Positions 1 through 64,000 of a DNA stretch of 64,000 nucleotides are shown here, piece after piece (the stretch's first letter is position 1; every line of letters starts with the position of its first letter). A model generated the notes under the pieces. The model made no database searches, was not told where the DNA came from, and saw nothing but the letters and a program-made list of their open reading frames with translations. A program made the position numbers and the translations under genes. Source of the stretch: Bolinopsis microptera (lineage: Eukaryota > Ctenophora > Tentaculata > Lobata > Bolinopsidae); the NCBI RefSeq assembly GCF_026151205.1, contig NC_087079.1, forward strand, positions 12,824,635 to 12,888,634. The letters are read 5' to 3'.

Positions 1-1879
1 TATAAAACCTTAAATGAATTAAAACTTGCAGGAATAATTTTATTGCATATTATTGATAATTCGTGAATTTATGCAACCTACAGTGCCTAAAATTCAATTA
101 GCTAATTACCGGCCATGCATTGCATAAACCATATTATAGCCCATTCGGCCATTTCGGTCACAAATCGGAGCTTAAATTGAGTTTATTGCACGCGCGGTGG
201 ACAAATTGTGTGAAAACAACTGTGCTGTCACAAATAATGCGCGTTATTGAGGTGACCAATGAAATCACGGCATTAAAAACACGTGATAGCGCGCTGGCGA
301 GTGAATTAGTAAAATCCCAATTTGACCATTGTTAATGATCTGGCCCGGCGCGCGCTACTTCGTAGCTCGAGAAGAAAGCGGCGTGCGCTACTTCGAAGAA
401 ATTTAGACGAGTAACATCCGTCAAGGACTCAATGAATTACGACCTCAATCGCCCTGAAAAAAGTGCGAATGCTCATTGCATTGGATGTTAAAGCGCACGT
501 GACTAGCATTCACGTGATCATTCAGAACCAATTAAAGCCGTGCAAAATCTGAATCCTTCGCAGCTCGATAAGGCCCTGTAATTTCGCCACTTCGGGCGCG
601 CTTGTAGTTGTTTCACAATAGTAGAGGCTCTTACGGGCATTGTCTGCTCGATACGTTAGGGACCCCAGATACACCTTACTAGACGTATTTTTGACCGTAG
701 AATCGATTGAAAGTGGTTTCAAGATGATTGGACTGATTGTGTTGGGGTAAAATCGCAAAAAACCGATTTTTGGGCCAAAAATAGGCCAAAAAACCATGTT
801 TTTTGATATTTTGAGCAAGTTAATTTTGTTGGCATGTCGGCAAAACTTGCATAAAGATAGCTAAAAGACAGCCGCACAAGATTGTATAAAAATAAAACAA
901 ATCCCTCTATTTGTTCTGAGGTAAAAATCCAAAAAAGTGGTAAAAATTTTGACTTTTTTGCTTGAAGTTTGAATAATTTTTTGCAGTTGTATTAAATCAA
1001 CCCAAAAATAGTCACATCGTGTTTGCCTAAATTTTTCCTTTCCGAGAAGTACCCACTTCATATACTTTATCGAAGTTTGAATATTGTCACTCCGCAAGCG
1101 TTTTTGCCAAATTTTCGACGCGCACTACGCGCAAAAGCATTTAGTTGTTATCAATTGGCACCCGCGCGTTCATCATAAATTTCAAACAGCTATAACTCAG
1201 CGAGATTATGTCCGTTCTAGCTCATATTTTCATACTAAATAGAAAATAATGTGATCTTATTGCTGACAAAATATGAATATAATTACTCTATTTGCCTTAG
1301 AGTAATAGACTGTCAAAGTTTAAAACGCGCATTGGTATAGCACGTGACTAATAAGTCCAAATTTATACTTCTTAACATATTATCGATCCTTAGACATCAT
1401 ACTATTGTGTCCAATTAGCGGTTAGGTCTCTAAACTCGTAGCAGAAAACACGTCTTTTTGCCCGTAAGAGCCTCTACTACAAGTCAAGAAAAGCCTTCTT
1501 ACCGCCGTGAGGCGGGCGCGCGCTACTGCAAGCGCAAGGGCTCTTGATAGAGCAAGCCCTGTAATGCATTTTGCCGATCTACAGCTCATGTAGCTGCGAT
1601 ATTTTATAAACATTATTGGATGCGCGGTGCGGCCCAGTAGTAGTGCATTGCTTCACATAGCCATGTGTCTACGCGTACTGCGTGACGCGCTTGTTTCACT
1701 GCAAGCGAGAGGGCTATGGTTAGTGGTTAGAGCAAGTGCATTGCGCTAAAAATGTGTCATGGCTATTTGAAAGCGCAATGCATTATTGGGCCGCGCAGCG
1801 CATCAAATAATGAATAATGTTTCTCACAACCATATTTGTTAGATCGATGCACCACAGGGCCATACCTTGTCCATTGTTG
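1..1879. other. Non-coding repeat-like region
   Basis: I find no credible gene here. The short open frames lack recognisable domains. The stretch mixes AT-rich DNA with CpG-rich patches (about 340-410 and 1490-1800) full of small inverted repeats built on CGCGC/GCGCG cores. A block of about 20 bases containing AGAGGCTCTTACGGGCA occurs near 630-650 and, inverted, near 1465-1490, so part of this region may be a decayed element with inverted termini. Confidence 0.5.
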
Positions 1880-2135
1880 TCATACGTTGTATGACCCGCC
1901 GCGCACGAAGTGCGCGGCTCCCCCTGTAGCGTCGAAGACGCTACATAGTGAAACGACCGTGGGGGTCGCAACGTGATACAAGTCCATTGTTAATGGACTA
2001 TAAACCCGCCGCGCACTTGTCATGTGTCATACGTTGTATGACCCGCCGCGCACAAGTGCGCGGCTATCCCTGTATCGTAAAAACGATCATAAAACATTTA
2101 GTGAAACGACAGTGGGGGTCACGACGTGATACAAG
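1880..2135. repeat. Duplicated hairpin-rich unit (two copies, about 105 bp each)
   Basis: Two direct copies, about 1880-1985 and 2027-2135, share the order of small hairpins: a CATACGTTGTATG palindrome, a GCCGCGCAC / GTGCGCGGC hairpin, a third stem-loop, then a common tail ending GTGATACAAG. The third stem differs in sequence between copies (GTAGCGTC/GACGCTAC against ATCGT/ACGAT) but pairs in both. They are separated by a further TCCATT/AATGGA hairpin. CpG content is much higher than in the surroundings. Function is unknown. Confidence 0.7.
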
Positions 2136-2443
2136 CGCGCACTACGTACTTCGTGACACTTCGAAAAGAGAGCGGCGCGCTATATCGTCAAGGCCATGCC
2201 GAGCTTTGAAAGTGGAAGGATTAATACCGTCAGTCAAATTTTGGAGTTGATACAAGAAATGCAGCAAATGAGGCAAAAATAATTACTTTGAGCTGAAACA
2301 TAATGTTTGATGCTTGAACAAGTAAAAGAAGATTTACCGTATACCTGACTGTTGGCACACCAATCGTTAGCTATGTGTGCAAATCTTTTTGCACTCTTGT
2401 ACATAAAGTGAAACGAACAACAACAAGAGCAAAGAGACTGAGG

Positions 2444-2493
2444 CGGGGCGTAGACTGAGGCGGGGCGTAGACTGAGGCGGGGCCTCAGTCTAA
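2444..2493. repeat. 17-bp tandem repeat, 3 copies
   Basis: Three head-to-tail copies of AGACTGAGGCGGGGCGT lie immediately upstream of the Penelope-like RT fragment. The array probably marks the truncated 5' boundary of that element. Confidence 0.8.
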
Positions 2494-2937
2494 AAGAGAC
2501 AGTAATACATGTTTCTTTTCCAATAAAACCTATGATGCTCATGCCTGCTTTAGTCAAGATGACCTAAAAGAGGCTGTTAAATTTATTATTTATAACACTT
2601 ATGTCGTCTTCGGTGGGATTGTATTCATACAAACCAAGGGTATTCCTATGGGTGGAAATTCAAGTTCCCCTATAGCTGATCTCACTGTTGGCAAAAAGGA
2701 ATTTAATTATATGAAACGTTTACTTCAGGAAAAGAAAATGGGATTAGCAAAGATATTATCCAATAATAAACGATATGTTGACGATTTATCTATTATTAAC
2801 TACCTTTACTTTCATAAATTGATTAAAGATATTTATCCTAATTCATTGGAGATGGAGCGAGCTGGTTCCAATAATAAAATCATTAATTACCTTGATTTAA
2901 ATATTAATATTTCCACAGAAGGACTAGATTAGATTAG
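2494..2937 (+). pseudogene. Penelope-like element RT, 5' part (interrupted)
   Basis: This encodes the middle of a Penelope-type reverse transcriptase: a segment ending in ...QTKGIPMGGNSSSPIADL, then the catalytic box RYVDDLSIIN (YVDD), an IYPNSLEME block and the INYLDLNINI block. The open frame starts well upstream of the ATG at 2648 (readable from about 2500), so that ATG is internal and the element is 5'-truncated. Reading stops at 2932-2935, where a LINE running the opposite way is inserted. The remainder of the same protein resumes near 6820. No GIY-YIG endonuclease is visible on either side. I assign the family from RT motif pattern only. Confidence 0.8.
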
Positions 2938-3153
2938 ATTAGATTAGATTAAGAATAATGACATAAACATCATCACTAGTTTTAAACATTCTTTCTGATT
3001 TCCTCATTATCAGAACTGTGAACATTTCACAGCCTTCGTCATTAAAAAACAAACAAATTCTATAACTAACATAATTGTCATAATTTATTTACATATAAAA
3101 AAGTTTAAAAAGTTAAAACCGTTAATTTAAAAAATAAATAAATAAAAACAAAT

Positions 3154-6105
3154 TCATGAGATATTTATTCCCTTTCTCTTGGCAACACACGGATTTTTAT
3201 ATAAATATCGGACTTGTTGCTTCTTCTTTTCGATATAATTTACACCCTCTATTTTTGCTAAAACTATATTTGACACTTCCCAAAAGTTGCCTGTGTCTAC
3301 TAAATTATTAGTCTTTTTAAATTCTTCTAGATTAATTTTAAAATCAATAACAGACACTGAATTTCTAACAAAAGATGGCAATTTATTCCAAAAGCTGATA
3401 ACACGCTCTGATAAAAAATTATTAGACAAGGTTTTAATATTTCTATCAATATTGTTAGATTTAGTGCTAACAATTTTATCTCCCGATCTACTTAAATTGA
3501 AAATATCTTTTCCATACTCAACCAATCCATTTACAATTTTGTAGGCTTCAATCAAATCTCCTCTAACCCGTCTCTCTGCGAGTGTTGTAATCTGTAAGGC
3601 ATCCAACCTTTCACTGTAAGGAAGTGTTCCAATATCATCAATAAGGCGTGTGAACCTTCTCTGGACATTTTCCAGTTCAATGATAGTAGCCCAATTCCCA
3701 TGGCAGGCAGGTGGAGACCACAACTGAGCACAATACTCCAAGTGGGGTCTTATTATAGTTTTATAAACATTTCTCATTACATTAATTTCTCTTACAATGA
3801 GATTCCTTGTAACCCATGCAATCATACTGTTTGCTTTACTAATACAACTTTTAATATGTTTCGACCATTTCAAATCTGAAGAAGTTAAAACTCCAAGATC
3901 TTTCTCTGCTTCAATACATTCAAGTGTAACACCACTAAATACATATTCTTGAAGGGGATTTTCATTAAATGGAACATGCATTATTTTGCATTTGCTAGGA
4001 TTAAACTTTAACAGCCACACATTTTGCCAGTTTTGCAAGCTTTCTAACATATTGAAAGTGCTTTCAGTGTCATTGGCATCCATAATAACTTTAAGATCAT
4101 CTGCAAACAGTTTTGATATACCATTAATACAATCAGGCAAGTCATTGATAAAAATGACAAACAATAAAGGACCTAAAACAGACCCTTGTGGGACGCCTGA
4201 TAAAACATCACGAAGGTAGGAATATGCTCCACCAACAAATGTCTTAAATCTTCTTCCAGATAAAAAGTCTTTCACAATATCTAAAGTGTTACCACTTATA
4301 CCCAAATTTCTCATTTTTGTAAGTAGTCTATGATGTGGAACACTATCAAATGCTTTACAAAAATCTAAGTAAAACACATCTACGGGTGCACCATCTTCTA
4401 ATAGTTCGATGATACATTCTACACTCTCTAATAGATTAGATAAACAAGATTTACCTTCTACAAATCCATGCTGGTTTGGATTTATCTTCTTACTAACAAA
4501 ACTCATAATATGCCTCCTTACTAATTTTTCATATAATTTACATAAAATGCATGTAAGTGACACTGGCCTGTAATTTAGGGCATCTTTCCGACTACCCTTT
4601 TTATAAAGAGATGTAACATTTGCTGTCTTCCACTGTTCTGGAATTTTCCCACTTGAAGCACATGTTTGAAATAATTTAGTCACAGCAGAAACAAAACTTG
4701 AATTATGTTCAAGTTCTTTTAATAATTTAGGATGAATGCCATCTGGCCCTTTACTTTTACTAATATTAATTCTTTTCAGTTCTCTGCCAACATCATCCAT
4801 TGTTATCTCAATATTTTCAATGTGTAACTCATCCGCAATAAAATAACATTCTCTGTTCAAAGGTCCATCTGGTTCTTTGACAAAAACTGAAGCAAAAGCA
4901 TCAGCCAATACTTCGGCAGTTTCAAAATTACTTTTGGTCAAAGATCCGTCCGGTTTTTCCAGGGATGATACACAACTTTTTAACACTCTTTTCCCTCTTA
5001 AATATGCATAAAATGGCTTTGTATTATATTTCATACACTGTGTAATTTTTCTTTCATAATTAACTTTACACTTAAATGAATTACTATCAAACTGTCCTTG
5101 TTGGTTCAGTGCAACATTAAGATTTTCAGAAGAAGGATTATTATCAAAAATATACCAACATTTATCTGTCTTTTTCCTGCATCTTTTTAAGGATGAATTT
5201 GCCCAAGGCTCACATTTAAAGTTCTTTTCCGTCGGAACTATATCAGATACTAAGTTAAGCTTTGAGTGTAACTCACTCCACATATCTTCAGAAGTTAAAG
5301 TACCCTCACTAAAAGACCAGTCAATTTCAGCTGATCTGTGTAACAATTCTTTGCCAGAGACTTTTCCCCATAACTTTCTAGGCTCCTTTGCAGCCTCATC
5401 ATCTTGCTTACTGTTACTAAGACTTAGATTTAATTCTACATTAAAACAAACATGATCGCTCTTCCCCAAGGGGGAGACAATCATTACTTCATTGACAATA
5501 GCTTCGTTTGTAGAGAGAACCTGATCTAGTGTACTCTCTTGAAGTTTACCGCTGACAACTCTACGTCTGGTAACTTCATCTGTGATATACCAAACCAAGC
5601 CATTGTCTTGTACACATTCCATAAAATTCTTTTCTATAATTAAACCCTTATTACTTGTTCCTAAAGGAGCATTAACAGTTCCACTAAGCCAAGATACATT
5701 TGGTAAATTTAAATCTCCAACTAGGATTGATTCAACATTAAAAACAGCTAGTTTTGCAATCATTTTGGTCATCGCATTGTTCTGCGCTTTAGAAAGAGAC
5801 ATTGATCTATAAATACATGCAATATTTACCCTACCAATGTTGCTATCGAATTCAACAGCAATCGAATCAGTGACCCTAAACCAATCTATGACAACTGGGT
5901 TCAAAGAGTCTTTAATATAAATAATACAGCCTCCACCACTACTAACAGAACTTTCTCCTACTTCTTCATTAACTGTAAAATCTCTATCTTTTCTAAATAT
6001 TTTGAAACCAGGTATGCTAATTTCAGCATCAATAATTTCATTGTTAAAATGAGTTTCATTTATGCAGAGAACATAAGGACTATAGAATGTAGTGTAAATT
6101 TCTCA
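3154..6105 (-). CDS. LINE ORF2: APE endonuclease + reverse transcriptase (5'-truncated)
   Basis: This is an uninterrupted frame of more than 980 codons. It begins in the endonuclease domain (YVLCINETHF at about 6060, then GGGCIIYIKDS and VGDLNLPNVSW) and continues into a full RT: YRPVSLTCILCKLYEKLVR, HGFVEGKSCLSNLL, DFCKAFDSVPH, SGVPQGSVLGPLLF and the catalytic LFADDLKV. The ATG-less start near 5904 seen by simple ORF calling is not real; in-frame codons run to a stop near 6108, where another element interrupts. The catalytic residues look intact, but the protein lacks the first part of the endonuclease and any ORF1. It is therefore a recent but truncated copy and probably not autonomous. Confidence 0.85.
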
Positions 6106-6109
6106 CAAT

Positions 6110-6680
6110 GTATGAAATCTAAATTTATGTCAGATGTAATTCAAGGAGTCTCATCCTATGAAATAAACAATAGTTTCGACTATTTCTACACTCTAGCTAT
6201 GTGACAACTGAAACAATTTTTAAGGTGCTGGAGTTTTTGTCGGGTGGAAAGGCCCCCTGCGTTATATGACCTATTTTCAGAAGTATAGAACTTTAAACAT
6301 CTCCTTTATTCGTTCCCATTTGTTATCATTGCCATTCTAATGTTGTTCTATACTTCTCTGTGTATAACTGTAAATAATATTACTTACGAAATTCCAAAGT
6401 GGGCATCTATGTAATTTTCAACATTAATTGTTACCTTCATGCCCACAGTTCACTGTTAAATCATATCTTATTTTACCACTCATTAATTTATTACTTATTT
6501 TGTTTTACAATTTACATGCTATTATATCCTTATGTCCCTAGAAGGGTGTTCTGCTAACAGTTTTTGACTGACTTGAATGTCCTGCACAGCAGATTGAAGC
6601 TTCTTAAATTATTTTTTATTCTTATTGTATTGCTGTGTAAATTTGATTCTAATTCTAATTTTAATTCTAATTCTAACAAT
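6110..6680 (+). mobile_element. 5'-truncated LINE tail (third nesting level)
   Basis: This about 570-bp insert sits between two endonuclease-coding pieces of the surrounding minus-strand LINE. It ends with an (ATTCTA)n-like satellite at 6650-6678 read on the plus strand, preceded by an AT-rich 3'-UTR-like stretch. That is the typical form of a dead-on-arrival CR1/L2 copy. It has no coding sequence. An alternative is that the 6680-6816 piece belongs to a second LINE copy rather than the same one. Confidence 0.45.
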
Positions 6681-6816
6681 GTCAGACTGGTACAGCGAAA
6701 CAGCATTTCTCAATTCACAAAACTTATTATATAAACTATTACTGTTACTATAAAACAATTTAAGGTTTAGGCATCCTATAGCTTTGCTTTCTCTGCAAGT
6801 CGCTTTCTCCGTTCCT

Positions 6817-7145
6817 GTCTCACAAAAAATTTTAGAAATATCAGCGTATAACAAAACTGATGATTTTAATTTTCATGTTGTATCCCTTACATTTCCTCAC
6901 AGTAACATCCCAACCGAGGTTGGCTACAACGTTTTTTCAAGTCAAGTTCTTAGATATGGTAATGTTTGCACTAGATTGGATATCTTTACCTCCCATCTTC
7001 ACAAAATATTCAAAATTCTAATTGATAGAGGATATAGCCGTGATAGACTGATTAAAGGCATTAAACGTTGTCTGAGGAAATATGATAACGTTTTCAGGAA
7101 GTTCGGTATTCTAGATGACCGTAACATTATTAAAGAACTCCCCTG
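6817..7145 (+). pseudogene. Penelope-like element RT, 3' part
   Basis: This continues the protein broken at 2935: YNKTDDFNFHVVSLTFPHSN then IPTEVGYNVFSSQVLRYGNV, a block characteristic of the region after the catalytic box in Penelope-type RTs, followed by about 50 residues rich in basic amino acids. The frame ends ...IKELP. A MITE inserted at 7146 duplicated CTCCCCTG. In the empty site the next codon would be TGA, so the natural stop is now at 7983-7985 beyond the MITE. Confidence 0.75.
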
Positions 7146-7976
7146 GGGGGGAATGCAACGTCAATTAATGTCAGTATTCCATGAAAACCCCAAACTGACA
7201 TTGACATTAATTGACATTAATTGACATTAATTGACATTAATTGACATTAATTGACATTAATTGACATTAATTGACATTAATTGACATTAATTGACATTAA
7301 TTTGTCTTGAAATTTGAGATTATCATTATTCGATAAATATTCAAGATATTCACGTCTATGTAAGTTTGACCGGTTCAAAAAAACAAAATGTCCTTGAATA
7401 ATTATGAGTATGTTCTTATCTGTTGATCCTTAGGTTTAAAGACCACCAAAAAAATTTCAGCTTCCAACTCTTCCATCTTCGGTCCCCACCGGCCACGCCC
7501 ATATTTTATTGGTTTCTTATACTGGTAAAATATCTAGAATCGGCTTTTTTAGTATGAAGGAGTAATGTTAGCTGTTTAAGATTCGTTATTCAAATATAAA
7601 TGTCATGAAGGCATTTCGTTTAATGTGGGTTTTAAGTTCTGATGACGTTGAGAACCACGCCCTTGGATGGCCACGCCCATTTAAGAAAATTAAATTTCGG
7701 AAAACCGTATTATTTTAGTTTTATTGTTTAATGATCTGAATTTTTTTCACATTTCACATTTTCATATGTGATAGTAGTGAATAAATTGATGATATAAACG
7801 TTCTAAAGTGCTAAAAATATGGTAGAACTACATAATCTCTGGTCGAAAAATATCGTGTCAATTAATGTCAGTATTCCAAAATTTTGCAAAACTGACATTG
7901 ACATTAATTGACATTAATTGACATTAATTGACATTAATTGACATTAATTGACATTAATTGACGTTGCATCACCCCC
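7146..7976. mobile_element. Foldback MITE, 831 bp, 8-bp target duplication
   Basis: It is flanked by a perfect 8-bp direct repeat CTCCCCTG (7138-7145 and 7977-7984). Termini are inverted: GGGGGGAATGCAACGTCAAT at the left and, as reverse complement at the right, GGGGGTGATGCAACGTCAAT. Each end carries an array of the 10-bp unit TTGACATTAA (7199-7300 and 7900-7960), itself preceded by its own inverted copy, so each end can fold alone. The interior (7320-7855) is AT-rich and non-coding. An 8-bp duplication is typical of hAT-like elements, but the poly-G ends are unusual for that group. Confidence 0.8.
7199..7300. repeat. 10-bp tandem repeat TTGACATTAA
   Basis: About ten head-to-tail copies inside the left arm of the foldback MITE. 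A shorter array of the same unit is in the right arm (about 7900-7960). Confidence 0.95.
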
Positions 7977-7984
7977 CTCCCCTG

Positions 7985-8961
7985 ATATCTTTTGATTTAT
8001 TGAAACACGGGTACTAACTCTGCTAAACTGAACAAATTCTGAAACTTAGGTGAATAAGTGTACAACGTGCTAAACCGAAGTTCAGACTGACCAGTGAAAA
8101 TGGGCGAGCGTACCAAGTGTCATTTTAATTAGAAGTTTTAGTTAGTGATTTATTATTGAAGCTTGTAATTACAATATCTAATGCTCCTATAAATACTTTA
8201 ATTAATTGTTTGTCCCGTTATTCTTTTTCCTTCCTCTTTTCCTTGTCATCCCCTTTAGTTTTAAGATTCTTGCTATAAATGGCTACAGCTAACACTATTA
8301 ATGCTAAGTACCAAACAACAAGTGGGAGGTGGATCGTTGGTATACCATTAAATCGATTTAACACCGCAATTCCAGTCGCAAGCCTGGGACCACTACTAGC
8401 ATAGTCACAACATCTACAAAGCTGCCATATAGCCTGACTGACAATTTTCTCGACTGACTGACAATGTTTCTTCTTTTTCCCCATTTAGAATACAAAGATT
8501 AGTACATTTTAGCTTATGATTAATATTATATTTTTACCTATAGTTTACCTAGACTCTGTTAATGTTTTTAAGTAGTAAATACCGACATATGTCGCAGAAG
8601 CATGGTTTTAAAGATAAATTTACTTTGATTGATACACTGGACTACTTGCTTGACGATTAGATTACTGCTGGTACCTTCGTTTTGGCAAGTCCGGTGTAAC
8701 GTTACACTGGTGTGGTATTACATCATGCTAGATGCTGGGGTGAAGAGCTTTATTATATTGTTATTCTTATTTTGTCCGTTATTCTTATTTTGTCCGTTTC
8801 ACTCTGTTATGTTTATGCCCTACATTTTGTACCTTGTATTAGCAGTGGGCATTGGTTTGGTTGTACGCTATTTCAGTTTCTATAAATTTATAGCTAACGT
8901 CTCATAGTTTTACTTTTTACTTAACTTTAAATTATTTTTATTATTATTATTATTTATGCGC
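7985..8961. other. Intergenic stretch
   Basis: AT-rich sequence. The only candidate coding signal is the 88-codon minus-strand frame at 8218-8484, listed separately. A second short frame on the plus strand (8629-8907) is hydrophobic and low-complexity, and I do not accept it. Confidence 0.5.
8218..8484 (-). CDS. Possible small membrane protein (hypothetical)
   Basis: A frame of 88 codons beginning MGKKKKH. It has one clear hydrophobic segment (about residues 52-70, LPLVVWYLALIVLAVAIYS), basic residues at the N-terminus and a very charged Lys/Glu/Asp tail (about residues 73-88). The layout, cytosolic charged tail after a single membrane span, is plausible for a tail-anchored small protein. 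I do not recognise the family, there is no splice or conservation evidence, and chance cannot be excluded. Confidence 0.25.
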   Translation of the reverse strand: MGKKKKHCQSVEKIVSQAIWQLCRCCDYASSGPRLATGIAVLNRFNGIPTIHLPLVVWYLALIVLAVAIYSKNLKTKGDDKEKRKEKE

Positions 8962-9325
8962 GGCCAGGTAGCGCAGTTGGTTAGAACGCCTGTCTTACAA
9001 TCGTTAGGTCGCGAGTTCGAAACCCACTGACTGCCTGGTCGTGGGGTGAGCGTCGTCGACGTTCAGCTAAGGATCATGAGTGGTCTATGCAGCCCCCCGG
9101 TCTACTCAGCCGAATACTCGAGAAATCGGGTGTGAGGGTTAAATGAGGAGCTGCACATTGCAGCAAAGTCTCGGACGAAGAAAGTATGGTACACACTACC
9201 TTAACCGTCACTGGCCAAAAAGATCCTTCGGCTTCCTGTAATTGGCTGGTTGCACTTGTGTAACATTGTGGCTGTTGGAATACACCGAAGTAAAATAAGT
9301 GTCTAGATAGAAAAAAAAAAAAAAA
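8962..9325 (+). mobile_element. tRNA-derived SINE
   Basis: The left end is a tRNA-like head. The acceptor arm GGCCAGG pairs with CCTGGTC about 75 bp on. An A-box-like TAGCGCAGTTGG and a B-box-like GAGTTCGAAAC lie at proper spacing. A tRNA-unrelated body of about 270 bp follows, and the element ends in a run of 15 A (9311-9325). The anticodon stem pairs poorly and the T arm is followed by extra bases, so this is a SINE promoter, not a working tRNA gene. Confidence 0.8.
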
Positions 9326-9627
9326 TTAGGAAAAATCTTGAGGGAAGATGACAGTTGCATGCACAAAACTAGTTTAAATCGCCAATGCACAATCTGAAGT
9401 TTGTGAACCTCAACTAAGCCTTTCACTTGTTACACCATAGAATTGTGTAAATTATTGTCACAAAGTAGTCATTTTGGGCATATTATAATTTGGGATGACC
9501 CTCACATGCATGGAGTGTTCTACGCGTGTCATATCCGTCCACTTTATCCAGTTTCCTTCTAACCATCAGCTAATTTAATTTCCTTCTAACCAACCTAATA
9601 TAACATTCAGAGTAATAAAGTGCAGCC
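9326..9627. other. Upstream flank of the duplicated aminopeptidase copy
   Basis: No gene. The last about 50 bases resemble the sequence upstream of the full-length copy at 14,327 (both contain a CCTTCTAA block and a CAGAGTAATA-AGTGCAGC block). The duplicated segment therefore began upstream of the ATG. Confidence 0.5.
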
Positions 9628-10310
9628 ATGTGGAACCATGAAGTGTTGTCAGAGTTGCGTGCTCTCATGAAGAGCCACGGACAACTTTCGGCATACATTA
9701 TCCCTGCCGAAAATTCCGATAGGTGTGCTTTCATTTCTGGTTTTGATGGCAGTGCTGGAACAGCTGTTGTTTTGATAGAGAAAGCTCTCTTATGGACAGA
9801 TTTACGTTACTTTGGTCGTGCTAAACGAAGCTTATATCATGAAAATTGGGATTTGATGAAAGCATACTGGCCTAGCTGAAGAAGAATGGCTTGCAGCTAA
9901 CTTAAGTAGCAATGATAAAGTTGGAATTGACCCTAAAACATGTTCCATCGCAACCTCATCCCCCAGAAGACGAGCTTTGAGGTCTCCTAGATTTGTTTAT
10001 GTAAATTTTGATATTTTACTGTACTATTTTATGTTGTATATAATTTTACGGACGAAATGATCCCAGGGGGGACTCCCAACCCACCGCTTCGGCGGGTAGT
10101 TGACGCACCTTTCACAAGCAAGAGCCACTTTGGTCTACTTGCTGTGAGGTGTCTCAGCTACATGGGTTGGGGGTCCCCCCTTTTTTTTTCTTTTTTTTTT
10201 TTTTTTTTTTGGTTCCATCCCACGATTTAAAACTCTTAAGAAACATCTTGGTCGTTCTGGTATAGAACTTGTTTCTGTCAAAGATAATCTCATTGACATT
10301 GTCATATAAT
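9628..10310 (+). pseudogene. Partial, broken copy of the XPNPEP1-like aminopeptidase gene
   Basis: It matches the start of the gene at 14,327: the segment LRALMKSHGQLSAYIIP and then FISGF.GSAGTAVVL are nearly identical. An internal deletion removes residues around the SEYV block, and a stop follows at 9877. After a 260-bp insertion (9950-10,211) the match resumes (TLKKHLGRSGIELVSVKDNL) and ends near 10,305, about 130 codons into a protein of about 600. Because similarity extends 5' of the ATG, it arose by segmental DNA duplication rather than from mRNA. It is clearly non-functional. It is still useful, because it keeps the frame where the full-length copy has lost a base. Confidence 0.9.
9950..10211 (+). 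mobile_element. Short retroelement tail with poly(T) end
   Basis: A 262-bp insertion splits the aminopeptidase pseudogene. It is flanked by an 8-bp direct repeat GTTCCATC (9942-9949 and 10,212-10,219). The body is LINE-3'-UTR-like and non-coding, with a CCGCTTCGGCGG hairpin near 10,082, and its right end is a T-rich run of about 30 bases. The target duplication shows insertion. The T-rich rather than A-rich tail is odd. Confidence 0.65.
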
Positions 10311-10319
10311 TTTATAATT

Positions 10320-13210
10320 AATCATAATTAAATGCCATTAATCATACACATTTTCTTCTAAAGAAATTCCGTAAAAAGAAGGATAAGAGAGACAATGGAA
10401 ATTGCAATAAATGTGGTACATGTAGCAAATGTATAAAGTGTAATGAGGCCTGGGATTGCTACAAGATTCAGAGAAATATTAGAAATAAATTAGCTAAAAC
10501 CTGCAAAAAGGCTAATGTAATCGATGATCTACAAGTTAAAAGTGCCAAGAATGATCTTAAAGGGATATGGAAAACTATCAAACTGGCACCAAATATGACC
10601 CCTGGTACAACTAATTGTCAAACTATCAATGAGAATGATTCTGAGCTATTTAACTTTCATTTTGCGAATGTTGGATCAAGATTACAAAATCAGGCCCCCA
10701 GTATTGAAAGAGTTAGTTTTACTGATTTTTTACCTCCTAGAACTTCTAACATCTCAATTGATAGATTCCAAGAAATAAATGAAACTGATATCCTAATGTA
10801 TGTCGAAACGCTCAAGAATGACAAGGCCTCATATGACGATGTGCCTCTATTTTTACTTAAGCAAGCTGTACCACACATAGTTGAACCACTGACCCATATT
10901 GTCAATTTGAGCCTTAATACAGGTGTTGTACCAACCCTTTGTAAAAAAGCTAGAGTAACTCCCATCCATAAGGCATGAATGAAAGATGATCCTAATAATT
11001 ACAGGCCAATATCCATCCTTCCACTTATAGGAAAACTTATAGAATACTTTGTCGGCAAGCAACTCACTGATTACATGGAAGAGAACAAACTTTTCATCCG
11101 GCATCAATATGGCTTTCGGAAAAATCACTCCACAACTTATTTGATGTACGATCTGATGGACGAAATATATATGAGTAAATCTTATAAGTAAGTCTTATAA
11201 ACCAGGAATCATCTTTCTTGATCTTAAGAAGGCCTTTGACACAGTGAATCATGAAATATTGCTTCAAAAATTGGCATATTATGGAATTGGTGGCATTGCT
11301 TTAACCTGGTTTAAGAACTTCTTATCTTGTAGATATCAATGCACAAGGATCAATGGCAAACTAAGTTCATTTTTAGAAGTTCTGAGTGGTGTACCACAAG
11401 GAAGCATCATTGGGCCTATGTTATTTAGTATCTTCATAAATGACATCATTTATGCCTGTAACCTATCTAAGCCCTTTCTATTTGCAGATGATGGTGCACT
11501 ATTCTTTGATCAAACCTGCAGAAGCACATTTATAAACATGAAAATAGAACTTATGACAATCTTTAAATGGCTCAGTGTTAATAAATTATCACTCAATGAA
11601 AAGAAGACTGAATTCCTATTGTTTGATTCTGTTGATCAAGATGATGAATTAACCATTGAATGTAATGAGGTAACTTTCACAATCAAGGAGTGCAAAGAGA
11701 CAAAATATCTTGGCCTCATTCTAGATAGTAAATTAAACTTCAAAAGCCATGTAGATTATATTATTAGGAAGGTCATGAAGAGAATTGGTGCCATGTATAG
11801 AAGCAAAGCACTGCTACCCATTAAATATAGGAAAATGTTTGCCAATGCACTCATGTTGCCACAATTCGATTATTTAGACACGATCTATTGTAGAGCTGGC
11901 AAGACAAAACTTGCTGAACTTGACACTCTGTACAAAAAGGTAGCCAAAATAGCTCTCAACGTTCCACAAACAGAGAGCAGCCTTAATGTTTATAGAGACA
12001 TGAAATGGTTACCACTCCATCTTAGACGACAACTCCATCTGTCAAATTATATGTTTAGAATCATCCATGACAATTGTCCTACAAACTTTATGAACAAATT
12101 TAGTTACATATCAGGAGGTAGTAGGAGCGGCGAAAGCTGCAACCTATATGTTAATAGATCAACATCACATAAAAACTTTCAATACTTGGGGGCAAAATGT
12201 CGGAATAATGTTCCAACAGATCTACGAAATCTGCCCGATGTTAAAAGCTTAAGTGATTCGTATAAGAAACAGCTACTCTCATCTATAACAACAGACCCTA
12301 ATTACACCGTCGACAATTCATATGACAAATTTTACACTGCAATCATAGTCGACGATAACTAAGTATCTTCTAATTCTTTTAAATCTGAGGCATATATAAT
12401 TTATGTCGAAAGGATATTCCCTTTTTGACCACCTTACCATTCTGATTGATTTTGCACATGACTGACATGTTTTAACTGGAGAAGGGATTCGCACAGTGGT
12501 AGTTTTATAAACCACTTTTAATTTATTGACCTATTATACCTAGTGGTAGTTTTATAGACCACATTTAATTTATTAACTTATCATACTTAGTATTTATTTT
12601 TGGTGACTGTATCACCCAGTTTTAACATTTGATAATTGTACAGTTTATTGACGACACATTGACTGAATGTTATTTTATATTCTAATTTATATTCTAGATA
12701 TTTTATTTATTTTTCAACAGACGACAACTTCCTGTTTTTTCTTCTATATTAGTTACTCATATCTCTTGTACAGACTGTTTTACAAGGACATGGACAGATG
12801 ATACTCACATTAGGCATTCATTATTGCATCTAAATTATTTCACTTGCATTAGGTTTAGAAATTTATTCTCTGGTTAACAGATTTCAAATGTTTAATCAAT
12901 TTGTAGTATGACAGTAAGGTTTATAAGAAGTTATTTAATTTTGCTTGGGCTATTATATTGACTATTGAGGTTTAATGATGATATGGAATTTGAATTCTAT
13001 ATAAATTTACACTATGTGGTTTGGGCATTTTGCATAGTAAATATGATTACTACTCCTATATATCATATTATTTGATTGGTATTCGATTTCTGATTATTTC
13101 TTAGGAATATGATTATTATATCTCAATTTGGCTTTAGGTAGGGTGCCCCGCTAAAAGAACTGGATTCTTCCAGGAAGCATCCCGTGCACAGACCTTGGTC
13201 TACATATAAT
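10320..13210 (+). mobile_element. Degraded CR1/L2-like LINE
   Basis: A plus-strand non-LTR element without an endonuclease. Coding traces start near 10,360 with a Cys-rich stretch (CNKCGTCSKCIKC) and a WDCYKIQRNIRNKL block, the usual lead-in to the RT. The RT spans 10,595-12,362. The about 850-bp AT-rich 3' UTR ends near 13,200 with a CCGTGCACAGACCTTGGTCT block followed by AT dinucleotides. It is 5'-truncated and mutated: a stop at 10,976 and a frame change near 11,190. Confidence 0.75.
10595..12362 (+). pseudogene. LINE reverse transcriptase (stop + frameshift)
   Basis: The protein is readable in three pieces. 10,595-10,978 holds the fingers region ending RVTPIHKA, with TGA next. 10,979-11,191 has NNYRPISILPLIGKLIE and QYGFRKNHSTT. 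11,205-12,362 has IFLDLKKAFDTVNHE, SGVPQGSIIGPMLF, the catalytic FADDGALFF and a thumb region. The frame is lost near 11,180-11,200, where AGTAAATCTTATAA is followed by a near-identical copy, a 14-bp tandem duplication that shifts the frame by two. Catalytic Asp-Asp is preserved, so decay is recent, but the copy cannot make an intact RT. Confidence 0.85.
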
Positions 13211-14326
13211 ATATATTAAATTATTAACCATTCATTCTGTATGTGCACGAAAATTTATTTCAATCAATAATTGACTTTGTCCTGTTCAAAATATCAAAAA
13301 CAAAGTATGTAGTTGTTGGCAAATTTTACCATTCACTCTAAATTATTTGTAACCACAAATTATATATTTCTAAATAGATTGGTTTTAAAATTCCAATGTA
13401 ACGAGCAGATAACCCCCATAACAGCATCCACCACTTATATTGCAGCAATCCAAAACTTGTCATTAAATTGCCACTTCAGTCTCAAGCGTTCCTCAGATTC
13501 CCTGCAGGTCCATAAGAGTTCAAGAATACTTCATATTAGGTTACAGGCAGGTCTTTGAGTGGTTAATTATTTAGCCTTTAACGCCAATGTCATTGTGGTT
13601 GGACCGCTGTGTTTTGGTTTAGCGGAAATATAAACTACTGGCATGGTATGCATACAAGGCTTTCGAGTTCCTTTAAATATCAAATTGAACTGTATTACCC
13701 TCATTTTTATTGTAATATTTGGTGAAAATTGAAATTTTTGTTTGAAGAAAAGAAATTTTTTGTTTGAAAGATTTGAATAATTTTTACATACATTATTCTC
13801 ACTCCAACAGCAGTCTGGTAGTGCTCAGTTTATTAATATTTTCTTAACCTTCATGAATAATGTTGTTGCCTGTTGATATTTTTTTTTTTTAATGTGTAAA
13901 TTGATGTAAAATATATTTGAATTTTAACTGCCTGTAAAATCATTTGAGGAAATCTAGATCATAAAATAGGAGCGTAGAATCCTTATGAATTTATTAACAA
14001 ATCTTTCCCAATTTCCGGTTTATCTTTTCAATTTTATCAGCTTCTGTAGGACTGCAGATAATCGCGAAAGAAATTGTATCCGCTCCTACAAAATCCTGCA
14101 GTCAACATTGGAGTTCAAACAGTTGCCCTTAATATGGGCACCATGGACATGTTAACCCACATAACAGTGATGTGAGCTCAGGCGATGCTCAAGTGACAGC
14201 ATAGTTGTGTGTATTTTCACAAAATATTGGGAAAATTGTCACCAAAATAGAGAGATATTCTTCTCACTACTTACTTATTAATTCTCCTTCTAATTAACCT
14301 AATTCTCAGAGTAATACAGTGCAGCA
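13211..14326. other. Intergenic region upstream of the aminopeptidase gene
   Basis: AT-rich, with oligo-T runs and no supported coding region. It presumably contains the promoter of the gene at 14,327. I cannot point to a specific element. Confidence 0.5.
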
Positions 14327-16132
14327 ATGGCTAAGAAGACTGGCCAACTGTTATCCAAGCTGCGTGCTCTCATGAAGAGCCACGGACAACTTTCAGCATA
14401 CATTATCCCCTCTGATGATGCTCACATGAGTGAATATGTCTGTGAAAAGTTTCTTAGGCGTGGTTTCATTTCTGGTTTTACTGGTAGTGCTGGAACAGCA
14501 GTTGTTTTGATGGAGAAAGCCCTCTTATGGACAGATGGACGTTACTTTCTTCAAGCTGAACAACAGATGGACGAAAATTGGGGTTTGATGAAAGCATTCA
14601 TGCCTGGAACCCCAAGCGAAGAAGAATGGCTTGCAGCTAATTTAGGTAGCAATGATAAAGTTGGAATTGACCCTAAAACATGTTCCATCACACGATTAAA
14701 ACTCTCAAGAAACAGCTTGGTAGTGCTGGTATTGAACTTGTTTCTGTCAAGGAAAATCTAATCGACCTTGTCTGGGATGATGCTCCTTCACTACCAGACG
14801 CTCCAGTCTTTCTTCATAGCATGAAATATGCAGGAGAAGATGTTCCCTCAAAGTTGGAGAGTGTTAGAAAGCAATTAAAATCAAAACTGTGCAGCTCTAT
14901 TGTGTTGAGTGCTTTAGATGATATTGCTTGGACTTACAATCTGAGAGGCAATGATGTCAACTACAATCCAGTTTTCTACTCATTTGCTGTCATAGATCAG
15001 TCTACATCTACTCTCTATGTGGATGAGAGTAAGTTGTCTACTGAGATAAAGGAATATTTATCCAATGCCTCAACATCTATTAAACCTTATGATGAGATTT
15101 ATTCTGATGTCAAAAATCTAGAAGGAAGAGTATTTCTTCCCCTGTCCACAAATGCTGCCATTTTCCAGGCAATCGATGAAAAGAACAGGGTTGGTGGCAT
15201 GAGTCCTGTGCAGGAGCTCAAAGCAATTAAAAATGAAGTTGAGCTTGAAGGGATGAGGAACTGTCATATCAGAGATGGTGCTGCCTTGACTGAATATCTT
15301 CACTGGTTGCAAACTGAGGTTCAAAAGCCAGGTGTTGTGATTGATGAAGTTGATGGAGCTGACAAAGCAGAACTTCTTCGAAGTAAGCATGACAAATATG
15401 TATCACTCAGTTTTGATACTATTTCAAGTTCTGGAGCAAATGGTGCAGTCATTCATTACAAACCTGAAAAAGGTAGCTGCCTTCAAATAGACAAAGATGA
15501 TATCTATCTTTGTGATTCTGGAGCTCAGTACTCGGATGGAACTACTGATATTACCAGGACAACTCACCTGGGTGAACCAACTGACTACCACAAGGATTGC
15601 TTCACTAGAGTCATGATGGGCCATATTGATTTGGCTATGGCTGTGTTTCCACCTGGAACCAAAGGAACCTGTTTGGACTGTTTAGCAAGGAGACCTCTCT
15701 GGAATGTGGGACTAAACTATCAGCATGGCACTGGTCATGGTGTTGGATCTTTCCTAAATGTTCATGAGGGTCCATGCAGAATTTCTGGTGGAAATAGGAT
15801 GAGCAAGCATGAGATGGGTCTCAAAAAGGGTATGATATTGTCAAATGAGCCTGGCTATTATGAAAGTGGAAAGTTTGGAATGCGGCTTGAAAGTTTGGTG
15901 GAAGTTGTCGAAACATCTGTTGGTCCTGAAAAAGGTAAACATCTAACATTCAACACAATAACCATGGCACCAATAGAAAGAAAGCTCATCAATACCAAGC
16001 TGATGACTGCTGGCCAAATTGACTGGCTGAACCATTACCATCTCACTGTAAGAGAGAAAGTTGGAGCTGTTTACGAGGAACTGGAAGAAGTCAAGAGCTT
16101 AAAGATTGGCTGCATGCAATGACAGAGCCTAT
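14327..16132 (+). CDS. XPNPEP1: Xaa-Pro aminopeptidase 1-like (aminopeptidase P), two frameshifts
   Basis: Encodes an M24B metallopeptidase that removes N-terminal residues preceding proline; the animal XPNPEP1 type is cytosolic. It starts MAKKTGQLLSKLRALM and shows the creatinase N-domain (GSAGTAVVL...LLWTDGRYF), then the pita-bread domain with its metal ligands: DSGAQYSDGTTDITRT (two Asp), HGTGHGVG (His), NEPGYYE (Glu) and MRLES (Glu). Length is about 600 residues, close to the family norm, in a single exon. The reading frame breaks twice by one base: near 14,697, where the partial copy at 10,220 has an extra T, and near 16,096. Past the second shift the true C-terminus reads KDWLHAMTEPM and stops at 16,132. 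Either sequencing errors or a recent pseudogene. All catalytic residues survive, which favours errors. Confidence 0.85.
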
Positions 16133-16349
16133 GTAAATTTATCAACAATAACATTTGGCAAACTTTTTCATATAATTATAGATGATTTATTAAATAAGTT
16201 AGATAGTGGGATAAAAGACATTGTCAACCGGTTTTCAAAATACTTTTTGAACTTAATTTATAAACATTTAGATATATCAGGTTATTAAATGATGTTATAA
16301 TGAAGAATTTTTACTGTTAACAATTATGGTTAATAGAACATTATCATAA

Positions 16350-16503
16350 TACAGTAAACCCTTGAATATAATTGATGTTTTGGGAGGAAGTGAAAGTCTC
16401 CACTCAGTTTTTCAAACAAATAGTTGTCGACGTTTCGGCTCATAATTGGGAAAATTAATTTAGGCCACGTAAATCAAATCCAGTGAATCAAGGGTCTACT
16501 GTA
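16350..16503. mobile_element. Tc1/mariner-pogo-type MITE
   Basis: A 154-bp element whose ends are inverted: TACAGTAAACCCTTGAAT at the left and, reverse-complemented at the right, TACAGTAGACCCTTGATT. The ends coincide with TA dinucleotides, the target of this superfamily. It lies about 220 bp after the aminopeptidase stop, possibly in its 3' UTR. No coding capacity. Confidence 0.75.
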
Positions 16504-17080
16504 ATTATTTACTTGAAAATTGTATTTTTTTTCATTGGAAACCTATCCATTTATGAATACAGGACCCTCTCACAGTCTTTCAGTGACTCGTGATTTGATA
16601 TGTTATCAAATATATTAAGGCGTTGCACAAACATAATTACATTACATTGGTAATTACATAATATTATTAGAGTTAGATTTATTACTAGACGGAAAATGTG
16701 GTAAGCTTTTGGAGTATTCTTAACCTTAATGACATAGCAGTAAACCCCAGAATAACCTCACAGCCAATGTAATGTAATAATCTTGGTACACTTAGGTTAT
16801 TGTCATGTTACCATGATTTTGTCATGATTTGTAAAAATAATTAGTATTTGATTTATACAATCGATAAATTACCGAATTTTCATTTTCTGTGTTACATCTG
16901 ATAAGACTCGAAACTTCAGCAATATAAAAACTGTTTAAAATGTAATTTTTACTACCAAATCACTTTTCGGACAATTGTAACCCAGTTGTAATCGTTGAGG
17001 ATTTCATTCATTTTAACAGATTATTTTCTCTTCAAGCAAGGGATAATGTACTCAACTCAATCAACTCCACAAGTTTAAAC
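16504..17080. other. Intergenic region
   Basis: AT-rich, without recognisable features. It separates the aminopeptidase gene from the GT43 gene. Confidence 0.5.
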
Positions 17081-18128
17081 ATGCGCCTTGTCACTGCTTC
17101 CAATAAGAAGGTATGTGTTGGAGTGTTTGTCGTCCTTTTCACCTCCTCAGTTGGCTACATGCTGGGATCCCTTCAGTCTATGGAAATAATGGAGGAAAAA
17201 GCTAAGTTGACAGATAAGCTAAACCAAGCTGAGTTGGAACTGTTTGAAGCCGAACGTCAGCTAGTACATTGTGATTCAGAGTTAGGTATGACCATTATGA
17301 CTTTAATAGTCAGGTATTAATCACGTATTGAAATGTGATTTATTTTGTGGGTATAACTTTTAAAGTAGGCTAACATCTCTTTTTTTAATATGAATAATCA
17401 ATAACGTTTTATTCTAAGTCATGATTCAGAATAAATTGCTTAAAGCAATGTAAATTCTGATGAATTTCCAATTTTGCCAGGTCACAAGATGGGAGCAATT
17501 AACTCGGACAACTCCTTCAAAACCCTCCACATAATCACCCCCACCTACACCCGCAAAACACAGTTAGCTGAGCTCACCCTCCTCGCGCAAGCACTAGGCG
17601 CACATCCCATATCTCCAATGGATAGTTCTGGAGGTGACAAAGACAAAATTAGTGACAGACTTCTTGGTAAACACCAACATTCAGTACACACACCTTGATA
17701 GCGAAGGAAAAGTGAAGAGTGGGAATAAGTGCAATGCTCTGAGAAACATTGCTTTAGATTACTTAGTAACCAGCAGCAACTCTTCTGGAGTAGTTCTCTT
17801 TGCTAACCTTGATAGGACTTATTCTTCTGAACTTTTCGATAAAGTCAGGGATATTGAGAAAGTTGGGGTTTGGCCCACTGTTTTTGCTGAAGAGGAATTT
17901 GTTTGTAACCCTCTTCAGTTTAAGCTGGCTAGTCCTAAATATCCAATTAATCTGGGGTCTATCGGATTTAACTCGACTGCTTTACTGAAAACAGCTCGAA
18001 GATTCGATGTGAATCTTTCTGACACCGAAGGTATATCAAGTTTGGTTGATGGATTAGTGTCTAGTAATGAGGAGATAACGGTTATCAGTTGTGATGCTCA
18101 GTTTGTTTGGTTTACTCCCATATTTTAA
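17081..18128 (+). CDS. GT43 beta-1,3-glucuronyltransferase-like, catalytic motif altered
   Basis: A type II Golgi membrane protein of the B3GAT family, which adds glucuronic acid to glycan termini such as the proteoglycan linker. Exon 1 (17,081-17,285) encodes a short cytosolic tail, a signal anchor (VCVGVFVVLFTSSVGYML) and a coiled-coil stem. Intron 17,286-17,480 is GT-AG, phase 1. Exon 2 (17,481-18,128) begins GHKMGA and holds HIITPTYTRKTQLAELTLLA, the family's start signature. A one-base insertion near 17,598 breaks the frame; it resumes in YLQWIVLE...LVTDFLVNTNIQYTHL. The Mn/UDP-binding box, normally FADDDNTY, reads FANLDRTY, and the WxVVED block reads WIVLEV, so acidic residues needed for catalysis are missing. 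This may be a divergent or inactive paralogue. Family assignment is secure, activity is doubtful. Confidence 0.75.
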
Positions 18129-18926
18129 GAATGCGTTGTACATTTTTATTTAGTATTGATAATAATCTTAGATTAATTTTTGCCTTAATAAATCAGTAAT
18201 GTTTCTTTAAAGTTCACTAAATAGAATTTAAAATGACTATCTTAGTGTGCAGATGATCTGCAATGTATTTTGTAAAAAAAATTTGTTTTGTTTCTTTCGT
18301 TATATTTTTTATGCATGCACATTTGCCTTGCCTGTAGCTGTACAAGTTTGCCTAGCAAAATATTCCAGCAATTTCATAAAACATTAATTATTTAATGTAA
18401 AATTATTATAACTTATATCATACATTTACCAAAGATGAAATAGTATTGGGAGTAGTATGTTAGATATATTAGTCAGTAGTTCAATAGGGGTTATGTTACA
18501 AAATGTTGATTTCTTAAATATTGTGCTTTAAATTGTATGTTTAATTTAATAAGAATTGAGATAAAGTCTCATCTAGCCTATATTTCAAGAAAACATCCAG
18601 ATTTTCATCTGAGCTTGGCTGAATCACTGAATCAAATTTTACATGATATTCTATAATACAACGAATAGCGATGGTGCATGATTTCAGTACGATTATCACC
18701 AAAACCTGAAACAACTTTAACTGTACTGATTATCATAATCTGTGATAATTATCAGTAATATAATAGTTTGGCCAGCTTATGAGACAAAAAAGTTGGTTTA
18801 ATTTTGATTTTTAATCTCTATTCGTGATAGTAAAACGAAATCTCACAGTAACAAATAACTATAATTATAAGTTATAACCGAGTATCACCCAATAATCCTC
18901 TAGGTGAGCTATAAACACAAATCATC
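18129..18926. other. Intergenic region
   Basis: AT-rich; no supported coding sequence. It would hold the terminator of the GT43 gene and the promoter of the next gene. Confidence 0.5.
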
Positions 18927-19906
18927 ATGTCACTATTTGTCCACAACCTCGGCAAAGAGTCAGCAACAGAAGAGTTCCTGGTAAAGAAGATGGCGCTGCT
19001 TCACACCAAGAGAAGAAAGCTGAAGGACAAGAAGGAAGAGGAGGAGAAACAAAAGGTCAAAGAGGCCAGCAAACCAGGTTAGGAAACACAAAATATAAAT
19101 GTAACAGTAAAAATGTTTCTAAATTATTCGATAACCCCCAGTTTAAAATTTGTTAGTTTGCCTTATAATATATGTATAATTTACTTGTAGCAAAATTTTG
19201 GACTGACCTGATTTTCTATGCAGCTACATTGACAAAGCAAGAAACGATACTCGCCGCAAAGCGGATACTCGAGGCAGAGTCCATAAAAAGAGATGAGAAA
19301 GAGAAGAACAAGAAGTCAGGCTTCAAACGATCCTGTAAATTTGAAAGGAATCGCAGCACAACCAAGGTGGTTAAAGCAAGACCTCTGTCGTTAGCTGATT
19401 CGCCGGAACGTAAGATGCCGGATAAGACTCCGGACACACCGCCACCTGTCATACCGACACCAGATACGCCGCCGCCAAACATTCCGCCGATAGGGAGGAC
19501 GCCGCCAGATAAAGAGTTCATTCCTAACCTACCTTATTTCGATCACGTAAGACATACTTAAACTTTTTAAATTTAAGTTAAACCCTTTCTTCACTAGAAA
19601 ATATTCTGATTGTTTCCATAATTTTTCGAGAATTTGGTCTTGTTTTATGATAAGGTTTAGACTTTAGGTTTAGACTTTAGGTTTCGATAAGAATCTCGAA
19701 ATAAAGCTGTGCTCTACCAGTTTGTTAGTTTACTAATTACGGTTTTTGAATATATAACAACCTTCATTATTTTTTAGGACCAAGCTAAGACGTCAGGTAG
19801 TTTACTGCAACCCCTGAAGTCAAGCAAAGAGAAATACTCTAACTTTGTCTCCAGTAACTCGAAAAGGAAAATCGTTCAGTACGATGATTCGTTAGACATA
19901 CAATGA
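18927..19906 (+). CDS. Small basic Lys/Pro-rich protein, unknown
   Basis: Three exons: 18,927-19,077, 19,224-19,546 and 19,778-19,906. Introns are GT-AG with consistent phases, giving 200 residues. It starts MSLFVHNLGKESATEEFLVK, followed by a highly charged helix (KRRKLKDKKEEEEKQKVKEA). A middle basic segment leads to a proline-rich TP-repeat stretch (PDTPPPVIPTPDTPPPNIPP). The C-terminus SNFVSSNSKRKIVQYDDSLD looks like a conserved short motif. No enzyme fold is apparent; it is probably an intrinsically disordered nuclear or adaptor protein. The clean splicing argues for a real gene. I cannot name the family. Confidence 0.7.
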
Positions 19907-20532
19907 ACAGTAAAATATTGCACCGGATATTCTAACCTATTTCGAATATTATATGCTAAAATCAAATTTATATGAAGTGAAGAAGATGCCTATTTTTTGA
20001 CCATTCAGTTTCCTATTTGTATCATCTAACCATAGGTTCAGTTCTGGGTTTGTGCCAGATTTTGTACTTGAGCATCTGTTTGGTTAAATTACCCGAACGA
20101 ATCTTTTCTAATCTTTCTATGATTAAATACCTTAAATTATAATACAAGGTTCATATAATGTTCATGGGCCGGGCTTTCTAATTAATGTATTCCTGCTGAG
20201 CTAAGATAAAGTCAGCTCCCTTGTAATTACAACAATAGTACGGATATATTTCACTAATACTGGACCCTATCTGAGAAGATATTTATTGCAGTTACGTTGT
20301 TGTAAATTAATTGTTAATTACATTTAAATGCAGATCTATTTCTGTTATGTCGTTTCTTATCGTCTGATCTTCGTCACAAGATATTTGCAATGATTCTTGA
20401 TAATAACTCTACAATATGGCTTAACCACTTCATTGAAATGGTATAAAATCTTTTCTATAGAATCTTGTAACATCTATTTCTTACCAACTTGGGCAGATTT
20501 AAACAAACCAAGTCTCTTAACCTTTGCATTAA
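19907..20532. other. Intergenic region
   Basis: AT-rich, with no gene seen. It ends at a Helitron-like insertion that fills the upstream region of PRPF19. Confidence 0.5.
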
Positions 20533-20841
20533 CCAGCAGCAACCCGTATAATATAACCCTAAATGGTGTCAAGACTCAAGAGACTAAAATCATTATTACC
20601 TATTTAATTCGCGTTTTTGACACCACTTGGGGGTCCAAATTTCGGGCTCTAAAATCACTATTCCTTGGCCAATTTTTTATTTTTTCATGCTGATTTGAAG
20701 GCCATTAAAGCATTTGATCCAGTCAAAAAATTTTCAGTTGTATATCTTTTGCGGTTTTTGCGGAAAGTCGCGTTAAAGTTGTTGCCGTGGTGTCAGTAAA
20801 ATGACACATATATATATCGTCTCGCTTTATATATAGTAAGA
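20533..20841 (-). mobile_element. Non-autonomous Helitron-like element, copy 1
   Basis: Read on the minus strand it begins TCTTACTATATATAAAGCGA and ends CTGCTGG followed by T, matching the TC...CTRR termini and A/T insertion rule of Helitrons. It has no target duplication. It is about 75-80% similar to the copies at 53,089 and 54,664 over the shared 250-300 bp. The 5' terminus lies only 49 bp from the PRPF19 start codon, so the element overlaps the probable promoter or 5' UTR. Confidence 0.8.
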
Positions 20842-20890
20842 TTCCATCACTCAACCCTCAACGCTCCATAGCCTCAGAACTACCATCACA

Positions 20891-23800
20891 ATGGCAATGA
20901 TCTGTTCTTTGAGTAACGAGGTACCGGAGGAACCGGTCATTTCCCTCACCAGCAAACACATCTTCGAGAAGAGATTGCTGGAGAAGTATATCTCTGAGAA
21001 TGGCACTGATCCCATCAACGGGGAGCCGCTCTCTGACGAGCAGGTTTGTGGAGTTCAAGAGTTTAGATTTTCTGTTTGTTCTCTTTCTTTCATCATTAGG
21101 TTTTCTAATTAACTAAAATTTGATAGTGTCGAAGTAATTATGCTCTGAGTTTCACCCTCGTATCAATAACTTCTCCCATGATGGGAATCAGCAGTTATTT
21201 TAAATCCTCCCTCAGATTGTACCGATAAACACATCACCAGTTCAGCGACCCAGACCTCCAACTGCCACCAGCATTCCTGCCATTCTTAAGATACTGCAGG
21301 TTTTAATCTTGTTCTTTATATTTCAATTTATCTGATTTACAACCAATGATTCGTTTAATGTAAGTTACATTATTTGTTCATATGACACTTTTTACTTTTG
21401 ACTTTTTCATGAAATATTCAATGTTGAATCGTTAGTGTTGTTATCACTAACATTTCCTCCTCCAGGATGAATGGGACGCATGTATGCTGCACAGTTACAC
21501 ACTGCGACAACAGTTGCAGATGACGCGCCAGGAGTTGAGTTACGCGCTCTATCAACACGACGCTGCTTGTCGTGTTATCGCCCGTCAGGATAAGGAGGTC
21601 TGTCTAACTTTAACAAACTTTTTAAGTATTTATTTCAAATTATACTTCAAATGGTAATAATCCACATTTTACATATAATATGACATATATGTGCTAACCT
21701 AGCCCTATCAAGCTCATAATTTGATTGGCATATCATGGCCCTGGATATTTTAGATATTTAAAATCTGTCAAATCTTGTTTTGCTCCATTTTAAATATAGG
21801 TCTATAACGATACTGCCACTAGGTGACTGCTGCCCGAGAAGCTTTGGCCACACTGAAACCACAAGCAGCGCTAGCTGCACAGCAACCTGCTGCACCAGCA
21901 CCTGCACCTGTCCATGTTGCTGCACCTGCAGAACCTGCTAGACCTGAACCAATGGAGGTGGAGACCCAGCTTGTACCAATTGGTTAGTCGGGATCAGACA
22001 GGATTACTTTCTTACTTTTCACTTACTTTCATATACATACTTTCAATCTGATTACTGCTTGTTCAATTCACTATATAAGAATTATTTACACTCATATTGA
22101 AGCTTTCAATATACAACTAAGAACAACTTTATCCATTAAGCAATTTGAAATAATCAGCCAACCCTCCTCCCAGGCTTGTCTGATGAAGTGCTCCAGCAGC
22201 TGCAACAGACCCACGTTAAGCTCACGTCACTCCGTAAGAAGAGGGGTAAGGAGATGCCAGAGGGCCTCCCCACTGCTCAGCAACTCAAACATTACACTCA
22301 AACCTCCTCCCATCCTGGCCTTCACAGGTTTGTCAGAAACTATACAGCTGTACGTGATCTGAGGTGTTGAGTCCTCGATTTTTGGGAAAACAATTCTGAA
22401 TGTTTCATGAATTCGGCAAAAAGTTGATTTGATCATGTTACTTATCTTAATATCGCTCTTCAATGTACAAATTCAAACCATTTGCATTAGAAACTCTAAA
22501 CACGTACTTTACAGTGCAACTCTAAACACGTACTTTACAGTGCAACTCTAAACACGTACTTTACAGTGCAACTCTTAACACGTACTTTACAGTGCAACTC
22601 TAAACACGTACTTTGCAGTGCAAGTTTGCCGGGTATATTGTGTCTGGATCTGCTTCCTAACACCAAGAGAACAGTAACTGGAGGAGCTGATAGGAACATT
22701 GTGGTATTTGACAAGGAGAACGAGAAGATCGTCTGTACTCTTAAAGGTATTCCACCGCTTTCGCTTTCTGATTAAATCGGTCAATGGAGTGTATTTAACC
22801 GTTGTATCGATTTCATTTTGTCTGTCACCACGTATATTATTAACACTGAACCCATGTCTAGGTCACACGAAGAAGGTTACAAACGTGGTGGCTCATCCCA
22901 ACGAGAAGACCATCATCTCCGCCTCTCCGGACAGCCATGTCCGTATCTGGGATATCGGAGAAGAGACCTGTAAACACACACTCCGGATACACGATGGTCC
23001 GGTAACCGGACTTTCTCTCCATCCCACTGGGGATTACATGCTGAGTTGTTCTGCTGATCAGCACTGGGGATTTTCTGATATTGAACATGGTATGTGGGAG
23101 TGCAAGCGCGGTTTTACAATAAGTCTTATAATTTACAATTTAAACATTGGCTTATGTCTTTATGTAATACGTAGAAAATTCGTAACAAATTCAATTAATA
23201 CACCAATTAAATTAAAATAATTTAAGTACATTGTATATTATGAATCTTATCAATGAAATAATTAATTATGTAAACAAACCCCCCTCTCTCCTCCAGGAAA
23301 ACTGTTGTGTAAGGTAGCTGACCAATCTGTATCCCACGGTTTAACCTGCTGTCAGTTCCATCCTGATGGTCTTATCTTCGGAACGGGAACCTCCGACTCT
23401 CTGGTTAAGATCTGGGATTTCAAGGAACAGAAGAGTGCTGCTAACTTCCCCGGTCACAGTGGTCCCATATCTGCTATTGCTTTCTCTGAGAATGGATACT
23501 ATCTTGCTACTAGGTTTGAACTTTAAAATTAATTTAATTAATTTAATAATCATAGGAAACATGATTAAAATTAATTTAATTAATTTAATAATCATAGGAA
23601 AGATTGTGGTTATTTTACGCAGATCAGGGTGGTGAGTTAATCCTTGCCCTAAACCTAATTCTGATTACTTATCTTCTTCCTCCTCAGTGCTGATGATGAA
23701 GTTGTGAAACTATGGGATCTGAGGAAGTTGAGGAACTTCAAGACCATCTCTTTGGACGATAAGTACACAGTTCGAGGACTGACGTTTGATAACAGTGGTC

Positions 23801-24173
23801 ACTACTTGGCTGTAGCTGGACCTGATGTCAGAGTTTATCAGATCAGGTCAGTCAAATGTAGTTTTTAGGGCCGTCTTAGGTCAACCGCTCAGTTTTAGGG
23901 AAACTGTTCATAAATATTCGATATTCATCCCTGAAACATTGCATTCTTGACACGAAAATGCAGGTATTATTGTTAATGTCTACACATTTCGAAAGAATAA
24001 CGTTTAGTCCAAAATTATCATTTACTTGAACCCCTTTCAGCAAACAATGCGATCTTGTCGTGACATGGGACGCTCACACCCAAGATTCCACGGACGTTAG
24101 GTTTGGTCCGGACGTAAACTACGTGGCTAGTGTTTCCAACGACCGTACCCTCAAGTTCTACGCAGCTAATTAG
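20891..24173 (+). CDS. PRPF19: PRP19 / PRPF19, U-box ubiquitin ligase and spliceosome factor
   Basis: The core subunit of the Prp19 (NTC) complex, a nuclear E3 ligase that stabilises the active spliceosome. Ten exons: 20,891-21,043; 21,216-21,299; 21,466-21,597; 21,823-21,982; 22,174-22,327; 22,619-22,746; 22,862-23,089; 23,297-23,513; 23,688-23,846; 24,041-24,173. All introns are GT-AG and phases agree, giving 515 residues (vertebrate protein about 504). The U-box starts [19 protein letters not shown] coiled-coil tetramerisation helix follows ([20 protein letters not shown]), then an Ala/Pro linker, then WD40 repeats ([60 protein letters not shown]). The frame is fully intact. Exon 6 is preceded by a 26-bp tandem array that repeats the 3' splice site. 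The start is the first ATG, with a Helitron-like element just upstream. Confidence 0.97.
22493..22618 (+). repeat. 26-bp tandem repeat duplicating a 3' splice site
   Basis: Five copies of a 26-bp unit (AACTCTAAACACGTACTTTA plus CAGTGC) end exactly at PRPF19 exon 6. Each unit carries TTTACAG or TTTGCAG followed by TGCAA, so AG acceptors fall at 22,514, 22,540, 22,566, 22,592 and 22,618. The last joins exon 5 in the correct frame. Confidence 0.92.
23527..23600. repeat. Tandem duplication in PRPF19 intron 8
   Basis: Two copies of an about 48-bp AT-rich unit, each ending AATAATCATAGGAAA, inside the intron between exons 8 and 9. Probably neutral. Confidence 0.85.
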
Positions 24174-24263
24174 ATCATTACCAGCTAATTAGCAGAGGAT
24201 CTGATTAAATTATGATTAGAATCTACGGCTTATTTGTGTCGATCAGCTGATCGGTATATACGC

Positions 24264-24882
24264 GGGGGGTACCAAGTGCCGGACATCACGTCGACTAAGT
24301 GTAGTTTTGGATATTTTTCACTAGACCCACCCACCCCCTTTGCGGTACTAACTGTTTTTTTGGATAATACGTAAGACACCCACCCCTTTTGCCGCCTTTT
24401 GCGGTACTAACTGTCGAAAAATCGTGGTACTAACTGTTTTTTGGTATATAGAATAAGATACCCACCCATAAATTGCTTTAAACAGCTCATTAAACATTGG
24501 AAATGGGAAAATTATACCCACTATTTAGTAGGGGTTTTGTTTTCAATGTAGTCGAATTAGATAAAAAGTTACACACAAAATTTTAAAATTACAAAAAACC
24601 CAAAAAAAAACTCAAAAAAACCTCAAAACCCATTCCCAAAATTGAAATTCGAGGTAAAATGGTTTTTTTTTGGGGTTGGACACCCAAAAAATGAACCCCT
24701 TAGTACCATGTACTAACTGTTTTTCTGGAAAATGGGCAGTAGACCCACCAGTTAGTACCATGTACTAACTGTTTTTCTGGAAAATGGGCAGTAGACCCAC
24801 CAGTTAGTACCATGTACTAACTGTGTTTTTGGGAGAAAAAATGACCCACCCACCAACGTCATGTCCGGTACTAAGTGTATGA

Positions 24883-24923
<41 letters not shown>
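24264..24923. mobile_element. MITE, 660 bp, poly-G/poly-C ends, 8-bp target duplication
   Basis: It is flanked by a perfect 8-bp repeat ATATACGC (24,256-24,263 and 24,924-24,931). The left end is GGGGGG followed by a CCGGACATCACGT block; the right end is the inverse, CGTCATGTCCGG followed by a run of 39 C (24,884-24,922). The interior repeats GGTACTAACTGT many times and includes a 52-bp tandem duplication (about 24,698-24,800). It is non-coding and lies 90 bp downstream of the PRPF19 stop. Its architecture resembles the element at 7146. Confidence 0.8.
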
Positions 24924-24931
24924 ATATACGC

Positions 24932-25464
24932 AGTTTGGCTGCTAAAAAGAATTTTATTTCTTATTTTTTATTCGTTATTACAGAGCAGATATCTCCTACA
25001 TTTACATGAGTAATTTATGTAAGGTCTAATCGGTGCTATTCGTACACTTTTTCTTTGATTTTTACTTTAATATTGTTAAGAGATCTGGAGTTATGGTGCA
25101 ACGAGTGGGCCTAAAAGTAAAGAGCGTTTAGACATTCTTTTTTATTAAATCAATTTTAACATACTGAAATTTAATCTGACCGGTCAAATTATCTTATGTA
25201 TAAATTCCATAAAATATCATATAATTAGTTTATTTTATGATAAAGTCGAGTATCATTGTGATTATTTCGAAGCATACTGTTCAAAATTCAGACGATGAAT
25301 AATTTATAAAATGAATTCGAAAATATTCATGTATGAACTATGCTATCTCAATTATCAACCATTCGGCCGGCATCCGCCATGCATATTACACCAAACTGAT
25401 TTGACACAATCTCTAAATGTAACTCAACCACATACACCTAACCCAAGCTTGTACATCAGGTAAA
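24932..25464. other. Intergenic region, probable VPS72 promoter
   Basis: AT-rich; no gene seen. No promoter motif is clear enough to call. Confidence 0.45.
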
Positions 25465-26472
25465 ATGTCAGAAAGACCGAGGCGAGTTCGGGCGGGAGCC
25501 AACATGGCCGCCCTGATGATGGAGGAGGACACAATGGACGACTTCTACAAAACGGCTTACGGAGGGTTTGAAGAGCAAGAAACGGACGGGGATTACAGTA
25601 CCGAGCATGATCAGAGTGATATGGTGGACTCTGATTTTGATGCTAGTGAGAATGAGAATGATGAGCCTGAGTCGGAGGAGACGGAGGAGAAGAAGAAGAG
25701 GAAACAGTGGGAGATTAAACCTCCACCTCGACCAAAACAGAGGGAGAAGGGAGATAAGGCAGAGGGGAGTGGAGATAAGAAGGAGAGGAAGACTCAGCCG
25801 ACTGTTGTGTTACAAGTTTCGAGAAGGACTACAACTACGGTGAAATCAGAGCTATCTAAAGTGAAACGAGAACATGAAGCTAAGAACAGAGCTAAAAGAA
25901 AATCAACAAAGAGAGAATGGAAGATGCCTACACAGGAGGAAATAATGGAGGAGTGTCGGCTTACAGAGGAGAAGAATCTCGAACTCCTCCACGCTTTCAG
26001 ACTGCACGAGGAGCAGAAAAAGAAAACTCGCGCCACAAAACGTCGTAACACAATGGGCGCCTACATCAGATACCACAGCATCGCCGCCCCAATAGTGAAA
26101 CTAGGCGGTCTCAGCGCCAACTCTCCCCAACAGGGCATCACAGGTTCAGATCACAAAGTTACCGCTCTCCGGTACTGCACCCGCAACTTTGTCACTTTCT
26201 CAGACCCCAGGATTGTGCCACACTTCCTTCAGAAACATCACCCTAAAATACAACCCGCAGAGAAACTATACTGTCCTGTAACCAGGCTACCCGCTAAATA
26301 CATGGACCCTTTAACAGGGACACCTTATGCGACTTGCAAAGCTTTTAAGACTATAAGAGACAGTTTTGCAGTGTACGAGGAGATGCGACAGGGTGAGCAT
26401 CAGCATCAAGGGAGTTCCTCTGGTGATGGCAGTACGAAGAGGACGCGCAAAAAAGCAACTGAAGACTCATAG
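25465..26472 (+). CDS. VPS72: VPS72 / YL1, histone H2A.Z chaperone
   Basis: A subunit of the SRCAP (SWR1) and TIP60 chromatin complexes that binds H2A.Z-H2B and delivers it to the remodeller. A single exon of 335 residues (human about 364). The N-terminal YL1 domain starts MSERPRRVRAGANMAALMME, with the acidic DYSTEHDQSDMVDSDFDASE segment that contacts the histone dimer, then a long Lys/Arg-rich stretch and REWKMPTQEEIMEECRLTEE. The C-terminal YL1_C domain is clear: PAEKLYCPVTRLPAKYMDPL then TGTPYATCKAFKTIR. The tail is basic and disordered. The frame is intact and the ATG context is good. Confidence 0.96.
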   Translation: MSERPRRVRAGANMAALMMEEDTMDDFYKTAYGGFEEQETDGDYSTEHDQSDMVDSDFDASENENDEPESEETEEKKKRKQWEIKPPPRPKQREKGDKAEGSGDKKERKTQPTVVLQVSRRTTTTVKSELSKVKREHEAKNRAKRKSTKREWKMPTQEEIMEECRLTEEKNLELLHAFRLHEEQKKKTRATKRRNTMGAYIRYHSIAAPIVKLGGLSANSPQQGITGSDHKVTALRYCTRNFVTFSDPRIVPHFLQKHHPKIQPAEKLYCPVTRLPAKYMDPLTGTPYATCKAFKTIRDSFAVYEEMRQGEHQHQGSSSGDGSTKRTRKKATEDS

Positions 26473-27036
26473 CGGGCGTGAGAATTGTTGACTAGGTTGT
26501 TTAGTCCGTTTGATAATCCTTCAGTTAGCCGTCTTGTGTATCTTTTGACTGTTCGAAAGTCCGAGTTGTCGGCTAAAGTAGAAAACCAATGATAGCGATA
26601 TGCTGGTCTACCTTGGTGAGAGTGTAAGAATGTTTGTTGAAGCTACCCTATTTTCTGTTGATAAATTGAACTTTATATTACTTTAACCTTTTATGCATCA
26701 TTTAATAACTCATGTTTTATTCATTCCTTAAAGTTTATGATTTCTCAGAAATCATAATTTTTCTTTCGGTGGCTGTGTACATAATGTTGTGATAATAATT
26801 GCTTTTATTTTCAATTTGATGAATACAATAATCGAATTTGTGTCGCATTCGTCTTACTTTTTGTTTATTCCAAATCGATTTTTAAAGACTGTCTCTGATC
26901 CTTAGCTTAAAATGCATATTTTAAAATAATCAAAAACAATACACTCAAATACAAAGTATATCTATAAATACCATTCAATTAAAGTACTACCATTCAGATC
27001 GCTAAATGTAAGCGCTAGACCGCACCCCAAAGCACC
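26473..27036. other. Intergenic region
   Basis: AT-rich; it holds the VPS72 3' UTR and the promoter of the TRAPPC13 gene. No other feature seen. Confidence 0.5.
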
Positions 27037-28258
27037 ATGGAGCCGAGTACGGCTACAACAGGGAACCACGCGCTGGCCCTGCGCGTGATGCGGCTCACCA
27101 AACCAGCCATTATCCCCTCCTGGCCCCTCCAAGCTGACAAGGATGACTACTGTGGAGAAGAGCTGGTTACACACCGTGACAAGGACATTACCGTCATACC
27201 CAACCTGGTTACGTACCCCTACGGAGAGGTCCTCACTGTACCTCAGAACCTTGGCAGCATCTACCTCGGTGAGACGTTCGCTTCGTTTGTAAACGTACAG
27301 AATGATAGTCAGCAGACTGTACGGGATGTAGTGCTGAAGACAGATCTGCAGACTTCCTCTCAGAGGATGCCCCTCAGTAACCCCACAGGACAAGCCATGG
27401 TGTCGAAACTAGTCCCCGGGGATAATATCAGTGAGGTGATTACCCACGAGGTTAAAGAGTTAGGTGGACAGCTGCTGGTCTGTACTGTCAGTTACATAAA
27501 TACCTCCGGGGAGAAGCAGATGTTTAGGAAATATTACAAATTCCAGGTCCTGAAACCTCTGGATGTCAGGACCAAGTTCTTTACAACCTCAGATGAGGAG
27601 ATATTCCTGGAAGCCCAGATAACAAACACGACCCCTCACCCGCTACACATGCAGAAAGTAGTGCTGGCTCCCTCTCCTCTCTACACGGTATCTGATCTCA
27701 ACTTCCTCGGCACGGGAGACTCTATATTCGCTGACAGTGACTACATTAATCCTGATGATACCTGGCAGTATCTTTACAAACTCTCCCCTAAAATGACTGC
27801 TGATGAGAACTCCAATGTTAAAGGGGGTATCTTCGGTTGGTAAGTTAGATATCATGTGGCTCAGCAACTTTGGAGAGAGGGGCCGGCTCCAATCATCCCA
27901 ATTACAACGGCTAATCCAACAACAGGGCGAGCTAGTCGTCACAGTGCAATCCCTCCCTCACTTTATCGCTGGAGACGAACAATTCCAACTGGTGCTCCGT
28001 CTCCGGAACACTTCAGACCGGAAATACAACCTGCACATCACCCTGAATCAGATCAATAACTCAGGGTTGATCTGGGTGGGTGATATTAGGAAGGTGGTGG
28101 GGGAGGTGCTGCCTTGTTCTCACATGGACGTGCAGCTTGATATATTGCCTATCAAGTCGGGGGTGTGGGATGTTGGGGAGATCACTATTGAGAATGTTCT
28201 GACCAATAAGCGGTTTAGTTATCCTTCTATAGGACAGATTCTTGTTGGACTCAAGTAG
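27037..28258 (+). CDS. TRAPPC13: TRAPPC13, trafficking complex subunit (one frameshift)
   Basis: A subunit of the metazoan TRAPPII/III tethering complexes that act in ER-Golgi traffic and autophagy. A single exon. It starts MEPSTATTGNHALALRVMRL and continues TKPAIIPSWPLQAD, with family blocks ETFASFVNVQNDSQQTV, GQLLVCTVSYINTSGE, RKYYKFQVLKPLDVRTKFF and EIFLEAQITNTTPHPL. After a run of five G (27,823-27,827) the frame shifts by one base. The other frame carries straight on with KLDIMWLSNFGERGRLQSSQ, a hallmark of the family, to the stop at 28,258. Combined length is about 406 residues, as expected. The break lies in a homopolymer, so a sequencing error is the simplest reading. Confidence 0.9.
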
Positions 28259-28835
28259 GTTTACATCTGTCTTCAGTTCTTCCTCTTTCACTCCTGAAAG
28301 TAAGGATTATCCTTTTATCCTTTAAGTCAATTGATGTCAGTTTAGTTTAGATCTATCGTCATTGGGAGCCCACCCAACTGAGATGAACTGTAAACTGACC
28401 TGGGTCTTGGAGTTTTTCTGTCCTTTATTAGCGAACTATTGGGATTTTTCTTGCTGTATTCGTGGTTATTAGAATTTCACAGTGCGTTGATGAGTCTTGG
28501 GAATTCAGATGTTTTAAGATTTTGATGTTTAGTATATTTTCTGCTATTTTGATTTGTTAAATAATGTGCCGAGCTGAAGTGTATGTTTCAGTTGATTTAA
28601 TGTTATAACCAGCTTGTAAATTGTTACTATCTTTGTTTTAAGACAAACTATATAATTGTCTTATCTGTATGCTCCAATTTTCTTCGCCTCATTAAACAAA
28701 TTTCCTTTCGTTACAATTCAATGTTACAATTTTCTTATGATGACATCGAAGTGATTTCCCGATAATTTTAAAAACTAATGTTTATAGAGTTGAACATCAT
28801 GTGAGGGAATTAAGAGGCTCTCAGAGTAAAGATAA
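28259..28835. other. Intergenic region before UPF2
   Basis: AT-rich; no gene seen. It should contain the TRAPPC13 3' UTR and the UPF2 promoter, and perhaps the UPF2 start codon in an unrecognised first exon. Confidence 0.45.
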
Positions 28836-31800
28836 CCAAGTCACACATCCAGTCAGTTTATACACTCATCAACCCTGGAGTCTTCAATCGTGGAATCCAC
28901 CGAGGCCGAGGCCGAGGAGAATACTCCTGCAGGTCAGTGTACTTCGCGGATAATTTTATTAATTACTTCGCAATCATACTGTTACTTACTTTTGTAATTT
29001 AATAGTCCAGGAATCCCGTTCTTTAAAGATTGTGCTCAGCTTCCTTTCTGGTTCTGTAATCATTTCTAATCTGCTGTCGACTCTAAAGAGTGTAACAACA
29101 CCATTGACTAGGTTGGGAGGACGGTGAAGATGCCCGAGATAGAGAGGATGAATCTAAAGCTATAGAGTTCGAGAGAGCTGCTGAGGCTAGACACTCGGAG
29201 AAGGTTGCCTCCCGTCAGATGAACCTTGATGCTAAAGGTAAATACAGCTCTTTAACAGAATCAAAACATACCGTATTGGTAATTTTAGTATAATAATGAG
29301 GAAAGAGTCGCAATTTCTGGTCAGATCATAGCTTATTTGAAAGAAACACGTACTAGCAAGTTCTTTTGACCTTCGTTATGTTTTTTTACATTAATTTATT
29401 AAGCAAAAGTAACATTTAGGTTTTATTTTCAGCGCACCACCCGCCTGATTCCTTCTTCAGAAGTCTAGACAGCTCGGTGAAGAAGAACAGTGTGTTTGTC
29501 AAGAAACTCAGCTCGCTTACCGAACAGAGCAGAGACAAGTTGGTATCTGATCTGAACTCGCTTAATCTCACCAAGTATATCGAGGAGGTGGTCAATGCTA
29601 TCTGCTCAGCTAAGTTGAAGGTTAGTTTTATAATGACGGTTAGATAAATTTGAATTGAGTATTAGATTACAATTCAGATTATTCTGTATTAGCTGAAATT
29701 AGAGTATTGTATTATATACCAGCTGTTTTTATTCGGATGTACATTTTTTATAGAATGATCGTATATTCTTCAATTTTGAGGATAATCGCATTCCTTACCA
29801 TTCTCTCCTCTCTATCAGATGCAAGACATGAACTGTGCCATACACCTCTGCTCGCTTCTCCACAGAAGGTACAGTGACTTCTCTCTACTCCTCCTGAAAA
29901 CTCTGCAACATGCTCTCAACAACCTCCACAAAGATGATAAGGTAATACTTTAAAGTTTAAATTACCTCAATTTTAAGGTATTACCTAATTTTAATAGGGT
30001 ATTACAGCGCGATTTTATAATTATTTCCCACGTCTAACCCGCGACTGTCTTGGGAATCTTTCTTATAGAAGTATAGAAATTATTGTAATGGTCGCATTTT
30101 AAATAATTTTTAATGTAATAAGCAACGGATATGCTTGGTTGAATTAAGTTCTGTTAAATATAGATAATTAATTAATTAGCTAATTAATTAATTACCCGAT
30201 TGTGCCAGGTATCAAGAGTTCGTATAGAGCTGCGTTTACTTGGACAAATGTTAGTTCTGGGGATCATCACCGATCAGAAGGAGGGCTTCACTCTTCTTCA
30301 TAACACACTCTGCAAGATCGTCGAGAACGATAAGGTTCGTTAATGTCAATTAACGGGTAATTTGTTAAATCCTAGTAAATCGTTTTGTAGCCTTGATGTT
30401 TAGAATATTAATCGTGGTAGTGTATAACAACATTAAATCTTGTTATAATATAATAAATTATGTTTTATTTTTACCGTACTTTTTTAATTAAACAAAGTAA
30501 GTAAGTAAAGTGTTGAGGGCTTAATAAAGGTCTGTTCTAATCTCGGTTCAATGAAACACTTGGTTACATATGCGTTTTTATTAGACTTAATTATAAATAT
30601 TTTCAGGACAAGTTGGAGTTTTTACCGGCGATGGTGTCCTTTGTTAAACACTGCGGAGTAGACATTCTGGGAGTCCAGTCTACCAAAAACAGGTTGGTTT
30701 ATGGTCTACGGGAATCTTAAACCACGTGACCCCCCCCCCCCCCCCACGTGACCCTCTTCCACAACTAACGACGTGATAATACCGTGTCCCACTCCACCGA
30801 TAATCATTTTCACATTCCACTTACACCGATAATCATTTTCACATTCCTTTCTCCTCTCAGGCAGCTGATAGAGCAACATAACATCACAGTTCCTGCCATA
30901 AAGATACTGTCAAAAGATAAGCAGCAGATATTTGCTGATCTCCTGAAAGAGTACAGCTCTGCTGTGATATTATCTCTGGTTAGACTCCACAACAAGCTCA
31001 TGAAGTGCCTCAAGCACAACAAGAAAACTCTGCTAATGAAAGGTGAGACTTTCAACCTAATTCACTGTGATGTTGTTTTTTGGTTTTTCTAGATATTTCA
31101 CTCGTTATTGTTGATGTTTCAACCATTTTGTGGGATTCGCTGGCTTGAAAAACTAAAACTTGAAGCATTGACTAAAGTTTGATGATATTGGCGTGTCGCC
31201 GTGTCTAATACCCTCCACTCTTCAGGTGAAATTTCTGCGGAGAAGATAGAGCTATCAGAGAAGCTAGCTGCTCAGCACAGCAAACTCCTGATGAACGCCA
31301 CCACACTCGCGGAACTGCTCGACATTATCATACCCGACCTGCCCAACTTGCAAGCACTGGATGACGATGAAATGGACTGTAACTCTCCTGCTAACGCTAA
31401 CTCTGATGTTAGTGTTGTTGGAATGTCTTGTGATAAATTCTAGATTTTAACTACATTTTTGAGATGTTTGTAAAACTGTTTGTTATGTTGTATATTGCTG
31501 CTTCTATCCAAGTTGTTCTAAACCATAATTCAAGTTTAAAAGTTGGAGCTAACTTTCAATATGAATATTTATGATATCTCTATGTATTGGCTGGCTGTAA
31601 AATTTAAAGCTTGTTTTATTAAAATTTGTTTTATTTTGTCCTCTTGTAAGACCGATTTTTTCATCAGTTGGGTGACATAAGTTTGTGGGAGGATGAGGAC
31701 CAGAAAACATTTTACCGAGATATTCTGGACCTGACTGGAATTGTACCTCAAATACTTTACAAAAGTAAGTTTTACAAAAGTAACTTCACAAAAGTACTTC

Positions 31801-34800
31801 ACAAAAGTAAGTTTTCAAACATAGAAATTTTTCTTATAAAGGATTTTTGTAGCTCTATATAATATTAACCCTATAAAGCGCTATAAAACGTTGTTCCCAG
31901 AGGATAAAGCGAAGGCTGATCAAAAAGCCAAAGAAGAGGAAGAATCTAAGAAAAAGGAAGAGGAAGAGAAGGATAAGGATAAGGATAAGGATAAGGAAGA
32001 AGAGAAGGAGGAAGAAATAACTGAAGAGGTTTTGGAGGAAGAGTTCAAGAAACTGAATATCGAGGAGGAAGATGATGATGGTATGTGGCTTCAGTATAAT
32101 ATTGAATCAGTAGTTGCTTGCCAATTGTCCTTCTTCATTTACCTTATCTGGTGTTATTTCATCATTGCATGGTTTAAGTAATTATCTCAGATGAGGAGGA
32201 AGAGGAGATTGTTGTAACGGAGACGACACAAAACGCCAACAACAAAGAGGACCCTGATGGGTTTGGAACCAGCACTATTACTATCAGTAATAAGGCTATG
32301 ATGGAGAGTTTCATTGCCAAACTCTCCAATATTAGCAACCGTGATCTTGTTAACGAGGTGATTATTGGGCTGTTAAGAATTCTGTACAGTTTTAGGACGA
32401 GACATTTTAGGAATGAGAATCCAATGTTAGTGACCTTTTGTATTATCTATTATTGTATCTTAGGTTGCACAAGAGTTCTGTTTGAAGTTGAACACCAAAA
32501 GTAACCGAAAGAAGCTAGTGAGGGCACTGTACGGTGTATCAAGAAACAGGTTTTTTAGAATTGACACTTCCACGCTCTTTTGCTAAGGGGTCGTTCACAC
32601 ATTACGTAATCAGCTGAGGAGGGGGGGGGGGGGTTTCCAAATGATTACGTTAATGTAATTTTGACACAATAGCTATGTGTAAAACTGATTACGGAGCGGG
32701 GGGGGGGGGGGGGAAAAATGTTCCAAAAAGTGACTGCGTAATATGTGAACGACCCCTAAGAAGAAATATTGTGTTCTACTACCCGCTTGTGAGCTGTTCA
32801 CAGTGAACAACACAACATATTTCACTCGTCCTAGTCTTTAATTTTAATTCATCAGGTTAGATCTGTTGCCTTTCCACGGCCGCCTAGTCAGAACTCTGTC
32901 CCCTATCTTACCTGATATCCCAACGGACTTGTTCACCCTTCTGAAGAAAGAGTTTATCTATCATGTAAGATAATATTGAACAGTTTATCTAACCATATTT
33001 CTTTAAAACCCAGTTTTGAGAACATAGACTTAATCTTAACGTGGCACGAGGAAGGCTAAAGGGTCTACTATAGATTTTTGTGGAACGCGCGGTGACGCTG
33101 CTATACACAAATGCTCTTTTGTCGATTTTGAAGTTTTCTTTCGCGCCGCGCGCACGTATATTATTTTCACATTTTTTGAGGAATTCAGACAAAGCTTGTT
33201 TCAACTTTCAAGTCTGATCAATTCCGCAATTAATTGAATGCCATGTTCCGCAATGTTGTTCATGAAGCACTTTCACTTCGTGTAATGATAGAATTAAAGT
33301 AAAAACTAACTGAGTAAACAATTCGTAAATCCCAAATTCTCAGTTAAGGAAGAAAGATCAGAATAACCTTGAGACAAAAGTGAAGAATATCCGATTTATT
33401 GGGGAACTCTGCAAATTTGAGATGTGCGAGAATTCGGATGCTCTCTGGTGCCTACGAGTTTTGCTAGGTAACTACCATCGTATTTAGTTCACCCAATTTA
33501 ATGTGATACATAGTCTACTGAAATTGAGTTCCTTGTTAGGGCCATAGCATTTGATATCATCATGAATCAGATATTAATAACAGTTCATACATCATCATTT
33601 ATCCTGCTGAATTGATCAGACAGTGAAATTTGATTGATTTGAAACTTTTACAAATAGTACATTATACAATACAGCAAAGAGAATTAAAAATATACGACAT
33701 TATTATCATGAGGCATTAGTAGGGTAAAAGTTGTAGTCCATATTGTATAAATACTAAAAGCATGGTTAAGTGGTACAAGTTCTGGGGGTATACGTATTAC
33801 AAGTAATAGTTCTACTCCCAGACTCACTAACACCACCTCCATCTAAACACACAAATGTATCTAAAACACGCAAATTTAGAATTATCAAAATAAATACATA
33901 ATGTATCCATGACCTGACTCATATTGCGCCAAAAATTGCGCGCGTATCATCACACAGCGATTAAAAGCAAGATTACAGTCGGATATAAAGTTTGCGTAAT
34001 CCAGTTAAGTATATTAACTGAGGACTGCACCAGGGTCAAATCATGGTGACAGAACGTAAATGTTATTTAATATTATTTAATTTGACCAAAACCCATAATC
34101 ATGGGTAGAGTGAACCGCTGCCAGTGTCTCTCTTTTCCAAACAAAAGAAAATGATATTAATTTGAGGAACCGTCCGCAAATGCAAATTGATACCGAGAAT
34201 GAAATCGGTCGCTCGCTTTTCCCATTCAATAAGCTTTATTACAATACGTAAGCCGTGAATGAATGGGAAAAGCGAGCGACCGATTTCATTCTCGGTATCA
34301 ATTTGCATTTGCGGACGGTTCCTCAAATTAATATCATTTTCTTTTGTTTGGAAAAGAGAGACACTGGCAGCGGTTCACTCTACCCATGATTATGGGTTTT
34401 GGTCAAATATCATCTCTTTTTGACTATAATGTCAGGATAATTTACACAGTCGAAACTTAATAAGGAGGTAATTTCAACGATTTCGAAATTTTACCTTTGA
34501 AAACGTTTCCTTGTGTTTAGGTAGGCATATCTGTCAATAACAGACTGAATATAGCACTTTTTACTCATTCAAGTTGGCATTAAATTCATATATAATGCCA
34601 TTTTAATATCGTGGGAAAGCAGAATATATTCGAAATCACGAATGAGCAAAATTCTCACCTTTCGCACGTGCAAACTTTGAGCGGACGTTGCGTGCGCATA
34701 AAATATTGAATCACCATAAATTTTTGCATAGTGTTATTTAATATATAGTTTGATAAGCATGAAAAGTTTCAGAAGATTTCAAAAAGAACTTGGATCACAA

Positions 34801-37800
34801 CGGGACTCCAAAGTTGGTAAAAATCGTGAAAATAACAATTTTTAGTGATTTTAGCTATTTTAAATGAATTTGGGCGTGTCCCCACGTGTGCAACTTTTCG
34901 ATTTTCAACTTTAAAACTAGCCTATAACACAATTTAGACCTTTAGGAAGCAAAATTGAGCTCCACAACCCAAGGGATGGCCCAACACCAGAGAATACTAA
35001 TTCACAACTTTTGTGTTTTTATAAAATTATTCTTCAAAAAAGCACAAACTTCAATAGCGAATATCTTTATGAAGGAGCAAGGTAGGAAAACTTTCCGGTA
35101 GATTTTCAGAATGCTTGAACAATTATCTGAGATGAAAATGTCCTCAGATTTTGAATAAAATTACTCCTTAATGCTTTAAAATCGATTTGAAAAGTTGTTA
35201 TTTTGTCAAAAATCAAGTTTTAAAAACACTTAAATTGATGACGTCATCAAGTGATGATGATGACGATAAATTATTTTTCGATATAATGTAAACTAAAGTA
35301 TAAACAATTATCTTTAAAACCTGTGGTTCGAAATGACTGTATCTTTTATACTTTTGAATCTACGGACACTTAAATGTAGGCTACAATTTACTGCAAAAGC
35401 GTCTATACATATATACTTATATATATACATATATAGCTTCACGACAATCTGTTGTAAAACAGGGGTTCCAGAAAACCCACTTCCCGATACTCCTGCAACA
35501 TGAAATTTTTTTTACAGTCGATTTGGACAAGGTCTAGACGCTCTGCAAAGTTTCAGATCTCTAACTCGATTTTAACATGGTTTTTAAGGCACCTGAATAT
35601 GGCGATTTTGGGTTTTTTACCTAATTTCGTATAACATGCTGGCGCGTATTTTGCGCAAATTTCTTAAAAACCTCCACATAACTATTTCTTATTCCTGTCA
35701 TCTTTAACATCGAATTAGAATGTTTTGAACTTAAATATACCTGCTGAACTACTTTCGATGAGTCTTAATGCCTGGAAAACAATAAAGGGGATATAATAGT
35801 ATAGGGGGTACATAGTGTTGTGAATATAAGGGCAACGGTTATGCTTGCCAGCATTGTGATAGATTTCTTTTTATATTATAGTTGTTATATTCAGTATCGT
35901 GACCGATCTATCAGTGGCGGGGGCCCACATATAAATATCATTTGCACTCATTAACTTAGTCAGGGTCTGTCAATTTGTCCCAAAAGTGTTTTGCCAGGTT
36001 TGCCTTAAAAGTTCCGGCATCACTTATCTCTTTAAGGTCAGTTGGTAGGTCATTCCAGACACTGTGTGTTCTGAAGAAGAAGCTTCTCTTAAAGGAGTGA
36101 GCTTTTGCTTCCACAGTACACTTCAGGGAAAGGTGGTCGTGTCTGTTCTGTCGCCTCTGGTTGATATCAGGCATTTGAGATGTATCAACTTCATTATATC
36201 TCGAGGGTTGCCTTATGTTTGAACGCAACCTACCCTGTTCACTGGTTGTTATCGGGGTTAAATAAGGTGGGAGCTTCAGAACAGATTGATCATTGTATAT
36301 CTGATGGAATAATAGTAAGTCTGTGTATTCAAACTTCAGCTCCATTGGCAACATGTCTAGCTCTCTTAATCGAGCCAAGTATTCTAAGTCATTATAGTGA
36401 TGATCCTGTTCGCCAAGGATCCACTTAACTGCTCTGCGCTGAATGTTTTCAACTTTGTTATTCAAGACAACACTTGTTGGTCTCCAGACAACACTGCAAT
36501 TTTCGAAAAGGCTCCTAACCAGCGCTAGATAGAATGCCCGTTTTTGTTTACGGTCGTTAATAAACCGTAGAGTTCTTTTCATTAGACCTAGACGAGAACT
36601 AGCTTTCGTACAAAGGTTGACTATGTTCTCCTCCCACTTAAGGTCAGTTCTAACAAAGACCCCAAGGTCTTTTTCACTCTGGACGAAGTCTAGTGCCGTT
36701 CCATCTAGGGTATAGACAAAGAGCTGGAAGGGGAAAAAACTCAAAATTCCCTTTTCACTCATTTTGCTAGATATAGAGAGCACCTTGCATTTATTTGGGT
36801 GAAACTTCATTTTGTTTCTTACTGCCCAGCAATGCAGGGCGTCTATGTCTGCTTGTAGGATCTCATGGTCTCTCCAGCCCGTGATTTTACGCCATATTTT
36901 GGTGTCATCAGCGTATAGGGCTATCTTTGTACCTTCACTTACGCATTCTGACATGTCGTTAATAAAGAGTACAAAGAACAGAGGTCCTAAAATGGAGCCT
37001 TGGGGAACCCCAGATTCAACATTCTTAAGTTCTGAGTGGGATCCCCCAATTATAACACACTGTTTGCGGTCTTTAAGATAGTTCATAATGAACTTCAACA
37101 GTGTACCATTAATTTCAAATTCCGATTTTAATTTCTTTAGGATGACATCATGGTTAACTGAGTCAAAGGCCTTGGCAAAGTCAAAGTATACCACATCAGT
37201 TCTGACATTATCGTTGATAGACAGAGAGAGACAGTCTATATACCCGACCATTTGTGTAGTACAAGACCTCTGAGGAAGAAAACCATGTTGGTTGTCATGT
37301 ATTTTATGCTGGCATTTTGCCAACAGTTCATCTCTCACAATTTTTTCAAAAATTTTCATTACAAGGCTGGTGAGAGAGATTGGCCGATAATTTTCAACTA
37401 GAGTTTTGGGGCCTTTCTTATGCACAGGTACTACGTTAGCCAATTTCCACTCAGATGGTATCTGACCTATGTTATATGAGATTTTAAAAAGGCTCGAGAG
37501 TGGATATGCAATACTATCTCTACAGTTCTTTAAAATTTTGCCATGGATACCATCTGGACCAGCAGCTTTATTAACATTGACATCTTTTAGAATTTTTCGG
37601 ATTCTGCTGGTACTGAACTCAATGTCGTTTACTGAGTCATTACTATAATCAATATCAACATCATAATTACTCGCTTCGGAAAACTGTGCAGCAAAATATT
37701 CATTGAACATTTCAGCTTGGTCTAAGTGATTGTTTCTAAATCTGCCGTTATAGTTTACTGTTCCTGGTATGCGAGTAGATTTTGATGTCGATTTGACATG

Positions 37801-40800
37801 TTTCCAGAATTTCTTTGATATAAGAGCTGGATCATCATCATCATTCAAATTTGATATCATTTTTTGGTCGACCAAATTTTGAAAATCTTTTCTACATTGT
37901 GAGAACTTTTCATAGTCCTCAGCTAGGCATGATCTTTTAGATTTGACTCGTAGTTTTTCTTTTTTGAGACACAGCTGATAAGTGTCAGAGTCAAACCAGG
38001 GTGGCTGATCCTTATCTGATATCGTAATAGTTGGGATTCGGTTGTGTATGTGATGGAACAGGATTTTCTTAAAACGGAACCATCCTGTTTCTGCATCACA
38101 GTTAAGGTGATCATCCCATCTAACTGATTTCAGATCATTGTTCAGGCCGATCCAGTCTGCTTTTTTGTAATTTAAGATTTTTCGTTTGGTGACCTTCTTT
38201 CTAAACTTCATTTTAGCACTAAAAGTTATTCCAAAGTGATCTGAGGAGCATATCTCATTTTTCCCCAGGACCGCCAAATTTTCAACAACACTTATCATAT
38301 TACAGAAGAGAAGATCGAGGACCTTCCCTTTATCATGAGTGGGTTGGTTTATCATTTGTGTTAAGCCTAGGTCATTAAACAGATCTATAAAACGGCCACC
38401 AAGAAGTGTGGGGGACACACCGTCTGACCAGTTAACTTCAGGTAGATTGAAGTCCCCAACTACAAAGTGGGCCTTAAACTTTCTCCGTCCTACCACATTT
38501 CTGAGGTGTTTCTCAATTTCATTAAAATTATTTTCACCAAGGGTGCCAACTCTGTAGCAGGCAGTTATGCAGTAGCATGAGTTGTTTGATTTTAGGCTGA
38601 CTGAGATCATTTCAGCCCTAGAGCTGACATCAATCTTGTCATTTTCAATACTGATGCCAGTCTTGACTGCAATAAGGACTCCGCCCCCTTCCTTCGAAAC
38701 TTAATTGGGTTATCAGGATCCGGGGGGTGGGATCTTTTGGATCTATCCTTCCGATATATCTTGTAGATGCTATCAGGGAGGATCTCATTTTCCAGGTGCT
38801 CTTTTGAAAGCCAAGTCTCAGTCAGAACAATAACATCAGGCTTGTCTTCATAGATCTTAGATTGGAGCTCTAGTAGTTTACCAGCATCAAGCGGCATGTT
38901 TTTAGATGCTAGGCCACTAAAGGGGACAAGCCCTCTCAAATTTTGGTACATTACCTTTAGATGACTGAGGTTATTGTTATCAACTGGACCTGGGTTAAGT
39001 ATGCTTGTATTACAGATAACAAGCAAAACTAAGTTCAGAATGGTCGTCCAGATGGTGAACATGTTACTTAGGAACTGATGTCCACTACACTTAGCGGAAG
39101 AGTAACGTCTGGGACAACCATACTTCACTATCCATAGGGCTATTCCATTTTGTTTCTTTGAATAGATGATCATTAGGACTACAAGATTTGCACTGTTCAT
39201 AAGGCAGTCCCAGTCATTGGTCAGGTGTAGTCCGATCTTGTACGAGCGATGCATACGAAATGTTTGGTCTGAGTATTCACTTGCTGTTTCAATGGCCCCC
39301 GCCAATAACAGACAGATCATATACACATATACAACAATCACTACTCCATAAATCATCTTTAAAATAGCACTTTTCTCTATAGTGGTAATTGAATCTATAT
39401 TTAATTTAGCATTGCATTTGACTTTGGGAGAGTATAGACCAATCACTGTTCTGTGTTGTAAAAACGTGACTCCCATAAATTAGTTTAAAACTCAAAGTTA
39501 AATGGAGACTGGAAAATATGTACTGAATTATACTCTGTTAAAGAAGCAAGAAGTTAATGAATTAAAATATTGTCAATTAATAAATATGGGAACAAATATG
39601 AGAGCATTGTTAAGCTATAATGTTCGTTAAAAATGAAAGAGTTCTCTGAATTCTATAAGTTGAACATGTTACAAGATGACTACCTAGGTTGGTTAGCAAC
39701 GCCAATAAGAACTTTAGCTAACACACTGGTTCCAACAGGATTAAGATGGATACCATCCCTGTTAAACATATTAAAATCTAAAAGCCACATAGTAGGTGTC
39801 TTCTTTAGGAAAAAAGAGAAAAAGTCAACAAATCTTATACTTTCTTTCTTACACATCTCACTTAATAGGTCATTAAACTTATGCATATTTCTAATATGTG
39901 TAAGATAACTTGCCTTCCTAGGGACAAGTGAAAAGAAATTAATCTTAGCTGCAGGAAATACCTGTTTTGTTAGGATTATAAGGTCATTAATGTCTTCAAA
40001 TATGCGTTTTATGTCAGAGTCTACAATCAAATTTTCAACATCATTTCCCCCGACTTGAAGGAACACAGTGGAAACATTAGATGTATTAAATTGCTTGGCA
40101 CACTTTTCAACTTCGTTATAAATGTCACAAGCGTGTGCTCCAGACCGGGAGATAACTTTAAAAATTTTTCCACGCCTGGAAAGTGTTTCAGTTTTCAAGC
40201 TCTTGACGAGGGAGCTGCCAAACACAAAGGTATCAGGGTATGTGGCATCTTTGGAGGTGCTGGTTGCAGGGGAGGTTTTCGGTTCTGCAGAGGAGGGGAG
40301 GAGGATGGGGGAGGAGGATGGGGGAGGAGAATGGATAGCAGGAGGGGCTTCTTTAGGTGGGAGCAGACGTCGGAAGGTGACACTGTAACGGACTCCCCTT
40401 TCTTTCTGTACATCTTTGTCTCCAGCAAGTATTTCATGGTAAAAAGATTGCTGGAAACCAGGCAACATCGTGAATATGCTCCCGGGAGTAAGAGTAAGGT
40501 ACTTGACGGATTTCTTTTTGTCAAGGGAAATGTTCATTTTCCGAGTTGCACCAATCGAGAGTGTTGATATTGGTGCACCTGAATCGAGGCCTGCTTCATC
40601 ATCCTTGTGGGGAGGAAGGCAACACAGATATGAGCTGTACTTGTTAACTAACATGGAGTTATACTCTGTTCCTAGTGTTAAGTTAACAGTCTTCAGCAGT
40701 TTATCCATGATGGTGTTGGGTTGGATAGAGACTGGTGAGAGGGCAGCAGATCTTCGATTGTATGCGTATCGTTGGCTGCCGTACAGGAAGGTATCTGGGC

Positions 40801-43800
40801 TTAAATTTGTTCCAGACCTGCTGTAATTGATATTCTTGACGTGGCCAAGGACTTCCTCAACCAGAGGCTCACTAAGGGGGTCATGTCGAAGATTATAGTG
40901 AAGGAGCAGCGGAGATGGAGAAGGTGGGGAAGAGGATGATGGACTCGATGATTCCTGTATTTTGGGTACTGGAGAGGGTGCAGAATCAAGTAGCGTGTTG
41001 GTATATTGGAGAAGGTTCTCCAATGTATTCTGCACCTTTCTAAGTTCTTCGTTAGCGAGATTTCCCAGTTGGGGAACTATAAGGTCTTTCAGTTTATCAA
41101 GTTCCAAAACAATGAATGATTTATAAAAGTTAAGGACGGGAAACGTGATCTCCGTCTTCTCCGACGACAAGACAGATCATAAACACAGCTTAAATCAAAT
41201 GATTTAGTTTGACTGACAAAATCTTTCTTTACAAATGCCACCATTTTTCTGTATGTTATAGACTACTTTATTTACTTACTGTTTGATTTGTTAGAAACAG
41301 ATCGCACATGGCAGACAATACAACATCGGTTCCTTTCAACTTCGGTGTGAAGTATTTCAACTCAAAGTACCAGTCGAACATTGAGGTCCTCTTGAGAGAT
41401 GGTGAGAAGATCAAAGTCAATTCCGTAATTCTGTCTATTAACAGCCCCTATCTTGAAGAAATAATCGAGAAGCAAAAGTTAAAAATCATAGAAATGGATG
41501 GGTTCGATCCGATCGTGTGTCGAGGATTTTTGAGGAGTTTATACACAGTTGACTTATCAATGCTAGACAGGGGCTCCTTTAGACAAGTCAGCAGAATGTC
41601 ATACACGTTTCAAGTAACTTGGATGAAACTAAAGTGCTTCGAGTACTTCAACTGTTTGATGAATGCGGTCCCCAACATCGGCAATAATGGCATTCCTACA
41701 GAGGACGACAGATTCCTGCTGGAGGAGGCCATCGCAGCCAAACCGTTTGATGAAGACAAACAATACTTGAACGCTCTAGTTCAATGGAAATCCAGTAATT
41801 TATGCAATAATGATGTTTCCTGTATGGGGAATGTGCTAGAAGACTTGGGAAGCCTACATGTGGATCAACTTGACTTCTTTATTCGTGTTGCTAATAAATG
41901 CGAACGAGTCTTGCCGGGGTCGAAGCAGAGCCGCCGGTGCAGGAATCTCACAATCAAAGAAATCAAAAAAGAGTGTTCAACCGTCATTGTAGAAAAATTA
42001 ACCGCACATCTTATGAAAATAGAGAAATTGGATACCAAAACAAGATACGTATTAGAAAATCTGGACTTTGGTGGTATTACTTCCAAGTTTAAAGCGAACC
42101 GTAACTATCCAGGGCGACAAGACATCGTACGGGTATCGTATCAATCGTATCCTCTCGTGGGCCGTCCAGGCTTCTCTTCTAAAATAAAAGACAATTTTAA
42201 AATAGCTGCGACCACGATGTTTCAAAGCATAATGAACCTCAAAGAGATTTCCAACGACGATATGAAGATGACGCTTAAACGTTTCATGAGTTTGGGAAAC
42301 TAATCATAAACTGCACTGATAGCGTTCTGTAATTGTGGAAATCTGTTAAACAATAAAAATATTGATAATTTAATTCAGTTTACTACTATTTAGTTGAAAA
42401 TTGTCCTGTTTACTCATGATTTGAACAACACTCTAAGGAAATTGTGCTATATGCAGTTTACAGAGCATAATCAATGATGAATACGTTATATTAATGCACA
42501 TATGTTTTACTTTGATCTCACGACGAATTTGGACACCTTGAATATAAAATGTTATTCTGAACACATTATAATATTCCATATTCCGGCTCAGATGTTTAAT
42601 TAACTTAGCCCAAATATGGGGGATCATTTATTCCGTTAATTTGCGATATTTCGTCATTGACCCGAAAAGTTCGAACATAATATCATATGGTTTAATTGGT
42701 GGCACCATACTAAGAAAGAAGGAATCATGTTTTAAGATCACAAATCGTTGGTATTATATTGTTTTTGGAAATTATAAGGATGCCTCATTTCAGAGCAGTT
42801 CACACATCACAACATTGAGATAGCCTGCAGTCTGGTGGAATGTTGCGGAAGATACCTCTTCAGATCTCCGGAAACTCATCTGAAAACTAACCATCTTCTT
42901 GTAAGAAACTGCCGTCCTTCTGAAGAATCAGTATATGTATCAATATTAAATAACAGCTACACGTGAAAGTAACTGAAATTTCCACAATTTATAAACAGAT
43001 AACTCAAATCTAACCTCGCACCTCTCCAAGGACCAAATGATGCGGAAGAAAGCTGTTCACAACTTGGATACAAGGCAGATTACTATGGTTGAGAATGCGT
43101 ACTATTATTGTAACCCACCTGATCGTGTGGCTTATGTTAAGGTACTGGAAGCTAGCTTAATGAATATTGAATCAAGATTAACAATTAGTTACTAGTTAGT
43201 GTTGTTCTCAGTTGTTGTTATTATGTATGTTCTTATGTAACGGAGCTCTTGATTAGATGAGATTTGTGCCATGAAAGATGATCATAATAAGAGTAAAACT
43301 CAGTGAAATTAAAGTTGTTCCTTTTCAGAAAGTTAGACCTCCACTTCACGAGTACATAAGGAAACTTTTGATCAAAGACCTCAACAAGAATAACATCGAG
43401 AAAATACTCCGACAGTTCAGAAAACTCCCTTGGCAAGACGATGAAGTAAGTACCCAGTCTGACATTAAATCTTACAAACATGAAGGGGAAATTTCTTATA
43501 TATTGTTGGAATTTCCCAAACATAAAATACGTCCCTGGCTGCACCTGGCACCACCCCACACTTCACATACCATTCACATACCAGGCTAACATAACGTCTA
43601 CCGTAGAATTACCACGGGGTACGTCTGGTATTAACCTGGTATTAACCTGGTATTAACCTGGTATTAACCACGGGGTACGTCTGGTATTCCTTGTCTTCCG
43701 TTTCACCCCGTCTGGTAGCTTTACTCTGACCCCGTTCCGCGTCTATCTTGTGAATTATTCTATTTAGTAAAGTCTGGAGGGTCTACTGTGGCAGTCTACC

Positions 43801-46800
43801 CGGTCCGTTTTTATACTGTAGACCTTTTTAACATTAGCCTTGCTGATTCCTTGTCTGATCACTGGTGTTTAATTCCTTTTACGATTCCGTCGTCCGTTTT
43901 AATGAGATTCTGGGGTTTAGTCGTAGCCGATGGTGGTGAATTAATTATATATTACATGGAATTCTATATGACATGGAATCGTGGTTAAATCGGCCTATAA
44001 ACTGGGGTGGTAACTGTGAAGCAAAGATTTGGAGTGGAGTTGCTCTTCTTACTTCGGCTGCTCAGTTTACTGTTTAGCATTAATATGTCGACAGAATTTC
44101 CATGTACACACCCGCAGTAATTGTCGTATGTTGTATTATATGATGATAGATTTGAAATATATGTAGTTACGACAAACTTGTTGTCTCACTGCATCGTTTA
44201 CTCTTGGTCTTAGATAATATGCTATTTCTGCGCTAGAGTATTGAAGTAATTCGATTTAGAATTTTAATTAAACTCGAACTTAAAATGGCCATATACAATG
44301 TATACATGTACTGACATTAATTATAATATCTATTAAAATAACTAAAATATAACCGTTATGCCTCATCGGCTCACCCAACAGCAAAATTTATCATTTTTTG
44401 TGTCCGATCGTTTTGCTCTAAGACTCCCAAGACTTAGTGTTTTATCAGATAATCAATGATTATCTGAATTAATCATTCGTTCAACTGTGCACAGACAAAC
44501 AGTCATTCTAAACGTACAATATATATTTTGGAAATTAGGCAGTACAGCATATTCAAAGTAGCAAATAAACTTAAGCAAATAAACAAAAAATAACAATCTC
44601 AAACAATTTAAAAGTAAATATCCCAATTTCTTAGTGCTTTCAGCTGTCACTACTCACTACATAAGGCTTTGTCAGGCTTAGAAACATAAGTACGATCTTC
44701 CAACTCCATCTGGACAACACTGTTGTCATTTCTCCTTATTGAGCTGATCCAAGAAACTGCGTCACGTTTGAGTATTACGATCTTCCCCGACACCCAGTCG
44801 AATATCGGCTTGCAATGTATTAAGGGGTTCATGAACGAATTGATCGGGACAACAATTCCAATCAAAGTGTCTGTATCCAAGAATGGAATGGACCAGTCGA
44901 AGAAGCTGCCAATGATTGCAACATTAACAGGGATCCAACATAACAGCTGGGACCCGATCACCAGGGAGATCTTCAGAGATAGAAAGAAAACCTGACCATT
45001 AGACTCATTCTTCGCTCTGTTGGTTGGTCGTGTTTGTGCTCGAGACTTTATAAACTGATGAGAGATCAGAATGTAGCATGTCATGATGATTAGCAAATAC
45101 AGGCAGCTTTCTACTATGTAGAAAATTTTGTAGCCCAGCATAACTCGTTCGTTTGTGAATAAGTCAGGGTAGCACATGGAAGATTTTCCGTAAAACCCAA
45201 TGGATGTAATCCTGTCTGGAGCAAACAGTACGCCGTTGGACGTCATACTGCTCAGTTCCTCTAAAAGTTTCTTGGTGGACATGGAGGAAGTTACATTGAA
45301 AGAAATGCGCTTGTAAGCAGTCACCACCCTCGCTAAATCTAATTTCTTACCTCTATTAATGAGAGGGTTCCTAGCAAACAAATGTTCATGAATGAATATG
45401 TCAGCCCAGTCTGAAAACACGGTCGTTGCTGCAAAAAACGGTGCAAAAGCTCTGGCAATATTGACACAGTTAACCAAGGGAAAGACCGCCATGAACCCGG
45501 ACATGGTGATCTCCCTGCCGGACATTCCATTAAGACAGGTAAAACACCGGCAGACACTCATTGCTACAGCTACCTGTAGTGCACCTTGACTAGCTGCAAA
45601 GAGGATTGTCCCCGCAAATCTGCAGACTACGGAGGATCTCCAGTACACATCGAATAGACAGTACTTCCCATCGTAGACAAAGTTGGCTCCTACAACTGTC
45701 GCTAGGTAGATGGCGATCAATAGGTCATATCCACCAAGCACTATGCACTGAATCTTGTCAACCTTGAATGCCGCCTTTGCAGAAGAGTCATATGTAGTCA
45801 GATGATAGTAGATTGCATAATTATTGAGGACCAGTATGCAAGCCATCTGAATTGCAACCACGTAAGGAAGCACTCTGCCACTTATCAAATTATCTTGGGA
45901 GGAGAGGAAGGAGGAAGTGGTACAGTTGTTGCATTCATCAGAGGAATCCGAGCAATCTGAAACTGAGTTACATGTCATGTTTATTGGAATGGGCTTGTTG
46001 TCTGACTTGCAGTAGAACGTGTCTGGACAGTCCTGCTCATCAATACCGTTCTCACAGTGCTGAATACCGTCACAGAATACCATCTTTCTCCGTCCGTCAT
46101 TGTGGATCACACTTTGGATGTTATCTTTCGACTGGATTTTGCACTTGTATGTTGGGTAGTTAATTCCTGTGTGATGCAAAATTATTCTTTTGCAGTGAGA
46201 GCTGATCAATGTTTTATTCATTATGCATTGCTTAACTTTTCTGGGATCTAATGATATCACTCCAACACCATGACCATCTGCATCTTCCCAAGCTTTTAAA
46301 TCATCGTAGAACTTCTCTGCGGCATAGACATAGTTTGCCTCTAAGCAGTTCGGCTGTACGAAGCATTGTGCTTGTGACTGATTGAAACTTTGCACCTTTT
46401 TGCAAGTTAGAAAATCTTGACAAACACACTCGTCACTGTAGTCCTTACAATTTGCCCTTCCATCGCAGACCTGGTCCAAAGATATGCAACCATCACCGTC
46501 AGCGCAAAGGAAAGTCTCATATCCACAGTTACACTCATCAGTGAGGCAGGATGAGTAGTTGTTGCACACCTGGCTTTCTGAGAGTACGCAACCCGATCTC
46601 GGTAACCCCGAGAAATTAAAGGTACCGTAGTAGCAAAGTTTGTATCCTGAAAAGGATTCCCCCTCCCTTGCCTTCTTAAATTCATCAATATCAGAGAATC
46701 TGTAGACTTTGTATTTATCCCGTACCGGCATTATGGAGCTTATTTCCCCGAAGACATAGTCGTTACAGATTGTGTGCTCGAATTTCTTTTCAGCTAGTGA

Positions 46801-49800
46801 GGGTGTCGTTAGTAGGAAGTGGGTCGATTGTGTGATTCTTTCCCAAGCCGTGAGGTTGAGTATTGAGAGGTAGTTTCGAGGTAGTTGAAGTATCTCGGGT
46901 GCTTCATTACCAAGCTCAGAACTCAGAGTGAAAGTCAGCAGCCCTACCAGAACGAGTAGCCTCATATTATCGTACCTTGAATATGACTAGTAAGAATAAT
47001 GCTACAAAATAATATAAAGCTAAATGGAGTATTGATCTTGATTAACAGTGCATTTGTAAGGTGGAGTAATACGTAGGAAGGATACAAGTTGCAGTTGTAA
47101 TTCAAGTTTTAGGACAGACTACGGATAAATTTGCGGCCAAGACGTGTATTTAGGGCCATGAATAGAGTTTACTAGGCTTTTGCGGCTGCGTGGACCGAGA
47201 CAAAATGACCACTCCCAGTAGCTTATTGGTAGCACCTTGGTCTATAATTTAGTCATTGTAAAATTTATTGTCTGGACATTTATGTCCTTCTTGCATTTAT
47301 GTCCTTCTTGCATTGATTCATATTATGTTATTGTTTTCTTTAAGGATCAGCCTTTTTTTAGCACCTGCATGGTCATCAAACATTCTATTTCCAGAGATCA
47401 AATAGAGAAACTGTTTAAATTATCCCGACCTATGTACTCTTAAGGGGGGGGGGGGGGGGCGGGTTCACCCTAATTTTTTGTGAAACTTGGTTTCGAGACC
47501 AACAAACTAGGACCAATGACCGAACTTTTGAGGGGGTCCCGGACCCCAGCCGCCAAACGGTGCCTGCGGGGCAGCCACGCCCATATTTGGTCCAAATTAG
47601 GCCCAATTTAGCCAAATACCCTGAACATGCCCAAACCCCAGATTTTAGGTGCTCTTTTTGTAGCTAGTGGTCCCCTGAACTCGTACATGAATTTTCATCA
47701 AGATTGGACAAAAAATGACTGAGTTATGAGCCAAAAACCATAGTTTGGCCTTTAAAAAATTTGGCGGCCAAATTCCAAAATTTGCAATGTATTTTTCAGA
47801 ATTTGGCCTAACTCAAAATTCCAATACAAAACTTAAGGTCGAAATGCGATTCTACGTTGATTTTGAAAATTTCATGTTTAAAAATATTGAAACCCTATTG
47901 AGTTCTATTGTTTTGAGCGAAATCAGTTTCGCAAATATCGCGAACTGAGATATGGGCGATTTTATTCATTTTTTGCGATTATTTGAACACAGAATCCACA
48001 GTTAGGTAGATACTGAGCTGATAATCATAGAGAATGTGTAGTATAGGCTTACCTTCCATATAAAGTTGGTTTCATTCAAAAATATTGATATTTGACCAAT
48101 TTATGGGCCAAAATCGATCAAATTTGGTGCGTATGCCCAAATATGGTCATATGGTTTTTGGCTCATAACTCAGTCATTTTTTGTCCAATTTTGATGAAAA
48201 TTCATATACAAGTTTAGGGGACCACTAGCTACAAGAAGAATCTGGGTTTTGGGCATGTTCAGGGTATTTGGCTAAATTGGGCCTAATTTGGACCAAATAT
48301 GGGCGTGGCTGCCCCGCGGGCACCGTTTGGCGGCTGGGGTCCGGGACCCCCTCAAAAGTTCGGTCATTGGTCCTAGTTTGTTGGTCAACTGCTATCTCGA
48401 AACCAAGTTTCACAAAAAAATCAGGGTGAACCCCCCCTTAACCCACTAAAAAAGGGTAAATTGATATTAGTAAATAATAAGGTCTAAAACCATGAACAAG
48501 TTATAATTTTACAAGAAATAATTGTGTGCTCTTTTGAGACAGCCGGTTACTTAGCTACGAGATGCCGCCGAAAACAGTTAACATCGGCATTAGCGGAACA
48601 CGAATACTTATACTATAGCTTAGCCAATAAGAATTGACCAAAATATACTCTACCATCCGATTGGGTACTCAGATATAAAATAATAAAGCCACAAGAAAAG
48701 ACTGAACTATATGCTCCAGGGAGCGCTGATTGCAGACATTGAAATAAATACTTCGAAGCTCGCTATTCGAGTCTCGAATCAAGGACAATACAGACTATCA
48801 TACATAGATTTTAATTGGTGGATGAAGCGAGTCGTCACGTCTGGTATCTACTCACCAGTCACCCCTGCTTTCTTATTCAAATGAGGGGTGGTCAAAATTG
48901 TCAATATTTAGTTGGATATCGCTACAAGTCGCGACAAGCATTCACAAAATATCATTGAAATCAGTACTTCGAAGTCCGCTTCGCAAACCTTGATCATTGA
49001 GCTTTATTCAGATTCGTTGAATCGCTGGGCCATACAAAACTGTTCTGTTTTAATTGATGGGTGAAGGGAGTTCTCGCTAGATGGCGATTAATCACTCCAC
49101 ACTCGATAATCACATGACTCACTTAAACACGTTTACTTGTTACCCCGCAGTGACTATTCAAACCACAAACCTCTACTCTGAACCCAACCCTTACTCTAGA
49201 ACCCAATCTCTAACTGAAGCATATGCTGAAACCCTTGCCCTAACGAGAAATTAGACCAACTTCCTTATATGATCATGTCACAGGTTTCTGATGGAGAAGA
49301 GAATATGTTGACTACTGCTCAGATATCGTCACATCAGTATTGATTTCAGACCTGTATTATTGCAATTTTCTCTCTACAATATTCTACTCCTGATGTATTA
49401 TAGTTACACATAGTTATACACATAGTTACACATAGTTACACTGTAGCTAAATAGAGGCGGAACTTCTACGGTAACACATTCCGAACGTATATTAATATGC
49501 AAAATATTTACCAAAACCTATAATACGAGATATTAAATTTACGACGAATGTAAATCAACATACGTCATATTGAGGCATTTTTTTCTCCCTTTTGAATCAA
49601 TCAAGCTAGATGATTTGTTTTAAATACTGAGATCAAACTATCAATTTACAGGCTACCGTCAAACATGTTGCAAGGCGTCATCTTCAGTGACATAAGCTTC
49701 ATATTGTAGATAGATTACCTCAAGTTGAATATAATTCTTCTTAACTTTGGAGATTGAAAAATAAAAATAACGTATCATTTTTTAAATGGCTCACTTCATT

Positions 49801-50604
49801 GAATAAAGGCCAAAGAGCGGAGCAAAATACATCATTTTACAACCGAAGACGGTATGATTTCCGTACTGTAGTGCGACACGAACGCTAGTGCGACACGTAC
49901 CCTAGTGCGACACGTACCCTAGTGCGACACGTACCCTAGTGCGACACGTACCCTAGTGCGACACGTACCCTACAGTACGTTTACCAGACGGTATACACAA
50001 TATGTATTTTGAAAGCTCCTCCCAATAGAACCTATTATATATGTTTCAGTAACACCCCTCCGGCCTCCAAGCATCAATTTACGGTATTCGGTATTTAGAA
50101 AAATTGGTCAGATTATTGGGGTCAAAGTTATGTGACGTCTTGTACGCCATTTATCTACGGGATCCCAAAAAGCTGAGCATTCGTATTGGTTATTTAGGTG
50201 AACTCCATTTGTTTTAAGTTTATCACACTCATAAATTTAATTGTTTGAAAGAACAATTAAAGCCGAATTTAATTTTGCAATGACCCATTAAAGCTCATTG
50301 TGACCAACTGCAGGGTTGCAAAAGGACTGGATTCTGATGTGGCGGAAGTTTAGTCTATTTTGGTTTGAAAATACCATAAAATACCATTCACAATCATTCA
50401 CCTTACCGGTGCATACCTCTGTATTATTTTATTACCAAATTCACTGAATAAAAAGTTTACCACTGCAACTGTTTTATTTCTAACAACCGATTTTAATTTC
50501 AGGTAGCAATGTACGCTGTCAAATGTTTGTGCAGAGTTTGGAACGTTAAGTACAATAACATCTACTGTGTGGCATCTCTGCTGGCCGGACTTGCCCAGTT
50601 TCAG
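28836..50604 (+). CDS. UPF2: UPF2, nonsense-mediated mRNA decay factor (3' end outside or not found)
   Basis: The scaffold linking UPF1 to UPF3 on the exon-junction complex. Eighteen exons, all GT-AG with consistent phases: ~28,836-28,932; 29,112-29,237; 29,433-29,620; 29,819-29,941; 30,209-30,334; 30,607-30,692; 30,861-31,042; 31,226-31,407; 31,668-31,764; 31,901-32,080; 32,191-32,357; 32,464-32,549; 32,856-32,964; 33,344-33,467; 42,794-42,900; 43,031-43,141; 43,329-43,445; 50,503-50,604. These give about 752 residues, roughly 60% of the usual 1,270. Exons 3-8 form MIF4G-1 (SFFRSLDSSVKKNSVFVKKL), exons 9-10 an acidic/basic linker (LWEDEDQKTFY), and exons 11-17 MIF4G-2 (TMVENAYYYCNPP, RPPLHEYIRKLL, LRQFRKLPWQDDE). 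Exon 18 opens MIF4G-3 (CRVWNVKYNNIYCVASLLAG). No in-frame ATG is present in exon 1 (open from 28,836), so the true start lies in an upstream exon. Introns 14 and 17 are 9.3 and 7.1 kb and contain other genes. Confidence 0.95.
30731..30746. repeat. Poly(C) tract in UPF2 intron 6
   Basis: A run of about 16 C flanked on both sides by CACGTGACC copies. Just downstream, a short ACCGATAATCATTTTCACAT repeat occurs twice (30,796-30,845). Confidence 0.8.
32588..32755. mobile_element. MITE in UPF2 intron 12
   Basis: A 168-bp element with inverted ends: GGGTCGTTCACACATTACGT at the left and GGGTCGTTCACATATTACGC reverse-complemented at the right. It is flanked by CTAAG on both sides (32,583-32,587 and 32,756-32,760). 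It has two long internal G runs (about 12 and 17). The termini resemble hAT-type MITEs common in animals. The 5-bp flank repeat is shorter than the 8 bp expected, so the family is uncertain. Confidence 0.75.
34080..34408. repeat. Perfect 149-bp inverted repeat (31-bp spacer)
   Basis: Arms 34,080-34,228 and 34,260-34,408 are exact reverse complements as far as I can read, with a 31-base spacer. The arms start ATTTGACCAAAACCCATAAT and end GCTCGCTTTTCCCATTCA. No coding sequence and no obvious flanking target duplication. It lies in UPF2 intron 14. Confidence 0.93.
34409..35799. other. Intronic repeat-like DNA
   Basis: AT-rich intron sequence of UPF2 with no coding signal. A long stretch (about 34,680-35,760) has the texture of decayed transposon DNA, including a GGCGTGTCCCCACGTGTGCA block near 34,873. 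Confidence 0.4.
35956..38697 (-). CDS. LINE ORF2, C-terminal part: endonuclease end + reverse transcriptase
   Basis: This frame continues the endonuclease (GGGVLIAVKTGISIE, then VVGDFNLPEVNWSDGV and CSSDHFGI) and holds a complete RT: LANVVPVHKKGPK, NYRPISLTSLVMKIFEKIVR, HGFLPQRSCTTQM, YFDFAKAFDSVNHD, SGVPQGSILGPLFF and the catalytic LYADDTKIW. It ends in a thumb and C-terminal region with VWNDLPTDLKEI, typical of CR1/L2 elements. The frame is open to the stop near 35,956, with no internal lesion. The first in-frame ATG (38,610) is internal; coding really enters from the previous frame near 38,697. Confidence 0.9.
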   Translation of the reverse strand, partial: SKEGGGVLIAVKTGISIENDKIDVSSRAEMISVSLKSNNSCYCITACYRVGTLGENNFNEIEKHLRNVVGRRKFKAHFVVGDFNLPEVNWSDGVSPTLLGGRFIDLFNDLGLTQMINQPTHDKGKVLDLLFCNMISVVENLAVLGKNEICSSDHFGITFSAKMKFRKKVTKRKILNYKKADWIGLNNDLKSVRWDDHLNCDAETGWFRFKKILFHHIHNRIPTITISDKDQPPWFDSDTYQLCLKKEKLRVKSKRSCLAEDYEKFSQCRKDFQNLVDQKMISNLNDDDDPALISKKFWKHVKSTSKSTRIPGTVNYNGRFRNNHLDQAEMFNEYFAAQFSEASNYDVDIDYSNDSVNDIEFSTSRIRKILKDVNVNKAAGPDGIHGKILKNCRDSIAYPLSSLFKISYNIGQIPSEWKLANVVPVHKKGPKTLVENYRPISLTSLVMKIFEKIVRDELLAKCQHKIHDNQHGFLPQRSCTTQMVGYIDCLSLSINDNVRTDVVYFDFAKAFDSVNHDVILKKLKSEFEINGTLLKFIMNYLKDRKQCVIIGGSHSELKNVESGVPQGSILGPLFFVLFINDMSECVSEGTKIALYADDTKIWRKITGWRDHEILQADIDALHCWAVRNKMKFHPNKCKVLSISSKMSEKGILSFFPFQLFVYTLDGTALDFVQSEKDLGVFVRTDLKWEENIVNLCTKASSRLGLMKRTLRFINDRKQKRAFYLALVRSLFENCSVVWRPTSVVLNNKVENIQRRAVKWILGEQDHHYNDLEYLARLRELDMLPMELKFEYTDLLLFHQIYNDQSVLKLPPYLTPITTSEQGRLRSNIRQPSRYNEVDTSQMPDINQRRQNRHDHLSLKCTVEAKAHSFKRSFFFRTHSVWNDLPTDLKEISDAGTFKANLAKHFWDKLTDPD
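38698..39476 (-). CDS. LINE ORF2, N-terminal part: hydrophobic leader, NPGP motif, endonuclease start
   Basis: It begins MGVTFLQHRTVIGLYSPKVK and has two hydrophobic segments (about residues 41-60 and 138-157), the second followed directly by NTSILNPGPV. The APE endonuclease then starts: LKVMYQNLRGLVPF and PDVIVLTETWLSKEHLE. NPGP at this place recalls 2A-type ribosome-skipping peptides known from some CR1-group elements, but the preceding acidic D(V/I)E residues are absent. A one-base deletion near 38,700 separates this part from the remainder; read across the shift, the endonuclease is continuous. Confidence 0.85.
39680..41170 (-). CDS. LINE ORF1: AlkB-like dioxygenase fused to SGNH esterase
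   Basis: An intact 496-residue protein. Residues 1-65 are helical and coiled-coil-like; 66-90 are a Ser/Pro linker. Residues about 125-270 match the AlkB fold of Fe(II)/2-oxoglutarate dioxygenases. They include FLYGSQRYAYN, then NSMLVNKYSS...PPHKDDE with the HxD metal pair (His188, Asp190), SIGATRKMN, and TLTPGSIFTMLPGFQQSFYH with the distal ligand His245. RYSVTFR supplies the 2OG-binding arginines (261 and 267). A second Ser/Pro linker (271-310) leads to an SGNH/GDSL hydrolase: FGSSLVKSL (nucleophile Ser320), GGND (374-377) and DGIHLNP (Asp472, His475). Esterase domains are known in CR1-type ORF1 proteins; AlkB enzymes reverse methyl damage on RNA or DNA. The fusion predicts an element that demethylates nucleic acid. 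Substrate and activity are inference. Confidence 0.88.
   Translation of the reverse strand: MSSEKTEITFPVLNFYKSFIVLELDKLKDLIVPQLGNLANEELRKVQNTLENLLQYTNTLLDSAPSPVPKIQESSSPSSSSPPSPSPLLLHYNLRHDPLSEPLVEEVLGHVKNINYSRSGTNLSPDTFLYGSQRYAYNRRSAALSPVSIQPNTIMDKLLKTVNLTLGTEYNSMLVNKYSSYLCCLPPHKDDEAGLDSGAPISTLSIGATRKMNISLDKKKSVKYLTLTPGSIFTMLPGFQQSFYHEILAGDKDVQKERGVRYSVTFRRLLPPKEAPPAIHSPPPSSSPILLPSSAEPKTSPATSTSKDATYPDTFVFGSSLVKSLKTETLSRRGKIFKVISRSGAHACDIYNEVEKCAKQFNTSNVSTVFLQVGGNDVENLIVDSDIKRIFEDINDLIILTKQVFPAAKINFFSLVPRKASYLTHIRNMHKFNDLLSEMCKKESIRFVDFFSFFLKKTPTMWLLDFNMFNRDGIHLNPVGTSVLAKVLIGVANQPR
41171..41307. promoter_or_regulatory. Head-to-head intergenic gap between LINE ORF1 and BTB gene
   Basis: Only 137 bp separate the divergent start codons of LINE ORF1 (-) and the BTB gene (+). 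Any promoters for the two must overlap here or within the coding regions. No specific motif is identified. Confidence 0.3.
41308..42303 (+). CDS. BTB/POZ domain protein
   Basis: An intact single-exon gene of 331 residues, starting MADNTTSVPFNFGVKYF. Residues about 24-100 form a BTB/POZ domain: SNIEVLLRDGEKIKVNSVIL, then SINSPYLEEII, FDPIVCRGFLRSLYT and a helical end at KLKCFEYF. The rest is helical without kelch, MATH or zinc-finger repeats and is basic towards the C-terminus. BTB domains dimerise and often recruit cullin-3; nothing here shows which partner. It lies inside UPF2 intron 14 in the same orientation as UPF2, next to the LINE. Intronless structure suggests a retrogene or lineage-specific family member. 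Confidence 0.75.
   Translation: MADNTTSVPFNFGVKYFNSKYQSNIEVLLRDGEKIKVNSVILSINSPYLEEIIEKQKLKIIEMDGFDPIVCRGFLRSLYTVDLSMLDRGSFRQVSRMSYTFQVTWMKLKCFEYFNCLMNAVPNIGNNGIPTEDDRFLLEEAIAAKPFDEDKQYLNALVQWKSSNLCNNDVSCMGNVLEDLGSLHVDQLDFFIRVANKCERVLPGSKQSRRCRNLTIKEIKKECSTVIVEKLTAHLMKIEKLDTKTRYVLENLDFGGITSKFKANRNYPGRQDIVRVSYQSYPLVGRPGFSSKIKDNFKIAATTMFQSIMNLKEISNDDMKMTLKRFMSLGN
42304..42793. other. End of UPF2 intron 14
   Basis: AT-rich. It contains an AATAAA signal about 50 bp after the BTB stop (near 42,353), which fits polyadenylation of the BTB transcript. No other feature. Confidence 0.5.
43446..44649. other. First part of UPF2 intron 17
   Basis: No gene seen. A short tandem array of 12-bp units containing CTGGTATTAAC (43,627-43,672) is bracketed by two copies of CCACGGGGTACGTCTGGTAT. 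Confidence 0.55.
44650..46965 (-). CDS. LDLa-domain rhodopsin-like GPCR
   Basis: An intact single-exon receptor of 771 residues on the strand opposite UPF2, inside its intron 17. A signal peptide (1-16, MRLLVLVGLLTFTLSS) precedes a Cys-rich ectodomain with LDL-receptor class A repeats at about 148-180 (DQVCDGRANCKDYSDEC), 275-313 (FCDGIQHCENGIDEQDC) and 319-345 (NSVSDCSDSSDEC), and many N-glycosylation sequons. Seven membrane spans start near 364, 407, 445, 488, 612, 660 and 700. Class A features are Cys448 and Cys598 for the ECL2 disulfide, CWIP in TM6 (676-679) and NP (713-714) in the NPxxY position; the DRY site reads CRC. ECL2 is unusually long, about 95 residues. No leucine-rich repeats, so it is not a standard LGR. 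The ligand is unknown. Confidence 0.85.
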   Translation of the reverse strand: MRLLVLVGLLTFTLSSELGNEAPEILQLPRNYLSILNLTAWERITQSTHFLLTTPSLAEKKFEHTICNDYVFGEISSIMPVRDKYKVYRFSDIDEFKKAREGESFSGYKLCYYGTFNFSGLPRSGCVLSESQVCNNYSSCLTDECNCGYETFLCADGDGCISLDQVCDGRANCKDYSDECVCQDFLTCKKVQSFNQSQAQCFVQPNCLEANYVYAAEKFYDDLKAWEDADGHGVGVISLDPRKVKQCIMNKTLISSHCKRIILHHTGINYPTYKCKIQSKDNIQSVIHNDGRRKMVFCDGIQHCENGIDEQDCPDTFYCKSDNKPIPINMTCNSVSDCSDSSDECNNCTTSSFLSSQDNLISGRVLPYVVAIQMACILVLNNYAIYYHLTTYDSSAKAAFKVDKIQCIVLGGYDLLIAIYLATVVGANFVYDGKYCLFDVYWRSSVVCRFAGTILFAASQGALQVAVAMSVCRCFTCLNGMSGREITMSGFMAVFPLVNCVNIARAFAPFFAATTVFSDWADIFIHEHLFARNPLINRGKKLDLARVVTAYKRISFNVTSSMSTKKLLEELSSMTSNGVLFAPDRITSIGFYGKSSMCYPDLFTNERVMLGYKIFYIVESCLYLLIIMTCYILISHQFIKSRAQTRPTNRAKNESNGQVFFLSLKISLVIGSQLLCWIPVNVAIIGSFFDWSIPFLDTDTLIGIVVPINSFMNPLIHCKPIFDWVSGKIVILKRDAVSWISSIRRNDNSVVQMELEDRTYVSKPDKALCSE
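46966..47439. other. Upstream region of the GPCR gene, within UPF2 intron 17
   Basis: No coding sequence accepted. It presumably holds the GPCR promoter. Confidence 0.45.
47444..48437. mobile_element. 1-kb foldback element flanked by TTAA
   Basis: About 300-bp inverted ends (47,460-47,755 and 48,130-48,437) match at over 90% identity by eye, both including GTGAAACTTGGTTTCGAGA, CCAACAAACTAGGACCAATG and GGCGGCTGGGGTCCGGGAC blocks. The element starts with 16 G, ends with 7 C, and is bounded by TTAA on both sides (47,440-47,443 and 48,438-48,441), the target used by piggyBac- and Kolobok-type transposons. The interior is non-coding. Confidence 0.85.
48442..50502. other. Last part of UPF2 intron 17
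   Basis: No gene seen. It contains two diverged copies of an about 120-bp block beginning CATTGAAAT and including TACTTCGAAG (about 48,738 and 48,953), and the 17-bp array listed separately. Confidence 0.5.
49869..49976. repeat. 17-bp tandem repeat
   Basis: About six copies of CCCTAGTGCGACACGTA in UPF2 intron 17. Units are contiguous, so this is a minisatellite and not a spaced repeat array. Confidence 0.95.
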
Positions 50605-50722
50605 GTTTAAATTAGTTCAGTTTCGTTATGCTGTTGTTTTAGTTTAAAGGTCACGTGTGGGCAGTTGCCACGTTAGTATGAGAATGTGCGTAGTTGACAC
50701 GTGGTTTTTAAGTGTAGCGCAT

Positions 50723-50826
50723 GTGCATTGTGCGCGGTGCATTGTGCGCGGTGCATTGTGCGCGGTGCATTGTGCGCGGTGCATTGTGCATTGTGCATTG
50801 TTCATTGTACATTGTTCATTGTGCGC
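50723..50826. repeat. 14-bp tandem repeat GCATTGTGCGCGGT
   Basis: Four contiguous copies, followed by degenerate GTGCATT/GTTCATT units. Non-coding minisatellite 120 bp after UPF2 exon 18. Confidence 0.9.
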
Positions 50827-53088
50827 GGTGCTGATTCCAATTTTCATACGATGATAAAGTAAATTTAGACGTAACGTTTTAGCTATTTGACTGATAGTGG
50901 AACTCCTTGCGCTAGGTTTTGTTTTGGTCTGAAGCTTTGTTTCGGATAATTTCAGTTCAATACAGCGACAAATATTCAATTGAACAGAAATTTCAAGCAT
51001 AAATACGGTTAGTGTGATCACTTTCCAGACCCAACAATGGATCTAAGATATTTAGCTCAAACTTTGGCTCGATTTGAGTCATAATTATAAATTGACAAAG
51101 CAACTCGAAGTGTTGATGGTTGTGTAACTTGTACGCACGGTAAATAAGTGACTTTCTCACCAGGTGACATGCCTCAATGATTCTGTTCTTATAACTGCAT
51201 ATTATATATTAGAAAGATTCGAGTGACTATTCCTGAATATCGTCCGATTTTCCCGATCCACGTGAGCGAAGCAGCCGTTTTCACGACAAAACCCTATAAG
51301 TTTGGAATTAGACCGAGGCAGGAAAAATTAGCGATAGGTTTATCATGGAAACTCCTTGTAACTACGTGTCGACAACAGACTTGACTTCAGCAGAACGGCA
51401 GGGTAAAAGAATGAAATGTCAGTGTCACGTGACCCTGATTTACGTATTTCATTGGTAGCTGCGAGCTTCTGATTGGGCAATCGTTGTAAGTTTTCATTTG
51501 ATCAATTTGGGAGAGGGAACCAACCGTGCTCTCTACGTTTATCACACAAATGTTGTTATATTTTCGACGTTAACGTGCGAAATATAGTGTTTTTGACAGG
51601 GCATAAAGTATTTGATATTTTTCATTAGTCGTAAGCTTTCTGTGTTAACCTTTAAAATTCTGATAAGTCGAGTTTTAAACTTGCGTAGTTTTTATGGTCC
51701 CAACAGACTGCATCAAGGTGTATACAGGTTTCTACTAGTCCTTAGCTTCATTACTAAATCTCAACCCTCTATTTCAGCTCACTCCGAGCTTTAGTTATCA
51801 TACTACCCGTGTTTTAATGAGAGGTATCGTACTCTTCACTTGAAAAACACATTAACCATCATTTCATAACCGATTAGGAAAATATAATCAACTCAAATCA
51901 CGGATTATATTAAATTAAGTTGAGTAAAAAGTGCACTATTCGATCTGTGGTCCGTAACCTAATATCAAATACTTTAGCGGTTCACCTCCATTGTAATTGG
52001 ATTGATCATTTCCATTTCTTCATTTTCAAACTGTATTTTTTCGCAAGGTCACATTTTTTCTCACACATCATTTGCATTTAGTGCAGCCCAGACGTTTTTA
52101 CTTTTTAATCATTCTTACGGAATTTTTGTCTGGCACTAGGCAATTTCTAAATATTTGAGCTGTGTTACTTTTTTATTTTAGGTTTTTTGAAATGTAACAA
52201 GATGAACACTGGTCCATAATACGTACAATGCCACACCTAGGCGTGGTGTAGAACATACATATTTGGATTCCCATAAAATTGGATAAACTCAACTTAGATG
52301 TGCTCTTTAATTTATAATATTATTATTAATAAATTATCCGATCCCACAATTAATTATTTTATGATATCTTTATTCGTTACTTCATATTATCCTTCACTTA
52401 TAGATATATGTCCTAGACACCTAGTAAATAATAAAAACATTTCTTGTTAATCGCTGCTTGTCACCTTTGTTGATATAACACGACATCACGTAGTACTACG
52501 GCAATCAAGATCTTGTGACTCAATCTTCAAAGAAGAAAAAATTTAAAGAATTCAAAGAACTTATTGGATGCCGGACGGAAGGATTGTTGATCAATACTGT
52601 GAGGGGGAGGGTAACATATTGGCATATTATATATATAATAATCTATGTTGTATAATTAATGCACATATTATAATACTCTATGTTGTATAATTAATGCACA
52701 TATTAGAAGTAGTTCATTGCTCAGCTAATTGGCACGTTTTAGTTGGACATATTATATAATAGTACAGCAAGCATAATTGACACTAATTATGCACGATGAA
52801 CGTAATTATGGATGTAATTTGGGCAATTAAATCCTTTGTTTTTTGTTTGTTCTGAGCCCAAGATTATGCAATTTTAAGGTTTCTCTTCATCACGTTTGAT
52901 GTTGTACAAGGTTTGGAGGGATCCATTCCTCGTTTGCCTTGTCAAAATACGAGCTCTATTAAATTTAAGATTTTATGAGTTTTGTTTTTTTTAACTAGGT
53001 CAAAAAGTCGTGTGTTGCTGGGGTTAATGAAGTTTATAAATTATTGGATTCATGCCTGGAATAATTGGCCCAATATGGGTTATAATAA
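50827..53088. other. Probable UPF2 intron or intergenic DNA
   Basis: AT-rich; no exon recognised. One direct duplication of about 35 bp (ATACTCTATGTTGTATAATT plus AATGCACATATTA) lies near 52,640-52,705. Confidence 0.45.
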
Positions 53089-53447
53089 CTAGCAGGAACC
53101 CGTCAAACCTTTAAGACTGGTGGTGTAAAGGCTCTTTGGTGGCCGGATCAGTTTCCTACCCTAAAGTCTCCCAGTAAAAATAATTATTACCTATTTAATT
53201 CGCGTTTTTGACACCACTTGGGAGTCCAAATTTTGGGTACTAAAATTCTTATTCCTTGGCCGATATTCGATTTTTTCATGCTGATTTGAAGGCCATTAAA
53301 GCATTTGAATCAGTTAAAAAAGTTTCAGTTTTATATCTTTTTTGCGGAAACCCGTGTTAAAGTTGATGCCGTGGTGTCAGTAAAATGGTGCGGATAAATA
53401 AATATATATATATATATATATATCGTCTCGCTTTATATATAGTAAGA
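53089..53447 (-). mobile_element. Non-autonomous Helitron-like element, copy 2
   Basis: Minus-strand copy with TCTTACTATATATAAAGCGA at the 5' end and TTCCTGCTAG at the 3' end followed by T. It is longer than the other two because of an (AT)n expansion near the 5' end (53,400-53,423) and a different 3' segment (53,095-53,165). Confidence 0.85.
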
Positions 53448-54119
53448 TTTAAAGATATATATAATTATTATAAAGTTATAAACGTAGCACAGTAATACGG
53501 ATTGCGGTAGATTCTTTACTAAGAAACGTTTGATCACGTACAACTAAGTTGAAATAATATACTGATAATTGGACGGAAAAATCAGTCATATTTTTAGACT
53601 CTTGTTCCCAGGACAGTATATTTTGCAAGATTGTTAACAGAATTAACAGCAGGTCTAGACTCTAGAACAAGCTCTCTAAGCGCCAGGACAACATTAAATT
53701 CGTTGCAATAGATGGCATTGTGTCCGCGTATATCACCGACTCTGGAGGGAAACATGCTTTTCTCTTTCAGTTAATACTAATTCTAACCTCTTATTGAATC
53801 GACGATAAATTATTCAGTATTTTTCTGTCATCGGGGTTGTCTTTTTTGCTTTCCCGTCTGTGACACATTCCAGATTTCTTAAACTTGATGTTTCGAGTAG
53901 AGATAGCTTAACACTTCAATATGACTACACTTTTTTTGCCTTTATTTTATATCTACTATATGAATATCTGCGTCCAGGCTACGTCAGATTGACTGAAATA
54001 TTTAATTAGGTCGCCTTCGGTTACAATCTACATTAAAATGATCTACAATCCTCAACTGTTTTTCTCGATGAGTTATTATTTTTTCTGAATTGTTATAACT
54101 TTCATAATCGGAAATCTTT

Positions 54120-54180
54120 GTATTTTAAAGCAAATCTTTGTATTTGAAAGCAAATCTTTGTATTTGAAAGCAAATTTTTG
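54120..54180. repeat. 20-bp tandem repeat
   Basis: About three copies of CAAATCTTTGTATTTGAAAG. Non-coding. Confidence 0.85.
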
Positions 54181-54663
54181 TGTTGAAAGTAATTTTAAAA
54201 ATAGGATGCACAATAGCCTAACAGTAAATTAAATACCTACCATAAATCTTCACATCTTCCATAGCATGTAATAACTGAGCTAACTATAAATATGGGCTAC
54301 ACATACCCTAGTAAAGACAGGTAGCAACTGCAAAATTGGCGTAATTTCAGTCGCATTTACTGTATTTATCACCAAATCAAACAATGAGAGAGATCTGTCT
54401 ATTTATAACAGTCCACTGATGATAGTTACACACTTGCCTCTCTGAAATCACGTTCAAATCATCTGTTATACCCCGTCCATTTATGTTATACCGCTTGTTA
54501 GAGCAACCGAGGAGATCGTATAATAATATAACAGGGATAAGTCAGGAAAAAATCTTTCCCGCTTCAATTAGAGTGTTCTCTAGAAGTATTTACTTACAAG
54601 CCTATGTATTTACATAAGCTAATATATCGCAAACACTGTTCTAAGGAATCGTTTTAAGTACTA

Positions 54664-54971
54664 TCTTACTGTATATATATAGCGAGACGATATATGTTTA
54701 TCCGTACCATTTTACTGACACCACGGCATCAAATTTAACGCGACTTTCCGCAAAAACCGTAAAAGATATACAACTGAAACTTTTTTGACTGGGTCAAATG
54801 TTTTAATGGCCTCCAAATCAGCATGAAAAAATAAAAAATTGGCCAACAGGAATTTTAGAGCCCAAAATTTGGACCCCCAAGTGGTGTCAAAAACGCGAAT
54901 TAAAAAGGTAATAATTATTTTTTGAGTCTTGAGTCTTGGCACCTTTTTAGGGTTATACGGGTTCCTGCTAG
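54664..54971 (+). mobile_element. Non-autonomous Helitron-like element, copy 3
   Basis: Plus-strand copy of 308 bp, starting TCTTACTGTATATATATAGC after an A and ending GGTTCCTGCTAG before a T, in line with the Helitron rule. It lies 1.2 kb from copy 2 in opposite orientation, so the pair could form a large hairpin. Confidence 0.85.
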
Positions 54972-57900
54972 TAATTAAAAAAATATATAATTTGGAACAT
55001 TACAGTAACGTTATTCAAATCTCAAACAGAAAAAAGTATATTTCAAAGCTTTGTGTTTTGATCATATTATGATCATGGGTGTATAGTGATTTTGATTCCA
55101 TAAATTTGATTGGGCAGTGATGGTGAGTGAGAAAATGATGGAAGTGCCAGCCAGTAACTCTGTCAAATGAACAGCCCACTGAGGAGTGGGTGAGCGCAAG
55201 CGCGAGAACGGCAGAGAGGGTGGCATAAAACGGAACGCACGGCCACAGAAAAGACACAGAAACTAAACCGTGCGCAGTAAGTTAGCCAGTGTCTGAGAGC
55301 TAGTGTTGCCCGGCAGGAGGCAACCAAAAGAGGTGCCGTGGTGAACTGTGGAGGCAAAGTTCGAATGCAAGGCGAGGCAGCTCTAACTGATGATGAAGAG
55401 GTAGACTGAACGGGAAGTTAAGAAAAAGGAAATGGAAGGATCCAGCTGAGGTCTGGCTCATGTCAGGAAGTGATGAAAAGCTCACAGACAAAATCATCCG
55501 TGGCTGTCTACCCCGTACGTAGGCAGTGTCCGAGATTTCAGGCATCAGGATACACTGAAACAGTGCAGAGCTGATAACGACCAGGGTCCTCACAGATACC
55601 CCGCGTCGGAGGTCGAGCCAATGCCCTGCTTTCGATACTTATGTCTACTGGTGGAACCTTCATATTTTCTCTACTAGCAGTCACTGTAACCCTATCACTC
55701 GGAAGGCCCCACAGCTCCTACATGGACGCACGGCCGGGAGCCCATGTAGGGATAAAAGTGAACGCAAGCCTTCCATCATATCCATCACAGATTCAAAGCT
55801 GGGAGGAAAAAAGGGAGGAGAGGAAAAAGGAAGAAAGAATACAAAAAAAGAAAACTGAGAAAGGAAACTAATTATCTGCTTTCAGACTGTCTTTGAAGTT
55901 GAGGGTTAGTCTGTAGATCTTGTAATTGATCACGTATCGAGGTCACGCACTTCAAAAGTGCTTGCGTTACTTATGCGACTGCTTAGTACAGTATTAATAC
56001 TTATGCAGTTGTACGCGAATAACAACGTCATAGACATAGCTAACAATAGTGTTTTTGCATAACTATGGTATTGTGTAAACCAAATTAGAATAGACAAGAT
56101 GCCATTCAGCTGTTTCCTGTACAGAATCTGAAAATCGGCCTCGAAGTTCGCCCTCGGGAAAGTCAAATATACGTCCTGATTCCGCTACCTGCTGTCTTGC
56201 TGCTACCCGGCTATTTCAAGGCTTTTTCAAGCACTTACCCTCGGAGGACATATTGTTACCGAGGTATAATTGGAGATTCTTGGCATCGTTTGGTTCTTGC
56301 AGGAAGGTTAAAATGCTATACATATGCCTAATAATTGGTTATAATGCATTACAAAATTGAATATCATGGGTATACCAAACATAATGTCCTATTAAGTCGG
56401 AACAGTTCTCGTTACCTCCTGTTACTAAATGTGCGTGCTCGTTTAATACAGAACTTTAGTATTCATTATAGGTTTAGTTCGCCTACGACAAAATCAGCAT
56501 CGCATTGAAAGCTGCTTTCTCAGTACCAAGCTTCAAATTTCTCATTGTCGAATGGCTTTTCTGTAAGTGCAAGAAATCACATTCGCCGCCTAATGACCAC
56601 CTGGAGTAACGAGCTTCTGCTGATTAAGTATTACCAGCAAGTATGATTGAGCAATAACATGAGGTCACAATTAGAGAACGGTCATAAATGCCATTGTTTG
56701 AGTGGAGTATTAGCTCAGAATATTTGACGTATAATAACTTATGTTAGCTCTTGTGTTTGCGGATTTTGTATTTGGGTTGAGTTTAGTTGCGGTAGATCAA
56801 ATCAAATGATCGCAATGTACAATATGTGCGCGATGTTAAATCTCCCTTAGTTATTCACTCGTCCTTGGCCTTAATCACTCCACTATATTTACCCGTACCA
56901 AAAACTCAAGCGCGTCAGTACTCATAATGATCCGCCAAACGGTGCTCCGGCGGCTGACCTGTTGACTCGTGCAAGTTCGTGCAACACAACCCCAGTAACG
57001 TCTCTTATTCAACCGTTATGTTGCCGCGAGGCTGACGTCAGTTTCCCGCGCATACACATTCATTTCAACCTGCCTGCCTTTACAGCTCTGTATCACTTCC
57101 CTCGTCATCATCCTTAGTTGCGGTGAGTTTGTGGCAGATACTAAGCTTCCATTTGACTGCATGTAGTAATCTCACCGTACAGTATTGCTGTGGTATTTCT
57201 CTGGTGGCCGTCACCAAGTATTTCTTTGGTGGTAAAAATATTTTTTTTGGTGGCAGTTACCAAAAATTTCTTTAGCGGCATTTTTGGCTGTCACCAATTA
57301 TTCTACGGTGGCAGTTACCAATTGCGTGGTCAAAGATAGCGGTGTGCACTTTGCTATCGTTATTGTGACGATCAAAGATCATTCTTATAACAGACTGTTA
57401 GAATTCTCAAATCCAGTCCCCTCTAGAATCCGCTTCTTTAAAAATATGCTTTGTCTGACTGTAAAACTGTGAAGCATGATGTGCCTATACAGAAAACTTT
57501 CTGCTTAATTTAAACATCAAGTATTTCATGTTGATTGTTTGACTTCAATTCCCAAATTCACGAGATGGTGCCATCAAGCGTTGCTCCTTGGCTTGGCTCC
57601 GAGCCAAGAGTAACACTGGTCTCCGTCTCACTGTTATTTGTGTGGCGGTAGACTACGAGATTGAAAACAATATTGTTGATTATCTCTCGTTTAATCTCCA
57701 GCTACTCTCTCATTTCCCATCATAATTACTCGTCCTCACGGCTAGTGCACCGGTAAACGGTTCGTTTGTTGTTGCAGAGAGTTGTACTAGAGATCTTTGT
57801 CTGTAACCCAGTCTCAAAACTTAGCAGTAGGGAACATTTGCTTGGTTGATGGGCGCTATTCAGTTGTTGTGGCTTTGCACGTGCAAAATTAATTGATCCG

Positions 57901-58103
57901 TGGCACTTCAGTGGTCGACATGTTGCAATGTACTTGTGGTCCAGTAGAACTTGATTGCTTTAGATGTTGGAAATATGCTGGGCTTCAGAATAGTATGCTG
58001 GGCTTTAGGATTAGTTTCCAGCTAGTACATGAACCCACTACGCAGCTACTCAGCAAGTACTTATAGCACACATTTAGTACCTACTCCGACGTGGGATGAG
58101 GAG
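54972..58103. other. Non-coding region with degraded repeats
   Basis: No gene accepted. 55,150-55,640 is more GC-rich than its surroundings and reads like an old element, but I see no domain. 57,190-57,330 has several imperfect repeats of TTTCTTTGGTGGCAGTTACC type. A GGCGGCTGACC/CCGCC hairpin lies near 56,935. Confidence 0.4.
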
Positions 58104-58252
58104 CAGGGACAAAAGGAAATCGCGGCATGTACGAAATCGCGATTTTCCCCATTATTAGCGACAAATTTTATGTATAGTTTAATGTATAGCCTGTTAAAAA
58201 TCGCGGTATCGCGATTTTTGGCCAAAATAATCGCGAAATCCTTTTGTCCCTG
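58104..58252. mobile_element. 149-bp MITE with 10-bp flanking repeat
   Basis: Inverted ends CAGGGACAAAAGGAAATCGC and CAGGGACAAAAGGATTTCGC (right end reverse-complemented), flanked directly by GGATGAGGAG on both sides (58,094-58,103 and 58,253-58,262). The interior holds further ATCGCGAT inverted motifs. CAGGG ends suggest hAT; a 10-bp flank repeat is more like Mutator. Confidence 0.8.
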
Positions 58253-61200
58253 GGATGAGGAGGCTGGCACATGTATGCAGCATGCACTGACACCACTACA
58301 ACAGCTACAACAGCTACTTATTCTAGCACTACAGCTACTTTGCTGGAGCTTCGCACTATCGTAGGTTGTGATTAGTAGCTGTGACAAATTCAGTATATTA
58401 GTGCTCCAAGTAACAATAAATCTCTTTTTCAAGGATTAGATCTGATGAGATATGACACATATTTTGGACATATTTTAATATTTTAGCGTACCAGAAATAC
58501 CGATGATTGCTGCACACAAAATACAACCCCGCATACCACCCCCTCCCCTTCGTCTCCCTATATCACAACGGACCGTATCTCCCCTTCTAGATAGCCCAGA
58601 TAACAATACCTATGACGTGCCAGCTTGTGGGGCACTTGTCTGGCTACGTGCCAGCTTGTGGGGCACTTGTCTGGCTGCGCCCCACGTCTACCATATCTCC
58701 TGCCAACTTCAGTACACCTGTCGCCTAGTTCCGTGTTTATCTGCTGCTGCTGCTGCCACCCTCTCAATTTCATGTGTCAGTGTCTTTGTTCCTTTTGTTG
58801 ACCTGTCTGGCGGATGGTATGGGCTTGTCATGTATTGTCCTGGTTAATGTCACATTGTCATTGGCAGAAGACTCTTTACTGTTTGCGTCTCCAGTATCTA
58901 CGGTTCCATGGGAAATTTGTGTTTTCCCAGGGAAATGACAGCTACCAGTGTTATGCTACCATGAACTGCATCATTAAAACATTTAGACCCATGTGCAGAC
59001 TACCTCCTCGTTCATCTTCAGATATTTCACCCTCCCAGATTCTTTCGTGGTAGTCCGGCAGCCTCACCAGGGCCAACCTAAACCTTCCTACCAAAGCAGA
59101 CCTAAATAGACTTGCTAATACGTAGGATTGTGGAGCGGGTTAACGTTTCTGCATTTCTTGAATATTTCAAAGTCTTGAATACCAGCGTGGCATCAATCCT
59201 CGGGTATTGACACGCCACTCCCAAGCATCTCCACCCCATTACCCAACAAATTAGGCCCTCATATCTGACTCGATATCGCAAGCGGTTTGCTTGTTAGATT
59301 TAATTTGCTATAGTAATAAGTAAATAACTTCAGACTTCATTGCACCACCGCTGTCTCCATCAGACTGTTTTCTTCGTCACGCTATCATATTCACTAAATC
59401 CTCCTCAATTTCACCTGTCTGGAAAACCACACATCACCAGTGTCATGTCTATCGTGAACGATTAATATCAGTTTAGGGTGTTGTTGTGTTGAGAGCGCCT
59501 CCCAACTTGTTTTCAATATTTTCTTAACCAGGGCCGTCTTGGTTTGCTCTTTGTTAAAAGGTCAGAGTCTTAGCACTAACTAAGGTTTCTGACGACTTAT
59601 CCCCGTATGTTTGTCTCTTCTGTAATTATTCTTTCAACTATTAACTAAACCCGGCCAAGGAAACTTGGTTTTCATTGCTCTGAAAGTCTAGGTCTTCCTC
59701 TTGTCTTGGGTAATTATCTCACGTATATAAAGGAATAGCTTATCGTTCACACTGCTAATAATAATCCGATAGATATTTTTAAAGAGGATGATATCTTAGT
59801 ATTATTGGAAATATTTTATCGTTATTACAGTTTTCTTCATTCTATTAAACTTAACTTAACTTCACCATTTTTCATCGTCTCATGTTACTCTAAAACTCAA
59901 TAACTTTTTTGTTAATTAAAAGATGCGAAGAGCTAAGCGCGTGTGCTAATATTAAAAACTATCCTGATCCAAGCTTGTTTTAGGGTTTTAAAAGTACTCA
60001 TTCTAACTACTTATAACGAATAATATGATGTTGGGATTATTGAAGAAGTAACAAGTATTTTTGTATGGAATGCCCTTGGCCATACTTAAGATGTTTTCAA
60101 ATAGTCAGTCTTTCATCACCAACCATTTTTAAATTTTTATAATTTCATCGCATCAAAATCCTCCCTGTGTGAGCTTGAAACTTTCAGCGGATGACTTGCA
60201 CTTCTTGTTGCTTAAATCGACAAATTGTTTTGGCATTCTATAAAATAACTACGCTTAAGGTAATTTTAAGTAAAGCAGGAAACGTGATTTAACCCTTACA
60301 CTGTTTACAGGATTCCTTGAAAACTTTGATTGATTCATTACTAATTTATCTACAAATTTAGTTATCAATAATTTAACGCATTTTTTCTCCTAAAGCAGCT
60401 TCCTACATTTTGTATCCCAAACTTAGTCTGAAAGTATGGAGGTAGCAGGAAACAAATCATTAGGAGCGACTTGTAGTAATGTTATTTATACGGGCTGCAG
60501 TTAGAGTGTGTCCCGCGAGATATTAGAGTTACTTTTAAGTTTTACTGTTAACTTGCTTCTGCGACTTGATTCTGCGTGCTCATGTTGTTTTGTTGTTAAC
60601 TTCAGTTACAGTCACTTTTAGTGCAGATACTTTTAATGTTAAGTTATTGAAACCCGCCTTTCGGACTAGTGCTCCGAGTATCAAAATGAGTATTTCGAAT
60701 TAAGCGAATGACCAATGGCTCCAGTTTCTTGCTGCCTGTCGAATAAAGATCTAATCTACGGGCAGTTTTGGAAGTTTCTGTAAGATCTCATATAATATGT
60801 TATAGCCTGAGCGTAGTCAGGAATAAACTATAAAGTACGAACAAAATTTGACAATTTGTGTTTATCCTGTAAGATGTCGTAGATTTTGACACGTGCAGAT
60901 CAAAACTTCTAAAAACGTGTTTTTATTTTCTTATGCTTCTAGAATTTTCAAGATTTTTCTCCGGCGCATTTCTGGTTTCATTATTAATAGTCTTACAAAA
61001 TTTCAGCAAATCAGGGCGAGGCATGTCATTAATATTCGGCTCGGACAATATTTTGAATATCCATATTTTATACCGCACCAACCGTTATCCGTCATATATC
61101 ATTACATATTAGAATATTAAGTCGGTATTTGCGTGTGCTCCTCCTTAAATTTGATATCTGTCTTTGAACCAGAAATAGTTTATTGTCCTCGTTACCTTTG

Positions 61201-64000
61201 TCTTCATTCTCAAGTAGCCTATATTCCATGTGGTGCTGTTCAGAGATTTTTGTCCCGTAAGCTTTACTTTTTGTAGTGGCCGCACATAGGAACACTTATA
61301 TCGTTAACGTTTCGATATATCACCATTCAGTGTAGACTTAGGTTGGAAACGGCGTGATGATTGTGTAATTAATTGCTTGATTAGCTAATTAATCACTCAA
61401 TTAGCTGGAATTAGCGTAAGTTTGTTGGCGCTGTTGTTTGGACAATTCCACCAATTAGTTTCTATTAACAATGACCATGGAGTTATGAGATCTAATAAAA
61501 ATACTTCCGTTTTACTTTTCTTCTTGCTGCAGGGATTTGGCGCCTACTAAATATTTATTCAATTGGCCTGGCTTTGTCTCTTTGGCTATCTTGTTTGTGT
61601 GGCATTTATTCAATTAATTTATGCCGGGGTTTTTAAATCGGTTCGTTCTGTTTCGGTGTTGTTACGTTTCAATATTGCGGTTTGTTTGTTACGAAATAAG
61701 TACTGTACTGTAGTTAATACTTGAAAGTTTCTTTTTAGATACCTTTGATAAAGCCCATTTAGTGGTTGACACCTATCTCACTCATGTTTGGCATTTATTT
61801 TCAAGTTTTATCTCACAAAGTTGTTATTTATACTGCTGCCGCAATTTCTCCGCAATTAAACAACATCTCACAACAACACTTGTGTTTATCATGGTTACAA
61901 ACCCGGTATCTATTTCGTCTCTTACAAGTTACATCCCACCACCAGTACCACCCAGTACCCACCACACGGCACACATGTATATGTATCATGTATATTGTAT
62001 ATACAATATACATGATACTACATAGGTACACTAGCACGCGAATACACAAGCTCACACATGTTCTACCACACGTGTCTACTGTGGGTGGTAAAGTCCCCGA
62101 ACATGCCCTGAACACGGGTAATACACACCCTCCCCGGGTAATACACATACTTCCCTCACACTTGTGTTAAGGAAGTGTTATACTCACAATAATACATACC
62201 CCGGCTTGTTAGTACAGTGTGTATTCACTCTCTCTCTCTCTCTCTCGTGCATTCTCTTAACTTTTTGTTGTTCATTCTCTCTACCGCCTACGTGGCTCCC
62301 CCTGAGTCTACCGTGGTCCAATTCATCTCTTGCTTCGCGCTCGCTCATGAATATATGCAATAACATAATTTCATATGTTGATTCGCGAATGGATGCCTTC
62401 CATTGTTGTTCGCATAGAGGTTGGAACATTGCTTTTAATCTTTGAGAGCAGATGGACATGTACTTAACAATTCTCGTATGTTCCTTCACTCACCACTTCA
62501 AGAACTTTCGGCGGAAATCCCAACTTTTAACTTTTATAAGTTTATAATAACACGTAGTAACAGCGATTAGCAAATCTGTGATTGCTTGAATCGATTAATC
62601 TGACAAAAATCCCTCTTATCCTCTCTAGCTGATACAGGTGCAACAAGACCAGTGATATATCTACATACACATAATATGTAATTAGCTCAAGTACAATCTG
62701 CTCTACAGCTCGTATTATAGTGTACACAACGTGTTATCGCTTAAGTGATATTGCTTGAACATGATTACTCTAGAAGGAGGTAACGGCGAGCTGTGCTTGT
62801 TCATTTCATTTGTGCTTTATGAGTGTTTTTGAGTGTTTTTGAGTGTTTAAGGCCAGATTAGTTTGTTCCGTGGCCGTTATAACGCGGTAAGCCTACTGTT
62901 AACTGTATCGGTAAGGTACCTGCTTTTCTAATTGTGTGACGCGGCCCATTTAGGCTACAGTAAGAGCTCCTTGGTCCAACTTTCATATCTTAAAGTTACA
63001 TTTTGGCTAGAGTTAAGAGTGGTTATAATACTGCTATATCATTTTGATCTAGTGGTAGAAGCATCTCGGTATCGTTTCACCGTATTATTTGTCGATAAAC
63101 CACATGATTAACACGTGTTCACCTTGCTGTGGAATTTGGCGGCTCTACAATTTCCCTGATTATTATATAGCTGTCAGCCATTGCGGTCTGCAGTTAGAAA
63201 AATTAACACTCCTGTTAATTTCTGAATATGTTAATTTAGTTTTTGTTCGACCTGCAGAATTCAGCCTCACTGAAATGGCTTCGTCGTCAAACAATTAATG
63301 CAGTCCAATTGTGTGAGAGGAGATATGATATTTTTCGTAAAATCCTTTGCATATAAATAATGCGAAATAATTTCCTAATTATTGGACATTTTCACGTCTC
63401 CTTAGAATGGCGATAATTAATTCTGCGCAAATTTCCGAACCTATTCTATGAATCGCAAACTTTTTTCCAGGAAATGAACGGTTGTGGAGAATTCTTCAGA
63501 AAAAGTGATTCTCGGAATCGAAATGGAACTCCTTATAGTTATCATCGAGAATGGTACATTAAAATCTAGTAAAAATTGTGATTGTTTTATATTTTACTGC
63601 TGACTTCAGATTTCTCTTCTGGTTCATGCTTATTTTCATCCACGGAAGAAAATTGACGTATGCTGATAAGATGCTGACTCAGACTAACAAAATTAGTGGC
63701 CACGGAGACTCAAATTTGTTGGGAAATCTTGAAAGGTAATTCCGCCAAAATTTCCAATAAATAATTTACAGAATTTCCAATAAAAGCTGAAGCAGTAAAA
63801 ACCGTCCATACCGTCCATCTCACACGATTAATTTCCGAGAGATAGTAATCCAGTACTTGATGAGGCTCACTTAACTATAACTAAGCACGAGTAATAAGTT
63901 GAGACTCTAGCTGATCTACACTTAATCCAGCTCTCCAGCATGAACAATGTTCTGCTCGATTCCCATGAGATTCAGCTAATACTTCTTTATAATTTCCATC
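58253..64000. other. Non-coding region to the window end
   Basis: No exon recognised on either strand. Contents include a 31-bp direct duplication (GTGCCAGCTTGTGGGGCACT plus TGTCTGGCT) at 58,617-58,678, a perfect 36-bp palindrome at 61,983-62,018 and a (CT)n run at 62,228-62,248. If UPF2 continues downstream, this is intron. Confidence 0.45.
61983..62018. repeat. Perfect 36-bp palindrome
   Basis: The half-site GTATCATGTATATTGTAT is followed at once by its exact reverse complement, with no spacer. Confidence 0.95.

Follow-up and report, generated by a model that had tools for sequence, protein, structure and literature searches.

What might an AlkB-type dioxygenase contribute to a LINE in whose ORF1 protein it is fused to an esterase? 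The question is raised by an open frame of 496 codons in a 64,000-nucleotide stretch of the genome of the ctenophore Bolinopsis microptera (NC_087079.1, positions 12,824,635 to 12,888,634; the window), which a preliminary description had presented as ORF1 of a LINE. The extent given there was right (41170–39680), but the frame lies on the minus strand and its residues 1–21 are flanking DNA; the element-encoded ORF1 is therefore about 475 amino acids long.

The element and its copy in the window

Comparison of copy ends placed the start of the LINE copy at position 41106, inside the ORF1 start codon, a region that reads ATGGAACTT in five other copies and TTGGAACTT in the window copy (Table 1). 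That ORF1 stands directly upstream of an ORF2 of the endonuclease–reverse transcriptase type, as proposed earlier, is correct: ORF2 starts about 200 bp downstream, and its second open piece matches the Pfam families Exo_endo_phos_2 (7.8e-9) and RVT_1 (1.8e-28). With its 5' cut, a frameshift in ORF2 between 38607 and 38700, and an insertion of about 1.8 kb, the window copy is a fossil.

Copies with open frames exist elsewhere. A single-frame ORF2 of 1174 amino acids is present at three loci (L012, L013, L015), and that of L012 matches Exo_endo_phos_2, Exo_endo_phos and RVT_1, whereas at E 0.1 Pfam detects no RNase H in it. The full length of the family is about 6.19 kb, and its copies are 98.7–99.5% alike (blastn) across about 6.18 kb containing both ORFs. 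The 3' tail is CAAAT-like; matches between the flanks of seven copies extend over 4–10 bases at best, with no clear target-site duplication. The element is a CR1/L2-like LINE (Jockey superfamily), an assignment by ORF2 domains and 3' end. No AlkB-containing ORF1 was present upstream of the second LINE of the window (3154–6102) in the frames read, and AlkB profiles run over the whole window gave no further match beyond ORF1.

Table 1. Features of the LINE copy in the window
Feature	Position	Strand	Basis
LINE copy, 5'-truncated in the ORF1 start codon, interrupted by an insertion	33628..41106	-	blastn against other copies; copy ends
ORF1 as encoded by the element, residues 22-496 plus stop, lacking its own start codon	39680..41106	-	reading frames; copy ends
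Helical N-terminus, residues 23-62, probably for multimerisation	40985..41104	-	AlphaFold
AlkB-type 2OG-Fe(II) dioxygenase domain, residues 86-275	40346..40915	-	Pfam, PDB profile, AlphaFold fold, alignment
Pro/Ser-rich disordered linker, residues 276-311	40238..40345	-	pLDDT mostly <50 at 280-306
SGNH esterase domain, residues 312-496	39683..40237	-	Pfam, PDB profile, AlphaFold, alignment
ORF2, first open piece, with a hydrophobic stretch at the N-terminus, NPGP and the beginning of the endonuclease	38607..39479	-	homology to N-terminal part of L012 ORF2
ORF2, second open piece: remainder of AP-type endonuclease, reverse transcriptase	35956..38700	-	Pfam
1777-bp insertion in the 3' UTR, long hairpin at its end	34082..35858	.	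alignment gap against L012; hairpin by eye
3' end, short CAAAT-like repeat tail	33628..33650	-	copy ends

Domains of ORF1

In ORF1, helices at the N-terminus are followed by an ALKBH2/ALKBH3-type AlkB dioxygenase, and this in turn by an SGNH esterase. AlphaFold predicts helices at residues 11–35, the first part of which is flank, and 40–62 (pLDDT about 77–92). For the AlkB domain, both the profile search and the structure prediction bear out the preliminary reading: Pfam PF13532 (2OG-FeII_Oxy_2) matches residues 133–267 with E 1.7e-12 and 48.4 bits (cut-off 31.2), and the confident AlphaFold model contains the double-stranded β-helix typical of AlkB. The iron ligands H188, D190 and H245 and the 2OG-binding pair R261 and R267 were located correctly; when the protein was shuffled 20,000 times, a loose HxDxE..R..H..RxxxxxR pattern arose twice. 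In an alignment of 74 sequences H188, D190, H245 and R267 are found in all 74 and R261 in 73. E192 of the HxDxE motif is likewise invariant (74/74); an acid at this position touches the base in AlkB and ALKBH2 and is not known from ALKBH5. The domain is basic (pI 9.27).

A PDB search with the profile of these 74 sequences returned ALKBH2 (1.8e-20), ALKBH3 (5.6e-19) and E. coli AlkB (0.008), and no ALKBH1, ALKBH5, ALKBH8 or FTO chain was among the 44 matches listed. Judged by sequence profile, the domain is thus nearest to ALKBH2/ALKBH3, and closer to them than to ALKBH5 or FTO. In the fold comparison ALKBH3 and ALKBH2 were tied, with FTO (18.9) and ALKBH6 (19.1) not far away, and the fold therefore does not tell the substrate.

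In the esterase, Lipase_GDSL matches residues 362–486 with 23.8 bits, just above its cut-off of 23.6, and Lipase_GDSL_2 stays under its own (28.0 bits; cut-off 32.9). Of the full SGNH triad described earlier, S320, D472 and H475 are present at the positions given, but the aspartate is not conserved: position 472 is D in 24, S in 30, R in 8 and G in 7 of the 74 sequences, with a gap in 5. S320, G344 and N376 occur in 74 of 74, and H475 in 68 with 4 gaps. Esterases are known from ORF1 proteins of the CR1 group, as stated earlier, and with Ser, Gly, Asn and His in place this ORF1 belongs to that esterase class (Type IV); among SGNH structures in the PDB, 4c1b came out best with the 74-sequence profile (1.9e-10). 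The window-type SGNH profile missed this domain in L112, L113 and L116 and barely recognised it in L115, and Pfam found none in L112 and L115; its assignment at these four loci rests on blocks read by eye.

Recurrence and constraint

A chance AlkB–esterase gene beside a LINE, or a one-off fusion, might be suspected from the inactivity of the window copy itself. Recurrence with ORF2 across loci and copies leads us to reject this with near certainty. The genome holds at least 151 AlkB matches, some of which are host genes or Helitrons, and all 12 LINE loci examined, which had been picked by hand, carried RVT_1 in ORF2, L111–L118 having been chosen for differing frame lengths, not at random. In the L117 family, among the matches listed, AlkB lies 863–865 bp upstream on the same strand for at least 15 of 46 ORF2 copies, and near-identical copies of the window family contain both ORFs. 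Homologues also occur in other sources, one from Mnemiopsis. Some homologues carry the source name 'alkylated DNA repair dioxygenase AlkB'. Viral contigs gave 2 weak matches, to the SGNH part only; bacterial and archaeal genomes gave 85, and the 80 that were kept span, judged by their ranges, the AlkB part alone.

All seven active-site residues tested are kept in 206 of 216 domains (72/73, 112/120, 5/6, 14/14 and 3/3), gathered by similarity and hence biased toward intact sites. Window-type homologues combine the kept active site with a mean column identity of only 34%. Estimates of dN/dS, the test named at the outset, point the same way: AlkB values were 0.050, 0.148 and 0.173 in the three usable, unsaturated pairs out of six between-family comparisons, two others being saturated and F3/F6 (0.107; pS 0.745) lying at the edge of saturation. 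Within the window family pN/pS was 0.51 for AlkB and 0.25 for SGNH, from few changes and at a depth too shallow to decide. At E 0.1, PF13532 no longer recognises the AlkB domains of families F2, F4 and F5 (L017, L023, L024), which have diverged too far, and F4 and F5 have N171 or Y178 changed.

AlkB in Helitrons

At the Helitron loci L028 and L124, SGNH, AlkB, Helitron_like_N (3.5e-22) and PIF1 share one frame of 3388 amino acids (Pfam; PIF1 2.4e-22 in the overlapping continuation), and protein P0077 contains all four domains within a single chain. In a tree with ten bacterial and archaeal sequences as outgroup, Helitron AlkBs are nested among LINE AlkBs. A single LINE clade without Helitrons was rejected (AU p 0.0025), for a grouping chosen after the nesting had shown in an earlier tree; metagenomic P entries were classed as LINE by AlkB–SGNH order alone, with ORF2 unseen, and P0078 was placed with Helitrons on similarity only. 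F10 was excluded as the longest branch; with it, support for the transposable-element group was 82/90. Recent capture of a host gene was also rejected: the host ALKBH2- and ALKBH3-like genes, at separate loci (L119–L121; L119 matches ALKBH2 in the PDB at about 4e-60 and L120 ALKBH3 at about 1e-39), fall outside the transposable-element clade (97/92). Helitrons move via single-stranded DNA, without an RNA template.

Discussion

The constraint on its active site implies that the AlkB domain is probably catalytic, and we infer that it acts on the element's own nucleic acid, with a substrate of the m1A/m3C type rather than m6A. We propose, with about even confidence for and against, that AlkB in the ribonucleoprotein of the element removes alkyl groups that block copying from its own single-stranded RNA template and cDNA, the esterase providing lipid or membrane contacts. 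The domain would work as an enzyme inside this particle, oxidatively removing m1A, m3C and similar groups around the time of target-primed reverse transcription. Holding nucleic acid is probably a further part of its role: the domain is basic, and no structural RNA-binding domain is otherwise known from esterase-type ORF1s (PMC3905857). For the esterase itself, contacts with lipids or membranes seem most likely, in line with the proposal for zebrafish ZfL2-1 ORF1. Removal of such alkyl groups is favoured because the Pfam and PDB profile matches, fold, kept active site, low dN/dS, E192 and the occurrence in Helitrons all support it; it is weakened by a fold that is not substrate-specific, the similarity-collected sample, the pN/pS of the window family and the diverged F2, F4 and F5. 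The earlier idea of a self-carried eraser or repair enzyme is partly supported.

The same constraint would also suit an epitranscriptomic or epigenetic eraser that strips host m6A or m1A from RNA, or 6mA from DNA, and so evades recognition or silencing. An AlkB of an orchid Ty3/gypsy element has m6A demethylase activity in vitro (PMC9289625). That enzyme, however, is ALKBH5-like, whereas the window AlkB is ALKBH2/3-like, without ALKBH5 or FTO among the PDB matches listed; ALKBH5 is moreover said to suppress human L1 retrotransposition (PMC7873242). An eraser of RNA marks also fits less easily with AlkB in Helitrons, and we regard this explanation as possible but rather doubtful. The basic charge, together with the lack of a known RNA-binding domain in esterase ORF1s, could alternatively mean that the domain has been retained chiefly to bind nucleic acid or to act as a chaperone, with catalysis secondary or lost. 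Binding needs no fixed iron and 2OG ligands, yet the seven residues are kept in 206 of 216 domains, which makes such a role unlikely. Some AlkB homologues work on tRNA or proteins, and the enzyme might accordingly act on RNA of the host, tRNA included, on one of its proteins or on an immune signal. Against this, the ORF1 proteins of LINEs that have been studied attach in cis to the RNA of their element, and the solved structures closest to this domain belong to enzymes that repair nucleic acids; we consider a target of this kind highly improbable.

ZfL2-1 (PDB 4c1b; PMC3905857, PMC4120745) resembles the present element in its C-terminal SGNH domain, helical N-terminus and downstream APE-RT ORF2. 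Of these two, only the window ORF1 has AlkB between helices and esterase, and the triad aspartate varies among its homologues. H191 and S228 of ZfL2-1 ORF1, called transposon-specific in those studies, correspond to Q372 and F413 (S414 adjacent) in a weak alignment (E 0.035). Human ALKBH2 and ALKBH3 share the fold, the iron and 2OG residues and the HxDDE motif with the window AlkB, which is about 22% identical to them and part of a transposon protein. The orchid element is likewise a retroelement encoding an AlkB-family domain, but an LTR element with a recent, ALKBH5-like AlkB in a separate ORF, compared with an ALKBH2/3-like LINE ORF1 fusion in many families here. Plant RNA viruses (Alpha- and Betaflexiviridae, Closteroviridae), which we liken by description, are RNA replicons with their own AlkB, thought to serve RNA repair (quoted in PMC9289625), but of another kind and without SGNH. 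In platyfish an SGNH gene was reportedly mobilised by a Helitron (PMC4021074), whereas here SGNH, AlkB, Helitron_like_N and PIF1 stand in one frame. The literature searched, with Repbase and most subscription papers outside it, yielded no report of AlkB in a LINE or Helitron among the papers listed, in keeping with the initial remark that the fusion is not known as a standard LINE architecture.

Tentatively, and with less confidence than we place in the clearing of alkyl groups, one may picture a long-standing and broadly distributed guild of mobile elements in animals, made up of several deep LINE lineages and of Helitrons that captured LINE sequence, with their own AlkB for counter-defence when the host methylates element RNA or DNA, or for repair of single-stranded intermediates; the AlkB-containing ORF1 would then be a traded cassette. 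In any case, a LINE domain is shown within Helitrons. Predicted invertebrate 'AlkB' genes may be transposon ORF1s, a warning relevant to studies of 6mA and m6A erasers. No part of a LINE is less well understood than its ORF1 protein, and AlkB is one possible answer to how esterase ORF1s contact nucleic acid. A conserved nucleic-acid dioxygenase in ORF1 leads to the testable idea that retrotransposition is held back by alkyl or methyl groups on the RNA template or cDNA, which elements have evolved to remove. Our findings suggest that AlkB-carrying elements rid their own copies of damage or marks before insertion.

AlkB-SGNH ORF1 of the window copy

The analyses presented here establish the architecture of the AlkB-SGNH ORF1, its predicted fold and the constraint acting on it. 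The preliminary description of both domains in one frame was borne out by Pfam, which matched AlkB (PF13532) at residues 133-267 (1.7e-12) and, barely over the cut-off (23.8 versus 23.6 bits), Lipase_GDSL (GDSL/SGNH) at residues 362-486. The 496-codon frame, which lies on the minus strand, likewise stands, except that residues 1-21 are flank because the element, aligned with other genomic copies, begins at 41106, within the ORF1 start codon. ORF2 (Exo_endo_phos_2 and RVT_1 in Pfam) does follow closely, starting 200 bp downstream, but is broken here by a frameshift. A 1777 bp insertion occupies part of the 3' UTR, and a short CAAAT-like run forms the 3' end of the element. Copies L010, L011 and L013 are 98.7-99.5% identical to L012 over about 6.18 kb, and ORF2 is a single frame of 1174 aa in L012, L013 and L015. 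Given the truncated start codon, the ORF2 frameshift, the insertion and the near-identical copies, the window copy is therefore a fossil, from a family that was active until recently.

The 3' UTR insertion terminates in a long inverted repeat that is nearly perfect (hairpin recognized by eye). The start of ORF2 encodes hydrophobic stretches and an NPGP motif, which resembles that of 2A peptides but lacks the residues usual before it. A BTB-domain open frame lies on the opposite strand, about 200 bp from the truncated 5' end. The window has two further LINE sequences. One, an RT fragment that shares 97% identity with ORF2 of L117, represents a second AlkB-LINE family, whose ORF1 is absent here; the other is an ORF2 (APE, RT) from a family more distantly related, upstream of which no AlkB ORF1 was seen.

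Coordinates of features in the window and at related loci
Feature	Location	Strand	Also in
ORF1 open frame	window 41170 to 39680	-	
ORF2 start, hydrophobic stretches and NPGP	window about 38980-39020	-	L126, L127
ORF2 frameshift	window between 38607 and 38700		
3' UTR insertion	window 34082-35858		
Hairpin of the insertion	window about 34081-34407		
BTB-domain open frame	window 41308-42303	+	
RT fragment, L117 family	window 11175-12362	+	
LINE ORF2, distant family	window 3154-6102	-	
PHD-like finger (below Pfam cut-off), AlkB and SGNH ORF1	L115:3723-5501	-	P0116
PHD-like finger (below Pfam cut-off), AlkB and SGNH ORF1	L118:3571-5499	-	P0116
SGNH and AlkB before Helitron_like_N and PIF1, one frame (Helitron-type protein)	L028:2783-9901, into L124	+	P0074-P0077

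Distribution and constraint

The genome holds 91 matches to the ORF1 protein, some being pieces of a single copy, and at least 151 matches to PF13532, mostly in open frames of 330-880 aa; the latter include at least three host ALKBH genes (L119-L121) and several in Helitron-size frames. ORF1s were read in five families from the protein matches and at eight loci (seven families) hand-picked from the PF13532 matches. Pfam detected PF13532 in ORF1 of L010, L021, L111, L112 and L114-L118, a weak 2OG-FeII_Oxy match only in L017 and L024, and no AlkB match in L023; a window-type profile detects AlkB in all 14 of the genome's own LINE ORF1s given (45-254 bits). That other copies, too, combine AlkB with APE-RT was confirmed for this genome by RVT_1 in ORF2 at 12 of 12 loci tested (L012, L017, L021, L024 and L111-L118, a set without L122 and without L023, whose ORF2 frame is broken), ten of them with an endonuclease match and two, L113 and L118, represented by RT-only pieces. 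For the L117 family, a hand count among the matches listed showed that 15 of 46 ORF2 copies are preceded, at a distance of 863-865 bp and in the same orientation, by an AlkB match. In L115 and L118 a PHD-like finger precedes AlkB (17.0 and 16.9 bits; Pfam cut-off 24).

Outside this genome, 73 window-type and 162 PHD-type homologues (the best 120 of the 162 examined) are known from protein alone. The sole organism-named homologue among the matches listed is P0116, annotated as hypothetical, from the ctenophore Mnemiopsis leidyi. It matches both the PHD-like finger and AlkB, and its model lacks the first iron ligand.

Seven AlkB residues (H188, D190, E192, R210, H245, R261, R267) are all kept in 206 of 216 domains (7 incomplete, 3 changed), a set gathered by similarity and hence biased toward intact members. 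They are intact in 72/73 window-type, 112/120 PHD-type (6 incomplete, 2 changed) and 5/6 Helitron-type homologues (1 incomplete), and in the genome's own 14/14 LINE and 3/3 Helitron domains. In the three usable pairs AlkB dN/dS was 0.050 (F7 pair), 0.148 (F6/F8) and 0.173 (two Helitrons); three further pairs were saturated or nearly so. The pN/pS values among six window-family copies (AlkB 0.51, SGNH 0.25, N-terminus 0.68, linker 0.69) rest on few, non-independent changes.

History of the AlkB domain

The AlkB domains of transposable elements form one clade (97/92) relative to host and bacterial AlkB; two host ALKBH3-like genes adjoin it (fork 89/87), and a host ALKBH2-like gene falls among bacterial AlkBs. 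AlkB ORF1s look old in LINEs because the tree of AlkB and that of RT share their broad structure: F1, F2, F4 and F5 are grouped, F3, F6, F8 and F11 go with F9, F10 and F12, and F7 (L112/L113), a long branch of uncertain position, stands apart. The F7 RT is closer to R2 than to L1 (5.2e-29 versus 1.7e-21), that of the window family slightly closer to L1 than to R2 (1.1e-18 versus 6e-17). ORF1 also appears to move. Between L111 and L114, ORF2 identity is 98%, but the ORF1 proteins share only 54%. The shift in DNA identity falls at L111:2037, after ORF1 stops (1759) and before the ORF2 frame opens (2054), as if ORF1 had been swapped as a cassette.

The 3388-aa Helitron frame of L028/L124 holds an SGNH match below the cut-off (26.7 versus 32.9 bits), AlkB, DUF6570, Helitron_like_N and PIF1; four of six Helitron-type homologues elsewhere have the set with GDSL_2 (P0077 checked), and L025 and L125 were classed as Helitron by likeness alone. 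Helitron AlkBs nest within window-type LINE AlkBs (97/92), and transfer from LINE to Helitron would be the simplest direction. A single clade of LINE AlkBs was rejected by a tree test omitting F10, the longest branch (AU p 0.0025). This test followed an earlier tree in which the nesting had already appeared; it counted metagenomic sequences as LINE by their AlkB-SGNH order, and P0078 as Helitron by similarity. The Helitron SGNH may have been acquired separately from AlkB, since its resemblance to the window type is far weaker (36.5 and 38.1 bits for the two Helitrons that carry it, against 162-165 bits for AlkB) and it sits on the other side of AlkB.

Discussion

Metcalfe and Casane sort ORF1s into five types, and neither 'AlkB' nor 'dioxygenase' appears in the available part of their text (PMC4120745). 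Within the Jockey superfamily they found esterase ORF1s only in two groups, both of vertebrates, whereas Schneider et al. report the esterase from numerous animal phyla as well as from RTE, RTEX and Penelope-like elements (PMC3905857, in part). A review of giant transposons, as far as its text was available, names GDSL in Terminons and not AlkB (PMC6431247). Among the papers listed by our literature search, none was seen to describe a LINE or Helitron with AlkB; the search reached neither Repbase nor subscription papers, so an annotation may have gone unnoticed. We rate as new the ORF1 type with AlkB, plus the Helitron fusion.

AlkB probably acts catalytically on nucleic acid. The modifications m1A and m3C, which ALKBH2/3-type enzymes reverse, stop reverse transcription; m6A scarcely hinders it. 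A LINE RNP contains a single long RNA to be copied, and the Helitron route passes through single-stranded DNA. That AlkB erases host marks, as the preliminary description had partly guessed, is the reading we favour less: the AlkB of an orchid Gypsy element, which has m6A activity, is, from the part of that report available, ALKBH5-like (PMC9289625), and ALKBH5 is said, in a source likewise available in part, to suppress human L1 retrotransposition (PMC7873242). We prefer a role in which AlkB would clear blocking alkyl groups from single strands. It could also serve as an RNA-binding module, filling a role absent from esterase ORF1s, for which the accessible text of Schneider et al. gives no known structural RNA-binding domain (PMC3905857). 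Clearance of such groups would benefit LINE and Helitron alike.
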